Shown here: positions 1 through 64,000 of the stretch, piece by piece
How the letters are laid out: each line of letters opens with the position of its first letter
How positions within the stretch are numbered: the first letter of the stretch is position 1
NCBI RefSeq assembly: GCF_916619195.1
Contig: NZ_CAKAKL010000016.1
Span: 1 to 64,000, forward strand
Length of the DNA stretch: 64,000 bases
Direction of reading: 5' to 3'
From: Inquilinus sp. Marseille-Q2685
GTDB taxonomy: Bacteria; Pseudomonadota; Alphaproteobacteria; DSM-16000; Inquilinaceae
Notes under the pieces: model-generated
The model's input: only the letters and a program-made list of their open reading frames with translations
Told to the model about the DNA's origin: nothing
Databases searched by the model: none
Position numbers and translations under genes: made by a program

Positions 1-127
1 ACCAGCGGGATCACGGCGCGGACGGGGCCAAGGAAGCGGCCGATGAAGACGCTGATGCCGCCCCAACGGTGGAAGAAGTCGCGGCCGGTGCGCAGCATCT
101 GCGGATGCCGGGTGAACGGCCAGATCC
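1..127. repeat. 127-bp exact direct repeat of 1088-1214
   Basis: Bases 1-127 match 1088-1214 with no mismatch, and identity ends abruptly at 127/128 (1214/1215). The repeat lies inside dedA and reaches the left edge of the window. 127 is the largest k-mer commonly used by de Bruijn assemblers, and a contig end that overlaps another unitig by exactly k is a typical artefact. A real short duplication cannot be excluded. Confidence 0.85.
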
Positions 128-857
128 CCGTCGCCTCGGCGCAGTCCGGGCCCTGGGTCGCGGCGCGCGCATCGATCGTGTCGACGCGCTGGCGCTGCTC
201 GGCGATGTCGTCGGCGACGGCCAGGGCGCCGGTGCGGGCGTCCAGCGGATCGGCCCCGGCCAGGTCGCGCAGGCGCCGGCCGACGCGGTCGAGGACGGCG
301 GTGGTGTCGGCCTGCACAGATTGGGCGTCGTCGACCAGCGCCGGGCAGGCCTGCGGACCGCCGGGCAGGGCGCCGGTCGGGGTCGAGGCGATGCGGTCGG
401 CCAGGCGGTTGGCCCGCCGCGCCTCGGCGTCCAGCCGGCGGGCCAGGCTGCCCAGCCGCTCGCTCTGCAGATCGGGCCGGCCGCACTGGCCGATGATGGT
501 GCGGTAGGCCGCCTGGGCGCGCCGCAGCTTCGCCGACAGGCCCTGGGCCTGGGTCGCGGTCTGGGTCGCCTGGTCGATCGGGTCGCGGGCGGTGCCGGCG
601 CCGGCATCGCGCTCGATCCGGTCGATCCGCGTCTTGACCCGGCCCAGGTCGCTCTCCGCCGTGGTCGCCAGCACATGCGCTTCGGCCTCGGTCTGGGCGC
701 AGCTCTGCGACCGGCTCGGCCGGGCCGGCTCCTCGAACTGGCGGCGGATGCTGCTGAAGAAGTCGTCCAGCCCGTCCGCCCGCGCCGGCCCGGGCGCGGC
801 GGCGAGGACCAGCGCGACGACAGCGGCCAGGCTAGGGACGGTCCGGACGATCCTCAT
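1..857 (-). CDS. Secreted coiled-coil protein, partial, with a DedA-like chimeric tail
   Basis: The reading frame opens at an ATG at 857 and stays open to the left edge, so the end is not visible. The first ~25 residues are a signal peptide (hydrophobic core, then PARA before DGLDDFF). The next ~215 residues are Ala/Arg/Asp-rich with heptad-like spacing and four cysteines (SQSC, GQCG, QACP, PDCA), which suggests a periplasmic helical protein with disulfides; I do not recognise a family. From about residue 244 the frame becomes identical to the middle of DedA (from IWPFTRHPQM on) because bases 1-127 repeat 1088-1214. That junction is probably an assembly artefact, so the native C-terminus is unknown. 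The start overlaps the dedA stop by 26 bp, so the two genes are probably co-transcribed. Confidence 0.6.
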   Translation of the reverse strand, partial: MRIVRTVPSLAAVVALVLAAAPGPARADGLDDFFSSIRRQFEEPARPSRSQSCAQTEAEAHVLATTAESDLGRVKTRIDRIERDAGAGTARDPIDQATQTATQAQGLSAKLRRAQAAYRTIIGQCGRPDLQSERLGSLARRLDAEARRANRLADRIASTPTGALPGGPQACPALVDDAQSVQADTTAVLDRVGRRLRDLAGADPLDARTGALAVADDIAEQRQRVDTIDARAATQGPDCAEATGIWPFTRHPQMLRTGRDFFHRWGGISVFIGRFLGPVRAVIPL

Positions 858-1482
858 GCGAACTCTTGCTCTTGCGCGTCAGCAGGCGGAAGGCCGCCGC
901 GGCGCCGGCCAGCGTCGCGACGACGAGAAATATGATCAGCAGCGGCGCCGCATCTTCAATCCCGAAGATGCGGCTCAGCGTCTCGCCGGCGAACCAGCCG
1001 AGGCCCACCCAGACCGGTGCCCAGACGACCGCCGAGGCGACATTGGCGATCTGGAACGGGATGTGGCGCATCCCCATCATGCCGGCGACCAGCGGGATCA
1101 CGGCGCGGACGGGGCCAAGGAAGCGGCCGATGAAGACGCTGATGCCGCCCCAACGGTGGAAGAAGTCGCGGCCGGTGCGCAGCATCTGCGGATGCCGGGT
1201 GAACGGCCAGATCCGCTCCACCCGGTGCTCCAGCCACACCCCGATCCAGTAGGAGACGGCGTCGCCCAGGACGGCGCCGGCGATCGCCCAGGGGATGACG
1301 TCCCACGGGCTCAGCGTGCCGGACTGGACCAGGGTGCCGGCGGCGACCAGCACGGCGGTGGCCGGCAGCAGCAGGCTCAGCACGGCGAAGGATTCGCCGA
1401 AGGCGAAGACCAGGATGATCGGCCCGGCCCAGCCGCCATGGGCGCCGATGAAGGCGATCGTCTGGTCGATGAAGCCCTGCAC
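832..1482 (-). CDS. DedA family inner-membrane protein
   Basis: 216 residues with the DedA/SNARE-associated layout: an N-terminal amphipathic and hydrophobic stretch (GPIILVFAFGESFAVLSLLL), the conserved FGES and RFLGPVRAVIPLVAG motifs (the latter at about residues 118-132), and two more hydrophobic segments near the C-terminus. DedA proteins are polytopic membrane proteins involved in envelope homeostasis, and members act as polyprenyl-phosphate or lipid flippases; the substrate cannot be read from the sequence. The tail is short and charged (KSKSSHEDRPDRP). Its 3' end overlaps the start of the secreted coiled-coil gene. Bases 1088-1214 inside it recur exactly at 1-127. Confidence 0.9.
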   Translation of the reverse strand: MQGFIDQTIAFIGAHGGWAGPIILVFAFGESFAVLSLLLPATAVLVAAGTLVQSGTLSPWDVIPWAIAGAVLGDAVSYWIGVWLEHRVERIWPFTRHPQMLRTGRDFFHRWGGISVFIGRFLGPVRAVIPLVAGMMGMRHIPFQIANVASAVVWAPVWVGLGWFAGETLSRIFGIEDAAPLLIIFLVVATLAGAAAAFRLLTRKSKSSHEDRPDRP

Positions 1483-1540
1483 GCGCCCAATCTCTCCCGA
1501 AGCTCGCGGCCGCGCCCCGTATCGGCGGCAAAAGCGGCGA

Positions 1541-2272
1541 TCAGAGGGCGAGGATGCGGTCCGGCGCGTCGGAAAAGACGCCGGCGACGCCCATGTCGAA
1601 CAGCGCCTTGGCCCGCTCCGCGTCGTTCACTGTGTAGGCCAGCACCGGCCGGCCGGTGGCGCGGTATTCGGCAATGGTCTCCGCCGTCTCCTTCTCATGG
1701 CTGACATTGATCGTGGCGGCGCCGATCGCGTCGGCATTGGCGGCCCAGACCGCCGGCCGCTCCCAGATCAGGTAGCCGCGCGGCCAGTCGGGCGCGACCT
1801 CGCGGGCCTTCATCAGGCTCTCGATGGCGAAGCTGGAGACCAGCGGCTTCGGCCGGTCGGCGGGCCACAGCCGCTGCGCCGCGGCCAGCGCCACCTCGGC
1901 GGTCTCGACCTCGCGGCCCGGGCAGGGCTTGATCTCGATGTTGACCGCCAGGCCCAGCTCCAGCGCCAGGGTCAGCACCTCGTCCAGGGTCGGGACCCGC
2001 TCGCCGCGGAACTCGGGCGCGAACTTGCGGCCGGCATCCAGCATCCGCACCGCGGCGAAATCGGAATTGGCGACGGCGCCGCTGCCGTCGGTGGTGCGGT
2101 CCAGCGAGTCGTCATGGATCACCACCGGCACCCGGTTGCGGGTCAGCTTGACGTCGAACTCGACCATCTCGACGCCCAGGGCGGCGGCCTTGCGGAACGA
2201 CGCCAGGGTGTTCTCCGGCGCATGGGCCGCGGCGCCGCGATGGCCGATGACTCGGGGCAGGGTCAGGGTCAT
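1541..2272 (-). CDS. Glycerophosphodiester phosphodiesterase (UgpQ-like)
   Basis: 243 residues, the normal length for a single-domain cytosolic GDPD. It begins with the TIM-barrel signature IGHRGAAAHAPENTLASF (catalytic HRG plus ENT), followed by EFDVKLT (metal-binding Glu/Asp) and VIHDDSLDRTTDG (second catalytic His). Later elements include NIEIKPCPG and a C-terminal YTVND, both typical of the family. It hydrolyses glycerophosphodiesters such as glycerophosphocholine to glycerol-3-phosphate and an alcohol. There is no signal peptide. It is separated from dedA by about 60 bp and transcribed in the same direction. No ugp transporter genes are in the window. Confidence 0.93.
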   Translation of the reverse strand: MTLTLPRVIGHRGAAAHAPENTLASFRKAAALGVEMVEFDVKLTRNRVPVVIHDDSLDRTTDGSGAVANSDFAAVRMLDAGRKFAPEFRGERVPTLDEVLTLALELGLAVNIEIKPCPGREVETAEVALAAAQRLWPADRPKPLVSSFAIESLMKAREVAPDWPRGYLIWERPAVWAANADAIGAATINVSHEKETAETIAEYRATGRPVLAYTVNDAERAKALFDMGVAGVFSDAPDRILAL

Positions 2273-2505
2273 GGGGCGGTCTCCGGGGGCGTCGAGGGCA
2301 CTGCGGGAGGCGGGTTTTCGGCGTGGTCGGAAACGGTCCGGCTCACTCGCCCGGACGGAAAGGCCGGCAGCTCGTCAGGACAATCTCCCCTCCAGGTGCC
2401 ATCCTCGCCGAGCCGGCGTCAAGTGCGGGACGGCCCGGCCGCGACTCCCCTTGGCCCGGCATCCGTGCTAGACGGGCGCCGATTCGAGAGATCCGGACGA
2501 GACCC

Positions 2506-3600
2506 ATGGGATTCAATTGCGGCATCGTCGGCCTGCCCAATGTCGGCAAGTCGACGCTGTTCAACGCGCTGACCTCCACCCAGGCGGCGGAAGCGGCGAA
2601 CTATCCGTTCTGCACGATCGAGCCGAACACCGGCCGGGTCGGCGTGCCCGACCCGCGGCTGGACAGGCTGGCGGCGATCGCGGGCTCGGCCAAGATCATC
2701 CCGACCCAGCTGGAATTCGTCGATATCGCCGGGCTGGTCCGCGGCGCGTCGAAGGGCGAGGGGCTGGGCAACCAGTTCCTGGCCAATATCCGCGAGACCG
2801 ACGCGGTGCTGCACGTGCTGCGCTGCTTCGAGGGCGACGTCACCCATGTCGAGGGCTCGGTCGACCCGGTGCGCGACGCCGAGACGGTCGAGACCGAGCT
2901 GATGCTGGCCGACATGGACAGCCTGGAGCGGCGGGTGCAGTCCGCGGCGAAGCGGGCCAAGGGCGGCGACAAGGACGCCAAGACCGAGATCGAGCTGATG
3001 GAGCGGGCGCTGGCGGTGCTGCGCGAGGGCAAGCCGGCCCGCACCGTCGAGCTGTCGCCGGATGAGCGCGAGCCGTTCCGGCGCCTGGCGCTGCTGACCT
3101 CCAAGCCCGTGCTCTATGTCTGCAACGTGTCCGAGGACGAGGCCGCGACCGGCAACGCCCATTCGGCCCGGGTCGAGGCCATGGCCAAGGCCCAGGGCGC
3201 CGAGGCGGTGGTGATCTCGGCCGCGATCGAGGCCGAGCTGGCGCAGCTCTCGCCCGAGGAGAAGCAGGAGTTCCTGGCCTCGATCGGGCTCGAGGAGCCG
3301 GGGCTGAACAAGGTGATCCGGGCCGGCTACAGGCTGCTCGGCCTGCTCACCTTCTTCACCGTCGGGCCGAAGGAGGCGCGGGCCTGGACCGTCAATGTCG
3401 GCGCCACCGCGCCGGAGGCGGCGGGGGTGATCCACACCGACTTCCAGCGCGGCTTCATCAAGGCCGAGACCATCGACTACGACAGCTATGTCGCGCTCGG
3501 CGGCGAGCAGAGGGCGAAGGACGCCGGCAAGATGCGGCAGGAAGGCAAGGAGTATGTCGTCCGCGACGGCGACATCTTCCACTTCCGCTTCAACGTCTGA
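2506..3600 (+). CDS. ychF: Redox-regulated ATPase YchF (OLA1 family)
   Basis: 364 residues. The G1/Walker A motif GLPNVGKSTLFNAL is at residues 8-21 and the G3-like DIAGLVRGASKGEGLGNQFL follows. G4 is degenerate (NVSE), as expected for YchF, which prefers ATP to GTP. The C-terminal TGS-like domain (TVGPKEARAWTV, then HTDFQRGFIKAETI) is intact and the protein ends DGDIFHFRFNV, the family's usual tail. It is a ribosome-associated ATPase linked to stress responses. The in-frame extension upstream of the ATG at 2506 has no family similarity, so this start was chosen. It is often next to pth, which here lies 6 kb away. Confidence 0.95.
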   Translation: MGFNCGIVGLPNVGKSTLFNALTSTQAAEAANYPFCTIEPNTGRVGVPDPRLDRLAAIAGSAKIIPTQLEFVDIAGLVRGASKGEGLGNQFLANIRETDAVLHVLRCFEGDVTHVEGSVDPVRDAETVETELMLADMDSLERRVQSAAKRAKGGDKDAKTEIELMERALAVLREGKPARTVELSPDEREPFRRLALLTSKPVLYVCNVSEDEAATGNAHSARVEAMAKAQGAEAVVISAAIEAELAQLSPEEKQEFLASIGLEEPGLNKVIRAGYRLLGLLTFFTVGPKEARAWTVNVGATAPEAAGVIHTDFQRGFIKAETIDYDSYVALGGEQRAKDAGKMRQEGKEYVVRDGDIFHFRFNV

Positions 3601-3634
3601 GAGGCCGGTCGCGGGTTTCGCGACCGCCCCGATC

Positions 3635-3970
3635 CTATCCCGCCGTGCACGTGGTCGGGCTGGCACCGGCGATGCGGCTGTAGGTCGCCTGGCCGCCCTT
3701 GTCCCAGAACTCGGCGCCGTAGGGGTTGGTGTAGCGCGCGCCGCTGCCGGAGATCGCACGCTGCAGCGTGATCGTGTTGCCGCCGTCGGCCAGCACCAGC
3801 GCGTCGCCGGTGAAGCCGGCGGACAGGCTGGTGCCGTCGGCGCAGCGATAGCCGACGGTCTTGCTGGCAATGGCCTCGGTCTTCGCGGTCGGGTTCGGGG
3901 TGTCGTCGCCGCAGGCGGCCAGCGCCGCGAGGGCGAGCGCGCAGGGAATCAGGGTCAGGCGGCGGGTCAT
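3635..3970 (-). CDS. MliC-type C-type lysozyme inhibitor lipoprotein
   Basis: 111 residues. A lipoprotein signal peptide ends at ALAALAAC, so Cys20 would be lipidated. The mature part has the MliC/YdhA pattern: GYRCADGTSLSAGF, ALVLADGGNTITL, SGSGARYTNPYGAEFWDKG and a final TTCTAG, with the two cysteines that form the domain's disulfide. The family binds and inhibits c-type lysozyme from the periplasmic or outer-membrane side. An ATG four codons upstream (3982) exists, but the GGAG six bases before 3970 favours this start. It is convergent with ychF. Confidence 0.87.
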   Translation of the reverse strand: MTRRLTLIPCALALAALAACGDDTPNPTAKTEAIASKTVGYRCADGTSLSAGFTGDALVLADGGNTITLQRAISGSGARYTNPYGAEFWDKGGQATYSRIAGASPTTCTAG

Positions 3971-4159
3971 CGCAGTCTCCATTCATGGCCCGGCACCGTG
4001 CCGGGCGGACAATCGCCCCTCAGCAACGTCGCAGCCCGCCATTTGTTTCGCCGCGGTTCGCCTTGCCGCCGACGGTTGTCGGACAAGTTTCCCATCGAGG
4101 CCTTCCCCGGCGGCGTCCGGCGCCCCACATCATCAACAAGGAGTGTGGAGGAGACGCCG

Positions 4160-5380
4160 ATGCGACGGCCGCTCGCAGCCCTGCTCGCCATCCCGCTGAT
4201 CGCCCTGCCGGCCGCGGCCCGGGACGTGGCGCCGGGGACGGCGTTCGAGGTCCGGCCCGATGCGCTGCCCAGGCCCTACGCCACCGACGCCGTGGCCAAC
4301 AGCTCCGAGACCGTCGCCCGCGCCGAGGGGATGCGGCCGCAGGTGCCGAAGGGGATGACGGCGACGCTGTTCGCCGCCGGCCTCTCCGGCCCGCGCGAGA
4401 TGCTGGTGCTGCCGGACCGGTCGATCCTGGTGTCGGAGCCGGGGGCCGGCCGCATCAGCCGGCTGGTCGCGCCCAACCCGCCGGCGCGGGCCCGGGCGAT
4501 GCCGTTCCTGACCGGGCTGGACGAGCCCTACGGCATGGCGCTGCGCCGCGACGCGCTCATCATCGCCGATCTCGACGGACTGTGGCGCGTGCCCTATGCC
4601 CCGGGCGACGCCAAGGCGCAGGCGAAGCCGCAGCGGATCACGCCGGACGGCGCCTTCGACGGCGGCGGCGGCCATCGCAGCCGCAACGTGATCTGGGACC
4701 CGGCGTCGGACCGCTTCTTCGTCGCCATCGGCAGCCGCAGCAACATCGCCGAGGAGCCGGCGCCGCGCGCCACCATCCAGGTCTTCGCCGCCGACGGCTC
4801 GGGCGGCCGCACCTATGCCTCCGGCCTGCGCAACCCGATCGGGCTGGCGCTGCAGCCGGGCACCGGCCGGCTCTACACCGTGGTCAACGAGCGCGACGGT
4901 CTCGGCGACGGGCTGGTGCCGGACTATCTGACGGCGGTGCGGGAGGGCGGCTTCTACGGCTGGCCCTACTCCTATCTCGGCCGGAACCCGCAGCCGGACC
5001 TGGCCGACAAGCAGCCGGAGCTGGTGAAGCAGGCGATCGTGCCGGACCTGCTGTTCGAGTCGCATTCGGCGCCGCTCGACCTCGTCTTCTACGACGGCCC
5101 GATGTTCCCCGACTGGCGCGGCGATGCGCTGGTGACGCTGCACGGCTCGTGGAACCGCGCCGACCCGGTCGGCTACATGGTGGTCCGCGTGCCGTTCCGG
5201 GACGGCAGGCCCCAGGGCGGCTACGAGGCGCTGGCGACCGGCTTCCGGGTCGATCGCGGCGACGGCGCCGCCCGGGTCTGGGGCCGCCCGGCCGGGCTGG
5301 CGGTGCTGCCGGACGGGTCGATCCTGGTCTCCGACGACGAGGGCGGCACGATCTGGCGCATCGCCAAGGCCAGCGACTGA
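4160..5380 (+). CDS. PQQ-type sorbosone/aldose dehydrogenase-like beta-propeller protein
   Basis: 406 residues with a cleavable signal peptide (LLAIPLIALPAAA, cleavage about residue 21), so periplasmic. The mature part shows repeated beta-propeller blades and the family signatures GLSGPREMLVLPDRSILVSEPGAGRI, HRSRNVIWDP and SGLRNPIGLALQPGTGRLYTVVNERDGLG. It ends with AVLPDGSILVSDDEGGTIWRI, the usual closing blade of the L-sorbosone dehydrogenase/soluble glucose dehydrogenase superfamily. Members oxidise aldoses or sorbosone using PQQ and Ca2+, but many homologues have no proven substrate. A strong GGAGGA lies eight bases before the ATG. No PQQ synthesis genes are in the window. Confidence 0.8.
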   Translation: MRRPLAALLAIPLIALPAAARDVAPGTAFEVRPDALPRPYATDAVANSSETVARAEGMRPQVPKGMTATLFAAGLSGPREMLVLPDRSILVSEPGAGRISRLVAPNPPARARAMPFLTGLDEPYGMALRRDALIIADLDGLWRVPYAPGDAKAQAKPQRITPDGAFDGGGGHRSRNVIWDPASDRFFVAIGSRSNIAEEPAPRATIQVFAADGSGGRTYASGLRNPIGLALQPGTGRLYTVVNERDGLGDGLVPDYLTAVREGGFYGWPYSYLGRNPQPDLADKQPELVKQAIVPDLLFESHSAPLDLVFYDGPMFPDWRGDALVTLHGSWNRADPVGYMVVRVPFRDGRPQGGYEALATGFRVDRGDGAARVWGRPAGLAVLPDGSILVSDDEGGTIWRIAKASD

Positions 5381-5398
5381 GGCCGGCGGGGCCGGTGG

Positions 5399-5776
5399 TC
5401 AGACGATGGTCACGAGGTCGCTGTAGCGCGCCAGCATCCCGTCATGCGTCAGCAGTCGCAGCGGTTCGATGGTCGCCTGGGCGATCAGCATCCGGTCGAA
5501 CGGGTCCCGGTGGTGATGCGGCAGATCATGCACGGCCCGGGCGTGATCCCAGGTCACCGCCAATGGTTCGAACCCGGCCTCCGCCAGCCGCGTCATGAAC
5601 CTGGTCATGTCGAGGCGCAACTTGCCGAGTGCGGCCTTGATGCTGATTTCCCAGATCGAGACCGAGCTGACGAACACGACCGTCGCCTGCTCGATCGTCC
5701 GGCGCGCCGCGGGCGACAGCATCGGATCGTCGTCCATCACCCAGAGCAGGATGTTGGTGTCGAGCAGCAGCCTCAC
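5399..5776 (-). CDS. vapC: VapC-family PIN-domain toxin
   Basis: 125 residues, one PIN domain. Acidic active-site residues are visible: Asp in LLLDTNILLW near the N-terminus, Glu in SIWEISIKAALGKL, and the Asp pair in HRDPFDRMLIAQA. PIN toxins are Mg2+-dependent RNases that cleave tRNA or rRNA and are held in check by the cognate antitoxin. The start overlaps the antitoxin stop by 4 bp (ATGA), a translational-coupling arrangement. This subgroup with a Phd partner is common in proteobacteria. Confidence 0.93.
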   Translation of the reverse strand: MRLLLDTNILLWVMDDDPMLSPAARRTIEQATVVFVSSVSIWEISIKAALGKLRLDMTRFMTRLAEAGFEPLAVTWDHARAVHDLPHHHRDPFDRMLIAQATIEPLRLLTHDGMLARYSDLVTIV

Positions 5777-6021
5777 GTCGAAGACCCGCCCTCGAAGGCG
5801 TCGAGGACGGCATCGGGGAGCGACGCATCGAAATCGGGCTCGATGTGAATTTCGCCCTTCATCAGGCCGAACCGGATCTTGGCCGGTCGGCCGTCATCCA
5901 ACGGCACCAGCTTGGCCAGCGGCGTGCCGGACTTGGCGATGACGAAGCTCTCGCCCTTGCTCGCCCGATCGACGATCTGCGAGAGCTGGGTTTTGGCCTC
6001 GTAGATATTGATCTGCTTCAT
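5773..6021 (-). CDS. Phd/YefM-family antitoxin
   Basis: 82 residues. The N-terminal Phd/YefM DNA-binding fold is recognisable from NIYEAKTQLSQIVDRASKGE and FVIAKSGTPLAKLVPLDD. The C-terminal part (FGLMKGEIHIEPDFDASLPDAVLDAFEG) is acidic and would wrap the toxin. It is the first gene of the pair and probably autorepresses from the palindrome just upstream (6027-6044). Confidence 0.93.
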   Translation of the reverse strand: MKQINIYEAKTQLSQIVDRASKGESFVIAKSGTPLAKLVPLDDGRPAKIRFGLMKGEIHIEPDFDASLPDAVLDAFEGGSST

Positions 6022-6026
6022 CGTAC

Positions 6027-6044
6027 TTGACCAGAGTTGGTCAA
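6027..6044. promoter_or_regulatory. Palindrome upstream of the phd-vapC operon (probable autoregulatory operator)
   Basis: TTGACCA at 6027-6033 and TGGTCAA at 6038-6044 form perfect 7-bp arms around GAGT, six bases upstream of the antitoxin ATG. The same half-site, TGGTCAA, recurs at 6070-6076. Phd-type antitoxins repress their operons from such palindromes; binding here is inferred. Confidence 0.6.
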
Positions 6045-6072
6045 ACTAAGATGACGCTCCGTCCAACCCTGG

Positions 6073-6594
6073 TCAAGCGGCACCTGCGGCCGGAATCTCG
6101 AACACGAGGCAGGTGGTGCTGGCATGGGCCAGGACGCGGTCGCGGCCGTCGACCAGCGTCGCCTCGGCCACCGCGGTCTGCCGGCCGGCATGGATCACCC
6201 GGCCGATAGCCCGCACCGGGCCGGCGCCGGCGACCACCGCCCGCACATAGTTCACCTTTATCTCGAGCGTGGTGTAGCCCCGGCCGGCCGGCAGGGTGGA
6301 ATGCACCGCGCAGCCCAGCACCGTGTCGAGCACGGTGGCGATCACGCCGCCATGCACCGACCCGATCGGGTTGTAGTGCGACTCGTCCGGGATCAGGCTC
6401 AGCACCACCCGGCCCTCGCCGATCTCGGTCAGGGTGAAGTCCACGAGATTGGCGATCGGCGGCGGCGGCAGCCGGCCGTCGGCGATCGCCTGCAGAAAGG
6501 CCCGCCCGCTCATGCCGCGCGCGACGGCGGCCAGGATCGTCGGATCCTCCCAGCGGACCACGCGCTCGCGGACCACGGCTTCGGTCGAGTCCAT
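6073..6594 (-). CDS. PaaI-family hotdog-fold thioesterase
   Basis: 173 residues from the ATG at 6594, which has a strong GGAGGGA seven bases upstream; a longer frame reaches 6735 but lacks family similarity and would overlap tetR. The hotdog signature NPIGSVHGGVIATVLDTVLGCAV (about residues 76-98) carries the HGG loop and catalytic Asp of PaaI/YigI enzymes, followed by YTTLEIKVNYVRAV and GRVIHAGRQTAVAEATLVD. It hydrolyses acyl- or aryl-CoA thioesters; substrate unknown. It is divergent from tetR, which probably controls it. Confidence 0.88.
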   Translation of the reverse strand: MDSTEAVVRERVVRWEDPTILAAVARGMSGRAFLQAIADGRLPPPPIANLVDFTLTEIGEGRVVLSLIPDESHYNPIGSVHGGVIATVLDTVLGCAVHSTLPAGRGYTTLEIKVNYVRAVVAGAGPVRAIGRVIHAGRQTAVAEATLVDGRDRVLAHASTTCLVFEIPAAGAA

Positions 6595-6627
6595 CGGTCC
6601 CTCCACCCGCAAACCATATTGCACCGA

Positions 6628-6643
6628 TACAGACAGGTCTGTA
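6628..6643. promoter_or_regulatory. TetR-type operator between thioesterase and tetR genes
   Basis: TACAGACAGGTCTGTA is a 16-bp palindrome with 7-bp perfect arms and a 2-bp centre, midway in the 79-bp divergent intergenic region. Its size and ACAGAC half-site match operators of TetR regulators that bind as dimers. Confidence 0.65.
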
Positions 6644-6673
6644 GCGTCGTCAAGCCGGAACGGAGGTGCAGGA

Positions 6674-7267
6674 ATGACGGCGGAGGCTGCGGGCGGGATG
6701 GGCGGTGTGCGCGAGACCATCCTCGCGACGGCCATGGAGCTGTTCTATCGCGACGGCATCCGCGCCGTGGGTGTCGACACCGTCGTCGCGGCTTCGGGCG
6801 TCGCCAAGACCAGCCTGTATCGCTGGTTCCCCTCGAAGGACCATCTGATCGCCGCGGTGGTGGCGGAGCAGGACCGCCTGTTCTGGGAATGGTGGGACCG
6901 GGTCGAGGCGCGCCATCCGGGCGCCCCGCGCGACCAGCTGCGGGCCCTGCTGGCCGGGGTGGTGAAGCGGCTGCGCCATCCCGCCTTCCGCGGCTGTCCC
7001 TTCCTCAACTTGGCGGCCGAGTTCCCCGATGCGGACCATCCCGGGCGCCGGATCTGCCGTGACAACAAGCGCGAGCTGCGCCGCCGGCTGACGGCGCTGG
7101 TCGAGTCCTTCGGCGCGCGCGAACCGCAGCGTCTGGCCGACCAGCTCGGCCTTCTGATCAACGGCGCCAACGCCGGCTGGCAGGTGCTGGGCGAGGAGGG
7201 CGGCCAGGACGAGCTGATCATCGCCGCCGAAGTGCTGGTCGAGGCGCAACTGCGGCAGCCCGGCTGA
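6674..7267 (+). CDS. TetR/AcrR family transcriptional regulator
   Basis: 197 residues from the ATG at 6674 (GGAGG eight bases upstream). The N-terminal helix-turn-helix is clear: RETILATAMELFYRDGIRAVGVDTVVAASGVAKTSLYRWFPSKDHL at about residues 13-58. The C-terminal half has FRGCPFLNLAAEFPDADHPG, a pattern common in TetR proteins of the TetR_C_33 type. The likely target is its own promoter and the divergent thioesterase gene. A terminator follows at 7319-7346. Confidence 0.93.
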   Translation: MTAEAAGGMGGVRETILATAMELFYRDGIRAVGVDTVVAASGVAKTSLYRWFPSKDHLIAAVVAEQDRLFWEWWDRVEARHPGAPRDQLRALLAGVVKRLRHPAFRGCPFLNLAAEFPDADHPGRRICRDNKRELRRRLTALVESFGAREPQRLADQLGLLINGANAGWQVLGEEGGQDELIIAAEVLVEAQLRQPG

Positions 7268-7318
7268 GCCGGACGGCGCGAGGGGCATTGACAGCGCCTG
7301 TCGGATGCGGAGTAATGG

Positions 7319-7346
7319 TTGTGCTTTTTTCGAAAGCACAATTTTT
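7319..7346 (+). terminator. Rho-independent terminator after tetR
   Basis: TTGTGCTTT (7319-7327) pairs with AAAGCACAA (7333-7341) around a 5-base loop and is followed by five T (7342-7346). Confidence 0.8.
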
Positions 7347-7390
7347 ACCTGAATATGCCGGCCTCTCCACACCCCTCAGGTTCCGCCTAG

Positions 7391-8911
7391 ATGGTCGCTC
7401 GCATCGCCACGGTTGCGTTCCAGGGGATCGAGACGGCGCCGGTCGACGTCCAGGTGCAGGTCTCGGGCGGCTTTTCCGGCATCACCCTGGTCGGCCTGCC
7501 GGACAAGGCGGTGGCGGAAAGCCGGGAGCGGGTGAAGGCAGCGCTGCACGCTCTCGGCCTGGCCCTGCCGCCCAGGCGCATCACCATCAATCTGGCGCCC
7601 GCCGACATGCTGAAGGAGGGCAGCCATTACGACCTGCCGATCGCGCTCGGCCTCCTCACCGCGCTCGACGTGCTGCCGGTGCAGGAGGTCGGGCAGTACA
7701 TGGCGCTGGGCGAGCTGGCGCTGGACGGGGCGCTGACCCCGGTCGCCGGAGTGCTGCCGGCGGCGCTGGGCGCCGCGGAGCGCGGGCTCGGGCTGATCTG
7801 TCCGGCCGCCTCGGGGCCGGAGGCGGCCTGGGCGGCCGATGCCGACGGCCGGATCGACGTGCTGGCGGCGCCGACGCTGCTGGCCCTGGTCAATCACTTC
7901 AAGGGCACCCAGGTGCTGGCCCAGCCGCAGCCGCTGCTGGCCGCGGCGGACGGACCCGGCCTCGACCTGCGCGACGTCAAGGGGCAGGAGACGGCGAAAC
8001 GGGCGCTGGAGATCGCCGCCGCTGGAAACCACAATCTGCTCATGATCGGCCCGCCCGGCTCCGGCAAATCGATGCTGGCGGCGCGGCTGCCCGGCCTGCT
8101 GCCGCCCCTGTCGCCGGCCGAGGCGCTCGAGGTGTCGATGATCCATTCGGTCGCCGGGCTCCTGGAAGGCGGGCGGCTGATGCGCCGCCGGCCCTTCCGC
8201 GACCCGCATCACTCCGCCTCGCTGCCGGCCCTGGTCGGCGGCGGGCTGCGGGTCCGGCCGGGCGAGATCTCGCTGGCCCATCGCGGCGTGCTGTTTCTGG
8301 ACGAGCTGCCGGAATTCGCCCGCGCCACGCTCGAATCGCTGCGCCAGCCGATGGAAAGCGGCCGGGCGGTGATCGCCCGGGCCAACTCGCATGTCACCTA
8401 TCCGGCCCGGGTGCTGCTGGCGGCGGCGATGAACCCCTGCCGCTGCGGCCATCTCGGCGACCCGGCGCTGGGCTGCGGCCGGGCGCCGCGTTGCGGCCAG
8501 GACTACCAGTCGCGCCTGTCCGGCCCGCTGCTCGACCGCATCGACCTGCATGTCGACGTGCCGGCGGTCTCCGCCGCCGACCTGGCTCTGCCGCCGCCGG
8601 CCGAGGGCACGGCCGAGGTGGCGGCCCGCGTCGCGGCGGCGCGCGAGATCCAGGCGGCGCGCTATGCCGGGGACGGCATCACGACCAATGCCGAAGCCGA
8701 TGGCGCGGTGCTGGAACGGGTCGCGCTGCCCGATTCGGCCGGCGCCGCGCTCCTGACCCAGGCGGCGGAGCGGCTGCGCCTGTCGGCCCGCGGCTATCAC
8801 CGGGTGCTGCGCGTGGCCCGCACCCTCGCCGATCTGGCCGGCGCCGAGGCCATCGGCCGTGCCCAGATCGCCGAGGCTCTGTCCTACCGCCGGCTGTCCG
8901 TCGCTGCATAG
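7391..8911 (+). CDS. YifB/ComM-family Mg-chelatase-like AAA+ ATPase
   Basis: 506 residues, full length. The N-terminal ChlI-like domain starts MVARIATVAFQGIE and includes FSGITLVGLPDKAVAESRERV. The AAA+ core has Walker A MIGPPGSGKSMLAARL (about residues 217-232), Walker B GVLFLDELPEF, and the conserved MNPCRCGHLGDP and GPLLDRIDLHVDVP. The C-terminal Mg_chelatase_C domain ends in the lineage-typical SYRRL. ComM, its characterised homologue, is a hexameric helicase that promotes branch migration in natural transformation. This gene stands alone, without dprA beside it. Confidence 0.94.
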   Translation: MVARIATVAFQGIETAPVDVQVQVSGGFSGITLVGLPDKAVAESRERVKAALHALGLALPPRRITINLAPADMLKEGSHYDLPIALGLLTALDVLPVQEVGQYMALGELALDGALTPVAGVLPAALGAAERGLGLICPAASGPEAAWAADADGRIDVLAAPTLLALVNHFKGTQVLAQPQPLLAAADGPGLDLRDVKGQETAKRALEIAAAGNHNLLMIGPPGSGKSMLAARLPGLLPPLSPAEALEVSMIHSVAGLLEGGRLMRRRPFRDPHHSASLPALVGGGLRVRPGEISLAHRGVLFLDELPEFARATLESLRQPMESGRAVIARANSHVTYPARVLLAAAMNPCRCGHLGDPALGCGRAPRCGQDYQSRLSGPLLDRIDLHVDVPAVSAADLALPPPAEGTAEVAARVAAAREIQAARYAGDGITTNAEADGAVLERVALPDSAGAALLTQAAERLRLSARGYHRVLRVARTLADLAGAEAIGRAQIAEALSYRRLSVAA

Positions 8912-9118
8912 GCCAGTAATCGAAACGCCCGGGGCCTGATCTCCGGCAGTCGAATGCGGCAACTGCGCGTAAAATGATGATCAAATCGCCCGAAACCCGT
9001 CGCGACGCAGCATTGCGCCCAGTCGAAGCGGCTTGGCCTTCAGCCGAATTTTTGTGATCCTGGTCAAGATCGTTTCGGATCGAACGGTCGCCTTCACCCG
9101 GAACGACGGGAATCACCA

Positions 9119-9373
9119 ATGCGATCGATTCTTGCGATTATTGCCGCACTTCTGGCCGGTGCCTGCGTGCCCCAGCAAGCCTCGAAAGACTTTGTCGTGG
9201 TGAAAACCGCGAATGAGCGCGGCGCCGCGGGGGCGCAGGCCGCCGCCGACCGGTATTGCGCCCAGGCCGGCCGCACGGCGCTGGCCTCGGACCGGCAGTG
9301 GAACTACATCGGTTTCCAATGCGTGGAGCCGGCCAACACGCTGCTGGCGCAGACGCCGATCCCGCCGCGATAG
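9119..9373 (+). CDS. Small lipoprotein of unknown function
   Basis: 84 residues. A short signal peptide ends at the lipobox LLAGAC (lipidated Cys about residue 16). The mature part has two more cysteines (DRYCAQAG and GFQCVEP), probably one disulfide. I do not recognise the family. It is followed by an isolated hairpin at 9399-9424. Confidence 0.7.
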   Translation: MRSILAIIAALLAGACVPQQASKDFVVVKTANERGAAGAQAAADRYCAQAGRTALASDRQWNYIGFQCVEPANTLLAQTPIPPR

Positions 9374-9398
9374 GGGCGAATCGAGGGCCCAGACAGTA

Positions 9399-9424
9399 GA
9401 GGAGCCGCACATCGGCGGCTCCTC
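9399..9424 (+). terminator. Strong hairpin after the small lipoprotein gene
   Basis: GAGGAGCCGC (9399-9408) pairs perfectly with GCGGCTCCTC (9415-9424) around a 6-base loop. There is no T tract, so it may act as a 3'-end stabiliser rather than a classical intrinsic terminator. The stretch from here to the pth stop at 9631 holds nothing else I can identify. Confidence 0.45.
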
Positions 9425-9630
9425 GTGGTGCTCTCTGTCCGCAGGCTCACCCGACGATGCCGGGTTGCCATTCCGACGGAGGTCGCCGCAAAGGCGTTGC
9501 GGCTGGCCAATACGCGTTACCGGCTATGCCGACCACGTGGGGGTACGATGCGCCCCCGGAACGATCGGATCAAGGGGGTAGTCGTGCGGCGCAGCAAAGG
9601 TCAGAGAGGCTGCCGCGTCGGGCCTGCGGA

Positions 9631-10203
9631 TCACGCGTCCTGGGTGGTCTGGGCGATCTGGGTCATGAACTTCCCGGCCGCCTTCTCGGCCAGCAGCGGC
9701 GCCGCCTCGGCGATCGCGTCCAGCAGCGGGTCGAGCCAGGCTTCGTCGGCCTTGGCGAAGTCGCCCAGCACCCAGCCATGCACCCGGTCCTTGTGGCCGG
9801 GATGGCCGATGCCGATGCGGACGCGCCAGAACTCCGGCCCGATATGGGCGTCGAGCGAGCGCAGCCCGTTGTGGCCGGCGGTGCCGCCGCCCTTCTTGAC
9901 CCGGACCTTGCCGGGCGCGAGGTCGAGCTCGTCATGGAACACCACGACGTCGTCGGGCGTGAGCTTGTAGAAGCGCATCGCTTCGCCGACCGACCGGCCG
10001 CTCTCGTTCATGTAGGTGGCGGGCTCCAGCGCCAGCACGCGCTCGGGGCCGAGCCGGCCTTCCGCCAGCCGTCCCTGGAACTTCAGCTTCCAGGGCGAAA
10101 AGGAATGGCGCTCGACGATGTCGTCGAGCGCCATGAACCCGACATTGTGCCGGTGATACGCGTATTGCGAGCCGGGATTGCCGAGGCCGACGAACAGCAG
10201 CAT
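9631..10203 (-). CDS. pth: Peptidyl-tRNA hydrolase
   Basis: 190 residues. It opens MLLFVGLGNPGSQYAYHRHNVGF, which contains the substrate-binding Asn and the catalytic His of Pth, then continues with LEPATYMNESGRSV and VVFHDELDLAPGKVRVKKGG (catalytic Asp), and GHNGLRSLDAHIG. It frees tRNA from prematurely dropped peptidyl-tRNA. It lies 28 bp downstream of rplY, the usual L25-Pth pairing, and is probably co-transcribed. Confidence 0.96.
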   Translation of the reverse strand: MLLFVGLGNPGSQYAYHRHNVGFMALDDIVERHSFSPWKLKFQGRLAEGRLGPERVLALEPATYMNESGRSVGEAMRFYKLTPDDVVVFHDELDLAPGKVRVKKGGGTAGHNGLRSLDAHIGPEFWRVRIGIGHPGHKDRVHGWVLGDFAKADEAWLDPLLDAIAEAAPLLAEKAAGKFMTQIAQTTQDA

Positions 10204-10231
10204 CGCACTCTCCCACCCCGCCCGGCCTTGA

Positions 10232-10882
10232 TCAGGCCTTCGGCTCCTCGGTCGCGGCCGGGGCGGCCTCGCCGGTCACCGCCGCGGCGGCAGCCTCGGC
10301 GGCCTCGGCACGGACGGCCGACGGTGCCGCGACGGTGGCGATCACGAAGTCGCGCTCGGTCACGGCCGGGCGGACGCCCTCCGGCAGCTTGACCGCGCTC
10401 ATGCGCAGCGAATCGCCGATCTCGGTCCCGGTCAGGTCGACCGTGACGAATTCGGGGATCGACTCGGCGCGGCAGATCAACTCGACATCGTGGCGCACGA
10501 CGTTCAGCACGCCGCCGCGCTTGATGCCGGGCGACGCGGCCTCGTTCTCGAAATGAACCGGCACGTCGGCGTGGACGGTGGTCTTGTCGCTGACGCGCAG
10601 GAAGTCCAGATGGATGGCGCGGTCGGTCACCGGGTCCAGGGCGATGTCGCGCGCCAGGACGTGGTGCTTCTCGTTGCCGATCTCGATGTCGTAGAGGTGC
10701 GTCAGCGCCGCGGGGTCGCGCAGGATCTTCAGCAGCGACTGGGCGTTGACGTTGAACAGCACCGGCGGCTTGTTGTCGCCGTAGATGACGCCCGGGATCA
10801 TCCCGGCCCGACGCGCTGCCCGTGCTGCCCCCTTACCGGCCCGGTCCCGCGCCTCGGCCGTGATCTTGATGGTTTCGGCCAT
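10232..10882 (-). CDS. rplY: 50S ribosomal protein L25/general stress protein Ctc
   Basis: 216 residues, the long TL5/CTC form. The N-terminal 5S-rRNA-binding domain runs from MAETIKITAEARDRAGKGAARAARR through GMIPGVIYGDNKPP and HVLARDIALDPVTDRAIHLDFLRV. The C-terminal domain includes VELICRAESIPEFVTVDLTG. The Ala/Glu-rich tail (about 25 residues, ending EEPKA) is typical of alphaproteobacterial L25. The start is the ATG at 10882 with GGGAGAG upstream; the longer frame upstream has no similarity. Confidence 0.95.
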   Translation of the reverse strand: MAETIKITAEARDRAGKGAARAARRAGMIPGVIYGDNKPPVLFNVNAQSLLKILRDPAALTHLYDIEIGNEKHHVLARDIALDPVTDRAIHLDFLRVSDKTTVHADVPVHFENEAASPGIKRGGVLNVVRHDVELICRAESIPEFVTVDLTGTEIGDSLRMSAVKLPEGVRPAVTERDFVIATVAAPSAVRAEAAEAAAAAVTGEAAPAATEEPKA

Positions 10883-10901
10883 TGGCTCTCTCCCAAGTGA
10901 A

Positions 10902-10929
10902 GACGCCGGCCTCCAGGGGTGCCGGCGTC
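10902..10929 (-). promoter_or_regulatory. Leader hairpin 20 bases before rplY
   Basis: GACGCCGGC (10902-10910) and GCCGGCGTC (10921-10929) form a perfect 9-bp stem around a 10-base loop, just upstream of the rplY ribosome-binding site. It could be the terminator of something upstream or a leader structure; there is no T tract. A second perfect hairpin (10995-11016) lies between the metQ stop and this one. Confidence 0.4.
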
Positions 10930-11026
10930 GGTACGGCGTGAGTGAATGCCCACGCAAGCGCGGTCGTCTAGCAGAATTGGTCCGGCAGCGCAACGGCCGG
11001 GGCCGCAGCCCCGGCCTGCGGCAATC

Positions 11027-11833
11027 TTACCACGCTGGCAGGATGGCGCCCTTGAACCGGGTCTCCAGGAACTGCGCCACCTCCGGCGACTGATAGGCCT
11101 CGACCAGAGTCTTCAGGTCGGCCCGGTCCTTGTCGGCGGCGCGGGCCGCGACGAAGTTGCCGTAGGGGTTGTTGGTCCGGCTCTCGGCGATCAGCGCGTC
11201 CTTGCGCGGGTCCAGCCCGGCCTCCAGCGCGTAGTTGGTGTTGATGATCGCGCCATCCAGGTCCGGCAGGGCGTGCGGCAGCTGCGCCGCGTCGAGCTCG
11301 GAGAACTGGAAGTTGTGCGGGTTGTCGGTGACGTCCAGCAGCGACGGGTTCAGGCCCTTGCCGTCGGCCAGCTTGATCAGGCCGTTGGCGGCCAGCAGGT
11401 TCAGCGCCCGGCCGCCGTTGCTGGGGTCGTTCGGGATGCCGATCTTGGCGCCGTCGGGCAGCTTGTCGATCTTGTCGAACTTCTTCGAGTAGAGGCCGAT
11501 CGGCTCGACGATGGTGAAGCCGATCGGGACGATGTGATAGCCGCGGGCGGCGATCTGCGCGTCCAGATAGGGCTTGTGCTGGAAGGCGTTGGCGTCGAGC
11601 TCGCCATGCTCCAGCGCCTCGTTCGGGATGGCGTAGTCGGAGAAGGTGACCAGCTCGATCTCGAGGCCTTTCTTGGCCGCCACCTGCTTGGCGACCTCGG
11701 CGATCTCCTCCTCGCTGCCGCCCATGACACCGAGCTTGATGCTGGCGGCAAGGGCGCTGCCGGCGGTGGCGGCGCCGAGGGCGAGGCCGAGCGCCAGGCC
11801 GATCAGGCCGCGCGTCAGCGGGGAAAGGGACAT
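11027..11833 (-). CDS. metQ: MetQ/NlpA-family ABC transporter substrate-binding protein
   Basis: 268 residues from the ATG at 11833 (GGAG nine bases upstream). A signal peptide ends in AGSALAAS without a lipobox Cys, so it is probably a free periplasmic protein rather than a lipoprotein. The mature domain has the NlpA signatures KLGVMGGSEEEIAEVAKQVAAKKG, YAIPNEALEHGELDANAFQHKPYLD and IGIPNDPSNGGRALNLLAANG. It would bind methionine or a related sulfur compound. The usual ATPase and permease genes (metN, metI) are not adjacent. It is the last gene of a unit that begins with the Cys-rich leader peptide. Confidence 0.85.
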   Translation of the reverse strand: MSLSPLTRGLIGLALGLALGAATAGSALAASIKLGVMGGSEEEIAEVAKQVAAKKGLEIELVTFSDYAIPNEALEHGELDANAFQHKPYLDAQIAARGYHIVPIGFTIVEPIGLYSKKFDKIDKLPDGAKIGIPNDPSNGGRALNLLAANGLIKLADGKGLNPSLLDVTDNPHNFQFSELDAAQLPHALPDLDGAIINTNYALEAGLDPRKDALIAESRTNNPYGNFVAARAADKDRADLKTLVEAYQSPEVAQFLETRFKGAILPAW

Positions 11834-11890
11834 GATGGGCTCCTGCACGTCTTGGGTCGGTATGGATATGGGGTGGCGCCGCGTCGCGGA

Positions 11891-12103
11891 TCAGGCCGGG
11901 GCCTGCCCCGGCCGGTGCTGGCGGCGGGCGATCGTGGTCAGCGCGGCATGCGCCGCCCGCCCGGCCGCGCGGGTGGTCCGGAACAGGCGCCCCTCCAGCG
12001 GCGTGAAGGCCGCGTCGGAGGCGTAGAAGCGGAAGCCGCGCGGCTCGCGCGTGACGATGCCGGCGGTCAGGCCGCCGGCGACGATGATGAAGGCGTCAGC
12101 CAT
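11891..12103 (-). CDS. Small conserved-looking protein between leader peptide and metQ
   Basis: 70 residues, no recognised family. The N-terminal half is hydrophobic and beta-like (FIIVAGGLTAGIVTREPRGFRFYASDAAF), followed by TPLEGRLFRTTRAAGRAAHAAL, a basic helix. Similar short proteins with a GFRFYA...PLEGR pattern occur in alphaproteobacteria near ABC-transporter genes, in my recollection. The ribosome-binding site (GAGAGG) sits directly after a stable hairpin (12122-12143). It lies 57 bp upstream of metQ. Confidence 0.65.
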   Translation of the reverse strand: MADAFIIVAGGLTAGIVTREPRGFRFYASDAAFTPLEGRLFRTTRAAGRAAHAALTTIARRQHRPGQAPA

Positions 12104-12121
12104 GGAAGGATCCTCTCGGGA

Positions 12122-12143
12122 GGCGCGCCGCTCGGGGCGCGCC
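12122..12143 (-). promoter_or_regulatory. Hairpin between the Cys leader peptide and the downstream genes
   Basis: Two copies of GGCGCGCC (12122-12129 and 12136-12143), each self-complementary, can pair across a 6-base loop. The hairpin sits 43-64 bases downstream of the leader stop and about 20 bases before the 70-aa gene's start, where an attenuation structure would be expected. Confidence 0.5.
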
Positions 12144-12185
12144 GTGTCTGGTCGTGCGGTCGGGTGCGGCGGGCAGGGCCCGTGG

Positions 12186-12269
12186 TCAGCAACAGCGACA
12201 GGCGCGACACATGCGGCCGGCACCGGGTGCGGCGGCGGAGAGGACGGACAGGGACAGGGTCGAAACCAT
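12186..12269 (-). CDS. Cysteine-rich leader peptide (27 aa)
   Basis: ATG at 12269, stop TGA at 12186-12188, with GAGGAG seven bases before the ATG. The peptide starts MVSTLSLSVLS and ends GRMCRACRCC, so four of its last seven codons are Cys codons. Short ORFs ending in Cys codons upstream of sulfur-metabolism genes act as cysteine-responsive leaders in several bacteria (polycysteine uORFs in mycobacteria are the clearest case). Here it precedes a sulfur/methionine-type binding protein gene, with a hairpin in between. Confidence 0.7.
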   Translation of the reverse strand: MVSTLSLSVLSAAAPGAGRMCRACRCC

Positions 12270-12389
12270 CGGTCGGCTCCTCAGCATCAACTGCCGGAAC
12301 CACGAACTCACGTCGTGGCGCTTTAGCGTTTGGTGACGCGGCGCAAGCTGCTTCCGTCAAAATCCCGCGGATCCGAAGATCGGTGCCGA

Positions 12390-12417
12390 CCCTCTAACAT
12401 ACGGTCGGGCGTGTCAA
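12390..12417 (-). promoter_or_regulatory. Probable promoter of the leader peptide-metQ unit
   Basis: On the minus strand TTGACA (complement of 12412-12417) is followed by TATGTTAGAGG, and the same TATGTTAGA core appears in the atp operon promoter. Exact -10 assignment is uncertain because the spacing to TTGACA is not 17. Confidence 0.4.
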
Positions 12418-12449
12418 TAACAAAAAAACCACAATCAGATTTCGCTAAT

Positions 12450-12534
12450 GCTGCATTGCGAGGAGGTGAAGCCGACGAAGCACTCCAGGGCCGGTGTGAG
12501 CGGCCCTGGAGTGCTTCGCTGCGTTCGCAATGAC
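12450..12534. repeat. REP-like palindromic element
   Basis: Core: an 18-bp perfect inverted repeat, 12476-12493 and 12501-12518, around a 7-base loop. It is flanked by TGCATTGCGAG and GTTCGCAATGACG, the usual ends of alphaproteobacterial CATTGCGAG...CGCAATGACG intergenic palindromes. It sits between the metQ promoter and the rne terminator. Confidence 0.75.
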
Positions 12535-12564
12535 GGCGAGGGCATTGCCCGTGCAGACGCAACG

Positions 12565-12595
12565 AAAAAGCCCGCCCGGCAGGGCCGGACGGGCT
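12565..12595 (-). terminator. Rho-independent terminator of rne
   Basis: Read on the minus strand, AGCCCGTCCGGC (12595-12584) pairs with GCCGGGCGGGCT (12580-12569; 11 of 12) and runs into a T tract (12569-12565), 26 bases after the rne stop. Confidence 0.85.
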
Positions 12596-12620
12596 CTTCG
12601 GTTCCGCTATGGGGCCGGGG

Positions 12621-15509
12621 TCAGGCGCCGCGGCGCCACCAGCCGCGCTTCGGCGCCTCAGGCGGCTGATTGATCACCTGGTTGGCCTCGACCGCGAGGT
12701 TCTCGGCCGGGGCCGCGGGCGCGGGCTCCGTCGCGGCCGGCGCCGGTTCGGGCACGGCGCCGTTGAGCGCGGCCGCCTCGGGCTCCGGCACCGGCGCGGG
12801 GGGCTCGGCGGCCGGCTCGGCCGCAGCCTCGACGGCGACCTCGGCCTTCTTGCGGCGCGGGGCGCGGCGCTTCGGCTTCGGCGCCTCCTCGGCCGGCGCC
12901 GCGGCTTCCGCCGGGGCAGCTTCCGCCGGGGCGGGCTCGGGCGCGATCACGGCGTCGGCGGCTGCAACCGTCTCCGGCGCCGTGACGGCCTCGGGCTCGG
13001 CATGGCTGGCGGCGTCGGCGGCCTCGAGCACGAAGGGCTCGGCCTCGTCGGCCTTCTTGCGGCGACCGCCGCGACGGCCGCGGCGGCGGCCCTTGGCCTC
13101 GTCCTCGGCGGCTTCGGCGGCCGGAGCCTCGGTGACAGCCGGCTCGGCCGGAGCAGCCGGCTCGGCGACGGCCGGCGCGGCCTCCTCGACCGGTTCGGCA
13201 TGGCTTGCGGCATCGGCGGCCTCGACGGTGAACGGCTCGGCCGCCTGGCCCTCCTCGGCCTCGTCGCGCGGGTCGTAGCCGAAGCTGCCGTCGGCGGCGA
13301 CCGGCGCGGGCTGGTCCGGGCGATGCCCGTCCTCGCCGCCGCGCCGGCGGCCGCGGCGGCGCCGGCGGCGACGGCCGCGGCCCTCGCCATCGGCCTGCTG
13401 CTGGCCGTGATGCTGCGGCGGCTGACCCGGGCGCTGCTGCGGCTGGCGCGCCGGCTCGCGGGCCTCCGCGACCTCTTCTTCTTCCGCCTCGTCCTCGACC
13501 TCCTCCGCCTCGCGCTCCAGCGCGGCGTCGGTCTCGGCCATGATCCGGGCGGTGTTGTCGACCGGCGCGGCCGGGGCCGGCAGCTCGGCGCTGCGGGCGC
13601 GGGTGCGCTCGATCCGGTGCGCCGGCGGGATCAAGCTGTCATCGGCCTCGATCATCACCCGCACGCCGTAGCGCCGCTCGATGTCGGCCAGGGCGTCGCG
13701 CTTCTGGTTGAACAGGTACAGCGCCAGCGCGGTGGCGACGTGCACGGTGATCTCGGAGGCGCGCTTGCGGATGCCCTCCTCCTCGATCGCGCGCAGCACC
13801 GACAGGGCGGCCGAGCCGGTGGTCCGGGTCATGCCCAGGCCCCCGCAATGGGCGCAGGTCTCGAAATGCGTCTCCATCAGGCTCGGGCGCAGCCGCTGGC
13901 GCGACAGCTCGAGCAGGCCGAAGGCGCTGATCCGGCCGATCTGGATGCGGGCGCGGTCCTGCCGCATCGCCTCCTTCAGCCGGTGCTCGACCGCCTTGTT
14001 GTGGCGGTCGTCCTCCATGTCGATGAAGTCGATGACGATCAGCCCGGCCAGATCGCGCAGGCGCAGCTGGCGGGCGACCTCGTCGGCGGCTTCCAGGTTG
14101 GTCTTGTACGCCGTCTCCTCGATGTTCCGCTCGCGGGTCGAACGGCCGGAGTTGACGTCGATCGAGACCAGCGCCTCGGTCGGGTTGATGACGATGTAGC
14201 CGCCGGAGCGCAACTGCACCACCGGGCTGTGCATCGCGTCGATCTGGCCTTCCACGTTGAAGCGGTGGAAGAGCGGGACGTTCTCGTCCTGGTAGGGCTG
14301 GACCTTCTTGGCATGGCTCGGCATGAGCATGCGCATGAAGTCCTTGGCGGTGCGGTAGCCCTCCTCGCCGGAGACCAGGACCTCCTCGATGTCCTTCGAG
14401 TAGAGGTCGCGGATCGCCCGCTTGATCAGGTCCGCCTCCTCGTGGATGGCGCAGGGGGCGGTCGACTGCAGCGTCGTCTGCCGGATCGAATCCCACAGCC
14501 GCAGCAGGTAGTCGAGGTCGCGCCGGATCTCCAGCTTGGTGCGCTCCAGCCCCGCCGTCCGCAGGATGACCGCCATGCCCTCCGGCACCTCCAGGTCATC
14601 CATGATCGCCTTCATCTTCTTGCGATCCTTGGGATTGGCGATCTTCCGGCTGATGCCGCCGCCGCGCGGCGTGTTCGGCATCAGCACGCAGTAGCGGCCG
14701 GCCAGCGACAGATAGGTGGTCAGCGCGGCGCCCTTGTTGCCGCGCTCCTCCTTGGTCACCTGCACCAGCATGATCTGCCGGCGCTTGATGACCTCCTGGA
14801 TCTTGTAGTTGCGATAGTTCGGCAGCTTCGAGCGGCGGTCGCGGGCCTCCTCGGCCTCGTCGCCGCCCAGCACCTCGACGCCGGGCTCCTGCTCGCCGTC
14901 ATGGCCGTTGCCGTTGCCGCTGCCGTTCTCGCCTTCGGCCGGGGTCGGATCGTCGCCCTTCGGCGCCTCCGCGGGGGCCAGGAGGGCGACCGGGCCGCTG
15001 TCGCCCTCGGTCGACAGGGTCTCGCCGAAGCTCTCCTCGGCGCCGGCCTCGGTGGTGATCCCCTCGCCCGCCACCGCATCGCCGGCGGCGGCAACGACCT
15101 CGACCACCTCGCTCGGGCCGGCCTCGGCGGCTTCGGCGCGGGCCGGGCGGCGGTCACGGCCGCGGCGCCGGCGGGAGGTCGGCTCGGCCGGCTTCGCCTC
15201 GACAGCCTCCGCCTCCTCGGCCTCCTCGGCCGGGGGGGCCAGGAGCGCCTCGCGGTCGGCGATGGGGATCCGATAGTAGTCGGGATGGATTTGGGAGAAG
15301 GCGAGGAAGCCGTGGCGATTCCCGCCATACTCCACGAAGGCGGCCTGGAGCGAGGGTTCGACCCGCGTCACCTTGGCCAGGTAGATGTTGCCCTTCAGCT
15401 GCTTCTTGGCTTCGGTCTCGAAATCGAATTCCTCGAGCCGATTGCCGTCCAGCACCACCACCCGCGTTTCTTCCGCATGGGTGGCGTCCACCAGCATTCT
15501 TTTAGCCAT
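12621..15509 (-). CDS. rne: Ribonuclease E
   Basis: 962 residues from the ATG at 15509. The catalytic half begins MAKRMLVDATHAEETRVVVLDGNRLEEFDFE. The S1 domain is split by an approximately 150-residue acidic/Arg-rich insert (about residues 90-240), typical of alphaproteobacterial RNase E. Downstream are the DNase I-like site (TEALVSIDVNSGRST, catalytic Asp residues; IVIDFIDMEDDRHNKAVE) and the Zn-link pair CAHCGG. The C-terminal ~350 residues are disordered, with alternating Arg-rich (RRRRRRRGRRRG) and Glu/Ala/Pro-rich blocks, the scaffold for RNA and degradosome partners. It processes rRNA, tRNA and mRNA. A TTG two codons upstream is less likely as start. Confidence 0.95.
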   Translation of the reverse strand: MAKRMLVDATHAEETRVVVLDGNRLEEFDFETEAKKQLKGNIYLAKVTRVEPSLQAAFVEYGGNRHGFLAFSQIHPDYYRIPIADREALLAPPAEEAEEAEAVEAKPAEPTSRRRRGRDRRPARAEAAEAGPSEVVEVVAAAGDAVAGEGITTEAGAEESFGETLSTEGDSGPVALLAPAEAPKGDDPTPAEGENGSGNGNGHDGEQEPGVEVLGGDEAEEARDRRSKLPNYRNYKIQEVIKRRQIMLVQVTKEERGNKGAALTTYLSLAGRYCVLMPNTPRGGGISRKIANPKDRKKMKAIMDDLEVPEGMAVILRTAGLERTKLEIRRDLDYLLRLWDSIRQTTLQSTAPCAIHEEADLIKRAIRDLYSKDIEEVLVSGEEGYRTAKDFMRMLMPSHAKKVQPYQDENVPLFHRFNVEGQIDAMHSPVVQLRSGGYIVINPTEALVSIDVNSGRSTRERNIEETAYKTNLEAADEVARQLRLRDLAGLIVIDFIDMEDDRHNKAVEHRLKEAMRQDRARIQIGRISAFGLLELSRQRLRPSLMETHFETCAHCGGLGMTRTTGSAALSVLRAIEEEGIRKRASEITVHVATALALYLFNQKRDALADIERRYGVRVMIEADDSLIPPAHRIERTRARSAELPAPAAPVDNTARIMAETDAALEREAEEVEDEAEEEEVAEAREPARQPQQRPGQPPQHHGQQQADGEGRGRRRRRRRGRRRGGEDGHRPDQPAPVAADGSFGYDPRDEAEEGQAAEPFTVEAADAASHAEPVEEAAPAVAEPAAPAEPAVTEAPAAEAAEDEAKGRRRGRRGGRRKKADEAEPFVLEAADAASHAEPEAVTAPETVAAADAVIAPEPAPAEAAPAEAAAPAEEAPKPKRRAPRRKKAEVAVEAAAEPAAEPPAPVPEPEAAALNGAVPEPAPAATEPAPAAPAENLAVEANQVINQPPEAPKRGWWRRGA

Positions 15510-16099
15510 GTACAAACCCTGGCGACGCTGCCGCCGGCCCCGCGCGACCGACGGGGCCGCGGCGCGTCATTGTCCTGCCGAAGCCGCCGGGGACGCGAAC
15601 CGTGATCACCCGAGAACGGCGCTTCGCAGCAGGCCAGACGGGAGGGTTCGCGACCACCGGTCCGGCGCGGATGCGCCGGGGCACGGCCTCGAGTTGATCC
15701 TCGATGTCGCCCGACATCCGCGGCTGCGCATCGCGTGCCGGCCGTTCGACAAGGCGTTCCACGGCGGAAATCGATGCGCTGCCGCGCGGCCGGCCCGAAA
15801 ACCCGGGGGACCCGGATCTCCGATCGACCGATCAGGCAGACTGTCGCGCCGCCACGATACCGAGGCACCGCACTCTCGACAATGGGAGATTTCGGCGGTA
15901 AGGGGCCCGCTTGCCAGCCGTGGCGCCACGGGGGCCTGACTCGCGATCGGCGCTATGGTAACAGAGGCCGCTCCGACCCTCGTGGTCATCAACGGAACAC
16001 AATCGCGGCCTATTCGCTTCTGCGTCGAGGCCGGCCTCGCGGGGCCGCCCCGCCGCTCCGGGGCGGCCGCCGCCGCCCATCCATTGCCCCCAAGGTCCG
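15510..16099. other. 590-bp divergent intergenic region: rne leader and mrcA promoter
   Basis: I find no protein-like frame here. It must hold the promoters of rne (minus) and mrcA (plus). A long rne 5' leader would fit the known autoregulation of rne through its 5' UTR, but no conserved element could be identified by eye. A GC-rich inverted repeat (GGCCGCC...GGGGCGGCC) lies around 16040-16070, just before mrcA. No clear -35/-10 pair could be assigned. Confidence 0.4.
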
Positions 16100-18541
16100 A
16101 TGCGCCTGATCGGCTGGCTCCTGTCCTCCCTCATCCTCCTCCTCGTCATCGCGGCGGTCGGGGTCTTCGCGGCCGCGAGCTATTTCGGCCGCGACCTGCC
16201 GGACACCGCGCAGCTGGCCGAATACGCGCCGCCGATCACCACCCGCCTGCACGCGGGCGACGGCCGGCTGATGGCGGAATACGCCAGCCAGAACCGGCTG
16301 TTCGTACCGTTCGGGGCGATTCCGCCCCTGGTGGCGCAGGCCTTCGTCTCGGCCGAGGACCAGCGCTTCTACGACCATCCGGGCGTCGACCTGCAGGGCA
16401 TCGCCCGGGCCGGAATCTCGGCGATCCAGAACTACGCTTCCGGCCGGCGGGTCGAGGGCGCCTCGACCATCACCCAGCAGGTGGCGCGCAACTTCTTCCT
16501 GACGCCGGACCGGGCGATCAGCCGGAAAATCCGCGAGATGCTGCTGGCGTTCCGCATCGAGAGCGCCTTCACCAAGCAGCAGATCCTCGAGCTGTACCTG
16601 AACCAGATCTATCTCGGCCGCGGCGCCTATGGCGTGGCGGCGGCGGCGCTGGCCTATTTCAACAAGCCGCTGAAGGATCTGACGATCTCCGAGACCGCCT
16701 TCCTGGCCGGCCTGCCGAAGGCACCCAGCAGCTACGACCCGAAGACCCGGATGGATGCCGCGGTCGCCCGCCGCAACTACGTCCTCGGCCGGCTGCAGGA
16801 GGACGGGGCGATCACGCGGGAGCAGGCGGACGCGGCCCGGGCCGAGCCGCTGGTGACCAAGGACCGGCGGCAGATCGAGTTCGTCAGCGCCAACTACTTC
16901 GCCGAGGAGGTGCGGCGCGAGCTGCAGCGACTCTACGGCAACGACGCGCTCTACCAGGGCGGCCTGTCGGTGCGCACCTCGCTGGACCCGCATCTGCAGG
17001 ACCTCGCCGACCAGGCGCTGCGCGACGGCCTGCGCAGCTATGACATGCGGCACGGCTGGCGCGGCCCGCTGAAGAAGATCGAGGGCTTCGACGACTGGGC
17101 CGGGCAGCTCGCCGCGATCCAGCGGCCCGCCGGCGCCGGCGACTGGCAGATGGCGGTGGTGCTGGACATCGACGCCAAGACGGCCAGCATCGGCTTCTCG
17201 GACAAGAGCCGCGGCACCATCCCCTTCGCCGAGATGAAATGGGCCCGGCCGTGGCGGGCGAACCAGACCGTCGGGGCCGAGCCGCGGAAGCCGTCCGACG
17301 TGCTGGCCAAGGGCGACGTGATCCTGGTCGAGCCGACCGGCCCGGTGCCGGAGGACAAGGCGGTGCCGCAGGAGTTCGGCCTGCGCCAGATCCCCGATGT
17401 GCAGGGCGCGCTGGTGGCGCTGGATCCGAACACCGGCCGGGTGATGGCGATCACCGGCGGCTACGATTATGCGATGAGCGAGTTCGACCGCGGCACCCAG
17501 GCGGTGCGGCAGCCGGGCTCGACCTTCAAGCCCTTCGTCTACCTGACCGCTCTCGAGGCCGGCTACACCCCGGCCACCATCATCGACGACGCCCCGATCA
17601 CGATCGACACCGGCACCACCGACTGGGCGCCGGAGAACGACGACCACCGGTTCCTCGGCCCGATGCCGCTGCGCGTCGGCGTCGAGCGGTCGCGCAACCT
17701 GATGACGGTGCGGCTGATCCAGGCGGTCGGCCTGGACAAGGTGAAGGAGACGGCGGAGCGCTTCGGCGTCTACAAGGACATGCCGCTGCTCTATTCCATG
17801 GCGCTCGGCGCCGGCGCGACCACGCCGCTGCAGATGGCGACCGGCTTCGCCCAGATCGCCAATGGCGGCAAGAAGGTGACCCCGACCTTCATCGACCGTA
17901 TCCAGGACCGCACCGGCCGCACCATCTACCGGCATGACGACCGGCCCTGCGAGGCTTGCGGCCAGCCCTGGGCCGACCAGGCGACGCCGGTGATCCCGGA
18001 CACGCGCGAGCAGATCGCCGACCCGGTCTCGGCCTATCAGATGACCTCGATCCTGCAGGGCGTGGTGCAGCGCGGCACCGCCTCGGCGCTGAACAAGCTG
18101 GGCTTCACCCTGGCCGGCAAGACCGGCACCACCAACGACGCCAAGGACGCCTGGTTCGTCGGCTTCTCGCCCGACCTGGTGGTGGCGATCTATGTCGGCT
18201 TCGACGATCCGAAGACGCTGGGCGCCCGCGAATGGGGCTCGACCGCGGCGGTGCCGATCGCCCGCGACTTCATGTCGGCGGCGCTGCAGGGCAAGGACGT
18301 GCCGCCCTTCCGCATCCCGCCCGGGGTCAACCTAGTGAAGATCGACCGGCTGACCGGCCAGCCCGCTTATGGCAGCGGCGGCGACACGCTCTGGGAGGCG
18401 TTCCGCCCCGGCACCGAGCCCGGCACCGGCTATGCCCTCGACCGGCTCGACGGCAGCGGCGGCGGCGCCGGCGAGGGCGGCGACACCGGTTTCGGCGACA
18501 GCGTGCCCGACGCCACGACCGGGACCGGCGGGCTGTACTGA
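16100..18541 (+). CDS. mrcA: Penicillin-binding protein 1A (bifunctional transglycosylase/transpeptidase)
   Basis: 813 residues. N-terminal membrane anchor at about residues 4-28. The GT51 transglycosylase domain has SAEDQRFYDHPGVD (catalytic Glu) and EGASTITQQVARNFFL, then ELYLNQIYLGRGAYGV. An OB-like insert spans about 310-430. The transpeptidase domain carries Ser474 in PGSTFKPF, Ser531 in ERSRN and Lys674 in KTGTTN. It polymerises and cross-links peptidoglycan in the periplasm. The neighbourhood (rne divergent, prfB and others 11 kb away) is a looser version of the usual alphaproteobacterial rne-mrcA-prfB cluster. The tail is Gly/Asp-rich. Confidence 0.96.
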   Translation: MRLIGWLLSSLILLLVIAAVGVFAAASYFGRDLPDTAQLAEYAPPITTRLHAGDGRLMAEYASQNRLFVPFGAIPPLVAQAFVSAEDQRFYDHPGVDLQGIARAGISAIQNYASGRRVEGASTITQQVARNFFLTPDRAISRKIREMLLAFRIESAFTKQQILELYLNQIYLGRGAYGVAAAALAYFNKPLKDLTISETAFLAGLPKAPSSYDPKTRMDAAVARRNYVLGRLQEDGAITREQADAARAEPLVTKDRRQIEFVSANYFAEEVRRELQRLYGNDALYQGGLSVRTSLDPHLQDLADQALRDGLRSYDMRHGWRGPLKKIEGFDDWAGQLAAIQRPAGAGDWQMAVVLDIDAKTASIGFSDKSRGTIPFAEMKWARPWRANQTVGAEPRKPSDVLAKGDVILVEPTGPVPEDKAVPQEFGLRQIPDVQGALVALDPNTGRVMAITGGYDYAMSEFDRGTQAVRQPGSTFKPFVYLTALEAGYTPATIIDDAPITIDTGTTDWAPENDDHRFLGPMPLRVGVERSRNLMTVRLIQAVGLDKVKETAERFGVYKDMPLLYSMALGAGATTPLQMATGFAQIANGGKKVTPTFIDRIQDRTGRTIYRHDDRPCEACGQPWADQATPVIPDTREQIADPVSAYQMTSILQGVVQRGTASALNKLGFTLAGKTGTTNDAKDAWFVGFSPDLVVAIYVGFDDPKTLGAREWGSTAAVPIARDFMSAALQGKDVPPFRIPPGVNLVKIDRLTGQPAYGSGGDTLWEAFRPGTEPGTGYALDRLDGSGGGAGEGGDTGFGDSVPDATTGTGGLY

Positions 18542-18604
18542 GCGCCGCCGCAGCCTAGATGAAGCGAAGCGGCCGGTCATCGGGCCGCAGGCAGGGAGGA
18601 ACCC

Positions 18605-18889
18605 ATGGCCCTTCGCAAGTTCATCATCGAGCGCGACATCCCCGACGTCGGCACGCTGGAGCGCGAGCAGTTGCGCGGCGCCGCGGCCAAGTCCAACGAT
18701 GCGCTGCGGCAGATCGGGCCCGACATCCAGTGGGTCGAGAGCTATGTCGCCGACAACAAGACCTTCTGCGTCTACCTCGCCCGCGACGAGGAGGTGATCC
18801 GGAAGCACGCCGAGATCAGCGGCTTCCCGGCGACCCGGATCACCGAGATCCGCAAGATGATCGACCCGACGACGGAACGGGCCGACTGA
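18605..18889 (+). CDS. DUF4242 domain protein
   Basis: 94 residues, almost entirely the DUF4242 (SCO4226-like) ferredoxin-like fold: KFIIERDIPDVGTLEREQLRGAAAKSN, then IQWVESYVADNKTFCVYLARDEEVIRKHAEISGFPATRITEIRKMID. SCO4226 is a nickel-binding homologue; function here is unknown. Strong GGGAGGA ribosome-binding site. It follows mrcA by 63 bp. Confidence 0.85.
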   Translation: MALRKFIIERDIPDVGTLEREQLRGAAAKSNDALRQIGPDIQWVESYVADNKTFCVYLARDEEVIRKHAEISGFPATRITEIRKMIDPTTERAD

Positions 18890-18919
18890 CGGATCGCCGG
18901 CGGCGGACGGAGCGGGGCG

Positions 18920-19384
18920 ATGGGCCTCTCGGAGTTCATCCGGCTGCTCGAGGCCTATCGCGACACCCGCTACCTGTTCGCCGCCGACGGCGTCGAGCAC
19001 GAGGTGCGGATCGACCGCCGGAACCCGGCGGCCGAGGCCTGGCTGGCCGGCCGCGGCGCCGCCGGCGCCGGCTTCGTCACGGCCGACAATCCGCGCAGTC
19101 TTCTGGCATCGCCGGCCGAGAACGCGGCGGCGCGGCAGCGCCTGGCGGAGGCGGTGCGCCGGCGCGGCGCCGACTCCGTGCCGCACACCGGCGCCGGGCT
19201 GGACGGCGCCTGGCCGCCGGAGCAGGGGCTGCTGGTCCTCGGCCTGCCAGTCGCGGAACTCACCGCCCTGGCGGAGGAATTCGGCCAGAACGCCATCGTC
19301 TGGTTCGCCCCCGGCCAGCCGGCCCGGCTGGTGCCCACCCGGCTGCTGCTCGAGGGTTTGAGGCCGGACGCCGGCGCGGACTGA
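18920..19384 (+). CDS. DUF3293 domain protein
   Basis: 154 residues. The DUF3293 pattern is visible: FVTADNPRSLLASPAENAAARQRL, then the GAGLDGAWPPEQGLLVLGL segment and EEFGQNAIVWFAPGQPARLV at the end. Function unknown; these small proteins are widespread in proteobacteria. It starts 30 bp after the DUF4242 gene, so probably the same transcript. It is convergent with ade. Confidence 0.78.
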   Translation: MGLSEFIRLLEAYRDTRYLFAADGVEHEVRIDRRNPAAEAWLAGRGAAGAGFVTADNPRSLLASPAENAAARQRLAEAVRRRGADSVPHTGAGLDGAWPPEQGLLVLGLPVAELTALAEEFGQNAIVWFAPGQPARLVPTRLLLEGLRPDAGAD

Positions 19385-19434
19385 CCTCTCAAGCCGCCAC
19401 CGGCTCGAACAGGGACCGTGGGGGGCGGTGGGAT

Positions 19435-19460
19435 GTTGGGTTCGCACGAGGCGACCCAAC
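19435..19460. terminator. Hairpin between the convergent DUF3293 and ade genes
   Basis: GTTGGGTTCGC (19435-19445) pairs with GCGACCCAAC (19451-19460) with a single bulged T. It is symmetric and has no T tract, so it may be a bidirectional 3'-end or a REP-type sequence. Confidence 0.4.
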
Positions 19461-19483
19461 CTACTTGCCGAGCCGAACTCGGA

Positions 19484-21220
19484 TCATGCCGGTTCGAACA
19501 GCGGCACGATCTCCATCTCCGGCACCAGCACAAGCCCCTTGTCGGTGATCCGGATCTCCGGAATCACCGACAGCGGGATCAGGTTGAAGCCCATATAGGG
19601 GATGGCGCAGCCCGCCTTGTCCCATTCGGCCTTCAGCGCCTTCACCTCCTCCGCCACCTCGGTCACGCGCTTGTCGGACAAGAGGCCCGCGATCGGCAGC
19701 GGCACCATCGCCATCACCCGGCCGTCGCGCACGACGCAGACGCCGCCCTGGGCCGCCGCGATCGCCTGCAGCGCCACCTGCATGTCGGCCTCGTTCGTGC
19801 CGGCGATGATGATGTTGTGGCTGTCGTGCCCGACCGAGGAGGCGACGGCGCCCGCCTTCAGCGTGAAGCCGGACAGCAGGCCGTGCGCAACGTTGCCGGC
19901 CGATCTGCCGTGCCGCTCCACCACCGTGACAAAGCACAGGCCGTGCCGGTCGAAATGCGCCTGCCAGTCATCCGCCGGCTCGAGGTCCACCGTGACATGG
20001 CCCAGCGTGATGCCGGGCAGGACCGTCCGGATGGCATGGGCGGTGACGCGCCCGGCCGGCAGGTCGGGCGTCAGCTTGACGGCGGCCGGCAGCCGCACGG
20101 TGTGATACGCCGCCTCCGGATAGCGCCAGCGGGCGGACAGCGCCTCATCCAGGACCGGGGTGATCCGGCGATCCTCGACCACCAGCTCGCCACCATACCA
20201 GGTGCTGACCGGCTTGTGGCCGTCGTCCAGCAGCACCAGATCGGCCCGGCGGCCGCCGCCGAAGCCGCCGATCTCGCCGTCCTGGCCGAAGCGGGTGGCG
20301 CCGTGCAGCGACCCCATCGACCAGGCCTGCTCGGGCGACATCCCGGCGCGCATCGCCTCGCGCACCACCCAGTCCAAGCCGAAATGCAGCAGGTCGTCGG
20401 CGTCGCGGTCGTCGGTGCAGACGGCGACGCGCTTGTGCGAGGCGCCCAGCTCGGTGATCGTCCTGATCGCCTCGGGCAGGCTGTGCCAGGGCGTGGTCGG
20501 CGGGCCGCCGCGCAGGAACAGCCAGATGCCGGCCTCCAGCATGTCGTCGGCGATGTCGCGGTCGATCGCCTCATGCGTGTCGGTGACGCCGGCGGCGGCG
20601 TAGGCGGCGACGAACTCCCGGCCATAGACATGGCCCGAGACCGGCCGGCCGCGCTCCAGCGCCGCGGCCAGGATGGCGTGGCTGCGCTCGTCGCCCATTG
20701 TCACCGGGACGAAATCCATCTTCTCGCCCAGCGCCACCGCCTCGGGCCAGCGGTCGAACAGGCCGGCGATCTTCTCCGCCGTCAGGTCGCCGCCGGCCGT
20801 CTCCAGAAGCGGCGAGGTCGCCGGCACGGTGCTGGGCACGGTCAGGAAGATCGACAGCGGCGCCTGCCGCGCATCCTCCAGCATCGCCTCGACCCCGGCC
20901 ACGTCCATGACATTGCCGATCTCGTGGCTGTCGCAGAAGATCGTGGTGGTGCCGTTCAGCAGCGCCGCCTCGGCATAGGCGCAGGCCGTCACCATGCTGG
21001 ATTCGATATGGATATGCGGGTCGACCAGCCCGGGAGCGAGGATGGCGCCCTTGCCGTCATGGATGCGGGCCGATCCGTCGCGGCAAGATCCCGCCGGCTT
21101 TACCGCGGCGATGCGTCCGCCGGCCACCCAGACCTCGCGGCCCGGCAGGATGCGCTCGGAATAGGTCGACAGCACCCGAACGTCGCGGATCACCAGGTCC
21201 GGCGCGGCCGGAGGCGACAT
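19484..21220 (-). CDS. ade: Adenine deaminase
   Basis: 578 residues. The amidohydrolase barrel contains [14 protein letters not shown] (metal-binding His pair), [35 protein letters not shown] and [11 protein letters not shown]. The C-terminal adenine-deaminase domain follows ([41 protein letters not shown]). It converts adenine to hypoxanthine in purine salvage. The organisation matches the bacterial Ade family (about 550-600 residues) rather than Add. It stands alone, downstream-facing toward the DUF3293 gene. Confidence 0.93.
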
Positions 21221-21361
21221 CCGCCAGCCGCCGGGTCATGCGCGACAGGGGAAGGACGGAGAAGCGTGTGAGCCCGGACATCTGGTCAGCCCCTCTGTTG
21301 CCGCGGGAACGGATGCCGGCAGCTTACCAGGAGCGGAGCCCGTTGCCGCGCCGGCCCAAAG

Positions 21362-21385
21362 AAAAAGGGCCCCGGAGGGCCCTTT
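21362..21385 (-). terminator. Rho-independent terminator of the atp operon
   Basis: On the minus strand AAAGGGCCC pairs with GGGCCCTTT around a 4-base loop (21364-21385) and continues into T residues (21366-21362), 26 bases after atpC. Confidence 0.85.
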
Positions 21386-21410
21386 CCCGTTCAGCAGTCC
21401 GGCTGGCCGG

Positions 21411-21839
21411 TCAGGCGTGGCCGGCCGGCGCGCCCCGGGTGACGGCGGTCAGCTTGGCGCGGGCCAGCTTCAGCGCCCGCTCGGCCACCGCCTTGTCGCC
21501 GGGGGTCTTGGCGTCGGCCACGTCCTCCTCGGCGTCGCGCAGCTCCTGCTCGACCTTGGCGCGGTCCAGCGAGGCCACCGGCACCACCTCCTCGGCCAGC
21601 ACGGTACAGCGCTCCGGCGTCACCTCGGCGAAGCCGCCGGTCACGAACAGGCGGCTGGAGATGGCGCTGCGCTGCTCATAGACGTCGATCACGCCCGGCT
21701 GGATGGTCGACAGCATCGACATGTGCCCCTTCAGCACGCCGAAATGGCCGTCGCCGCCGGGGACGACCACCATCTCGACCTGCTGCGCCACGAGCAGCTT
21801 CTCGGGCGAGACCAGTTCGAAGGCGAATTTCTCGGCCAT
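21411..21839 (-). CDS. atpC: ATP synthase F1 subunit epsilon
   Basis: 142 residues. The N-terminal beta-sandwich starts MAEKFAFELVSPEKLLVAQQVEMVVVPGGDGHFGVLKGHMSMLSTI, followed by FVTGGFAEVTPERCTVLAEEVV. The C-terminal helical hairpin is Ala/Lys-rich. It is the inhibitory and rotor-stalk subunit. Last gene of the F1 operon, 29 bp after atpD. Confidence 0.95.
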   Translation of the reverse strand: MAEKFAFELVSPEKLLVAQQVEMVVVPGGDGHFGVLKGHMSMLSTIQPGVIDVYEQRSAISSRLFVTGGFAEVTPERCTVLAEEVVPVASLDRAKVEQELRDAEEDVADAKTPGDKAVAERALKLARAKLTAVTRGAPAGHA

Positions 21840-21868
21840 GGATGTCCCCGGCAGGCTTGGGCGTTAGA

Positions 21869-23359
<1,491 letters not shown>

Positions 23360-24238
23360 TTAGACGGCTTCGGCGCCCGAGATGATCTCGATCAGCTCCT
23401 TGGTGATGTAGGCCTGGCGGGTCCGGTTGTAGACCAGCGTCAGCCGCTTGATCATGTCGCCGGCGTTGCGCGTCGCATTGTCCATCGCGGTCATGCGCGC
23501 GCCCTGCTCGGAGGCGGCGGATTCGAGCAGCGCCTTGTAGATCTGGATCGCCAGGTTGCGCGGCAGCAGCTCCGCCAGGATCTGCTCCTCGCTCGGCTCG
23601 AACTCGTAGACGATGTTCGACGCGGTGTCCTCGGCCACGGCCGGCAGCGCCACGGGCACCAGCTGCTGCACCGTGATGATCTGGGCGATCGCCGACTTGA
23701 ACTTGTTGTAGACGACCGAGCAGACGTCGAACTCGCCCGCCTCGAACATCGCCAGGATCCGGTCGGCGATGCCATTGGCGTCGGCGAAGCCCAGCTTCGG
23801 CCGGCCGATGTCGACGATGCTGTCGACGATCAGGTTGGCGTGGTCGCGGCGCAGGTTGTCGCGGCCCTTGCGGCCGACGGTGAACAGCTTCACCGTCTTG
23901 CCCTTGCCCTGCAGCTCGCGGATCTGCTTGCGCGTCTCGCGCAGCACCGTGGCGTTGAACGCGCCGGCCAGGCCGCGGTCGGAGGTGATGACGAGCAGCA
24001 GGTGCACGTCGCTCTTGCCGGTGCCGGCGATCAGCTTCGGCCCCTGGCCCGCCGTCTTGGCGACGGCGGCCAGGCCGGTCAGCATCCGCTCCATCCGGTC
24101 GGCATAGGGCCGCCCGGCCTCGGCCTGCTCCTGGGCGCGGCGCAGCTTCGACGCCGCGACCATCTTCATGGCCGCAGTGATCTTCTGCGTCGACTTGACG
24201 CTGGTGATCCGGTTCCTGAGGTCCTTCAACGACGGCAT
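23360..24238 (-). CDS. atpG: ATP synthase F1 subunit gamma
   Basis: 292 residues. The N-terminal rotor helix [36 protein letters not shown] and the C-terminal [36 protein letters not shown] are the classic paired helices of gamma. [15 protein letters not shown] sits in the middle domain. It is the central rotor shaft. Spacing to atpA is 41 bp and to atpD 45 bp. Confidence 0.97.
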
Positions 24239-24279
24239 GGCGCCCCGCCTTCAATCGATGTGGTGGGAACGACCGCCGC

Positions 24280-25808
<1,529 letters not shown>

Positions 25809-25809
<1 letters not shown>

Positions 25810-26369
25810 CAGACGGTCCCCTTCATCGCGAGCTGCAGCTTGGCCAGTTTCGTGCGCAGGGAGCTGTCGACCATGCGCGAGCCGACTTTGACGATCATCC
25901 CGCCGAGCAGCGCGGGATCGATTTTGACATTGACCTGGACCTTCGCGCCCATGGCCTTCTTGAGCTGATCGACCAGCGCCTCGGTCTGGCGGTCGGTCAG
26001 CGCCGCGGCGGCGGTGACCTCGGCGGTGACCTCGCCGCGGCGGCGGGCCAGCTCGGCCAGGAAGGCGTCGATCATGGCGTCGAGGGCGAACAGGCGGCGG
26101 TTGCGGGCCACCAAGCCGATGAAGCGGCGCACCAGGTCGGACACGTTCGCCCGCTCCAGCACCGCGGCCATCGCCCGGCCCTGCGTGTCGCGCGACAGCA
26201 GCGGGCTGCGGACCAGACGGCGCAGATCCTCGCTCTCGGCCAGAGCGATCTTCAGGCCGCGCAGATCGTCCGCGGTCTGGTCGAGCGCCTTGCCTTCATC
26301 GGCGAGTGCGTAGAGCGCCGTCGCGTAGCTGGATGCGAGGCCGGAAAGTCCTGACCCTGTGGCTGCCAC
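25809..26369 (-). CDS. atpH: ATP synthase F1 subunit delta
   Basis: 186 residues from a GTG at 26369, with GAGGGA seven bases upstream; a longer ATG frame runs to 26447 but lacks similarity. The OSCP/delta pattern is clear: [86 protein letters not shown]. It is the peripheral-stalk cap. First gene of the five-gene F1 operon; F0 genes are absent, as usual for alphaproteobacteria. Confidence 0.93.
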
Positions 26370-26490
26370 CGATCGTCCCTCGATCGTTTGTTTCGATCGT
26401 GGCAGGAGGCCACGACCACCGAATGTTCGGGGGGCTCTATCGCACAACAGAAAGCTGTCCGAGGCCCACCCCTTACGCTCGGCGCGCCGT

Positions 26491-26519
26491 CATCTAACAT
26501 AGCGGTATGGGGTGTGCAA
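26491..26519 (-). promoter_or_regulatory. Sigma-70-type promoter of atpHAGDC
   Basis: On the minus strand TTGCAC (complement of 26514-26519), a 17-base spacer and TAGATG (complement of 26491-26496) give a plausible -35/-10 pair about 120 bases upstream of atpH. Confidence 0.55.
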
Positions 26520-26599
26520 CCGGCATTCCGGGCGGGTTTTTCACGGCGGAGTGCCAGATGTAGACTGGCGCGAGCGATTCGCATCCTCCGGAGGCCGGA

Positions 26600-27562
26600 A
26601 TGCCGCACGACCATTTGCCCGGGTCCGGCCACGATCATGCGGCGCATGATCACGGGCCGGGCCATGCCCATCACCACGGCCTGCCGCAAGGGGCGGATGG
26701 CGAGCGGCGCCTGCTGATCGCGCTGGCCGTCACCGCCGGCTTCATGCTGGTCGAGGCGGCGGGCGGCTGGATCGCCAACTCCCTGGCGCTCCTGGCCGAT
26801 GCCGGGCACATGCTGACCGATGCGGCGGCGCTGGCGTTGGCCTGGCTGGCGGCGCGGATGGCGCGGCGGCCGCGCGACGCCCGGCGCAGCTACGGCTACG
26901 GCCGGGTGCAGGTTCTGGCCGCCTTCGCCAACGGCATCGTGCTGCTGGCGGTGGTGGTCGCCATCGTGGTCGAGGCCGCGGGCCGTCTGGCCGAGCCGGC
27001 GCCGGTGGAGGGCGGGCTGATGATCGGCATCGCCGCCGCCGGCCTCGCGGCCAATCTCGTCGCCTTCCGGGTGCTGCAAGGCGGCGACCGCGGCAACCTG
27101 AACCTGCGCGGCGCCGCCCTGCATGTAATGGGCGACCTGCTCGGCTCGGTCGGCGCGCTGGCCGCCGGGGCCGTGATCCTCCTGACCGGCTGGACGCCGA
27201 TTGACCCCATCCTGTCGGTCCTGGTGTCGCTGCTGGTGCTGCGCAGCGCCTGGGCGATCCTGCGCGAATCCGGCCATGTGCTGGTGGAGGGGACGCCCGG
27301 CGGGATCGACGAGGCGGTGCTGGCCGAGGCGATCCTGGCCGGGGTGCCGGCGGTGATCGACGTGCACCACGTCCATGCCTGGACCCTGACGCCCGACCGG
27401 CCGCTGGTGACCCTGCATGCCCGGCTGCGCGAGGGTGCCGATTCCGACCAGGCGATCGGCGCGGTGACCCGGTTGCTGCGCGACCGCTTCGGCGTCGATC
27501 ACGCCACGGTGCAGGCCGAATTCGAGATCTGCGCCGACGCCGCTCACGCGCCGCGACACTAG
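26600..27562 (+). CDS. Cation diffusion facilitator (zinc/cobalt exporter)
   Basis: 320 residues. The N-terminal tail is His-rich (HDHGPGHAHHHG), a cytosolic metal-binding region. Membrane segment 2 carries SLALLADAGHMLTDAAAL, with the HxxxD metal site of CDF proteins; the second site, HVMGDLLGS, is in segment 5. The C-terminal cytosolic domain includes DVHHVHAWTLTPDRPLVTLHARL. This is the CzcD/ZitB branch, a proton antiporter exporting Zn2+ (or Co2+, Cd2+). Diverges from the atp operon. Confidence 0.93.
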   Translation: MPHDHLPGSGHDHAAHDHGPGHAHHHGLPQGADGERRLLIALAVTAGFMLVEAAGGWIANSLALLADAGHMLTDAAALALAWLAARMARRPRDARRSYGYGRVQVLAAFANGIVLLAVVVAIVVEAAGRLAEPAPVEGGLMIGIAAAGLAANLVAFRVLQGGDRGNLNLRGAALHVMGDLLGSVGALAAGAVILLTGWTPIDPILSVLVSLLVLRSAWAILRESGHVLVEGTPGGIDEAVLAEAILAGVPAVIDVHHVHAWTLTPDRPLVTLHARLREGADSDQAIGAVTRLLRDRFGVDHATVQAEFEICADAAHAPRH

Positions 27563-27634
27563 GCGTCCCCTCGTCGCGGCCACGGCCGCGACACTAAGCG
27601 CGCCAATGTCGCGGCTGTGCCGCGACACTAAGCG
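27551..27634. repeat. Three tandem copies of a 15-bp motif forming two hairpins
   Basis: CCGCGACACTAAGCG recurs at 27586-27600 and 27620-27634, with a one-base variant at 27551-27565 that includes the stop codon of the exporter gene; the period is 34-35 bp. Between copies lie hairpins GTCGCGGC/GCCGCGAC (27573-27580/27585-27592) and TGTCGCGGC/GCCGCGACA (27607-27615/27619-27627). Confidence 0.75.
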
Positions 27635-27769
27635 CAACGCGTCGGAACGCAAAAACGCAATCACCGGTTCACCTTTTTGCGCGGAAGCGGTAATTATTCG
27701 ACATACTCCTGTGTATTTGATGTCGCCCATGGCCCGGCTGTCCGGGGCTGCGGGCCCGGAAAGGTGACG

Positions 27770-28117
27770 ATGGGCCATAATGGAGCTCTAGCCCGCGACG
27801 CGGATCCGATGTCGATCTGCCGCAACGTGACGGTCGCGGGACGGCGCACCAGCGTCCGCATGGAAGTCGTGTTCTGGGACGGGCTGATGGAGATCTGCGC
27901 GCGCGAGCAGATCGGCCTGAACGAGATCTGCACCCGGATCGACGCCGCCCGGAAGGGCAGCGGCCTGACCGGGGCGCTCAGGGTCTTCGTCCTGTGCTAT
28001 TTCCGCGAGCTGACGCGCCGGCCGGCGCCGGTGCAGCCGCCGGCCCATGCCTCGGTCCAGACCCCGCCGGCGCTGCTGGTGGCGGCGCTGGAGGGCGTGG
28101 TCGGGGCGCGCGCTTAA
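27770..28117 (+). CDS. Ribbon-helix-helix domain protein
   Basis: 115 residues from the ATG at 27770 (GGAAAGGTG just upstream). The RHH_4 type fold is visible in residues ~14-70: MSICRNVTVAGRRTSVRMEVVFWDGLMEICAREQIGLNEICTRIDA, then GLTGALRVFVLCYFREL. The C-terminus is Pro/Ala-rich. Such proteins are small DNA-binding regulators common in alphaproteobacteria; target unknown. An internal ATG at 27809 could also serve as start. Confidence 0.8.
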   Translation: MGHNGALARDADPMSICRNVTVAGRRTSVRMEVVFWDGLMEICAREQIGLNEICTRIDAARKGSGLTGALRVFVLCYFRELTRRPAPVQPPAHASVQTPPALLVAALEGVVGARA

Positions 28118-28142
28118 GGGGTTGGTCGGGCGCGGCCGATCC

Positions 28143-29051
28143 CTAGGCGAGGCCGTCCCAGTTCAGCCTTTCGACGGCGGCCACCGGCCGCAGCCGGTGC
28201 CGCTCGGCGGCGGCGGCCAGCTTGTGCGCGTCCGGCCGGCCGGATGCGGCGTCGCGCAGCTCGGCGCCATGGATGCCGCCGATCACGAACAGCCCGTCGA
28301 TCCCGGCCGCCGCCGCGCCGGCCATGTCGGTGTGGAAGCTGTCGCCGACCGCCAGCACCCGCGCCGGGTCGGGCCGGCCCAGCAGCTCGAAGCAGCGGCG
28401 GTAGACCGGCGGATGCGGCTTGCCGTGGTAGAACACCTCGCCGCCCAGCGACTCGTAGTGCTGGGCCAGGGCGCCGGCGCAGATCTGCATCCGGCCGCCG
28501 ACGATGACGACGATGTCCGGGTTGGCGCAGATCATCGGCAGCTTGCGGGCGGCCGCGGCCTCCAGCAGCGGCGCATGGTCCTCGACCCGCTCCTCAGGGT
28601 CGTCGATCCCGGTGTTCAGCACGAAATCGGCATCGGCCAGGTCGTCCACCCGGACGACGTCGTCGACCCCCTCATAGACATCGGCGTCGCGGTCGGGGCC
28701 GAGATGCAGGAAGCGCTCGCCCAGCCCCTGGTGGAAGTCGTCGTCGCGCGCCGCCAGCGCCAGATGCGCGGCCTCGCCCGAGGACAGGATCGCGTCCCAG
28801 CACTCCTCCGGCACGCCGATCTGGGCCAGGCGCTGGGTCACCGACCCGACCCGCCGCGGCGCGTTCGACAGCAGGCACACCTGCTTGCCTTCGCCGCGCA
28901 GCCGCTGCAGGCACTCGATCACGCCGGGATAGGGCGTGACCCCGTCATGCACCACGCCCCACAGGTCGACGATGAAGGCGTCGTAGCGGTCGCGGATCGC
29001 GGCGATTCCGCCCAAAATCGGGATCGGGGGGATCGGAATGTTCTCGGTCAT
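28143..29051 (-). CDS. HAD-superfamily class IIA hydrolase (TIGR01459 type)
   Basis: 302 residues from the ATG at 29051. HAD motif I is FIVDLWGVVHDG (nucleophile Asp, about residue 27), motif II LLSNAPRR, the Lys of motif III is in YHGKPHPPVYRR, and motif IV is VLAVGDSFHTDMAGAAAAGI. The large class IIA cap lies between. The family resembles NagD/phosphoglycolate phosphatase; substrate unknown. A longer frame reaches 29114 but starts in low-similarity sequence. The gene starts about 80 bp from the structured repeat at 29131-29269. Confidence 0.88.
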   Translation of the reverse strand: MTENIPIPPIPILGGIAAIRDRYDAFIVDLWGVVHDGVTPYPGVIECLQRLRGEGKQVCLLSNAPRRVGSVTQRLAQIGVPEECWDAILSSGEAAHLALAARDDDFHQGLGERFLHLGPDRDADVYEGVDDVVRVDDLADADFVLNTGIDDPEERVEDHAPLLEAAAARKLPMICANPDIVVIVGGRMQICAGALAQHYESLGGEVFYHGKPHPPVYRRCFELLGRPDPARVLAVGDSFHTDMAGAAAAGIDGLFVIGGIHGAELRDAASGRPDAHKLAAAAERHRLRPVAAVERLNWDGLA

Positions 29052-29130
29052 TGGTACTGGCCTGTTCGTCCCATTCCGGTCTTGTGCCATGGCCTCCGGG
29101 GCGGCGCTACCCACGCCGTCCCGTCCTGGA

Positions 29131-29269
29131 GGCCGTTTGGAAATGCGCTGGCGTGAGTCGCCTGGCGGTGGTTTCGAGAACCGGCGCGCAGCGGACGTTA
29201 AAGTCCGTGAGCACCGGAAGCGAAGAAACCGCCGTCAGACGGCCGCGCCAGTAGCATTTCCGGACGGCC
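29131..29269. repeat. Dispersed structured intergenic repeat, copy 1
   Basis: A 139-bp element just after the prfB stop, able to fold into nested stems. The outer arms are GGCCGT...GAAATGCGCTGGCG (29131-29153) and CGCCAGTAGCATTTCC...ACGGCC (29246-29269). A middle stem CTGGCGGTGGTTTC (29162-29175) pairs with GAAACCGCCGTCAG (29225-29238). The inner hairpin is GCGGAC/GTCCGT (about 29190-29208). A related copy in the opposite orientation is at 51127-51269. Confidence 0.75.
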
Positions 29270-30395
29270 TCACGCCGTCTGCAGGTCCTCGCCCTGTCCC
29301 TTCAGCTTCGCGGCGAGCGAGGCCTCCAGGAACTGGTCGATGTCGCCGTCCAGCACCGCGCCGGAGGCGCTGGTCTCCACGCCGGTGCGCAGGTCCTTCA
29401 CCATCTGGTAGGGTTGCAGCACATAGCTGCGGATCTGGTGGCCCCAGCCGATGTCGGTCTTCTCGGCGTTCAGCGCGTCGGCCTGGGCCTCGCGGATCTT
29501 CAGCTCGCGCTCGTAGAGTCGGGCGCGCAGCATGTCCATCGCCATGGCCCGGTTGCGATGCTGCGACCGGTCGTTCTGGCAGGCGACGACGACGCCGGTC
29601 GGGATATGGGTGATGCGGATCGCCGAATCCGTCTTGTTGACGTGCTGGCCGCCGGCGCCGGAGGCCCGATAGGTGTCGACCTTCAGATCCTTGTCCAGGA
29701 TCGTGATCTCGATCGAATCGTCGATCACCGGCGACACCGCGACGGAGGAGAAGCTGGTGTGCCGCCGCGCCGCGCTGTCGAACGGGCTGATCCGCACCAG
29801 CCGGTGCACACCCGATTCGGTCTTCAGCCAGCCATAGGCGTTGTGGCCCTTGATCAGCACCGTGGCCGACTTGATCCCGGCCTCTTCGCCCGGGCTCTCC
29901 TCCAGCCACTCCACCTTGAAGCCGTGCTTCTCGGCCCAACGCACATACATGCGCAGCAGCATCTGGCCCCAGTCCTGGGCCTCGGTGCCGCCCGCGCCGG
30001 CATTGACCTCGAGATAGCAGTCGTTGCCGTCGGCCTCGCCGGACAGCAGGCTCTCCAGCTGCTTCTTCGCCACCCGCTCGGCCAGCTGCCCCAGCTGGGC
30101 CTCGGCATCGGCCAGCACTTCGGCGTCGCCCTCGGCCTCGGCCAGCTCGATCATGCCGACGGCATCGTCGAACTCGGCCGCCAGGGCCTTGTAGCCGCCG
30201 ATGGCGTCATCCAGATGGGTGCGCTCGCGCAGCAGGGTCTGCGCCTTCTCCGGGCTGTCCCAGAGCTTCGGGTCCTCGGCGAGGGCGTTCAGCTCGTCCA
30301 GTCGTCTTAAAGCGTTGTCCCAGTCAAAGAGACCTCCTCAGCAGCGCGAGCGACTGCTTGATCTCTTGGGCCTTGGCTTCGGTCTCGGCGCGCAT
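29270..30395 (-). CDS. prfB: Peptide chain release factor 2, with programmed +1 frameshift
   Basis: The gene needs a +1 frameshift. It starts at ATG 30395, reads 23 codons (ending LLRRSL) to an in-frame TGA at 30326-30324, and continues in the +1 frame from 30325 to the stop at 29270, giving 374 residues. The shift site CTTTGAC (30329-30323), preceded by the SD-like AGGAGG at 30338-30333, is the classic prfB autoregulatory signal: slow reading of UGA when RF2 is scarce allows the shift. The product has GGQ in [17 protein letters not shown] (peptidyl hydrolysis) and the RF2 SPF motif in [14 protein letters not shown] (UGA recognition). It recognises UGA and UAA. Confidence 0.96.
30323..30338 (-). 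promoter_or_regulatory. prfB programmed frameshift site
   Basis: Minus strand AGGAGG (30338-30333), three bases, then CTTTGAC (30329-30323). The SD-like element three bases from the CUU slip codon is the conserved configuration. Confidence 0.95.
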
Positions 30396-30536
30396 GCCGT
30401 GCGCTCCTCTCGAATTCCGTTCGTCCACAGGATCGCGGGCCGCGCGGCGGCCGGCGATGCGAACCGGGGATGTAGGACGGATCGGCGGTCAGGTAAAGGC
30501 CGCGGGCGGGGAAAACTCGCCCGCGGCCGCGGGACC

Positions 30537-32399
30537 TCAGGCCTTGCGAGGCCGCAGCTGGCTGACGTCGCGCACGGCGCCGCGGGCGGCGCTGGTGGTC
30601 AGCGCAGCATAGGCCTGCAGCGCCGCCGAGACTTTTCGCGCGCGCGGCGCCGCCGGCTGCCAGCCGCCGTCCGCCCGGGCGTTCATCGCCGCCCGGCGGT
30701 GCGCCAGCTCCTCGTCCGACACGGCGAGGTGGATCCTGCGGGCCGGGATGTCGATCTCGATGGTGTCGCCCTCCTCGACCAGGGCGATGGCGCCGCCCTC
30801 CGCCGCCTCGGGCGAGACATGGCCGATCGACAGGCCGGAGGAGCCGCCGGAGAAGCGTCCGTCGGTGACCAGGGCGCAGACCTTGCCCAGGCTCTTCGAC
30901 TTCAGGTAGCTGGTCGGGTACAGCATCTCCTGCATGCCGGGGCCGCCCTTCGGGCCCTCGTAGCGGATCAGCACCACGTCGCCGGGCTTGATCCTGTCGC
31001 CCAGGATGCCCTCGACCGCCGCGTCCTGGCTCTCGAAGATCCGGGCGGGGCCGGAGAAGGTCAGGATGCTGGCGTCGACGCCCGCGGTCTTCACCACGCA
31101 GCCGTCCTCGGCGATGTTGCCGTACAGCACCGCCAAGCCGCCATCGGGGCTGAAGGCGTGCTCCAGGTCGCGGATGGTGCCGCGCTTGCGGTCGGCGTCG
31201 ACGCCGGGGTAGCGGGCGTCCTGGCTGAAGGCGACCTGGGTCGGGACGCCGCCCGGCGCCGCGCTGTAGAAGCGGTGCACGGCTTCGCTGTCGGTGCGCT
31301 TGATGTCCCACTGGTCCAGCGCGGCCGACAGGCTCTCGGCATGGACCGTGCGGGTGTCGCGGTGCAGCAGACCGGCGCGGTCCAGCTCGCCCAGGATGGC
31401 CATGATGCCGCCGGCGCGGTGGACGTCCTCCATATGCACGTTCGGCACCGCCGGCGCGACCTTGCACAGCACCGGCACGCGGCGCGACAGCCGGTCGATA
31501 TCGGCCATGGTGAAGTCGACCCCGCCCTCCTGCGCCGCCGCCAGCAGGTGCAGCACGGTGTTGGTCGACCCGCCCATGGCGATGTCGAGCGTCATGGCGT
31601 TCTCGAAGGCGGCGAAGGTGGCGATGCTGCGCGGCAGCACCGATTCGTCGTCCTGCTCGTAGTAACGCTTCACCAGGTCGACGATCAGGTGGCCCGCTTC
31701 GACGAACAGGCGCTTGCGGTCGGCATGGGTGGCGAGGGTCGAGCCGTTACCCGGCAGCGCCAGGCCCAGAGCCTCGGTCAGGCAGTTCATCGAGTTCGCA
31801 GTGAACATGCCGGAGCAGGAGCCGCAGGTCGGGCAGGCCGACCGCTCGATCACCTTCACGTCCTCGTCGCTGACCCGGCTGTCGGCGGCCGCGACCATGG
31901 CATCGACCAGGTCCAGCGCCTTGGCCTCACCCTGCAGCTTGACCTTGCCGGCCTCCATCGGCCCGCCGGACACGAACACCACCGGGATGTTCAGCCGCAT
32001 CGCCGCCATCAGCATGCCGGGCGTGATCTTGTCGCAGTTCGAGATGCAGACCATGCCGTCGGCGCAATGCGCGTTGACCATGTACTCGACGCTGTCGGCG
32101 ATGATCTCGCGCGACGGCAGGCTGTACAGCATGCCGTCATGGCCCATGGCGATGCCGTCGTCGACGGCGATGGTGTTGAACTCCTTGGCGACCCCGCCCG
32201 CGGCCTCGATCTCCCGCGCCACCAGCTGGCCGAGGTCCTTGAGGTGGACATGGCCGGGCACGAACTGGGTGAAGGAGTTGACGACGGCGATGATCGGCTT
32301 GCCGAAATCCGCATCCGTCATGCCGGTCGCGCGCCAGAGCCCGCGGGCTCCGGCCATGTTGCGGCCGTGGGTTGTGGTGCGGGAACGATAGGCTGGCAT
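30537..32399 (-). CDS. ilvD: Dihydroxy-acid dehydratase
   Basis: 620 residues. Fe-S ligand cysteines are in [11 protein letters not shown] (about 121-131) and [20 protein letters not shown] (about 192-211). Other family signatures are [32 protein letters not shown] near the C-terminus and [17 protein letters not shown] at the start. It converts dihydroxy-isovalerate/methylvalerate to the 2-keto acids in valine and isoleucine synthesis. The longer frame upstream (to 32423) is not needed. Confidence 0.97.
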
Positions 32400-32567
32400 G
32401 GGTCGGTCCGCTGCTCGGGTCACTTTCTATCGGGCGGCTGGCTTCGGCGCTCAGAAAAGAACCGCCGCCCCCGCCGGAAACGTCCGATCCAGAAAGAACG
32501 CCATTCCCGCCCGCGGCGCAAGGGCGGCGGACGCAACGCTCCCGCGCGTCGGGCTATGAGTGGGGCG

Positions 32568-32799
32568 TCACTCCGGCAGATCGTCCTGCAGTTGCTTTAC
32601 CAGTTCCGACGTTACTGGCTTCGCATCGTCGGTGATCGGCAGCAACGGCACGCCATTGCACCCTTCCGTGCAGGATCTGGGAGCTGAGCGCTTTACGCGC
32701 GAGGTTGGAGATGATCTTTCCAACAGTCTTCTGCTGCTGTGCTGCCAAGTCCTTCGCGGCAGCCAGGACATCGTTGTCGATGGTCAATGTCGTCCGCAT
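32568..32799 (-). pseudogene. VapB-like antitoxin, frameshifted, no toxin partner
   Basis: The N-terminal half from ATG 32799 reads MRTTLTIDNDVLAAAKDLAA and continues KTVGKIISNLARKALSSQ, a VapB-type antitoxin start. The C-terminal half lies in another frame and reads CNGVPLLPITDDAKPVTSEL to a stop at 32568, the expected ending of this family. One indel in about 32660-32690 separates them. No PIN or other toxin gene follows; ilvD is next. Confidence 0.7.
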
Positions 32800-32857
32800 C
32801 AAGCTTCTCCGCCGGCACCACGCATCTTGTGCCGGACGAAACCCGTGTCAATCGGGA

Positions 32858-34321
32858 CTATCGCGTCGATTGTGCCCCTTCCGGGCCGGGCGCCGGGTCG
32901 TCGGCGGCGTAGGCCGGGGTCGCCAGGCGCAGGCAGCTGACCAGCGTAGCGGCGGTCGCCAGCCCGGCCGCGGTCAGCAGCGCCGCCTTGGCGCCGTGGT
33001 CGGGGACATGGGCGAACAGCAACGCCACCAGGGCCGCGCCGGTGGCCTGGCCCACGAGGCGGGCGGTGCCCAGCATGCCGCTGGCGGCGCCGCTGCGGCT
33101 GCGCGGGGCCGACCCGATCATCACCCGGTTGTTGGGCGACTGGAACAGGCCGAAGCCGGCGCCGCACAGCGCCATCCGCCAGACGATGCCGAAGGGGGAG
33201 GGATCCGCCGGCAAAGTGGCCATCAGCACCAGCCCGATGGCGAGAAGGGCGAGGCCGATGCCGCCCAGCAGGCCGGGCGGGTGCCGGTCGGCTAGGCGGC
33301 CGGCGAAGGGCGCGGTGACCGCCACCGCCAGCGGCCAGGGGATCATCAGCAGGCCGACCTGGGCCGGGGAGAAGCCGTACCCGGTCTGCAGCAGGAAGGG
33401 CAGCGCCACGAACGCCGCCATCTGCGCCATGAAGGAGCTGACCGAGGTGGCGACCGACAGCCCGACCACCGGGATGCGCAGCAGGTCCAGCGGCAGCAGC
33501 GGCATCGCCTGGGCCAGCTGCCGCCGCACCAGCCAGACGGCGGCGGCGAGCCCGATGCCGAGCTGCAGCGCGATCAGCCCCCAGTCCAGCCCGTGGGCGA
33601 CGCTGTCGATGCCGGTGATCAGCAGGCCGAAGGTGGCGGCCGACAGCACCGCGCTCAGCAGGTCGAAGCGCCGGTCGGCCAGGTCGCTCTCCGGCAGGTT
33701 GCGGCTGCCGATGAGGATCGCGGCGACGCCGAGCGGCAGGTTGATCGCGAACAGCCAGGGCCAGGCGGCGACCGACAGCACGGCGCCGGCGAAGCTGGGG
33801 CCGATGGTCGAGGCGCCGGCCGCGATCATGGCGTTGATGCCCAGCACATGGCCCAGCCGGGCGCGCGGGAAGATGTAGCGGATCAGCGCGGTGTTGACGC
33901 TCATGATCCCGGCGGCGCCGAAGCCCTGGGCGACGCGGGACAGGGTCAGCGCCAGCAGCGAGTCCGACAGGGCGCAGGCCAGCGAGGCCACGGTGAACAG
34001 GGCCAGGCCGCCGACATAGATTCGGCGGTAGCCGACGATCTCGCCCAAGCCCGCCAGCGGCAGCAGCGAGACCACCACCGCCAGCTGGTAGGCGTTGACG
34101 ATCCAGATCGACATCGACGGGCTGGCCCGGAACTCGGCCGCGATCGTCGGCAGCGCCACATTGGCGACGGAGCCGTCGAGCACGGCGAGCATGATGCCGA
34201 GCACCACGGTGGCGAAGGCCCATCTGCGGCGGGGCAGGGGCAGGCCGTCGGGCAGGGGGGACACGGCTTTGACCTCGTTCTTCGCGGCGGGCACCCTTGG
34301 CGCCGCCGTCCATGGCATCAT
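32858..34321 (-). CDS. DHA2-type MFS drug exporter
   Basis: 487 residues, about 14 hydrophobic segments. Early motifs are VVLGIMLAVLDGSVANVALPTI (TM1, with Asp and Asn typical of DHA2), IWIVNAYQLAVV and GYRRIYVGGL. Motif C-like GASTIGPSFAGAVLS is in TM5. It resembles SmvA/QacA/EmrB-like proton-coupled drug exporters. The substrate cannot be told. It is divergent from a MarR gene over a 56-bp region holding a palindrome, suggesting MarR control. It may start at 34318 or 34321. Confidence 0.88.
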   Translation of the reverse strand: MMPWTAAPRVPAAKNEVKAVSPLPDGLPLPRRRWAFATVVLGIMLAVLDGSVANVALPTIAAEFRASPSMSIWIVNAYQLAVVVSLLPLAGLGEIVGYRRIYVGGLALFTVASLACALSDSLLALTLSRVAQGFGAAGIMSVNTALIRYIFPRARLGHVLGINAMIAAGASTIGPSFAGAVLSVAAWPWLFAINLPLGVAAILIGSRNLPESDLADRRFDLLSAVLSAATFGLLITGIDSVAHGLDWGLIALQLGIGLAAAVWLVRRQLAQAMPLLPLDLLRIPVVGLSVATSVSSFMAQMAAFVALPFLLQTGYGFSPAQVGLLMIPWPLAVAVTAPFAGRLADRHPPGLLGGIGLALLAIGLVLMATLPADPSPFGIVWRMALCGAGFGLFQSPNNRVMIGSAPRSRSGAASGMLGTARLVGQATGAALVALLFAHVPDHGAKAALLTAAGLATAATLVSCLRLATPAYAADDPAPGPEGAQSTR

Positions 34322-34358
34322 CCTGGAACCGGCCGTCCCGAATGGCTATGGCGTTTTA

Positions 34359-34374
34359 GCTATAACAGAATAGC
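34359..34374. promoter_or_regulatory. Candidate MarR operator in the MFS/marR divergent region
   Basis: GCTAT (34359-34363) and ATAGC (34370-34374) are inverted around six bases, just before the marR ATG (34378); a further GCTAT lies upstream at about 34345. The ATG has no clear Shine-Dalgarno sequence. Confidence 0.5.
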
Positions 34375-34377
34375 AAA

Positions 34378-34839
34378 ATGATCGACCCGGACCAGATCTC
34401 CCCGACCGAGCGCGAGCAGCTCGGCGCCTTCCGGCTGCAGCTGATGGCGCTGCTGCGGCGGCTGCGGCGCGAATCCGACGGCGGCGACATCCCGCTGTCG
34501 CAGCTGATGCTGCTGGCGGCGCTGCTGCGGCTGGGCGGCACGGCCAGCCCGACCGAGCTCGCCATGGTCGAGGGGCTGCGATCGTCCAATGTCGCGGCGC
34601 TGCTGCGCGGGCTGGAGAAGGACGGGATGGTCCGACGCGAGGCGGATGCCGGCGACCGCCGCCGGCTGCATGTGGTGATCACCGATGCCGGCACGCAGGC
34701 GGTGCTGGCCAACCGCAGCCGGCGCGAGGCCTGGATGGCCGAGGCGGCGGCCGCCTGCCTGTCGGCGGAGGAGCGGGCGCAGCTGATCGCCGCCGGCGCC
34801 CTGCTGCAGCGGTTGGCGGAGTATCAACCGGACGTGTGA
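34378..34839 (+). CDS. MarR family transcriptional regulator
   Basis: 153 residues. Winged helix is visible from PLSQLMLLAALLRLGGTASPTELAMVEGLRSSNVAALLRGLEKDGMVRREADAGDRRRLHVVITDAG (about 40-105). The wing RREADAGDRRRLHV matches the DxRxxxV signature. It probably represses the divergent MFS exporter and itself. Confidence 0.92.
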   Translation: MIDPDQISPTEREQLGAFRLQLMALLRRLRRESDGGDIPLSQLMLLAALLRLGGTASPTELAMVEGLRSSNVAALLRGLEKDGMVRREADAGDRRRLHVVITDAGTQAVLANRSRREAWMAEAAAACLSAEERAQLIAAGALLQRLAEYQPDV

Positions 34840-34909
34840 TTGGTCTCATTTGACAGCACCAGCCCCATCGTTGCAGAAGCGGGATATCGCTCTGGGGGGA
34901 GTGTCGCGA

Positions 34910-35338
34910 ATGCGGTGGATCGATTGGGGCCTCGCCGCCCTGTTGCTCTCGGGCTGCGTATCGTCCGGTGAGCCGGGGGGCGGAGCGGCCGCCGCGCCGC
35001 AGGACCCCGCGACCAGGGCCTATCTGGATCGCGTGGCCGAGACGTTCGGGCCGGAGGAGCCGGTGGAACCGGCCAAGCCCGGCCGGAGGGTGCAGCGCTT
35101 CAAGGTGACGCTGCTGATCGAGGCGGATGGCGAGATCAGCTCGGTGAAGGTCCGCCCGCGCCCGGACCTGCCGTTCGAGATGCACATCATCCAGGCGTTC
35201 AGGTCCCGGTCGCCGCTGCCGCCGCCTCCGCCTGGGGTTCAGACCCCGGTGACGGCGACGGTGGGGCTGACCTACGGGGACAGGCTCTGCCGCTCGAACC
35301 GGTTCATCACACTATCGTCCGCGGACATGGATTGCTGA
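34910..35338 (+). CDS. Lipoprotein with a TonB C-terminal-like domain
   Basis: 142 residues from the ATG at 34910 (GGGGGGA nine bases upstream). Lipobox LLLSGC (Cys about residue 16) follows a short hydrophobic segment. The mature domain VQRFKVTLLIEADGEISSVKVRPRPDLPFEMHIIQAFRS resembles TonB_C/TonB-like energy transducer ends. The last segment ends in Cys. Function unknown. Confidence 0.6.
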   Translation: MRWIDWGLAALLLSGCVSSGEPGGGAAAAPQDPATRAYLDRVAETFGPEEPVEPAKPGRRVQRFKVTLLIEADGEISSVKVRPRPDLPFEMHIIQAFRSRSPLPPPPPGVQTPVTATVGLTYGDRLCRSNRFITLSSADMDC

Positions 35339-35345
35339 GGCCGTC

Positions 35346-39128
<3,783 letters not shown>

Positions 39129-39170
39129 GGCGAACGGCCGGTGGTTCCGGGTCGGGCCGTACGTAATGAC

Positions 39171-39186
39171 ATAAAGATATCTTTAT
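39171..39186. promoter_or_regulatory. Palindromic operator upstream of metH (SahR-like)
   Basis: ATAAAGATATCTTTAT is a 16-bp perfect palindrome. With its flanks (GAC...ATC) the symmetry extends nearly to 22 bp. A TTGATA (complement of 39186-39191) next to it could be the metH -35, putting the palindrome in the spacer where a repressor would block RNA polymerase. ArsR-type SAH/SAM-responsive regulators (SahR) act on methionine genes in alphaproteobacteria; the match to its motif is from memory. Confidence 0.6.
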
Positions 39187-39260
39187 ATCAACATCCGATG
39201 TCGCGAAGAGAGCGACAAAGGTCGCCGGGAGAGCGGCCGTCCCTCCTGGCGCGGCCCGTC

Positions 39261-40052
39261 CTACTGGCCCGTCGCGGTCGGCTCCAGCCCGGTGGCGGCG
39301 ATGACCGGGGCGGCGGCGGGGGAGGCCAGGAAATCCAGCAGCTTCTTCGCCGCCGCCGGGTCGTGCGAGCCGGCGACGATGCCGGCGGAATACAGCGTCA
39401 CCTGCTGCAGCTCGGGCGGCAGCGGCCCGACCAGGTCGATGCCCTCGACCGCCTTCAGCTCGGCGATCTGCTGGAAGCCCAGCTCGGCCTCGCCCTTGGC
39501 GACGATCTCGCCGACCGGCGTGGCCGGGATCTTGCGGGCCTTGCCCTCCATCTGCTCGGCGATACCCAGGCGCTGGAACATCCGGGTCGAGATGTAAACG
39601 CCGCTGGCGCTGTCGGAATAGGCGATCGACTTGGCGGCCAGCAGGGCCCGCTTCACCGCCTCGGCCGAGCCGATATCCGGCTTCGGCGCGCCGGCCTTGA
39701 CCGCGACGCCGATGCTGGAGCGGGCGAGGACGACCTTGCTGTCGGGCAGCACCTTGCCCTGCTTGATCAGGTCGTCGAGGGCATAGCCGACCATGATCAC
39801 GACATCGAGCTTCTCGCCGCGGGCCAACCGGGCGGGCACGGCGTTCGGCGTGTCGCCCATCGACGGGCCCCAGTGGATCGAAAGCCGGTCGCCGCTGGCG
39901 CGCTCGTAGTCCGGCGCCAGGGCGCGATAGGCGGCGGCAAAACCGCCGGAGCTGACGACCTGCAGCTCGGCCGCGGCCACGGGCTGGACCAGCAGCATCA
40001 GGCCGGCGACAGCCAGGGCGGCGGCGCGGGAGACGATCGACGGCAGCGTCAT
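39261..40052 (-). CDS. ModA-like periplasmic substrate-binding protein
   Basis: 263 residues. Signal peptide ends at VQPVAAAE. The mature part is a type II periplasmic binding fold of the ModA type: ELQVVSSGGFAAAYRALAPDYERASGDRL, DVVIMVGYALDDLIKQGKV, SIAYSDSASGVYISTRMFQRLGI and AELGFQQIAELKAVEGIDLVGPLP. ModA homologues bind molybdate, but this subgroup is without transporter genes here, so the ligand is open. It follows metH divergently by promoter region. Confidence 0.83.
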   Translation of the reverse strand: MTLPSIVSRAAALAVAGLMLLVQPVAAAELQVVSSGGFAAAYRALAPDYERASGDRLSIHWGPSMGDTPNAVPARLARGEKLDVVIMVGYALDDLIKQGKVLPDSKVVLARSSIGVAVKAGAPKPDIGSAEAVKRALLAAKSIAYSDSASGVYISTRMFQRLGIAEQMEGKARKIPATPVGEIVAKGEAELGFQQIAELKAVEGIDLVGPLPPELQQVTLYSAGIVAGSHDPAAAKKLLDFLASPAAAPVIAATGLEPTATGQ

Positions 40053-40237
40053 GGGGGGCTCCTCGGCTGAATCGGATCAAGGTCCTATGGTCGCCGAAAA
40101 CGCCGCGGCCCGCAGCTTGCCGGTCCGGCAGCCCAGCCATGCCCGGACACCGTGCCGCAGCCGGCTTGTCTCGTTCGGCCTCATGTCCGAGGTAGCTCCC
40201 ATGCGCGCTGCCGTCGCGGCGCGTCCGGAGTTCCCCG

Positions 40238-40699
40238 ATGAGCCTCGCCCACGATCCCGATTTCCTGCGCCTCCTGGCCGGCAGCCATGCCCGGCTGGTC
40301 GGTACGCCGCTGCTGCCGGAAGAGGCCGGCACCGATGCCGCCGGGCAGGCGCGCTGGCTGTACGAGGCGGCGCCGTTCTGCGTGCTGGCGCACAACACCG
40401 ACGCCGATCCGCGCTTCATCTACGCCAACAAGGCGGCCCAGGCCCGCTTCGAATATGGCTGGGACGAGTTCACGACGCTGCCCTCCCGCCTTTCCGCCGA
40501 GGCGCCCGACCGGGCCGAGCGCCAGCGCCTGCTCGACGCCGTCGCCCGCGACGGCTTCATCGGCGACTATCGCGGCCTGCGCATCGCCAAATCCGGCCGC
40601 CGCTTCTGGATCGAGCGCGCCATCGTCTGGCAGCTGATCGACGAGGCCGGCGTGCTGCGCGGCCAGGCTGCAGCGTTCGGGGAATGGCGGGAGGTGTAG
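40238..40699 (+). CDS. MEKHLA domain protein
   Basis: 153 residues, one PAS-like MEKHLA domain: LLAGSHARLVGTPL, ARWLYEAAPFCVLAHNTDADPRFIYANKAAQARFEYGWDEFTTLPSRLSAE, then FIGDYRGLRIAKSGRRFWIERAIVWQLID. Members occur in bacteria and plants, function unknown; sensory or regulatory is a guess. It borders the low-G+C island on its right. Confidence 0.85.
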   Translation: MSLAHDPDFLRLLAGSHARLVGTPLLPEEAGTDAAGQARWLYEAAPFCVLAHNTDADPRFIYANKAAQARFEYGWDEFTTLPSRLSAEAPDRAERQRLLDAVARDGFIGDYRGLRIAKSGRRFWIERAIVWQLIDEAGVLRGQAAAFGEWREV

Positions 40700-40702
40700 G
40701 GC

Positions 40703-40730
40703 GGCTGTCGCCATTTTGGCGAAAACAGCC
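40703..40730. terminator. Hairpin between the MEKHLA and parA-like genes
   Basis: Nested arms GGCTGT/ACAGCC (40703-40708/40725-40730) and CGCCA/TGGCG (40709-40713/40717-40721) lie between convergent genes. No T tract beyond three A/T. It marks the left edge of the low-G+C island. Confidence 0.45.
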
Positions 40731-40746
40731 CTGACTTCGCGAAGCC

Positions 40747-41736
40747 TTAAATGCTAATCCCGACTTTGCTAGCGATCAGTTTGGCGAGCTGCTCGAAATC
40801 ATCATAGGCATCACCTACCGCCTGCTGATGTCCGCCGATCGCGCCGTCCGCCGGACGGAGTTTGAAGATTGGCTTACGAACTTCCTGCGCCATCGGCATC
40901 AGCGAGCGATAGTCCTTGAGCCAAGCGAGCTTGGCTGGATCGTTCTCGACGGTGAGAGCAGTACCGTTCGACTGCCGGAGAATGTCTCGATGAAACAATG
41001 TCGGGACACGGTCGATCCATCGCCGGAAATATCTAGCATGTTCTCCGGCATATGTCGAAAAGCGAGAGATGACGTATCCCAGTGGCTCAAGCTTGCCGTT
41101 TGGCCACGGAGTCTCGGGTGTTGGGTAGTCGTCTATCCGCTTCTTCCAACCATCCCGCCATTCCTGGATGCCTCGCCCGACATTGGTCAACCCCTTCAGT
41201 GAGAAGAGATCGGGCGCCACCGGCACGACGACGTAGTCCGCCCCGATCAGTGCCGAACGGTTGATTGCTCCGAGATTCGGGCCGATATCGATCAGCGCGA
41301 TAACGGCCTGAAACTCACGACCGGCGGTCTCGACAGCCCGAGCCAGGAATGTCGTATCTTGAAAAGCGCGTCTTTTGGTCAGATTACTGCCGCCAAGGCT
41401 TTCGCCCCATGCTGATGAGAGCGAGTCCTCAACACCCGACAGGTCCAGGTCGCCGGCGATCAGACCAAAGTTGTCGTCGATCTCCAGAATCTTCGGAGGC
41501 ACATTTTTTCCCTCCGCGATGAGAGGTGATGCGACGTCATAGATAGTATCGATCTCGTCGTTCTCGATAGCGGCCAACCGATCCTCGTCGAGGCACATTG
41601 CCGTCAGATTCGCCTGCGGGTCATAATCCGCCGCGATCACCCTGACGCCAAGATCAGAGAACATTGATGCCAAATGATAGACGAGCGTCGTTTTGCCAAC
41701 GCCACCCTTATTGTTAAAGAAGGCGATCGACTTCAT
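40747..41736 (-). CDS. ParA/MinD-type ATPase (island operon gene 2)
   Basis: 329 residues. Deviant Walker A NNKGGVGKTTLVYHLASMF (residues 8-26) with the signature second Lys, Walker A-prime ADYDPQANLTAM, and a Walker B-like ALIDIGPNLGAINRSAL. The sequence between and after (VVPVAPDLFSLKGLTNVGRGIQEW) fits chromosome- or plasmid-type ParA ATPases. There is no parB, no parS-like repeat, and no replication gene nearby. The start overlaps the stop of the AlbA_2 gene by 4 bp (ATGA), so the two are one operon. G+C is visibly lower than the surrounding genes, so acquired. It is intact, but polar effects from the IS upstream are likely. Confidence 0.88.
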   Translation of the reverse strand: MKSIAFFNNKGGVGKTTLVYHLASMFSDLGVRVIAADYDPQANLTAMCLDEDRLAAIENDEIDTIYDVASPLIAEGKNVPPKILEIDDNFGLIAGDLDLSGVEDSLSSAWGESLGGSNLTKRRAFQDTTFLARAVETAGREFQAVIALIDIGPNLGAINRSALIGADYVVVPVAPDLFSLKGLTNVGRGIQEWRDGWKKRIDDYPTPETPWPNGKLEPLGYVISRFSTYAGEHARYFRRWIDRVPTLFHRDILRQSNGTALTVENDPAKLAWLKDYRSLMPMAQEVRKPIFKLRPADGAIGGHQQAVGDAYDDFEQLAKLIASKVGISI

Positions 41737-42706
41737 TGAGCCGGCTCCACCTTGAAGAGCACGAAGTTTTCCAAGAACTGATATCCGAGTGGGGGATTCC
41801 CATTCTCCGCGAGCACCTGTCGGGCCCGAACCAGACCGAATCCGAAGCGCTCAACAATGCCGAGCGTCTTCAAACCTTCCGCGAGAGACGGATTGCGGTA
41901 GGCTGTCACATTCAGCCAAATCGTCTCGGGCGTGACTCCACCATAGAGTCCGCCCGGGCTCATAATCTCAATCCGATCAGAGTACCAGTAGACTTTTACC
42001 GGCATGGTGCTCGCATCATAGGTGCGATGTAGTATTGCGTTACGCACAACTTGTTCCAGGGCCTCGATCGGATAGTCGCTGCGTTCCTGCCGCTGTGTGC
42101 CGCCAATCGTAGTTGCTGTGCGGATGTTAAGTTTTAGAAGCTCCTCAATCTGTCGGGCCTGATCTGGAATTGTTCCGCTAATTTCTTTTTGATCGATGAT
42201 CGGATCGGTCAACGCAGGCCCGTCGAGTCGCAAGAATTGGATGTAAGCGCCAGAGAAGTACGAGCGCGGATCCTTGCCAAAAAGCAGGATAGCTGCGTTG
42301 GTGGGTTTGCCGTCCCTCGAAAGGAGCCGAAGGGCGCGCAATTTTTCTTCAGTACTCCGACCGTTCTGGCGCCGGATTTCGGGAGAGGTCGCCGAAGGGA
42401 CATACTCCGCCTCGAAGCGGATGAGATCCAGATCGTCCAAAGTAGCATCGGCGCAGGGCCGTGCATCGAAGGCGAGATTCTGCCATGTCTGCTTTTCGGC
42501 AAGCCGACGTTCCTCCTCCGGAGTTGCCGTTGCACGGCGAGGGCCGACGCGAATCCAGCTACGACCATTCACCCGGACTGGCGGCTGGGTCGACGGGGCG
42601 ACGATCACTGCAGCGACAGTGCATCCGTCAATGACGTGACGGCCGACCGACATGACCGGAAATGGTAAGATGGCGCCGTCGCTTCGCAGGCCTCCAAGAG
42701 TTTTTA

Positions 42707-43602
42707 GAGTCCGTTTGGAAACGGAGTTTAGTGAGCGATGCGTCGGAGGAGGAGGCTTCCCATGGCGACATGGATCATGGCCTCGGAGACGTCGATGCGG
42801 GCTTCGTAGTCGCGGACCAGGCGCCGCCATCGGGTCATCCATCCGAAGGTGCGCTCGACGACCCAGCGGCGCGGCAGGACCTTGAAGCCGGCGTCGATGC
42901 GGCGGACAACCTCGATCACGAAGTCGAGGTAGGCGGCCTTGTCCATGAGCTTGCCACGGTCATAGGCGCTGTCGGCGAACAGATGCTTGATCCAGGGCCA
43001 GCGCTTGCGGATCGCGGACAGGATCGTCTGGGCGCCGGCGCTGTCGGAGATGCCGGCCGGGGTGAGGTTCACCATCAAGAGGCGCCCATCGGTGTCGACG
43101 GCGACGTGCCGCTTGCGGCCCACCACCTTCTTGGCGCCATCGAAGCTGCGAACAGCACCAGGCGCCGGTGCCTTGATCGTCTGGCTGTCGAGGATGCCGC
43201 CGGAGGGGCTGGCACCGCGCCCGGCCTGCTCCCGGTCGATCATCAGCGCGATGTCATGGATCGTTCGGAACAGGAACAGCCGGACGAAGCGCCGGAACCA
43301 CCAGTACACCGTCTGCCAGGGCGGAAAGTTCACCGGAAGCATCCGCCAGCCACAGCCGGTCCGGGCCAGATACCGGATCGCATTCAGCACCTCGCGAAGC
43401 GCGATCTCTCGCCGACGCCCTGTCCTGGCCGGCTTCGGCAGCAGCGGCTCGACTTGCGACCATTCCTCATCCGTCAGGTCGGTCGGATAGCGACGCGTCT
43501 TCTTCTCGATCTCGGCCATCCGGCCACGGCTCGTTGCTGTCCACATCCACAGCTTGAATCACGAGCTCGCTTAAAACACCAGCCCTGTTTCCAAACAGGC
43601 TC
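42707..43602 (-). mobile_element. IS5-family insertion sequence (896 bp), IS427/IS1031-like
   Basis: Ends are imperfect inverted repeats: the left end starts GAGTCCGTTTGGAAACGGAG and the right end, read inward, GAGCCTGTTTGGAAACAGGG (16 of 20 match). A TTA target-site duplication flanks it (42704-42706 and 43603-43605), as in the 2-4-bp TNA-type duplications of this group. It carries one transposase. It sits inside the AlbA_2 gene. Confidence 0.9.
42728..43546 (-). CDS. IS5-family transposase (DDE)
   Basis: 272 residues, complete. N-terminal RYPTDLTDEEWSQVEPLLPKPARTGRRREIALREVLNAIRYLARTGCGWRMLP is the IS5 signature. Catalytic residues: Asp in GILDSQTIKAPAPG, Asp in HLFADSAYDRGKL, and Glu in RRWVVERTFGWMTRWRRL. 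The start MWT is typical; a second ATG at 43520 is possible. No frameshift, so it is of the single-ORF type and probably active. G+C matches the host background more than the island around it. Confidence 0.94.
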   Translation of the reverse strand: MWTATSRGRMAEIEKKTRRYPTDLTDEEWSQVEPLLPKPARTGRRREIALREVLNAIRYLARTGCGWRMLPVNFPPWQTVYWWFRRFVRLFLFRTIHDIALMIDREQAGRGASPSGGILDSQTIKAPAPGAVRSFDGAKKVVGRKRHVAVDTDGRLLMVNLTPAGISDSAGAQTILSAIRKRWPWIKHLFADSAYDRGKLMDKAAYLDFVIEVVRRIDAGFKVLPRRWVVERTFGWMTRWRRLVRDYEARIDVSEAMIHVAMGSLLLRRIAH

Positions 43603-44037
43603 TTAGAAGTTCGTCATCGATAGTGATACCGGCACAGGTTCCGTCGTCATCCTGCCCAATGAAAATAATCCCCGGCAGCCGATGGTTGGGCAGATCGTTG
43701 GCAAAGGCACAAATGGCTTGCCGGACCGCATCTCGATTCGATGGGTAATCGCGCTTGCGCTCGACCCGATCAGATTCGATGTCCCTGAAAAGTTCCGCGA
43801 TCTCAGCGTCTGTAAGCATCAGCCTCTCTCCGCGTCTGCACCCTACCGCGGCGCCTCTCCGGAGACCAGCGACCTCATGGAGTGTCTAACCAGTGTCTCT
43901 GATATGGCCTTGCAGCCGCAGCTCGCCGATGCTCGGCGGGTGCCGACCGAGCGTGACGGAGCGCTGGAACGCCGCGCCGATGGCCCGATTCTGGCGTTGG
44001 CTGCTGCGCATGGTCGCGGAGGAAACCTCGGCCACCG

Positions 44038-45426
44038 TCACGAGCCCTGCCGCGTCCCGACCTGCTGCCAGTGCCCGGGGTTGAGCACCAGCCGGCCGGC
44101 ATCCTCGAAGCGCAGGGTCAGCGGGTAGCGCCCCGGCACCATGAAGTCGGTGGCCGAGACCGGCTTCAGCTCGGTCCGCTCTTCCTTGCCGATGGCGAAG
44201 GCGGCGCGGGCGCCGGTGGCCTGGGCGAACAAGCGGTCGCCCTCGGCCGTCACCCTCACCGTGACGAACGGGCTGAAGACGTAGTCGCCGGCCAGGGCCT
44301 TCGCCTGGTCGGCCGACACCACCGGCTTGCTGGCGGGCGTCGCCGGCTGCGGCTGGTCCGGCACCGAGGTCAGGATCGCGTCCCACATCGCCTCGCCGCC
44401 GATCACCCCGAGGTCGACCGTTGGCAGCATCGCCGCCTCGTCCTCCAGCTCGCCGGTCGAGACGGCGTACAGCACGTCGCCGTCGAACTCGGTGGCGAAA
44501 GGCTGCAGCGCCCGGCCCATCGAGCTGTGCACCTGGATCGCCAGGCGCTGCAGCTCCGCCGGCTTCAGCTTCTGGTTGGTGACGACCAGGCTGACCGTGG
44601 TGTTGCGCGCAGGGGCGTCGGCGTTCGGCGCGCCGGTCCAGCCCGGCTTGCGGCTGGCCGGATAGCCCGCCAGCAGCGCCGCGGCGGTCAGGTCCTTCGG
44701 CCAGCCTTCATCGCCATAGCAGGCCGCCACGGTGCCGTCCCGCCTCGTCACCACGCCCAGGGCATTGACCACGACGAAGGCGGCGACCTTGACCTGCCCG
44801 ACCTGGCGGAAGGCGCCGCCCTGGCCGGAATGGGCGTTGCAGCCGAACAGCGATCCCGTCATGGCCAGACGCCCGGCGCCCTGGGCGCCCAGCGGGAACA
44901 CGCCGGGCTTGGCGGCGCGGAAGGCGGCCTGGGCCAGCCGCTTGTCGGGCACGATCTCGTTCAGCCGGCGGCCGCCGAGGTCATAGATGATGGCGCCGAC
45001 CGAGAGGGCGATGTTGTCCCAATGGCCGCCGCGGATGCCGTCCTCCTTCAGTGCCGAGGCGACGGCGGTGGTGGCCTCGAGCCCGTACCAGGAGCCACCG
45101 GAGAACACCACGGCGTCCAGCTCCGGCGCGTCGTAGCCCAGGCGCAGATAGTCGGTGTTGACCGTGCCGGGCCCGCCGCCGCGGACATCCACGGCCGCCA
45201 GCGACCGCCGGTCGAAATGGAACACGGTGACGCCGGTCGGCCCCTCCTCGTACTCGCCGGGGCCGCCCCGCACCGCCGGCCAGTCGAACTTCAGCCCCTT
45301 GTCGCCGGCGTTCAGCCCCGGGGCCGGCGCCTCCTGGGCCGCGGCCGACGCCGCCAGCAGCGCGACGAGCAGGCCGGTGGCGAGCGCCCCGCCGATCGAT
45401 CCGGCCCTGTTCCCTCGATTCCGCAT
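44038..45426 (-). CDS. P1 (S58/DmpA-type) family peptidase, secreted
   Basis: 462 residues from the ATG at 45426 (AGGGGGA upstream), with a signal peptide (LLVALLAASAAAQEA). The P1 family core shows KFDWPAVRGGPGEYEEGPTGVTVFHFDRRSLAAVDVRGGGPGT, FSGGSWYGLEATTAVASALKEDGIRGG and GRRLNEIVPDKRLAQAAFRAAKPGVFPLGAQGAGR. DmpA-type enzymes are N-terminal nucleophile aminopeptidases that self-cleave; I could not assign the nucleophile residue. The region from 43820 to 44037 between it and the AlbA_2 gene holds only the island edge and no convincing gene. Confidence 0.75.
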   Translation of the reverse strand: MRNRGNRAGSIGGALATGLLVALLAASAAAQEAPAPGLNAGDKGLKFDWPAVRGGPGEYEEGPTGVTVFHFDRRSLAAVDVRGGGPGTVNTDYLRLGYDAPELDAVVFSGGSWYGLEATTAVASALKEDGIRGGHWDNIALSVGAIIYDLGGRRLNEIVPDKRLAQAAFRAAKPGVFPLGAQGAGRLAMTGSLFGCNAHSGQGGAFRQVGQVKVAAFVVVNALGVVTRRDGTVAACYGDEGWPKDLTAAALLAGYPASRKPGWTGAPNADAPARNTTVSLVVTNQKLKPAELQRLAIQVHSSMGRALQPFATEFDGDVLYAVSTGELEDEAAMLPTVDLGVIGGEAMWDAILTSVPDQPQPATPASKPVVSADQAKALAGDYVFSPFVTVRVTAEGDRLFAQATGARAAFAIGKEERTELKPVSATDFMVPGRYPLTLRFEDAGRLVLNPGHWQQVGTRQGS

Positions 45427-45604
45427 CCCATCCCCCTGTCGATGACCCGCCGGCTGCCCCGGCATGAAACGGGAATGCTGTCCCAACCACGCCGCGGGCG
45501 GAAGGGATAAAGGCGCCACGGTTGGCGATCATGCGCACCGGCCATGGCGCTGCGGCTGCCCAGCCCCATCTTCATGGGGGCGACAGCGCAGACGGAGGCA
45601 GGCG

Positions 45605-46522
45605 ATGCCGCGTTCCCCGATCCTCTCCCGCCGCACCCTGCTGGGGGCCATGGCCGCCGCCGGCGCGGCCCCGATGCTGCCGGACGCGGCGGCGCAGGCG
45701 TCCCCGCTTACCCGGCCGATCCCGTCGACCGGCGAGGCGATGCCCGTGGTCGGGCTCGGCAGCTGGATCACCTTCAATGTCGGCGACGATCTGGAGGCGC
45801 GAGACGAGTGCGCCGAGGTGATGCGTGCCTTCTTCGCCGAGGGCGGAAGAATGATCGATTCCTCGCCGATGTACGGCTCGTCCCAGCCGGTGATCGGCTA
45901 CGGCCTGGCCAGGCTCGGCCATCCGCCCGGCCTGTTCGCGGCCGACAAGGTCTGGACCTCGGGCGACGGGCCGGGGCAGATCGAGCAGTCGCGCCGGCTC
46001 TGGGGCGTGCCGCAGTTCGACCTGCTGCAGGTCCACAACCTGCTGGCCTGGGAGACGCATCTCGACACGCTCCTCGCCATGAAGGCGGAGGGCCGGCTCC
46101 GTTATGTCGGCATCACCACCTCGGAGGGGCGGCGGCACGGCGAGATCGAGCAGGTGATGCGCAGCCGGCCGATCGACTTCGTCCAGATCACCTACAACAT
46201 CCTCGACCGCGAGGTGGAGGAGCGCATCCTGCCGTTGGCGCAGGACCGCGGCATCGCCGTCATCGTCAACCGGCCGTTCCGCCAGGGCGAGCTGATCGAC
46301 GATTTCGGCGGCGAGGCGCTGCCCGGCTGGGCCGGCGAGATCGGCTGCGGCAGCTGGGCCCAGCTCCTGCTGAAATTCGTGGTCTCGCACCCGGCCGTCA
46401 CCTGCGCCATCCCGGCCACCACCCGCGCCGACCATGTTCGCGAGAATCTCGGCGCCGCCCGTGGCCCGATGCCGGATGCGGCGATGCGCCGGCGCATGGC
46501 CGCCGATATCGAGGCGCTGTGA
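45605..46522 (+). CDS. Tat-exported aldo/keto reductase-like protein
   Basis: 305 residues. The N-terminus SRRTLLGAMAAAGAAPMLPDAAAQA is a twin-arginine signal peptide. The AKR barrel follows: MPVVGLGSWITFNVG, MIDSSPMYGSSQPVIGYGL (catalytic Asp and Tyr), AADKVWTSGD (Lys), QVHNLLAWETHL (His) and ITTSEGRRHGEIEQVM. Predicted periplasmic AKRs are known but rare. GGAGG precedes the ATG by four bases. It overlaps the next gene (TGATG). Confidence 0.83.
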   Translation: MPRSPILSRRTLLGAMAAAGAAPMLPDAAAQASPLTRPIPSTGEAMPVVGLGSWITFNVGDDLEARDECAEVMRAFFAEGGRMIDSSPMYGSSQPVIGYGLARLGHPPGLFAADKVWTSGDGPGQIEQSRRLWGVPQFDLLQVHNLLAWETHLDTLLAMKAEGRLRYVGITTSEGRRHGEIEQVMRSRPIDFVQITYNILDREVEERILPLAQDRGIAVIVNRPFRQGELIDDFGGEALPGWAGEIGCGSWAQLLLKFVVSHPAVTCAIPATTRADHVRENLGAARGPMPDAAMRRRMAADIEAL

Positions 46523-47196
46523 TGTCGGAGTGGTGGAGCTACCGGCTCTCCGACTTCCTGCTGTTCTCGCCCCGCACCTATCACCGGCTGTTCGGGCTGT
46601 ACAACGCCGCGATCTGGCCGGCGCAGGCGGCGGCCGTGCTGCTCGGCCTGCTGATGCTGGTCCTGCTGCGGCGCGGCGGGCCGGTCGCCGGGCCCGCCGT
46701 CGCCGCCATCCTGGCCGCCTGCTGGGCCTGGGTGGCGATCGCCTTCCATCTCGACCGCTACGCCACCATCAACTGGGCCGCGCCCTGGGCCGCGACGGCC
46801 TTCCTGGCGCAGGCGGCGCTGCTGGTCTGGGCCGGGGCGGTCGGCGGTCGGCTGTCCGCCCCGCCGCGGCTCGATATCGCCGGCCGGGCGGGGATCGGGA
46901 TCTTCCTGTTCGCGCTGCTGGCCCAGCCGGCGATCGGCCTGCTGCTCGGCCGCTCCTGGCGTCAGGCCGAGATCTTCGGCGTCGCGCCCGACCCGACCGC
47001 GATCGGCACGCTCGGCCTGCTGCTGGCCCTGGCCGGTCCGGCGCGCTGGGTGCTGATGGTCCTGCCCGCGCTGTGGTGCGCCGCCACCGGGGCGACGCTG
47101 TGGGCGATGTCGGCGCCGGAGGCCTGGGTGGTCCCGGCCGCGGCCCTGCTGGCTCTCGTCCTGGCGACCTGGCAGGGGCTGCGCCGGACGGGCTGA
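46522..47196 (+). CDS. DUF6064-family membrane protein
   Basis: 224 residues, about seven hydrophobic segments. N-terminus WWSYRLSDFLLFSPRTYHRLFGLYNAAIWP and the ending LVLATWQGLR match DUF6064 proteins. Function unknown. Translationally coupled with the upstream aldo/keto reductase, suggesting joint function at the membrane/periplasm. Confidence 0.78.
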   Translation: MSEWWSYRLSDFLLFSPRTYHRLFGLYNAAIWPAQAAAVLLGLLMLVLLRRGGPVAGPAVAAILAACWAWVAIAFHLDRYATINWAAPWAATAFLAQAALLVWAGAVGGRLSAPPRLDIAGRAGIGIFLFALLAQPAIGLLLGRSWRQAEIFGVAPDPTAIGTLGLLLALAGPARWVLMVLPALWCAATGATLWAMSAPEAWVVPAAALLALVLATWQGLRRTG

Positions 47197-47267
47197 TCGC
47201 GCCGGTTGGCAGAATCAGACGGCATCCTGTCATTGCTGCCATCGGGTGATCCGGCCACACTCGCGGC

Positions 47268-48257
47268 ATGTCCGACCCGACCTCCCCGCGCCGCATCGCC
47301 GTGCTGGCCTTTCCCGGCGTCGGGCTGCTCGACGTCGTCGGCCCGCTCGAGGCCTTCGCCGCCGCCTCCGCGCTGCTGGGCGACGGCGGGGCGCCGCCGG
47401 CCTATGCGGTCGAGATCCTGGCGGCGCGGGCCGGCCCGGTTCGCGCCGACTCCGGCCTGGCGGTGCTGGCCGGTCGCGGCCTGGAGGACGCCGGGGAAGG
47501 GATCGACACGCTGCTGGTTGCGGGCGGCGCCGGGATCGAGGATGCCGTCGCCGACCCGGCCCTGGTCTCCTGGCTGCGGGCCGCGGCGCCGCGGGTGCGG
47601 CGGCTCGGCTCGGTCTGCACCGGGGCGCTGCTGCTGGCCGAGGCCGGGCTGCTCGACGGCCGCCGCGCGGCCACCCATTGGAACTGGTGCGAGCGGCTGG
47701 GCCGGCGCTACCCGGCGGTGCGGGTCGAGCCCGACCCGATCTTCGTCCGGGACGGCCCGGTCTGGACCTCGGCCGGCGTCACCGCCGGCATGGACCTGGC
47801 GCTGGCGCTGATCGAGGACGACCACGGCCGCGACCTGGCGCTGGCCACGGCCCGAGACATGGTGATGTTCCTGAAGCGGCCGGGCGGCCAGTCGCAGTTC
47901 AGCGCCGCGCTGGCCGGCCAGACGGCGGAGCGCCGGCCGCTGCAGGCACTGCAGGACTGGATGCTGGCGCATCCGGAGGCCGAGCTGTCGGTGCCGGCCC
48001 TGGCCGAGCGGGCGGCGATGAGCCCGCGCAACTTCGCCCGCGCCTTCCGGCGCGAGGTCGGCACCACCCCCGCCGCCTATGTCGAGCGGCTGCGGGTCGA
48101 GGCAGCGCGCCGCCGGCTGGAGGAGACCGACCTGCCGGGCGAGACCGTCGCCCGGGCCTGCGGCTTCGGCAACGGCGACGGCATGCGCCGCGCCTTCCTG
48201 CGCCGGCTCGGCGTGGCCCCGCGCGAATACCGCGAGCGGTTCCGGCCGAAGCCATGA
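47268..48257 (+). CDS. GlxA-family AraC-type transcriptional regulator
   Basis: 329 residues. N-terminal DJ-1/PfpI-like domain: VLAFPGVGLLDVVGPLEAFAAAS, GADTLLVAGGAGIEDAVADP, GSVCTGALLLAEAGLLDGRRAATHWNWCERL (the cysteine in the nucleophile elbow). C-terminal AraC HTH: ALAERAAMSPRNFARAFRREVGTTPAAYVERLRVEAARRRLEETDLPGETVARACGFGNGDGMRRAF (about 245-310). GlxA-type proteins respond to amines or small metabolites. The cysteine hydrolase gene starts 23 bp downstream. Confidence 0.92.
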   Translation: MSDPTSPRRIAVLAFPGVGLLDVVGPLEAFAAASALLGDGGAPPAYAVEILAARAGPVRADSGLAVLAGRGLEDAGEGIDTLLVAGGAGIEDAVADPALVSWLRAAAPRVRRLGSVCTGALLLAEAGLLDGRRAATHWNWCERLGRRYPAVRVEPDPIFVRDGPVWTSAGVTAGMDLALALIEDDHGRDLALATARDMVMFLKRPGGQSQFSAALAGQTAERRPLQALQDWMLAHPEAELSVPALAERAAMSPRNFARAFRREVGTTPAAYVERLRVEAARRRLEETDLPGETVARACGFGNGDGMRRAFLRRLGVAPREYRERFRPKP

Positions 48258-48279
48258 TCCTCACCTGAAGGGGCCTGAG

Positions 48280-48852
48280 ATGAACGAGACACCCGACCTC
48301 GGCCGGGCGGCGCTGCTGCCGGTCGACCTGCAGCGCGGCTTCGACCTGCCGTCCTGGGGCCGGCGGAACAATCCGGAGCTCGACGCCAACGGCCGGCGCC
48401 TGCTGGCGGCCTGGCGGCGGGCCGGGCTGCCGCTGCTGCACATCCGGCACGATTCGGTCGAGCCCGGCTCGACCCTGGCGCCAAGCCATCCGGGCCATGC
48501 CTTCCGCCCGGGCTTCGAGCCACGGGAGGGCGAACCGGTGGTGGCGAAGTCGGTGAACTGCGCCTTCATCGGCACCGACCTGGACCTGCGGCTGCGGCGG
48601 CTCGGCGTCGGCACGGTGGTGCTGTTCGGCTTCAGCACCGACATGTGCGTCTCGACCACCGCCCGCGTGGCGGCGAATCTGGGCTACCGGACGGTCGTGG
48701 TCGGCGACGCCTGCGCCTGCTTCGACCTGCCGGACGGCGCCGGCGGCACGGTCGCGGCGGAGGACCTGCACCGCGCCCATCTGGCGACGCTGGCGGCGGA
48801 GTTCGCCACGGTCGCGACCACGGGTGCGGTGGTGGAGGAGATCGGCCCGTAG
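48280..48852 (+). CDS. Isochorismatase-like cysteine hydrolase
   Basis: 190 residues. Catalytic triad region: ALLPVDLQRGFDLP (Asp), VVAKSVNCAFIGTDLDLRL (Lys), and GFSTDMCVSTTARVAANLGYRTVVVGDACACFD (Cys). The family hydrolyses amides such as nicotinamide or N-carbamoyl compounds; substrate unknown. Co-transcribed with the GlxA regulator. Confidence 0.9.
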   Translation: MNETPDLGRAALLPVDLQRGFDLPSWGRRNNPELDANGRRLLAAWRRAGLPLLHIRHDSVEPGSTLAPSHPGHAFRPGFEPREGEPVVAKSVNCAFIGTDLDLRLRRLGVGTVVLFGFSTDMCVSTTARVAANLGYRTVVVGDACACFDLPDGAGGTVAAEDLHRAHLATLAAEFATVATTGAVVEEIGP

Positions 48853-48855
48853 GTC

Positions 48856-48974
48856 GGGTTCGCGTCAGCGAACCCGCCAACTCGATATCTCCAATCTGTC
48901 ATTGCCGGGCTTGACCCGGCAATCCAGTGGGTCTCGACGCTCTCTGGATGCCCGGGTCAAGCCCGGGCATGACA
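48856..48974. repeat. REP-type palindromic elements after the cysteine hydrolase gene
   Basis: A short hairpin, GGGTTCGC/GCGAACCC (48856-48875), is followed by a longer inverted pair 48897-48974: TGTCATTGCCGGGCTTGACC at the left arm and TCAAGCCCGGGCATGACA at the right. This GTCATGCCCGGGCTTGACC type is an intergenic palindrome common in alphaproteobacteria. It ends 36 bp before the hydroxylase stop. Confidence 0.75.
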
Positions 48975-49009
48975 AAAGTGGGATTGCGGGAGACGAACGA
49001 TGCCTGACT

Positions 49010-49855
49010 TCAGGCCTTGCGGTTCCGCAGGGCCTCGGCCTGGGCGTAGAACTTCTTCTCCCACTCCTTGTGCGCGTCCTGCCCCTCGCGGATGAAGGGG
49101 GTGAAGACGGCGAGGTTGAGGAGCAGCCAGTTCACCAGCCGCGCCGGGAAGCGCAGCGGCTTGACGAAGTCGATGAACAGCACGACCCGGGTCTTGTCGG
49201 TGTGGTTCCAGGCCTCGTGCTCATAGGCGTCGTCGAACACCAGGGCCTTGCCTTCTTCCCAATGGCAGATCTGCTTGTCGACGCGGATCGCCAGCTTCTC
49301 GCGCGGCTCCGGCACCAGGAGCGGCAGGTGCAGCCGCAGCACGCCGTTATAGGGGCCGCGATGGGCCGCCAGGTGCTTGCCCGGCTCGAAGATCGAGAAC
49401 ATCGCCGTCTTCAGGCCCGGGATCTTCTGGACGATGCGCCAGGTCTCCGGGCACTGGGCGATGTTCCTCTCCGAGCTGACGCCGTAGCCGGCCAGGAAGA
49501 ACGTCTTCCAGTGGTTGTCCTTGGTGATGGTCTTCACGTCGGACGAGATGTCCTGGAAGCTCGGCAGCTCGTCCTGTCGCAGCAGGACGCGGTCCAGCTC
49601 GGCCCGGATCAGCGGCCATTCGCGCTCGATCTCGGCGACCCAGGGGAAGGTGGCGGTGTCGTAGACCGGCGGGTTGCCGACCTTGCTGTACTTCAAGTTC
49701 AGCCGCTCGGCCCAGGCCACGACGCGCATGAAGAAGCGGGTCACTGTGCTCGGCCGGTCCAGGGTCGGATCGATGCCTGCGGTGGCGAAGGTCTGCTTCG
49801 GGGTCATCGCGCCCGGATGCGTCGCGGTGCCTTGGTTTCCGACGCTTGCGTTCAC
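49010..49855 (-). CDS. Aspartyl/asparaginyl beta-hydroxylase-like dioxygenase
   Basis: 281 residues from a GTG at 49855 (start uncertain; ATG at 49807 is also possible). The Fe/2OG domain shows FQDISSDVKTITKDNHWKTFFLAGYG, MFSIFEPGKHLAAHRGPYNGVLRLHLPLLVPEP (first metal His), WEEGKALVFDDAYEHEAWNHTDKTRVVLFIDF (second His). The Asp_Arg_Hydrox fold is shared with LpxO-type lipid A hydroxylases, so either a protein or a lipid A substrate is possible. A hydrophobic C-terminal segment (LVNWLLLNLAVF) could anchor it. Intergenic space upstream (to 50107) shows nothing I can name. Confidence 0.8.
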   Translation of the reverse strand: MNASVGNQGTATHPGAMTPKQTFATAGIDPTLDRPSTVTRFFMRVVAWAERLNLKYSKVGNPPVYDTATFPWVAEIEREWPLIRAELDRVLLRQDELPSFQDISSDVKTITKDNHWKTFFLAGYGVSSERNIAQCPETWRIVQKIPGLKTAMFSIFEPGKHLAAHRGPYNGVLRLHLPLLVPEPREKLAIRVDKQICHWEEGKALVFDDAYEHEAWNHTDKTRVVLFIDFVKPLRFPARLVNWLLLNLAVFTPFIREGQDAHKEWEKKFYAQAEALRNRKA

Positions 49856-50107
49856 GGTCTCACACTCCGACTGTGCTCTCGCTTCCGACCAGGGGCAGCG
49901 ACTGTGCCCGCCGCTGCGACCTAGGATTATATCGCAGAAACGGGCGGTTGGGATCTTGGCCCGCCACGGGATTGCTTCCCCTACACCAATGGTGGGGCGG
50001 TTGCCATCGCTCCATCTGCGAATCATTCCTAGACGGATTTGTGACAACGTCAAGACAGTGCGGGGAGCGCTACGGTGCCGCGGATCGCGGCGGGACCATC
50101 CGCAGCG

Positions 50108-50362
50108 TTAAGTCGCCTCGCCGGAGAAGAGCGCCGCGACCCGTTCGTTCTCGGCATCGAACGCCTCGAGTGTCATCGGCGGATACTGCCCAGCCAGCAA
50201 CCCGAGGCGACGGCCTGCATCGGGAGCGGCGGTTATTGGGACAAGGCGGGCCGCGGGGCGGCCGTTGCGAGTGATGACGACCTCGGTCTCGCGGCCTGTC
50301 TCGATCGCGGCAATCAGACGAGAAAGGCTGGATCTGGCCTTGGAAATGTTGACGGTGCTCAT
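50108..50362 (-). CDS. Solitary Phd/YefM-family antitoxin
   Basis: 84 residues. Phd/YefM N-terminus: NISKARSSLSRLIAAIETGRETEVVITRNGRPAARLVPI, followed by GRRLGLLAGQYPPMTLEAFDAENERVAALFSG, which in two-gene loci wraps a PIN toxin. No toxin gene is adjacent on either side, so it is an orphan, perhaps a relic or an anti-addiction protein. Confidence 0.85.
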   Translation of the reverse strand: MSTVNISKARSSLSRLIAAIETGRETEVVITRNGRPAARLVPITAAPDAGRRLGLLAGQYPPMTLEAFDAENERVAALFSGEAT

Positions 50363-50497
50363 GGCGACTGGGCCTCGCTAGGCCCGACCAGCATAGGGCG
50401 ACGGTGATCGCTTTCAAATCGATGGTCCGCTTTCTGCAGGCCTGACGCCCGCATGCAGCCACGCTATGCTGGCCCGCAACCCGCCGGAGGCTCGCCC

Positions 50498-51127
50498 ATG
50501 CCGTCGCTCGCGCATCTGCTGCCGTTCTTCGTCGCGACCGTGCTGATCGCGATCATCCCGGGGCCGGCGATCCTCTACACCGTGGCCCAGACCCTGGCGC
50601 GCGGGCGGGCGGCGGGGTTCCGCGCCGCCACCGGCATCGCGGTCGGCGACCTGGTCCATGTCGCGGCCGCCGCGGCCGGGCTGTCGGCGGTGTTCCGCTG
50701 GTCGCCGCCCCTGTTCCTGGCGGTGAAGATCCTCGGCGCCGCCTATCTCGTCTGGCTCGGCATCCGCATGGTGCGCAGCCGCCGGTCCGGCGACGCCCTG
50801 CCGCAGTTGGCGGAGAAGACGGCGCGCCGCGCCTTCGCCGAGAGCGTGACGGTCGAGCTGCTGAACCCGAAGACGGCGCTGTTCTTCATCGCCTTCCTGC
50901 CGCAATTCGTCGATCCGTCCGCCAGCCTGCCGGTCTGGGCCCAGTTCCTGGTGCTGGGGATGATCGTCAACGCCGTGTTCTTCGCGGCGGACGTGGTCAC
51001 CCTCCTCTGCATCGACCGGGCGATGTCCCGGCTGCGCCGCAGCGAGCGGGTGGCGCGCTGGCTGCGCCTGGCCAGCGGCTCGGCCCTGGTCGGGCTGGGC
51101 GCGCATATGGCGCTCAGCCGGAACTGA
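50498..51127 (+). CDS. LysE/RhtB-family exporter
   Basis: 209 residues, about six hydrophobic segments. The LysE signature is IAIIPGPAILYTVAQTLARGRAAGFRAATGIAVGDLVHVAAAAAGLSA (about 16-63), and GAAYLVWLGIRMVRS and ELLNPKTALFFIAFLPQFVDPS follow. Exports amino acids such as threonine or homoserine lactones; substrate unknown. GGAGG is seven bases before the ATG at 50498. Followed by the structured repeat copy 2. Confidence 0.9.
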   Translation: MPSLAHLLPFFVATVLIAIIPGPAILYTVAQTLARGRAAGFRAATGIAVGDLVHVAAAAAGLSAVFRWSPPLFLAVKILGAAYLVWLGIRMVRSRRSGDALPQLAEKTARRAFAESVTVELLNPKTALFFIAFLPQFVDPSASLPVWAQFLVLGMIVNAVFFAADVVTLLCIDRAMSRLRRSERVARWLRLASGSALVGLGAHMALSRN

Positions 51128-51269
51128 GAGCCTGCCCCGATATTCGCCCCGGCGGCCATCTGACGCGGTTTTCTGCGCTTCCGGTGCTCACGGACCTCAT
51201 GTCCGCTGAGCTCCGGTTCTCGAAAACCACGCCAGCCGACTCACCGGGCCGAACCTCCGGGCAGGCTCT
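51127..51269. repeat. Dispersed structured intergenic repeat, copy 2
   Basis: 143-bp element in the opposite orientation to copy 1 (29131-29269), bounded by perfect arms AGAGCCTGCCC (51127-51137) and GGGCAGGCTCT (51259-51269). Read on the minus strand it contains CTGGCGTGGTTTTC pairing with GAAAACCGCGTCAG, and an inner hairpin with GCGGAC/GTCCG, as in copy 1. The core ~88 bases match copy 1 at roughly 80%. Confidence 0.75.
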
Positions 51270-51355
51270 GAGCGCATCGCGAAAGAATCATGCGCGCCGC
51301 GTGACCGCGACCACGGCCGCTCCTATACTCCCTCCGTGACAGGAGGAATGCCGCC

Positions 51356-53509
<2,154 letters not shown>

Positions 53510-53510
53510 T

Positions 53511-53639
53511 CCCCCTCACCCTCCCGCCGCCAACGCGGCGGGCCCCTCCCTCTCCCCGAGGAGAGGGGATCGGAGCCGCGGCTCTTTACCTCTCCTTGGG
53601 GAGAGGTCGAAATCGCGATAGCGATTTCGGGTGAGGGGG
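53511..53639. repeat. Multi-hairpin intergenic repeat after scpA
   Basis: Outer arms CCCCCTCACC (53511-53520) and GGTGAGGGGG (53630-53639) enclose further perfect hairpins, CGAAATCGC/GCGATTTCG (53608-53629) and CCTCTCC...GGAGAGG (53590-53606), typical of compound REP elements. Confidence 0.7.
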
Positions 53640-53683
53640 CGACTCCGGCGCATCCGCCCGCGCTGCCTGGGGAGACGTTGACC

Positions 53684-54240
53684 GTGCGGCTGTTCCATTT
53701 CAGCGACGACCCGGCGATCGCCCGCTTCGAGCCGCGGCCGGTCCGCGTGCCGTCGGCCCGTCCCGCCGGGCAGGAATGGCTCAACGGCCGCTGGTCTGGG
53801 CGATCGATGACGCTCACCAGATGCTCTACCTGTTCCCGCGGGATTGCCCGCGGATCCTTGCCTGGGCGACGCCGCGGACCTTGCCGGCGGACCGCGCGCG
53901 ATGGCTGGGGCCCGGCGATCCCCGCGCCGTCGCCTTCGTCGAAGCCGGCTGGATCGACCGGCTGCGCGCCGCCGTGATCCATCGCTACGAGCTGCCGCCG
54001 GCAACCTTCCGCGGCCTCGAGGATGCCGGGATGTGGGTGTCCGAGGCGCCGGTCGTCCCGCTCGGCCGCGTCGCTCTGGCGAAGCTGGACGGCGAGCTGG
54101 TCCGGTGCGGCGTCGACCTCCGCGTCGTCGACTCCCTGGCCCCGCTCACCGCGCTGTGGGACAGCAGCCTGCATGTCAGCGGGATCCGGCTACGCAATGC
54201 GGCCACCTGGCCGCTGGCGCCCTCGCCGGGTCCGCGCTAG
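53684..54240 (+). pseudogene. DUF6886-family protein, frameshifted
   Basis: Frame 1 from the GTG at 53684 reads RLFHFSDDPAIARFEPRPVRVPSARPAGQEWLNG. The rest, PLVWAIDDAHQMLYLFPRDCPRILAW through to WPLAPSPGPR, is in the next frame. Together they make a full-length DUF6886 protein. The break is at about 53785-53795, where one missing base (perhaps a third G in AACGG) would restore it. It may be a pseudogene or a base-calling error. It precedes the DUF763 gene. Confidence 0.7.
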
Positions 54241-54269
54241 GATCGTTCCGTCTTTGTTCCGGAGGAGTC

Positions 54270-55556
54270 GTGGCGAAACGGGCCGGCAGCGCCGATCTGC
54301 CCCTGCATCACGGCCGGGTGCCCGCCTGGCTGGGCCGGCGCATGGCCCGGCTGGGCGCGGTGATCGCCGAGGCGATCATCCACCATTACGGTCGCGACGA
54401 GTTCCTGCGCCGCCTGGCCCATCCCTTCTGGTTCCAGTCCTTCGGCGCCGTGATGGGCATGGACTGGCACTCCTCCGGCATCACCACCAGCGTGATCGGC
54501 GCGCTGAAGCGCGGCCTGCAGCCGATGGCGGGGGAGCTCGGCCTGCATGTCTGCGGCGGCCGCGGAGCGCATTCGCGGCAGACGCCGGCTGAGCTGGTCG
54601 ACATCGGCCAGCGCGTCGGCTTCGACGGCGAGGCCCTGGCCCGGGCCAGCCGGCTGGTCGCCAAGGTCGACAGCGCCGCGGTGCAGGACGGCTTCGACCT
54701 GTACCTGCACGGCTTCATCGTCGCCGATGACGGGCGCTGGGTGGTGGTGCAGCAGGGCATGAACGGCGACAGCCGCCTGGCCCGCCGCTACCACTGGTGC
54801 TCCGAGGATCTGAAGAGCTTCGTCGAGGCGCCGCACACGGCCATCGAGGGACCGGGGCAGGGCGTGATCGTCAACCTGACCGACCGGCGGGCCGCGGCCT
54901 CGCGCCACCGCCAGATCGACCTGCTGCGCGATCTCGGGCCCGACCGGCTGGTCGGCGAGGTCGCGGCGATCGAAGGCCGGGTGCCGCCGCTGGAGCAACC
55001 GCCGCCGGACCAGCCGTCGCTGCCGCATCTGGTCATGCCGGCGCATCACGACGTCCGGCCCAAGGACGTGATCCTGCGCCGGCTGCACGGGGCCCTGGCC
55101 GCGGCGGCGGACCGGGCGCCGGAGGATTTCGCCGAGCTGCTGCTGGTGCCGGGCGTCGGCGCCCGCACCGTGCACTCCCTGGCCATGGTGGCGGAGGTCG
55201 TGCACGGCGCGCCCTGCCGCTTCGCCGATCCGGGGCGCTTCTCCCTGGCCCATGGCGGCAAGGACCGGCACCCCTATCCGGTGCCGACCCTGGTCTACGA
55301 CCGGACCATCGCGGTGCTGAAATCCGCGCTTGCCCAGGCGAAGCTGGGCCATGACGAGCGGCTGGACGCGATCCGCCGCCTCGACGACCAGGCGCGGCGG
55401 GTCGAGCGCCACGCCACCGGCCCGACCCTGCCGCAGCACATCGCGGCCGAGCGCCGGCGGGCGCACGAATATGGCGGCCGCAGCGTCTTCGGCTGGGAGC
55501 CCCCACCGGCCGAGATCTCGGCCGATGTTCCGGGCAATGTCACGAAAATGCCTTGA
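54270..55556 (+). CDS. DUF763 domain protein
   Basis: 428 residues from a GTG at 54270 (GGAGGA just upstream). DUF763 is unmistakable: HPFWFQSFGAVMGMDWHSSGITTSVIGALKRGLQP, GRGAHSRQTPAEL, KVDSAAVQDGFDLYLHGFIVADDGRWVVVQQGMN, RRYHWCSEDLKSFVEAPHTAIEG, and GVGARTVHSLAMVAEVVHGAPCRFADPGRFSLAHGGKDRHPYPV. The last is a helix-hairpin-helix-like segment followed by a conserved basic motif, which suggests nucleic-acid binding. Function is not established. Confidence 0.9.
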   Translation: MAKRAGSADLPLHHGRVPAWLGRRMARLGAVIAEAIIHHYGRDEFLRRLAHPFWFQSFGAVMGMDWHSSGITTSVIGALKRGLQPMAGELGLHVCGGRGAHSRQTPAELVDIGQRVGFDGEALARASRLVAKVDSAAVQDGFDLYLHGFIVADDGRWVVVQQGMNGDSRLARRYHWCSEDLKSFVEAPHTAIEGPGQGVIVNLTDRRAAASRHRQIDLLRDLGPDRLVGEVAAIEGRVPPLEQPPPDQPSLPHLVMPAHHDVRPKDVILRRLHGALAAAADRAPEDFAELLLVPGVGARTVHSLAMVAEVVHGAPCRFADPGRFSLAHGGKDRHPYPVPTLVYDRTIAVLKSALAQAKLGHDERLDAIRRLDDQARRVERHATGPTLPQHIAAERRRAHEYGGRSVFGWEPPPAEISADVPGNVTKMP

Positions 55557-55653
55557 TTGCGGCCGGATCGAAGCTCTCGGCCGTGCGTTATGTCGGTCGT
55601 GCGTTGGTGGGTCAGGCCCGACGGGCCGCCCGGCAGCAGAAGGACAGGACCGT

Positions 55654-55980
55654 ATGATCTCGACTCGCCGCATTCTGGCCGGTGCCTTGGCCGCCGCCGC
55701 GGTCACGCTGGCGGTGTCGACCCCGGCTCTCGCCGACCCCTGGAAGCATCGCTGGGGTCCGCCCTGGCGTCATCACCACGGCTACTACTACGACCGCGGC
55801 CCGGACGTGGTCGTGGTGCGGCCGCGCCCGCGGGTCTACTACGAGCCGGCGCCGGTCTATGTCGAGCGGCCGCCGGTCTATTACGAGCGCCCGGCGCCGG
55901 TCTATGTCGCGCCGCCGCCGCCCGTCTATGTGGCGCCGGCCCCGGGCATCTCGGTGAACATCCCGCTGCGCTTCGACTGA
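55654..55980 (+). CDS. Secreted Tyr/Pro-rich protein (tandem paralogue 1)
   Basis: 108 residues with a signal peptide (LAAAAVTLAVSTPALA). Mature part: a His/Trp-rich start (WKHRWGPPWRHHHGYYYD), then five copies of a Y-x-x-P-A/P-P-V-Y type repeat (EPAPVYVERPPVYYERPAPVYVAPPPPVYV), ending PGISVNIPLRFD. The same ending is on its neighbour. Probably envelope, surface or structural; no known enzymatic motif. Confidence 0.75.
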   Translation: MISTRRILAGALAAAAVTLAVSTPALADPWKHRWGPPWRHHHGYYYDRGPDVVVVRPRPRVYYEPAPVYVERPPVYYERPAPVYVAPPPPVYVAPAPGISVNIPLRFD

Positions 55981-55987
55981 GGCCGGC

Positions 55988-56326
55988 ATGCAACAGTCCC
56001 TGGTGCGCCTGTCGCTCCTGGCGCTGCTCGCCCTGACCGCCGCCGCCCCGACCCTGCTGCTGCAGCCGGCGACGGCGGTCGCGGACGATGACGACGACGA
56101 CGATGATGATGACGACCGCTGGCGCCGCCATCACCGCCACCGGCATTGGCACGACGGGCCGCGCTATTACCACTACCGGCCGCATCGCGACCGCGTGATC
56201 GTCTATGACGACCGGCCGGCCTACTACGTGCGGCGCCCGCGGCCGGTCTATGTCGAGCCGCCGCCCCCGGTCTATGTGGCGCCGACGCCGGGGATCACCA
56301 TCAACATCCCGCTGCGGTTCGACTGA
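55988..56326 (+). CDS. Secreted Asp-tract/His-rich Tyr/Pro protein (tandem paralogue 2)
   Basis: 112 residues with a signal peptide (SLLALLALTAAAPTLLLQPATAVA). The mature protein starts with eleven Asp residues, then RWRRHHRHRHWHDGPRYYHYRPHRDR, and ends with YYVRRPRPVYVEPPPPVYVAPTPGITINIPLRFD. Shares the C-terminal NIPLRFD block with the gene 8 bp upstream, so a tandem duplication. The acid and His clusters could bind metals (inference). A terminator follows. Confidence 0.75.
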   Translation: MQQSLVRLSLLALLALTAAAPTLLLQPATAVADDDDDDDDDDDRWRRHHRHRHWHDGPRYYHYRPHRDRVIVYDDRPAYYVRRPRPVYVEPPPPVYVAPTPGITINIPLRFD

Positions 56327-56347
56327 CGCTCCGGGTTCCTCCAAGCC

Positions 56348-56378
56348 GGCCGTGGCCTCGTGCCGCGGTCAGCTTTTT
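56348..56378 (+). terminator. Terminator of the tandem paralogue pair
   Basis: GGCCGTGGC (56348-56356) pairs with GCCGCGGTC (56362-56370, two wobble pairs) and is followed by TTTTT (56374-56378). Confidence 0.6.
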
Positions 56379-56398
56379 GCCGTCCATGCCGTTTCCTG

Positions 56399-56449
56399 TT
56401 GCATTCGCCGGGCGAAGCCTTATCTTGAGATTGCGAATGATTTGCAATC
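56399..56449 (+). promoter_or_regulatory. Promoter with an overlapping Fur box
   Basis: TTGCAT (56399-56404), 16-base spacer, TATCTT (56421-56426). A 21-bp near-palindrome at 56429-56449 (arms GATTGCGAAT and ATTTGCAATC around one base; 9 of 10 complementary) covers the predicted start point. The TGCGAATGATTTGCA core resembles alphaproteobacterial Fur sites. Confidence 0.6.
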
Positions 56450-56620
56450 GCTCTGCGAGAGCAATCGTTCACGAGATCACGGATCGGGCGGGCTGGACGA
56501 CCTAGCCGACGCCATCGTGAAAGCCGTCGATCCGTCGACGATCGGGCCGGTCCCTGGCTGGCGTTCCTCCGGCCCGATCTACACTCGCAGCCTCCGGAGC
56601 CTCGCTCCGGAGGCTTTTTT
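56433..56620 (+). ncRNA. Candidate Fur-regulated small RNA
   Basis: About 185 nt between a promoter/Fur box and a rho-independent terminator, with no convincing ORF. The end is GCCTCCGGAG/CTCCGGAGGC (56590-56614) plus six T. No gene on this strand ends there, and the tandem pair upstream has its own terminator. This arrangement matches iron-responsive sRNAs (RyhB-like); the RNA itself has not been shown to exist. Confidence 0.5.
56590..56620 (+). terminator. Rho-independent terminator of the candidate sRNA
   Basis: GCCTCCGGAG (56590-56599), 5-base loop, CTCCGGAGGC (56605-56614), then TTTTTT (56615-56620). Confidence 0.85.
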
Positions 56621-57807
56621 CACGGCGCGCGGCGGGCCAGGATGACGCCGGCCAGCGCCAGCGCGCCCAGCACCGCCAGGGCGATGCCGGTCCACTGCAT
56701 GCCGTCGGTGATCGCCAGCTGGTTGTACTGCCACCAGACCTGGCCGCCGCGGTTGCCCAGCACAGCCGCCACCTGCAGCGCGGTCCAGGCGACGCCGACC
56801 CGAAGCGGCCCGGCGCCGCGCCCCAGGATCGCGGCGAAGCCGGCCAGCATCGCCAGGGCATAGGCCGGGTCGCTGCTGACGCCCCAGGCCAGCGACACCG
56901 GCACCTCGATGCTCAGCCCGGCCAGGGCCCATAGGACGATGGCCGCGGCCAGCGGGCCGGCGGCCAGCAGGCCGATGCCGGGATGCAAAGCCACCGCCAG
57001 CAGCACCACGGCGACGGCGAGGTAGCCGATCAGCGAGGCCTGGCCCAGCAGGTCGGGCACCGGTCCGCCGGCGACCGTGGCGGCGTGGACCAGCAGCGGC
57101 AGGCGGACGGCGTTCAGCCAGACGATCGGCGCCAACAGCAGCACCAGCCCCAGCGCCGCCGCCGCCACCGCGGCCGGCGCGGCATGGGTGGTGGCCGCCG
57201 GCGCCGCGGCGGCCGGGCTGCGCCAAGTGACGAAGGCCAGGGCCAGCGCCATCGCCGCCCAGAACAGGATGGGGCCGAGCGGGATGGCCAGGGATCCGCC
57301 GGCCGGCTGCAGCACCACGGCCACGGCGTTGCCCAGGATCGGCCCGAACAGCGTCGCCGCCGCGACCGCCATCACGGCGATGCGGCCGCCCGACCCGCCG
57401 CCCAGCCGGATCAGATGCAGATGGTTGCCGACCACCAGCCCGGCGGCGCCGACCACCGCGACGACCCACAGCAGGCTGGGGATCGCGATGGAATCCTCGG
57501 GTTCCAGCGGCCGGCGCAGCACGGCCAGGAAGCCGGCCAGCGCCAGGGCCAGCAGCACGCCGCTGGCCATGATCGGCGGGCGCTCGCCGCCGCGCCGGGC
57601 GAGCGCCGCCCAGCCGAGGAACGGCAGCAGTGCCAGCAGCGACTCGGCCGTCACCAGGCCGATCGCGCCGGCCTGGGCCTGCAGCGCCGGCAGCATCGCC
57701 GGGAACACCCCGGCATGCAGCAGCGGCAGGGTGCTGGCGCCCAGCGCCAGGCCCAGCACCGGGCGCACCAGCAGGGCCGTCGAAGGTCTGTCGCCGCGAA
57801 CCGCCAT
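56620..57807 (-). CDS. MFS-like multipass membrane protein
   Basis: 395 residues and about 12 hydrophobic segments with few charged residues in them. The N-terminal LVRPVLGLALGASTLPLLHAGVFPAML has the look of an MFS TM1-2. No subfamily motif (such as motif A or C) is clear, so substrate unknown. It follows the GNAT gene by about 80 bp on the same strand and its stop abuts the sRNA terminator. Confidence 0.5.
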   Translation of the reverse strand: MAVRGDRPSTALLVRPVLGLALGASTLPLLHAGVFPAMLPALQAQAGAIGLVTAESLLALLPFLGWAALARRGGERPPIMASGVLLALALAGFLAVLRRPLEPEDSIAIPSLLWVVAVVGAAGLVVGNHLHLIRLGGGSGGRIAVMAVAAATLFGPILGNAVAVVLQPAGGSLAIPLGPILFWAAMALALAFVTWRSPAAAAPAATTHAAPAAVAAAALGLVLLLAPIVWLNAVRLPLLVHAATVAGGPVPDLLGQASLIGYLAVAVVLLAVALHPGIGLLAAGPLAAAIVLWALAGLSIEVPVSLAWGVSSDPAYALAMLAGFAAILGRGAGPLRVGVAWTALQVAAVLGNRGGQVWWQYNQLAITDGMQWTGIALAVLGALALAGVILARRAP

Positions 57808-57885
57808 GCCGGTTCCTTTCCGAATCGCCGGACGAGATGCGCCCCGGTCTACGGCAAAGGGGCCTCCACCGAAAGGCCGGCGCCG

Positions 57886-58443
57886 TCAGAGATCGATGCG
57901 GAAGCGCAACGATTCGGCGCCGCCATAGGCCTCCGCCTTGCGGAAGCGTTCGACCAGTCTGCCGCCATTGGCCAGGATCACGCGCTGCGAAGCGAGGTTG
58001 TCGGGATCGACAGTCAGCTCGACATATGGCAGGCCCAGCGCCCGCGCCTCCGGCAGCAGCAGGGCCAGGCCGCGTGTGGCGTAGCCGCGGCCCTGCTTCC
58101 ACGGCACGATGCTGTAGCCGATATGGCCCAGCACATGGGCCGGCAGGGCGGCGGTGCCGGGCTGCCAGCGAATGTTGACGCTGCCGCAGAACGCCCCGTC
58201 CCACAGCCAGCGATGAAAGCCGGGCAGGCGCGGCACGGTGCTGCCGTCCGGCAGCGTGATCGGGCCGCCGCGGGCCTCCGGGTCGTCGAGGCTGGCGACG
58301 AAGCCGGCCGGGTCCCGGGCGATCCGCTCCAGCTGCTCTCGCGCCGCCTCCTTGCGGACCGTGTCCGGCGACCAGCCGCGCCGCAGCGCGTCGGCATAGC
58401 CGGGCAGGTGGTCGAGGGATGGGACGATCAGGTCGACGGTCAT
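57886..58443 (-). CDS. GNAT family N-acetyltransferase
   Basis: 185 residues. The acetyl-CoA-binding motif A is GHIGYSIVPWKQGRGYATRGLALLLPEARALG (about 115-146), with VDPDNLASQRVILANGGRLVE (motif B) after it. RimJ-like type. Substrate unknown. Start at 58443 has no strong ribosome-binding site. Confidence 0.9.
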   Translation of the reverse strand: MTVDLIVPSLDHLPGYADALRRGWSPDTVRKEAAREQLERIARDPAGFVASLDDPEARGGPITLPDGSTVPRLPGFHRWLWDGAFCGSVNIRWQPGTAALPAHVLGHIGYSIVPWKQGRGYATRGLALLLPEARALGLPYVELTVDPDNLASQRVILANGGRLVERFRKAEAYGGAESLRFRIDL

Positions 58444-58460
58444 CCGTCCCTGGTAACGGA

Positions 58461-58494
58461 AAGCCCGCCCGCGGCGCAATGCCACGGGCGGGTT
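58461..58494 (-). terminator. Hairpin downstream of the alpha/beta hydrolase
   Basis: AACCCGCCCG and CGGGCGGGCTT (58494-58485 and 58471-58461 on the minus strand) form a GC-rich stem followed by a short T run (CTTTCC). It is the probable terminator of the hydrolase gene. Confidence 0.5.
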
Positions 58495-58508
58495 CTAGCC
58501 GGGCCGCG

Positions 58509-59279
58509 TCAGCGCTTGAGCGAGGCGGCCGCATCCTCGATCGCCTTGGCGACCACCGCAGGGCGGGGCACGAAGACGGTGTGGCTGCCGGTCACCGGCA
58601 CCACATGGGCGCCGATGCGTTCGGCCTCCCAGCGCTGGAGGTCCGGGTTGATCACCCGGTCGGCGGTCGACACCAGGAACCAGGAGGGCAGCTTTTTCCA
58701 CGCCGCGTTTGTCACCTTCTCGCCGAAGACCGCGGCCGCGATCGGGCCCTGGGTCGCGGCCATCACAGCCGCCTGCGCCGGAGTCGAGTCGGCGGCGAAA
58801 GAACTGTGGAAGCGGTCGGCCGGGATGGGGGCGAAGCCGTCCGGGCCGGCCTTGATCGCGTCGGCCTCGACCGCCAGCGGCTTGTTCTTGAACACATCGG
58901 CGGCGGATTCGCCGACATCCGGCGCCAGCGCGGCGACATAGACCAGGCCGGCCACCTTCGGGTCGTCGACCTGGGTGATCACCACGCCGCCCCAGGAATG
59001 GCCGACCAGCAGCGCCGGTCCGTCCTGCTGTGCCAGAACCCGCTTGGTGGCGGCGACGTCGTCGGCCAGCGAGGTCAGCGGGTTCTGCACCGCGGTGACG
59101 TGGTAGCCCTTGGCCTGCAGGTCGGCGACCACGCCGGCCCAGCTCGACCCGTCGGCGAAGGCGCCGTGCACCAGGACGATGTTCTTGACGTCGGCGGGCG
59201 CGGCCTCGGCGGCCTGAGCCATGCCGAGCGACAGGGCGGCGGCCGCCGCCAGGGCCAGGGCCTTCACGGAAACGCTCAT
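58509..59279 (-). CDS. Secreted alpha/beta hydrolase
   Basis: 256 residues with a signal peptide (ALAAAAALSLGMAQAAEAA). Alpha/beta fold: IVLVHGAFADGSSWAGVVADL (oxyanion), nucleophile elbow VGHSWGGVVI, WFLVSTADRVINPDLQRW (acid) and GSHTVFVPRPAVV (His). Similar to chlorogenate/salicylate esterase-like hydrolases. Substrate unknown. Confidence 0.9.
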   Translation of the reverse strand: MSVSVKALALAAAAALSLGMAQAAEAAPADVKNIVLVHGAFADGSSWAGVVADLQAKGYHVTAVQNPLTSLADDVAATKRVLAQQDGPALLVGHSWGGVVITQVDDPKVAGLVYVAALAPDVGESAADVFKNKPLAVEADAIKAGPDGFAPIPADRFHSSFAADSTPAQAAVMAATQGPIAAAVFGEKVTNAAWKKLPSWFLVSTADRVINPDLQRWEAERIGAHVVPVTGSHTVFVPRPAVVAKAIEDAAASLKR

Positions 59280-59300
59280 CGGGACCTCCGGGATGTCTGG

Positions 59301-59330
59301 AGCGGGGCCGGCCGGATCGCCGGCCCCGCT
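59301..59330. terminator. Perfect hairpin between ohr and the hydrolase gene
   Basis: AGCGGGGCCGGC (59301-59312) and GCCGGCCCCGCT (59319-59330), 6-base loop. No T tract. Confidence 0.45.
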
Positions 59331-59339
59331 GTGATAGTG

Positions 59340-59762
59340 TCAGGCGACGGTCAGGCGGACCTTCAGGGTGCCGCTCGTGGCGTGCGAGTAGGGGCAGACG
59401 ACATGGGCGCGGGCCACCAGGTCCTCGGCCACGGCGCGCTCCACGCCCGGCAGGGCGATGGTCAGGCCGACATCCAGGCCGAAGCCCTGGCCGTCCTCGC
59501 GCGGGCCGACGCCGACATCGGCGGTCACCGTGCTCTCCGGCGCGATCTTCACCTTGGCCTGGCCGGCGACGTATTTCAGCGCGCTCAGGAAGCAGGCGGA
59601 ATAGCCGGCGGCGAACAGCTGCTCGGGGTTGGTGGCGTCGCCGCCCTGGCCGCCCAGCTCCTTCGGCGTGGTCAGGGCGACGGACAGCCTGCCGTCCTCG
59701 CTGGTGGCCCGGCCGTCGCGGCCGCCGGTGGCAGTGGCCTTGGTGCGGTAGAGGATGGTCAT
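59340..59762 (-). CDS. ohr: Organic hydroperoxide resistance protein Ohr
   Basis: 140 residues. OsmC/Ohr fold with the two redox cysteines in NPEQLFAAGYSACFLSALKYV and AHVVCPYSHATSGTLKVRLTV, and the conserved catalytic Arg in the N-terminal TATGGRDGRATS. It reduces fatty-acid and other organic hydroperoxides using lipoylated partners. Divergent from ohrR with two operators between. Confidence 0.96.
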   Translation of the reverse strand: MTILYRTKATATGGRDGRATSEDGRLSVALTTPKELGGQGGDATNPEQLFAAGYSACFLSALKYVAGQAKVKIAPESTVTADVGVGPREDGQGFGLDVGLTIALPGVERAVAEDLVARAHVVCPYSHATSGTLKVRLTVA

Positions 59763-59801
59763 GATCGGTCTCGCTTGTGGGAGAGCGGCGTGACGCCGCT
59801 T

Positions 59802-59893
59802 GCGAGCAATTAGATAGCGCACAATCTAATTGCTCGCTATGAGAGGCGAGAGAGAGCAGTCATGCAAAATTAAATGGTGCGCAATTCAATTGC
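59802..59893. promoter_or_regulatory. Twin OhrR operators
   Basis: Operator 1: GCGAGCAATTAGAT (59802-59815) and ATCTAATTGCTCGC (59824-59837), 14-bp perfect arms, 8-bp spacer AGCGCACA. Operator 2: related half-sites GCAAAATTAAAT (59864-59875) and ATTCAATTGC (59884-59893) with spacer GGTGCGCA. Both sit between divergent ohr and ohrR, as expected for autoregulated OhrR. Confidence 0.8.
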
Positions 59894-59948
59894 CTGGAGT
59901 ATGCGGTGGGATTGCCCTGCCACCGTCCCCAGCCGGGGAGATCCCGCG

Positions 59949-60401
59949 ATGCCCGACACCCTGGAAGCCCCGTACCGCCTGTCCGACCAGGTCTGCTTCG
60001 CCGTCTATTCCACGGCACATGCCTTCAACCGCGTGTACAAGCCGCTCCTGGACCGGATCGGCCTGACCTATCCGCAGTATCTGGTGATGCTGGTGCTGTG
60101 GGAGCGGGACGGCCTGGCCGTGAAGGCGATCGGCGACCAGTTGTTCCTCGATTCCGGCACGCTGACGCCGCTGCTCAAGCGGCTCGAATCGGCAGGGCTG
60201 GTCGAACGCCGCCGCAGCCGCGACGACGAGCGGGTGGTGCACATCCACCTGACCCCGGCCGGCCGGGCGATGCAGGCCGAGGTGGCGACGGTATTCGAGG
60301 GAATCGGCTGCGCCTCCGGCCTGACGGCGGAGACGGCGGCCAAGCTCAAGGACGCGCTGGAGGCAGTGCGCCGCCAGCTGCAGGCCAGCGCCGCCGCCTG
60401 A
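59949..60401 (+). CDS. ohrR: Organic hydroperoxide-sensing MarR regulator OhrR
   Basis: 150 residues from ATG 59949 (GGGGAG upstream). The sensing cysteine is in [42 protein letters not shown] (Cys about residue 15). The winged helix is [40 protein letters not shown]. Oxidation of the Cys releases ohr repression. A second Cys near 118 (GIGCASG) could allow a two-cysteine mechanism. Confidence 0.94.
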
Positions 60402-60422
60402 CGGCGGCGCCGGCAGCGCGGC

Positions 60423-60668
60423 TCAATCCTTGCGGCTGGTGTCGGTCGACGGGTCCAGCAGCCGGTGCAGATGCACCACGAAGTAGCGCTTCTGGGCGTC
60501 GTCGACCGTCGCCGCGGCCTTGGCCCGCCAGGCGGCATAGGCCTCGGCGTAGTTCGGGAACAGGCCGACGATGTCGACCTTCGACAGGTCGGCGAACTCG
60601 ACGCTCTGGGTGTCCTTGAGGTCGCCGCCGAGGACGAGGTGCAGGAGCTGCTTGGGCTGGTCGGTCAT
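60423..60668 (-). CDS. DUF4170 domain protein
   Basis: 81 residues: [68 protein letters not shown] is the whole DUF4170. An upstream GTG at 60677 overlaps the upp stop (GTGA) and could be the start, giving coupled translation. Function unknown. Confidence 0.85.
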
Positions 60669-60673
60669 TTCGT

Positions 60674-61324
60674 TCACTTCGTGCCGAACATACGGTCCCC
60701 GGCGTCGCCGAGGCCCGGGAGGATATAGGCGTTCTGGTCCAGGCAGCGGTCCAGCGCCGCGGTGTAGATGCGCACGTCGGGGTGCTTGGCGTGCAGCGTG
60801 CGCACGCCCTCCGGCACCGCCACCAGCGCCATGAAGCGGATCATCTCGTCCGGCACGCCGTGGCGGTTCAGGACGTCGACGGCATGGACGGCGGAGTTGC
60901 CGGTGGCCAGCATCGGGTCGACCGCGATGAAGATGCGGCCCTGCGCCTCCGGCAGCTTCACCAGGTATTCGACCGGCATCTTGGTGTCGTGGTCGCGATA
61001 CAGGCCGATATGGCCCTGGCGGGCGGAGGGGATCAGCTCGATCAGCCCCTCGGTCATGCCCAGGCCGGCGCGCAGGATCGACACCAGCGCCACCTTCTTG
61101 CCCAGCAGCACCGGCGCATCCATGGCCTCCAGCGGCGTCTCGATCCGCTCGGTGGTCAGCGGCAGGTCGCGGGTGATCTCATAGCCCATCAGCAGCGAGA
61201 TCTCGCGCAGCAGGCGCCGGAACCCGTTGGTCGACCGCCCCTTGTCCCGCATGTGCGACAGCTTGTGCTGGATCAGCGGGTGGTCGAGGATGAAGAGGTT
61301 CGGGAATTCGGGCTGCGTCTTCAT
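60674..61324 (-). CDS. upp: Uracil phosphoribosyltransferase
   Basis: 216 residues. PRPP-binding motif is [22 protein letters not shown], with [23 protein letters not shown] and [21 protein letters not shown]. The N-terminal [32 protein letters not shown] is typical. It salvages uracil to UMP. DUF4170 follows in the same operon. Confidence 0.96.
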
Positions 61325-61406
61325 CGGGCCTCGGGCGCGGCGGTGTCGGCCCGACCATACAGGGTGGGGCCGGCCGTTCCAAGGGCCGGGCCCGCACCCC
61401 AGGAAG

Positions 61407-61802
61407 TCAGGCGCGTTCCAGCTCAAACCCCTCGTCCAGCCAGCCGGCGATGCCGCCGATCATCACCTTCACCGGCCGGCCCAGCTCGGCCAGCCGGATC
61501 GCGGCGCGGTCGGCGCCGTTGCAGTGCGGACCGGCGCAATAGACCACGAACAGCGTGTCCTGCGGCCATTCGGCCATGCGCTCGGCCGTGATCGTCCGGT
61601 GCGGCAGGTTGATCGCGCCGGGGACGTGGCCGGCGGCATAGGCCTTCGGCCCGCGCGCCTCGGCCAGCACGAAGCCGGGGGCGCCCGTGGCCAGGGCCTC
61701 GTGCACGTCGGCGCAGTCGGTCTCGAAGGCGAGCCGGGCGCGGAAATGGGCCAGCGCCTCGGCGGCCGGGGCGGCGGGAACGGCGGTGACGGCGTTGCTC
61801 AT
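61407..61802 (-). CDS. Single-domain rhodanese
   Basis: 131 residues. Rhodanese fold: [29 protein letters not shown] and active loop [24 protein letters not shown] (active-site Cys in [10 protein letters not shown]; the loop CAGPHCN is unusual in carrying two Cys). The last part [19 protein letters not shown] is the family's WxxxGxxxE ending. Sulfur transfer or unknown. Confidence 0.9.
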
Positions 61803-61908
61803 GGTCGGTCTCCGTGTGACGCGGCCGGCACTCTGCCCAAGCCGGACGGGCCGGGCCATTGGCGCGATTGACAGGGATCGGGCAGATCTTGCCAAACCGC
61901 CGTGCGCG

Positions 61909-62568
61909 TCAGGGCCGGAAGAAGCGGTGGCCGCCGATGGTGACGAGATAGGCCTCGGGCGTGGCCCACGCCGGGGCGCCGATCCGGGCGGGGGCATAGA
62001 AATGCGTGGCGCCGCGGGTCGGGTCGGTGAAGATGCCGGCCATCATGTGCAGCGCCACCGACCAGGCGATGCGGAACCGGGCCGCGTCGCGGATGGTCAG
62101 GTCGCCGGTGGTCCAGGGGAACTGGCCGCGATCGGCGATCACGCGGCAGATGGTCTTGGGATAGGCCGGGCTGCGCAGCCGGTTCAGCACCACCTGCGCG
62201 ACCGCCAGCTGGCCCAGCCGGGTCTCGCCCTGGGCCTCGAAATACACGGCATAGGCCAGGCAGCGGGCCTGGCGCAGCACCTGCGGCCGCTGCCGCGCAT
62301 CGGCCAGCCGCAGCCGGCTGACGATCAGGCGGCGGATCTGCGCCGGGCTGGCGCGGCCGCGCATGGCGGGCTGGACGGCGGGGGCCGGTTCGGCGGCAGC
62401 CGGGGCGTCCGGGCGGCTCGGGATCACGCTGCCGACGGGGTCGCCGGGCGGCATGATCCAGCCTTCGCCCAGCTCCTGTGGGGCCAGCTCCTGGGCGCGC
62501 GGCCCCGGCGCCGGGCACAGCAGCAGCAGCGCCGCCAGCAGCGGCGTGAGCAGGGCCGGCCGGCGCAT
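61909..62568 (-). CDS. SleB/CwlJ-type cell wall hydrolase
   Basis: 219 residues with a signal peptide (LLAALLLLCPAPGPRAQ). The Hydrolase_2 domain: QARCLAYAVYFEAQGETRLGQLAVAQVVLNRLRSPAYPKTICRVI (catalytic Glu in YFEAQGE), FPWTTGDLTIRDAARF, HFYAPARIGAPAWATPEAY. It cleaves peptidoglycan glycan strands. Its start codon overlaps the stop of the type II secretion C-like gene (TGATG), so co-transcribed. Confidence 0.9.
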   Translation of the reverse strand: MRRPALLTPLLAALLLLCPAPGPRAQELAPQELGEGWIMPPGDPVGSVIPSRPDAPAAAEPAPAVQPAMRGRASPAQIRRLIVSRLRLADARQRPQVLRQARCLAYAVYFEAQGETRLGQLAVAQVVLNRLRSPAYPKTICRVIADRGQFPWTTGDLTIRDAARFRIAWSVALHMMAGIFTDPTRGATHFYAPARIGAPAWATPEAYLVTIGGHRFFRP

Positions 62569-63079
62569 CAGGGCGGCGGGGGCGGGAACAGCGGCAGCTC
62601 GACCGCGCCGTCGGGGCCGGTCAGCGTCACCGAGCCGGGGGCGATCCGCTCGACATGCCAGCCGGACAGGTCGTCGCCGGGCCGGGCGGTCATGATCTCG
62701 CCGGTGTCGTCGCGGCGCAGCAGCGCCACGCCCTGGTCGCCGGCCAGGATCACGCCCTGCACCGTGACCGCGGGCGGCGGTTCGGCGGCGGCGGCGGGGG
62801 CGGCGGCGCCTCCGCCGGCGGCGGCGGGGGCTGCGGGCCGCGGCGGCTCGGGTTGAACAGCGGCCGCTCCACCGTCGCGGTCAGGTCCGACAGCTGCGGC
62901 GCCAGCAGGGCCGGGGGCGGCTCGGCGGCCGGCGCCTCCGGCGGCAGCGCCGCCTGGGCGTTGCCGGAGCGCACGACGGCCGGCACCGCGGCCGGGTCGT
63001 CTGGCTCCAGCAGATACGACACGCCGATGGCGAGGGGGCCGAGCACGACCAGGAGCCGGGTCAGGGGATGCCACGCCAT
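62568..63079 (-). pseudogene. Type II secretion C-like (PulC/GspC) gene, frameshifted in a proline tract
   Basis: Frame 1 from ATG 63079 reads an N-terminal membrane segment (RLLVVLGPLAIGVSYLL), the ERPLFNPSRR motif, then a Pro-rich run. The C-terminal half, EPPPAVTVQGVILAGDQGVALLRRDDTGEIMTARPGDDLSGWHVERIAPGSVTLTGPDG, is in another frame and ends at the TGA coupled to the next gene. The gap is 512 nt, one base short of a multiple of three. The break lies in a CCG/CCC-rich stretch at about 62780-62830, so a sequencing error is as likely as a true pseudogene. Confidence 0.75.
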
Positions 63080-63080
63080 G

Positions 63081-63650
63081 TCAACTGCCCTCCGGCCGGC
63101 GCATCACGCCATAGACGTCGACCGAGACCGTCAGCTCCGGGTCCTCCTCGCCCTCGGTCGATTCGGTGCGGATGGTGAAGGCGGGGATGAACAGCGGCGG
63201 CGCCCCGGCCTCGAAGGCCTGCAGGATGGCGCGCAGCGCCTCGATCCGGGCGCCGAAGCTGGCGCGCAGCCCGACCCGGCTGTAGCCGCCGGGGTCCTCC
63301 ACCGCCGGCAGCACCGTCATGCTGTCGACCCGGCCGCCCTGGGCGGCGACGACGCCGGCGACCAGCTGCTGCAGTGCCGCGCCGGCGATCGCCGGGGTGG
63401 CGCCCTGCAGCGCCGGCGTCTCCCCGCCCGCCGCGGCGACCAGGGCGGCGCGGCGCTCCTCCAGCCGGTCGCGGGTCAGCGACAGCCGGGCCAGCAGCGC
63501 CAGCTCCTGGCGCAGCCCGGCGGCGGTGTCGTCGGCGTCGCGGATGGCGACCGCCCCGGCGGCGAAGCCGGCGCCGATGCCTACCAGCGCCAGCAGCAGC
63601 AGGCCGACGGCGATCAGGCGGCGGGCGGCGGGGCTGAGGTCGATATTCAT
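63081..63650 (-). CDS. Type II secretion M-like (GspM) protein
   Basis: 189 residues. One N-terminal transmembrane helix (RRLIAVGLLLLALVGIGAGFAAG), then a coiled-coil-like stretch (ADDTAAGLRQELALLARLSLTRDRLEERRAALV), and a ferredoxin-like domain (ALQQLVAGVVAAQGGRVDSMTVLP, VGLRASFGARIEALRAILQAFEAGAPPLFI). GspM-type inner-membrane component. Starts with a 4-bp overlap (ATGA) with the L-like gene upstream. Confidence 0.75.
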   Translation of the reverse strand: MNIDLSPAARRLIAVGLLLLALVGIGAGFAAGAVAIRDADDTAAGLRQELALLARLSLTRDRLEERRAALVAAAGGETPALQGATPAIAGAALQQLVAGVVAAQGGRVDSMTVLPAVEDPGGYSRVGLRASFGARIEALRAILQAFEAGAPPLFIPAFTIRTESTEGEEDPELTVSVDVYGVMRRPEGS

Positions 63651-64000
63651 GGCTGCGGCCCCGTCACCAGCGTGGCGCTGACGGCGAAGCGGTCCTGGCC
63701 GCGCTGCGGGTCGCGCACGCTGGGCGCGGCGAAGGCGACGGAGCGGAACTGCGGCAGCGCCGACAGCACCGGGATCAGCCCGGCCGAATCGTCGGCGAAG
63801 CCGCCCAGCCGCAGCGTGCCCTGCTCCAGCGACAGCTCGGTCAGCCAGGCGCTGTCGGGCAAAGTCTGGCTGACCGTCTCGATCAGGGCCGTGACATAGG
63901 GCGTGGCGCGGCGCTGGGCGCCGAGATAGGAGCCCGCCTCCTCCAGCGCCCGGATCTCCGCCTGCAGGGCGCTGGCCGGCGCGGTCGCGGCGCGGGCCGT
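63647..64000 (-). CDS. Type II secretion L-like (GspL/PilN) protein, C-terminal part
   Basis: 117 visible residues; it continues beyond the right edge. The segment begins with a helix (ALQAEIRALEEAGSYLGAQ), then YVTALIETVSQTLPDSAWLTELSLEQGTLRLGGFADDSAGLIPVL and FRSVAFAAPSVRDPQRGQDRFAVSATLV, the PilN/GspL periplasmic ferredoxin-like domain. Overlaps the M-like start by 4 bp. Confidence 0.75.
   Translation of the reverse strand, partial: TARAATAPASALQAEIRALEEAGSYLGAQRRATPYVTALIETVSQTLPDSAWLTELSLEQGTLRLGGFADDSAGLIPVLSALPQFRSVAFAAPSVRDPQRGQDRFAVSATLVTGPQP

What the first reader, a model, noticed from the sequence alone, without database searches (positions are those of the whole stretch)
40703..43860. 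Low-G+C island with an AlbA_2-HATPase/ParA operon, a candidate undescribed system
Two overlapping genes (ATGA), a Schlafen-type AlbA_2/HATPase_c_4 protein and a ParA/MinD-type ATPase without ParB, form an operon of lower G+C than their surroundings, flanked by ordinary chromosomal genes. AlbA_2 domains bind nucleic acid and occur in several defence systems, and ParA-like ATPases give ATP-dependent positioning or switching. A nucleic-acid-sensing effector pair, perhaps against phage or plasmids, is an attractive hypothesis. I know of no described system made of exactly these two.
Basis: inference. Interest (0 to 1): 0.8.

Follow-up and report, generated by a model that had tools for sequence, protein, structure and literature searches.

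The report
Schlafen–ParA two-gene conflict module
A bacterial gene pair, a Schlafen-type RNA-cutter candidate and a ParA-like ATPase, is found together in many phyla and looks like a toxin-and-regulator defence unit; in this strain a jumping element has recently broken the Schlafen gene.

Summary
Window 40747-43819(-) carries a Schlafen AlbA_2/HATPase_c_4 gene and a ParA-like ATPase gene overlapping by ATGA, at 0.54-0.57 G+C against 0.71 outside, between two genes that are near neighbours in five congeners. The Schlafen gene is split by an 896-bp IS5-family element with TTA duplications and three identical copies elsewhere, so the pair was probably intact until recently. The pair is widely conserved: 79 of the 80 best ParA relatives, from 20 named phyla, have the Schlafen gene (a few decayed) just upstream; the 80th keeps a remnant. 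In 398 genomes, 20 of 20 close Schlafen relatives have ParA beside them. Related ParAs pair instead with SIR2, HEPN, RelA/SpoT or a cyclase-like gene, often in viral contigs. At least 11 of 80 loci lie in or beside BREX-related, BREX or restriction genes. The Schlafen domain keeps SLFN13's E-E-D triad at identical spacing. Best reading: a toxin- or abortive-infection-like module in which ParA regulates a Schlafen RNase. A HEPN-ParA dyad was predicted as toxin-antitoxin in 2013, so this is a new variant. Function is inferred, not tested.

The parts
40747..41736 (-). ParA/Soj-like ATPase gene (329 aa), intact; residues K10, K15, D39 and D150 present
   Evidence: Pfam AAA_31; among 80 relatives K10 is kept in 78, K15 in 76, D39 and D150 in 80
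41733..41736 (-). ATGA overlap of the Schlafen stop and ParA start
   Evidence: sequence; a start giving the same 4-nt overlap is present in at least 67 of 80 relatives
41733..42706 (-). 3' part of the Schlafen-HATPase gene (by alignment the rest of the AlbA_2 domain, the middle, and HATPase_c_4)
   Evidence: Pfam HATPase_c_4 E 7.7e-15; aligns with orthologues
42707..43602 (-). IS5-family insertion element, 896 bp, interrupting the Schlafen gene; transposase ORF 42728-43546(-)
   Evidence: NF033580 IS5 transposase E 3.7e-66; inverted ends and TTA repeats; 4 identical copies in the genome including this one
42704..42706 (.). TTA target-site duplication, first copy
43603..43605 (.). TTA target-site duplication, second copy
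43603..43819 (-). 5' part of the Schlafen gene: start and first half of the AlbA_2 domain with E15, E20, D58
   Evidence: Pfam SLFN_AlbA_2 E 3.7e-7; E15 and E20 in 78 of 78 relatives with letters there, D58 column D in 68 and N in 8
40238..40699 (+). flanking gene (MEKHLA domain), outside the module
   Evidence: 15-255 nt from the S58 gene in 5 of 5 congeners
44038..45519 (-). flanking gene (S58 peptidase), outside the module

Best explanation
It is a horizontally acquired two-gene conflict module. The first gene makes a Schlafen-type (AlbA_2) endoribonuclease candidate joined to a GHKL-like ATP-binding domain; the second makes a dedicated ParA/Soj-type ATPase that works as its regulator. Proposed cycle: in the uninfected cell the ATPase holds the Schlafen protein inactive; an invader signal changes its nucleotide or partner-bound state; the Schlafen domain is released and cuts tRNA or rRNA, stopping translation and phage growth (abortive-infection or toxin-antitoxin-like). 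Shown here by sequence: the pairing, its overlapping genes, its insertion between two otherwise neighbouring genes, the E-E-D triad, the ATPase motifs, the different partners of sister ParAs, and the defence context of some loci. Inferred: RNase activity, regulation by ParA and its sign, the trigger. In this strain the module is probably dead because an IS splits the Schlafen gene.
For: Conserved pair: 79 of the 80 best ParA relatives have the Schlafen gene just upstream on the same strand, the 80th keeps a remnant; 20 of 20 close Schlafen relatives in 398 phylum genomes, own included, have ParA adjacent; pairwise distances of the two proteins over 74 loci correlate, r 0.657, best of 2000 permutations 0.159. 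Different partners: 29 ParA loci classified gave Schlafen 18, SIR2 4, HEPN 3, RelA/SpoT 2, cyclase-like 1, none 1; labels need 8 changes on a quick ParA tree against a minimum of 5 and 37.6 for shuffles. Triad: E15/E20/D58 with the spacing of SLFN13 E205/E210/D248 (PMC5862951, passages). Defence context: methylase/helicase genes of the Hma/BREX-related kind in 9 of 80 loci, type III restriction in L102, PglX in L126. Mobility: filled site here against near-adjacent flanks in 5 of 5 congeners, low G+C, relatives in 20 named phyla.
Against: No activity was measured and no paper found tests this pair. At most of the 80 loci no defence gene was recognised (153 of 281 listed neighbours scanned), and the control was small (80 genes, 20 stretches, 8 genomes) and itself gave methylase and defence hits. 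Of 16 viral ParA loci checked only 2 had the Schlafen gene, so this arm is not clearly phage-borne. Four of 80 ParAs have lost the P-loop lysine (K15 to Q or T), hard to square with obligatory ATP use if those copies work. A same-family ParA (G006) has no Schlafen gene and no remnant in 14 kb. Several Schlafen genes are decayed, so the pair is dispensable. D58 is N in 8 of 78. Distance correlation also arises from plain joint inheritance.
Confidence: 0.6

Rival explanations
1. Transcription-regulator pair: the AlbA_2/HATPase protein binds DNA, as RecG-related regulators are annotated, and ParA modulates it, controlling neighbouring or stress genes.
For: Wider Schlafen-HATPase relatives can carry a winged helix (L033, 1 of 6 scanned); AlbA_2 is called DNA-binding in the pAgo survey (PMC6299218, passages).
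Against: No helix-turn-helix, and no room for one after HATPase_c_4, in the 4 clade members scanned; neighbours differ between loci; the triad glutamates are invariant; sister ParAs pair with enzyme-type effectors.
Confidence: 0.15
2. Accessory part of BREX-related or restriction systems rather than a stand-alone unit: it acts only as a back-up effector when the main system is inhibited.
For: The pair lies inside or beside methylase-helicase(-DUF499) runs in 9 of 80 loci, beside type III restriction in L102 and PglX in L126; Schlafen RNases are described as back-up effectors there (PMC12839542, passages).
Against: No such genes were recognised at most loci (part of the neighbours scanned); in the window the two nearest genes on either side are ordinary.
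Confidence: 0.15
3. ParA is itself the sensing and executing defence protein, and the Schlafen gene is its modifier.
For: Relatives of this ParA without a recognised partner occur in phage repressor regions (ST160 L062, E. coli L067); a single-gene prophage AAA_31/ParA-like protein, GiPD474, gives phage resistance (PMC12724215; abstract, section 4 part 1, section 10 and passages).
Against: GiPD474's sequence could not be fetched, so its place in this family is untested; in the window's clade ParA is rarely alone (G006 is the one case seen).
Confidence: 0.06
4. DNA partition or positioning system.
For: ParA/Soj-type ATPase fold and motifs.
Against: No ParB-like protein seen in the 80 loci (a weak test); in the window the pair sits between two chromosomal-type genes; partners are effector-type domains.
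Confidence: 0.04

Closest known systems
HEPN (MAE_18760)-ParA/Soj ATPase dyad predicted as toxin-antitoxin (Anantharaman et al. 2013, PMC3710099; passages read)
   Same: Two-gene dyad of an RNase-type toxin with a ParA/Soj-like ATPase; ATPase proposed as antitoxin
   Different: Toxin there is a HEPN protein; here it is a Schlafen AlbA_2-HATPase protein, placed before ParA. The HEPN partners I found match Pfam HEPN_RiboL-PSP; I did not test them against MAE_18760
Schlafen RNase fused to a minimal histidine kinase and winged helix, BREX back-up effector (PMC12839542, passages)
   Same: Schlafen plus histidine-kinase-type ATPase domain, near BREX and BREX-related cores
   Different: No winged helix in the 4 clade members scanned, separate ParA partner, often with no BREX gene recognised nearby; ParA is not named in that paper's main text (0 whole-word hits)
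SLFN13 (PMC5862951, passages)
   Same: Two glutamates and an aspartate at spacing 5 and 38
   Different: One AlbA_2 domain with an ATP-binding domain, not the pseudo-dimer; activity unknown
GiPD474, Gifsy-1 prophage defence protein (PMC12724215; abstract, section 4 part 1, section 10 and passages)
   Same: AAA_31/ParA-like, phage resistance
   Different: Single gene; sequence not compared here
PDB 3pg5 (ParA-family member, 'uncharacterized protein') and 3lmm, 2kyy (Schlafen/HATPase relatives)
   Same: 3pg5 matches the ParA profile over nearly its whole length, E 1.7e-70; 3lmm matches the HATPase part (E 2.3e-13), 2kyy the AlbA_2 part (E 0.0017)
   Different: No function is given in the names listed

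Membership tests
Schlafen (SLFN AlbA_2) RNases | AlbA_2 domain | tested here: met
   N-terminal piece over the Pfam cut-off (31.1 against 25.3 bits); 4 of 4 intact orthologues scanned also
Schlafen (SLFN AlbA_2) RNases | E-E-D carboxylate triad at SLFN13 spacing (5, 38) | tested here: met
   E15, E20, D58; kept in 78, 78 and 68 of 78 relatives with letters there
Schlafen (SLFN AlbA_2) RNases | RNA cleavage | not testable with these tools
   needs protein
Schlafen-histidine-kinase-wHTH proteins of BREX | C-terminal winged helix | tested here: not met
   none, and only 4-16 residues left after HATPase_c_4, in 4 of 4 clade members scanned; present in 1 of 6 wider relatives
HEPN-ParA/Soj toxin-antitoxin dyad | ParA/Soj-like ATPase gene adjacent to a toxin-type gene | tested here: met
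HEPN-ParA/Soj toxin-antitoxin dyad | HEPN toxin | tested here: not met
   partner is SLFN_AlbA_2/HATPase_c_4; HEPN occurs with a sister ParA clade
HEPN-ParA/Soj toxin-antitoxin dyad | toxicity relieved by the ATPase | not testable with these tools
   needs experiment
ParABS partition | ParB-type partner | tested here: not met
   0 of 80 loci by phmmer with one ParB (ORFs of 150 aa or more) and by one motif; a weak test
ParA/MinD ATPases | deviant Walker A with signature lysine, Walker A' and B aspartates (motif names recalled) | tested here: met
   4 of 80 relatives lack the P-loop lysine
BREX / BREX-related (Hma) | core methylase, helicase, ATPase genes at the locus | tested here: not met
   not among the two genes scanned on each side of the pair in the window; seen at other loci
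GiPD474 family | sequence kinship with GiPD474 | not tested
   its sequence was not fetched; phage, E. coli and viral searches did not identify it

The most novel reading that the evidence does not exclude
A ParA/Soj-type ATPase family has left DNA partition and become a general controller of toxic effectors, with different ParA clades matched to different effector classes (Schlafen RNase, SIR2, HEPN RNase, RelA/SpoT alarmone-type enzyme, cyclase-like protein), in bacteria, in one archaeal metagenome bin and in viral contigs. The Schlafen-ParA pair, the arm searched most widely here, is a stand-alone anti-phage system that is also plugged into BREX-related and restriction operons.
Probability: 0.5. 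Interest if true: 0.8.

Novelty: new variant of a known kind. Interest (0 to 1): 0.62.

Why it matters
It would give a name and a mechanism to many genes now annotated as 'ParA-like partition protein' or 'RecG-like helicase', some of them in phages, add a Schlafen RNase arm to bacterial immunity that mirrors animal Schlafens, and ask how a ParA-type nucleotide switch controls effectors as different as SIR2, HEPN, RelA/SpoT and Schlafen. It is directly testable with two small genes in E. coli.

Tried and rejected
Rejected: partition system (no ParB seen). Rejected: pair as a chance neighbour. PADLOC gave no specific model for the pair; its hits to pAgo-associated models cover mainly the middle and HATPase part of the Schlafen protein and the PDC-M28B hits only the P-loop region. 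Scans of viral contigs with the single window proteins confirmed no relative; an alignment did.

Tried and not settled: whether GiPD474 belongs to this family; its published motif position and length matched no locus of the set examined. Whether the Schlafen gene breaks more often than ParA: in the 80 loci, five (L111, L135, L136, L143, L147) lack one full Schlafen ORF, L104 has a remnant, and L072 and L145 are at a contig start; in the class sample G146 and G238 are broken too. Many are metagenome assemblies and ParA was the search key, so no claim is made.

In the phylum sample 29 of 44 places were classified; the window's own place was left out and 14 had no locus; partner types there rest on my own profiles. 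Viral loci: of 80 kept only L149-L164 were examined. In L151-L164 a SIR2-like gene lies directly downstream in 11 of 14, two are cut by the contig end, one has another gene; only L152 and L159 were scanned with Pfam, the rest judged by eye from printed starts. The RelA/SpoT-like partners of the second viral set were likewise judged by eye. The 85 rows of the tree were my choice (every fourth of the 80 genome loci, and named others), on a quick tree; the three RelA/SpoT rows fall in two places, one on a very long branch, 'solo' rows in several. Gene calls in flanks come from my own simple ORF picker. For the defence-neighbour scan I gave 153 of 281 listed neighbours, 74 of 143 upstream and 79 of 138 downstream, picked by hand with a lean to longer and same-strand genes; PADLOC printed only the first 25 families per set. 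HmaA, HmaB and HmaC appear in the test tallies and not among the first 25 of 30 families of the control (80 genes); mad3 appears in both.
Full report
WHAT IS THERE. On the minus strand, 43819 to 40747, lie a Schlafen AlbA_2/HATPase_c_4 gene and a ParA-like gene sharing ATGA at 41733-41736. The ParA protein (329 aa) is AAA_31, E 1.1e-28. The Schlafen gene is in two pieces: the N-terminal piece matches SLFN_AlbA_2 (31.1 bits, cut-off 25.3), the C-terminal piece HATPase_c_4 (55.1 bits, cut-off 26). Between them is an 896-bp IS5-family element, 42707-43602, transposase E 3.7e-66, with imperfect inverted ends and TTA on both sides. Four identical copies, this one included, are in the genome; of the other three, two show a 3-bp repeat (TTA, TAA) and one has TGA and TAA at its ends. 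The insertion is therefore recent. The rest of both genes reads open.

ISLAND. G+C is 0.558 for ParA and 0.569/0.535 for the Schlafen parts; 970-nt windows outside the island average 0.708 (sd 0.028, minimum 0.645). In all 5 congeners searched the two flanking genes (MEKHLA gene and S58 peptidase) lie next to each other, 15, 21, 21, 26 and 255 nt apart by match ends, whereas here they are 3.3 kb apart. None of these 5 congeners has a ParA match at E 1e-20. This is an acquired insertion in an otherwise conserved place.

CONSERVATION OF THE PAIR. In 385 genomes of the class, 7 (own included) carry both genes side by side, and the 6 others hold the 6 best foreign ParA matches (48-52% identity); in two of them (G146, G238) the Schlafen gene is broken. 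A profile built from Schlafen orthologues finds that gene, or pieces of it, just upstream on the same strand in 79 of 80; the one clearly wider gap is L100, 133 nt. The exception, L104, keeps a C-terminal remnant just before ParA. A start giving the same 4-nt overlap is present in 67 of 80 by script (a stricter choice of start gave 53). The 80 fall into 20 named phyla, one archaeal, with 2 unassigned; most are metagenome bins. From the other side, in 398 genomes of the phylum the 20 closest Schlafen relatives (best piece E 3e-49 or better, own included) all have ParA next to them, while 6 weaker Schlafen-HATPase matches (E about 1e-41 to 1e-43) do not. Distances of the two proteins over 74 loci correlate at 0.657; the best of 2000 permutations reached 0.159. 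One counter-example is G006, of the window's own family: its ParA (47% identity) has no Schlafen gene or detectable remnant within the 14 kb read.

ONE ATPASE FAMILY, MANY PARTNERS. 40 of 398 phylum genomes, own included, hold a ParA-family match at E 1e-30. Of 44 places, 29 were classified: Schlafen 18, SIR2 4, HEPN 3, RelA/SpoT 2, cyclase-like 1, none 1. The query alignment held 3 Schlafen-type ParAs among 16 and places were taken best first, so proportions are rough. Pfam confirms SIR2_2 (L051, L152, L159), HEPN_RiboL-PSP (L053, L060, L063) and RelA_SpoT (L052); the cyclase-like protein (L058) has no Pfam match and is so named from its look only. Eleven of 13 SIR2 pairs measured also overlap by 4 nt. 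On a quick tree of 85 ParAs the six labels (five partner types and 'solo') need 8 changes against a minimum of 5; shuffles need 37.6. SIR2 and the cyclase-like partner are each one side of a branch, Schlafen is one group but for one solo row, HEPN is one group with Pf1 inside it, and the three RelA/SpoT rows fall in two places, one on a very long branch. So ParA clades are largely, not perfectly, matched to effector classes. Many SIR2 and RelA/SpoT pairs are in viral contigs, some next to an integrase or to a protein that I take, from memory, for a P2-type portal. Solo members lie close to phage repressors in ST160 (L062) and E. coli (L067). The Schlafen arm itself was in only 2 of 16 viral loci checked (L149, L150).

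DEFENCE CONTEXT. In 9 of 80 loci (L072, L073, L074, L077, L092, L094, L107, L118, L139) proteins related to the DUF1156 methylase of L073 or to the accompanying helicases lie in the same stretch, in several as one same-strand run: for example helicase, Schlafen, ParA, methylase, DUF499 ATPase in L094. PADLOC names such proteins Hma. L102 has type III restriction upstream and L126 PglX. These components resemble the BREX-related systems of PMC12839542 (passages), which lists Schlafen RNases fused to a minimal histidine kinase as back-up effectors and has no whole-word hit for ParA in its main text. A control of 80 genes from 20 arbitrary stretches of 8 genomes gave 30 PADLOC families against 141 (74 genes) and 93 (79 genes) in the test sets, with no Hma among the 25 shown, but it did contain methylase, BrxHI-type and Dpd hits. 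The test genes were hand-picked with a lean to long ones, so this is an indication, not a measured enrichment. At most loci no defence gene was recognised.

MOTIFS. SLFN13 needs two glutamates and an aspartate, E205, E210, D248 in the rat protein (PMC5862951, passages). The window's N-terminal piece has E15, E20 and D58, the same spacing (5 and 38). In 78 relatives with letters there, both glutamates are in 78, the aspartate column is D in 68 and N in 8. In the HATPase part N222, H226, E246 and G251 (numbered in the C-terminal piece) are in all aligned relatives. ParA keeps K10 in 78, K15 in 76, D39 and D150 in 80 of 80; the four without K15 (L080, L088, L099, L100) have Q or T. The motif names for ParA are recalled. 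Solved relatives exist: 3pg5 for ParA, 3lmm and 2kyy for parts of the Schlafen protein.

HOW IT PROBABLY WORKS. The partner classes that replace Schlafen are known toxin or immune effector types (general knowledge), so the shared ATPase is most simply their controller. I propose that ParA holds the Schlafen protein inactive and that an infection signal changes this, releasing an RNase that stops translation. The 2013 HEPN survey made the same argument for its HEPN-ParA dyad, with ParA as antitoxin (PMC3710099, passages). Whether ParA inhibits or activates is open. In solo cases ParA may act by itself, as GiPD474 does (PMC12724215; abstract, section 4 part 1, section 10 and passages), though its kinship is unproven here.

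WHAT IS NEW. In the library searched (open-access PubMed Central only) I found no description of a Schlafen-ParA pair, nor of one ParA family with SIR2, RelA/SpoT, HEPN and Schlafen partners. A 2025 preprint on bacterial Schlafens could not be read and might cover part of it. Since a HEPN-ParA dyad was predicted earlier, I rate this a new variant of a known kind.

Noticed in passing
L104:2625-4580: Cyanobacterial protein with a caspase domain, a weak HATPase_c_4 match and pentapeptide repeats, 1.3 kb upstream of a Schlafen-clade ParA whose own Schlafen gene is a remnant; possibly an effector swap.
   Followed up: partly
L052:576-1163 and L267:917-1468: A third gene (195 and 183 aa, alike by eye in the stretch printed) precedes ParA in two RelA/SpoT-type loci; function unknown.
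   Followed up: no
L058:6023-6733 and L271:2539-3273: Partner proteins of about 240 aa related to each other, with no Pfam match in L058; look cyclase-like.
   Followed up: partly
L080, L088, L099, L100 (ParA genes): ParA copies whose P-loop lysine is replaced by Q or T although the Schlafen partner gene is open.
   Followed up: partly
L062:2995-4068 (Salmonella phage ST160) and L059:4073-5026 (Pf1): Genes annotated as ParA-like partition or regulatory proteins fall in this ParA family, have no ParB annotated nearby, and sit close to the repressor (ST160) or an att site (Pf1); probably accessory or defence genes rather than partition genes.
   Followed up: partly
L077:2792-4432: A second, longer gene (546 aa) matching the Schlafen-HATPase profile (E 3.1e-21) is the next gene upstream of the Schlafen-ParA pair and lies downstream of a helicase-like gene.
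   Followed up: no
L071, L084, L088, L108: In four cyanobacterial loci a mutually related protein of about 930-990 aa lies upstream of the pair; the UvrA Pfam domains counted in 4 upstream neighbours probably belong to these four.
   Followed up: no
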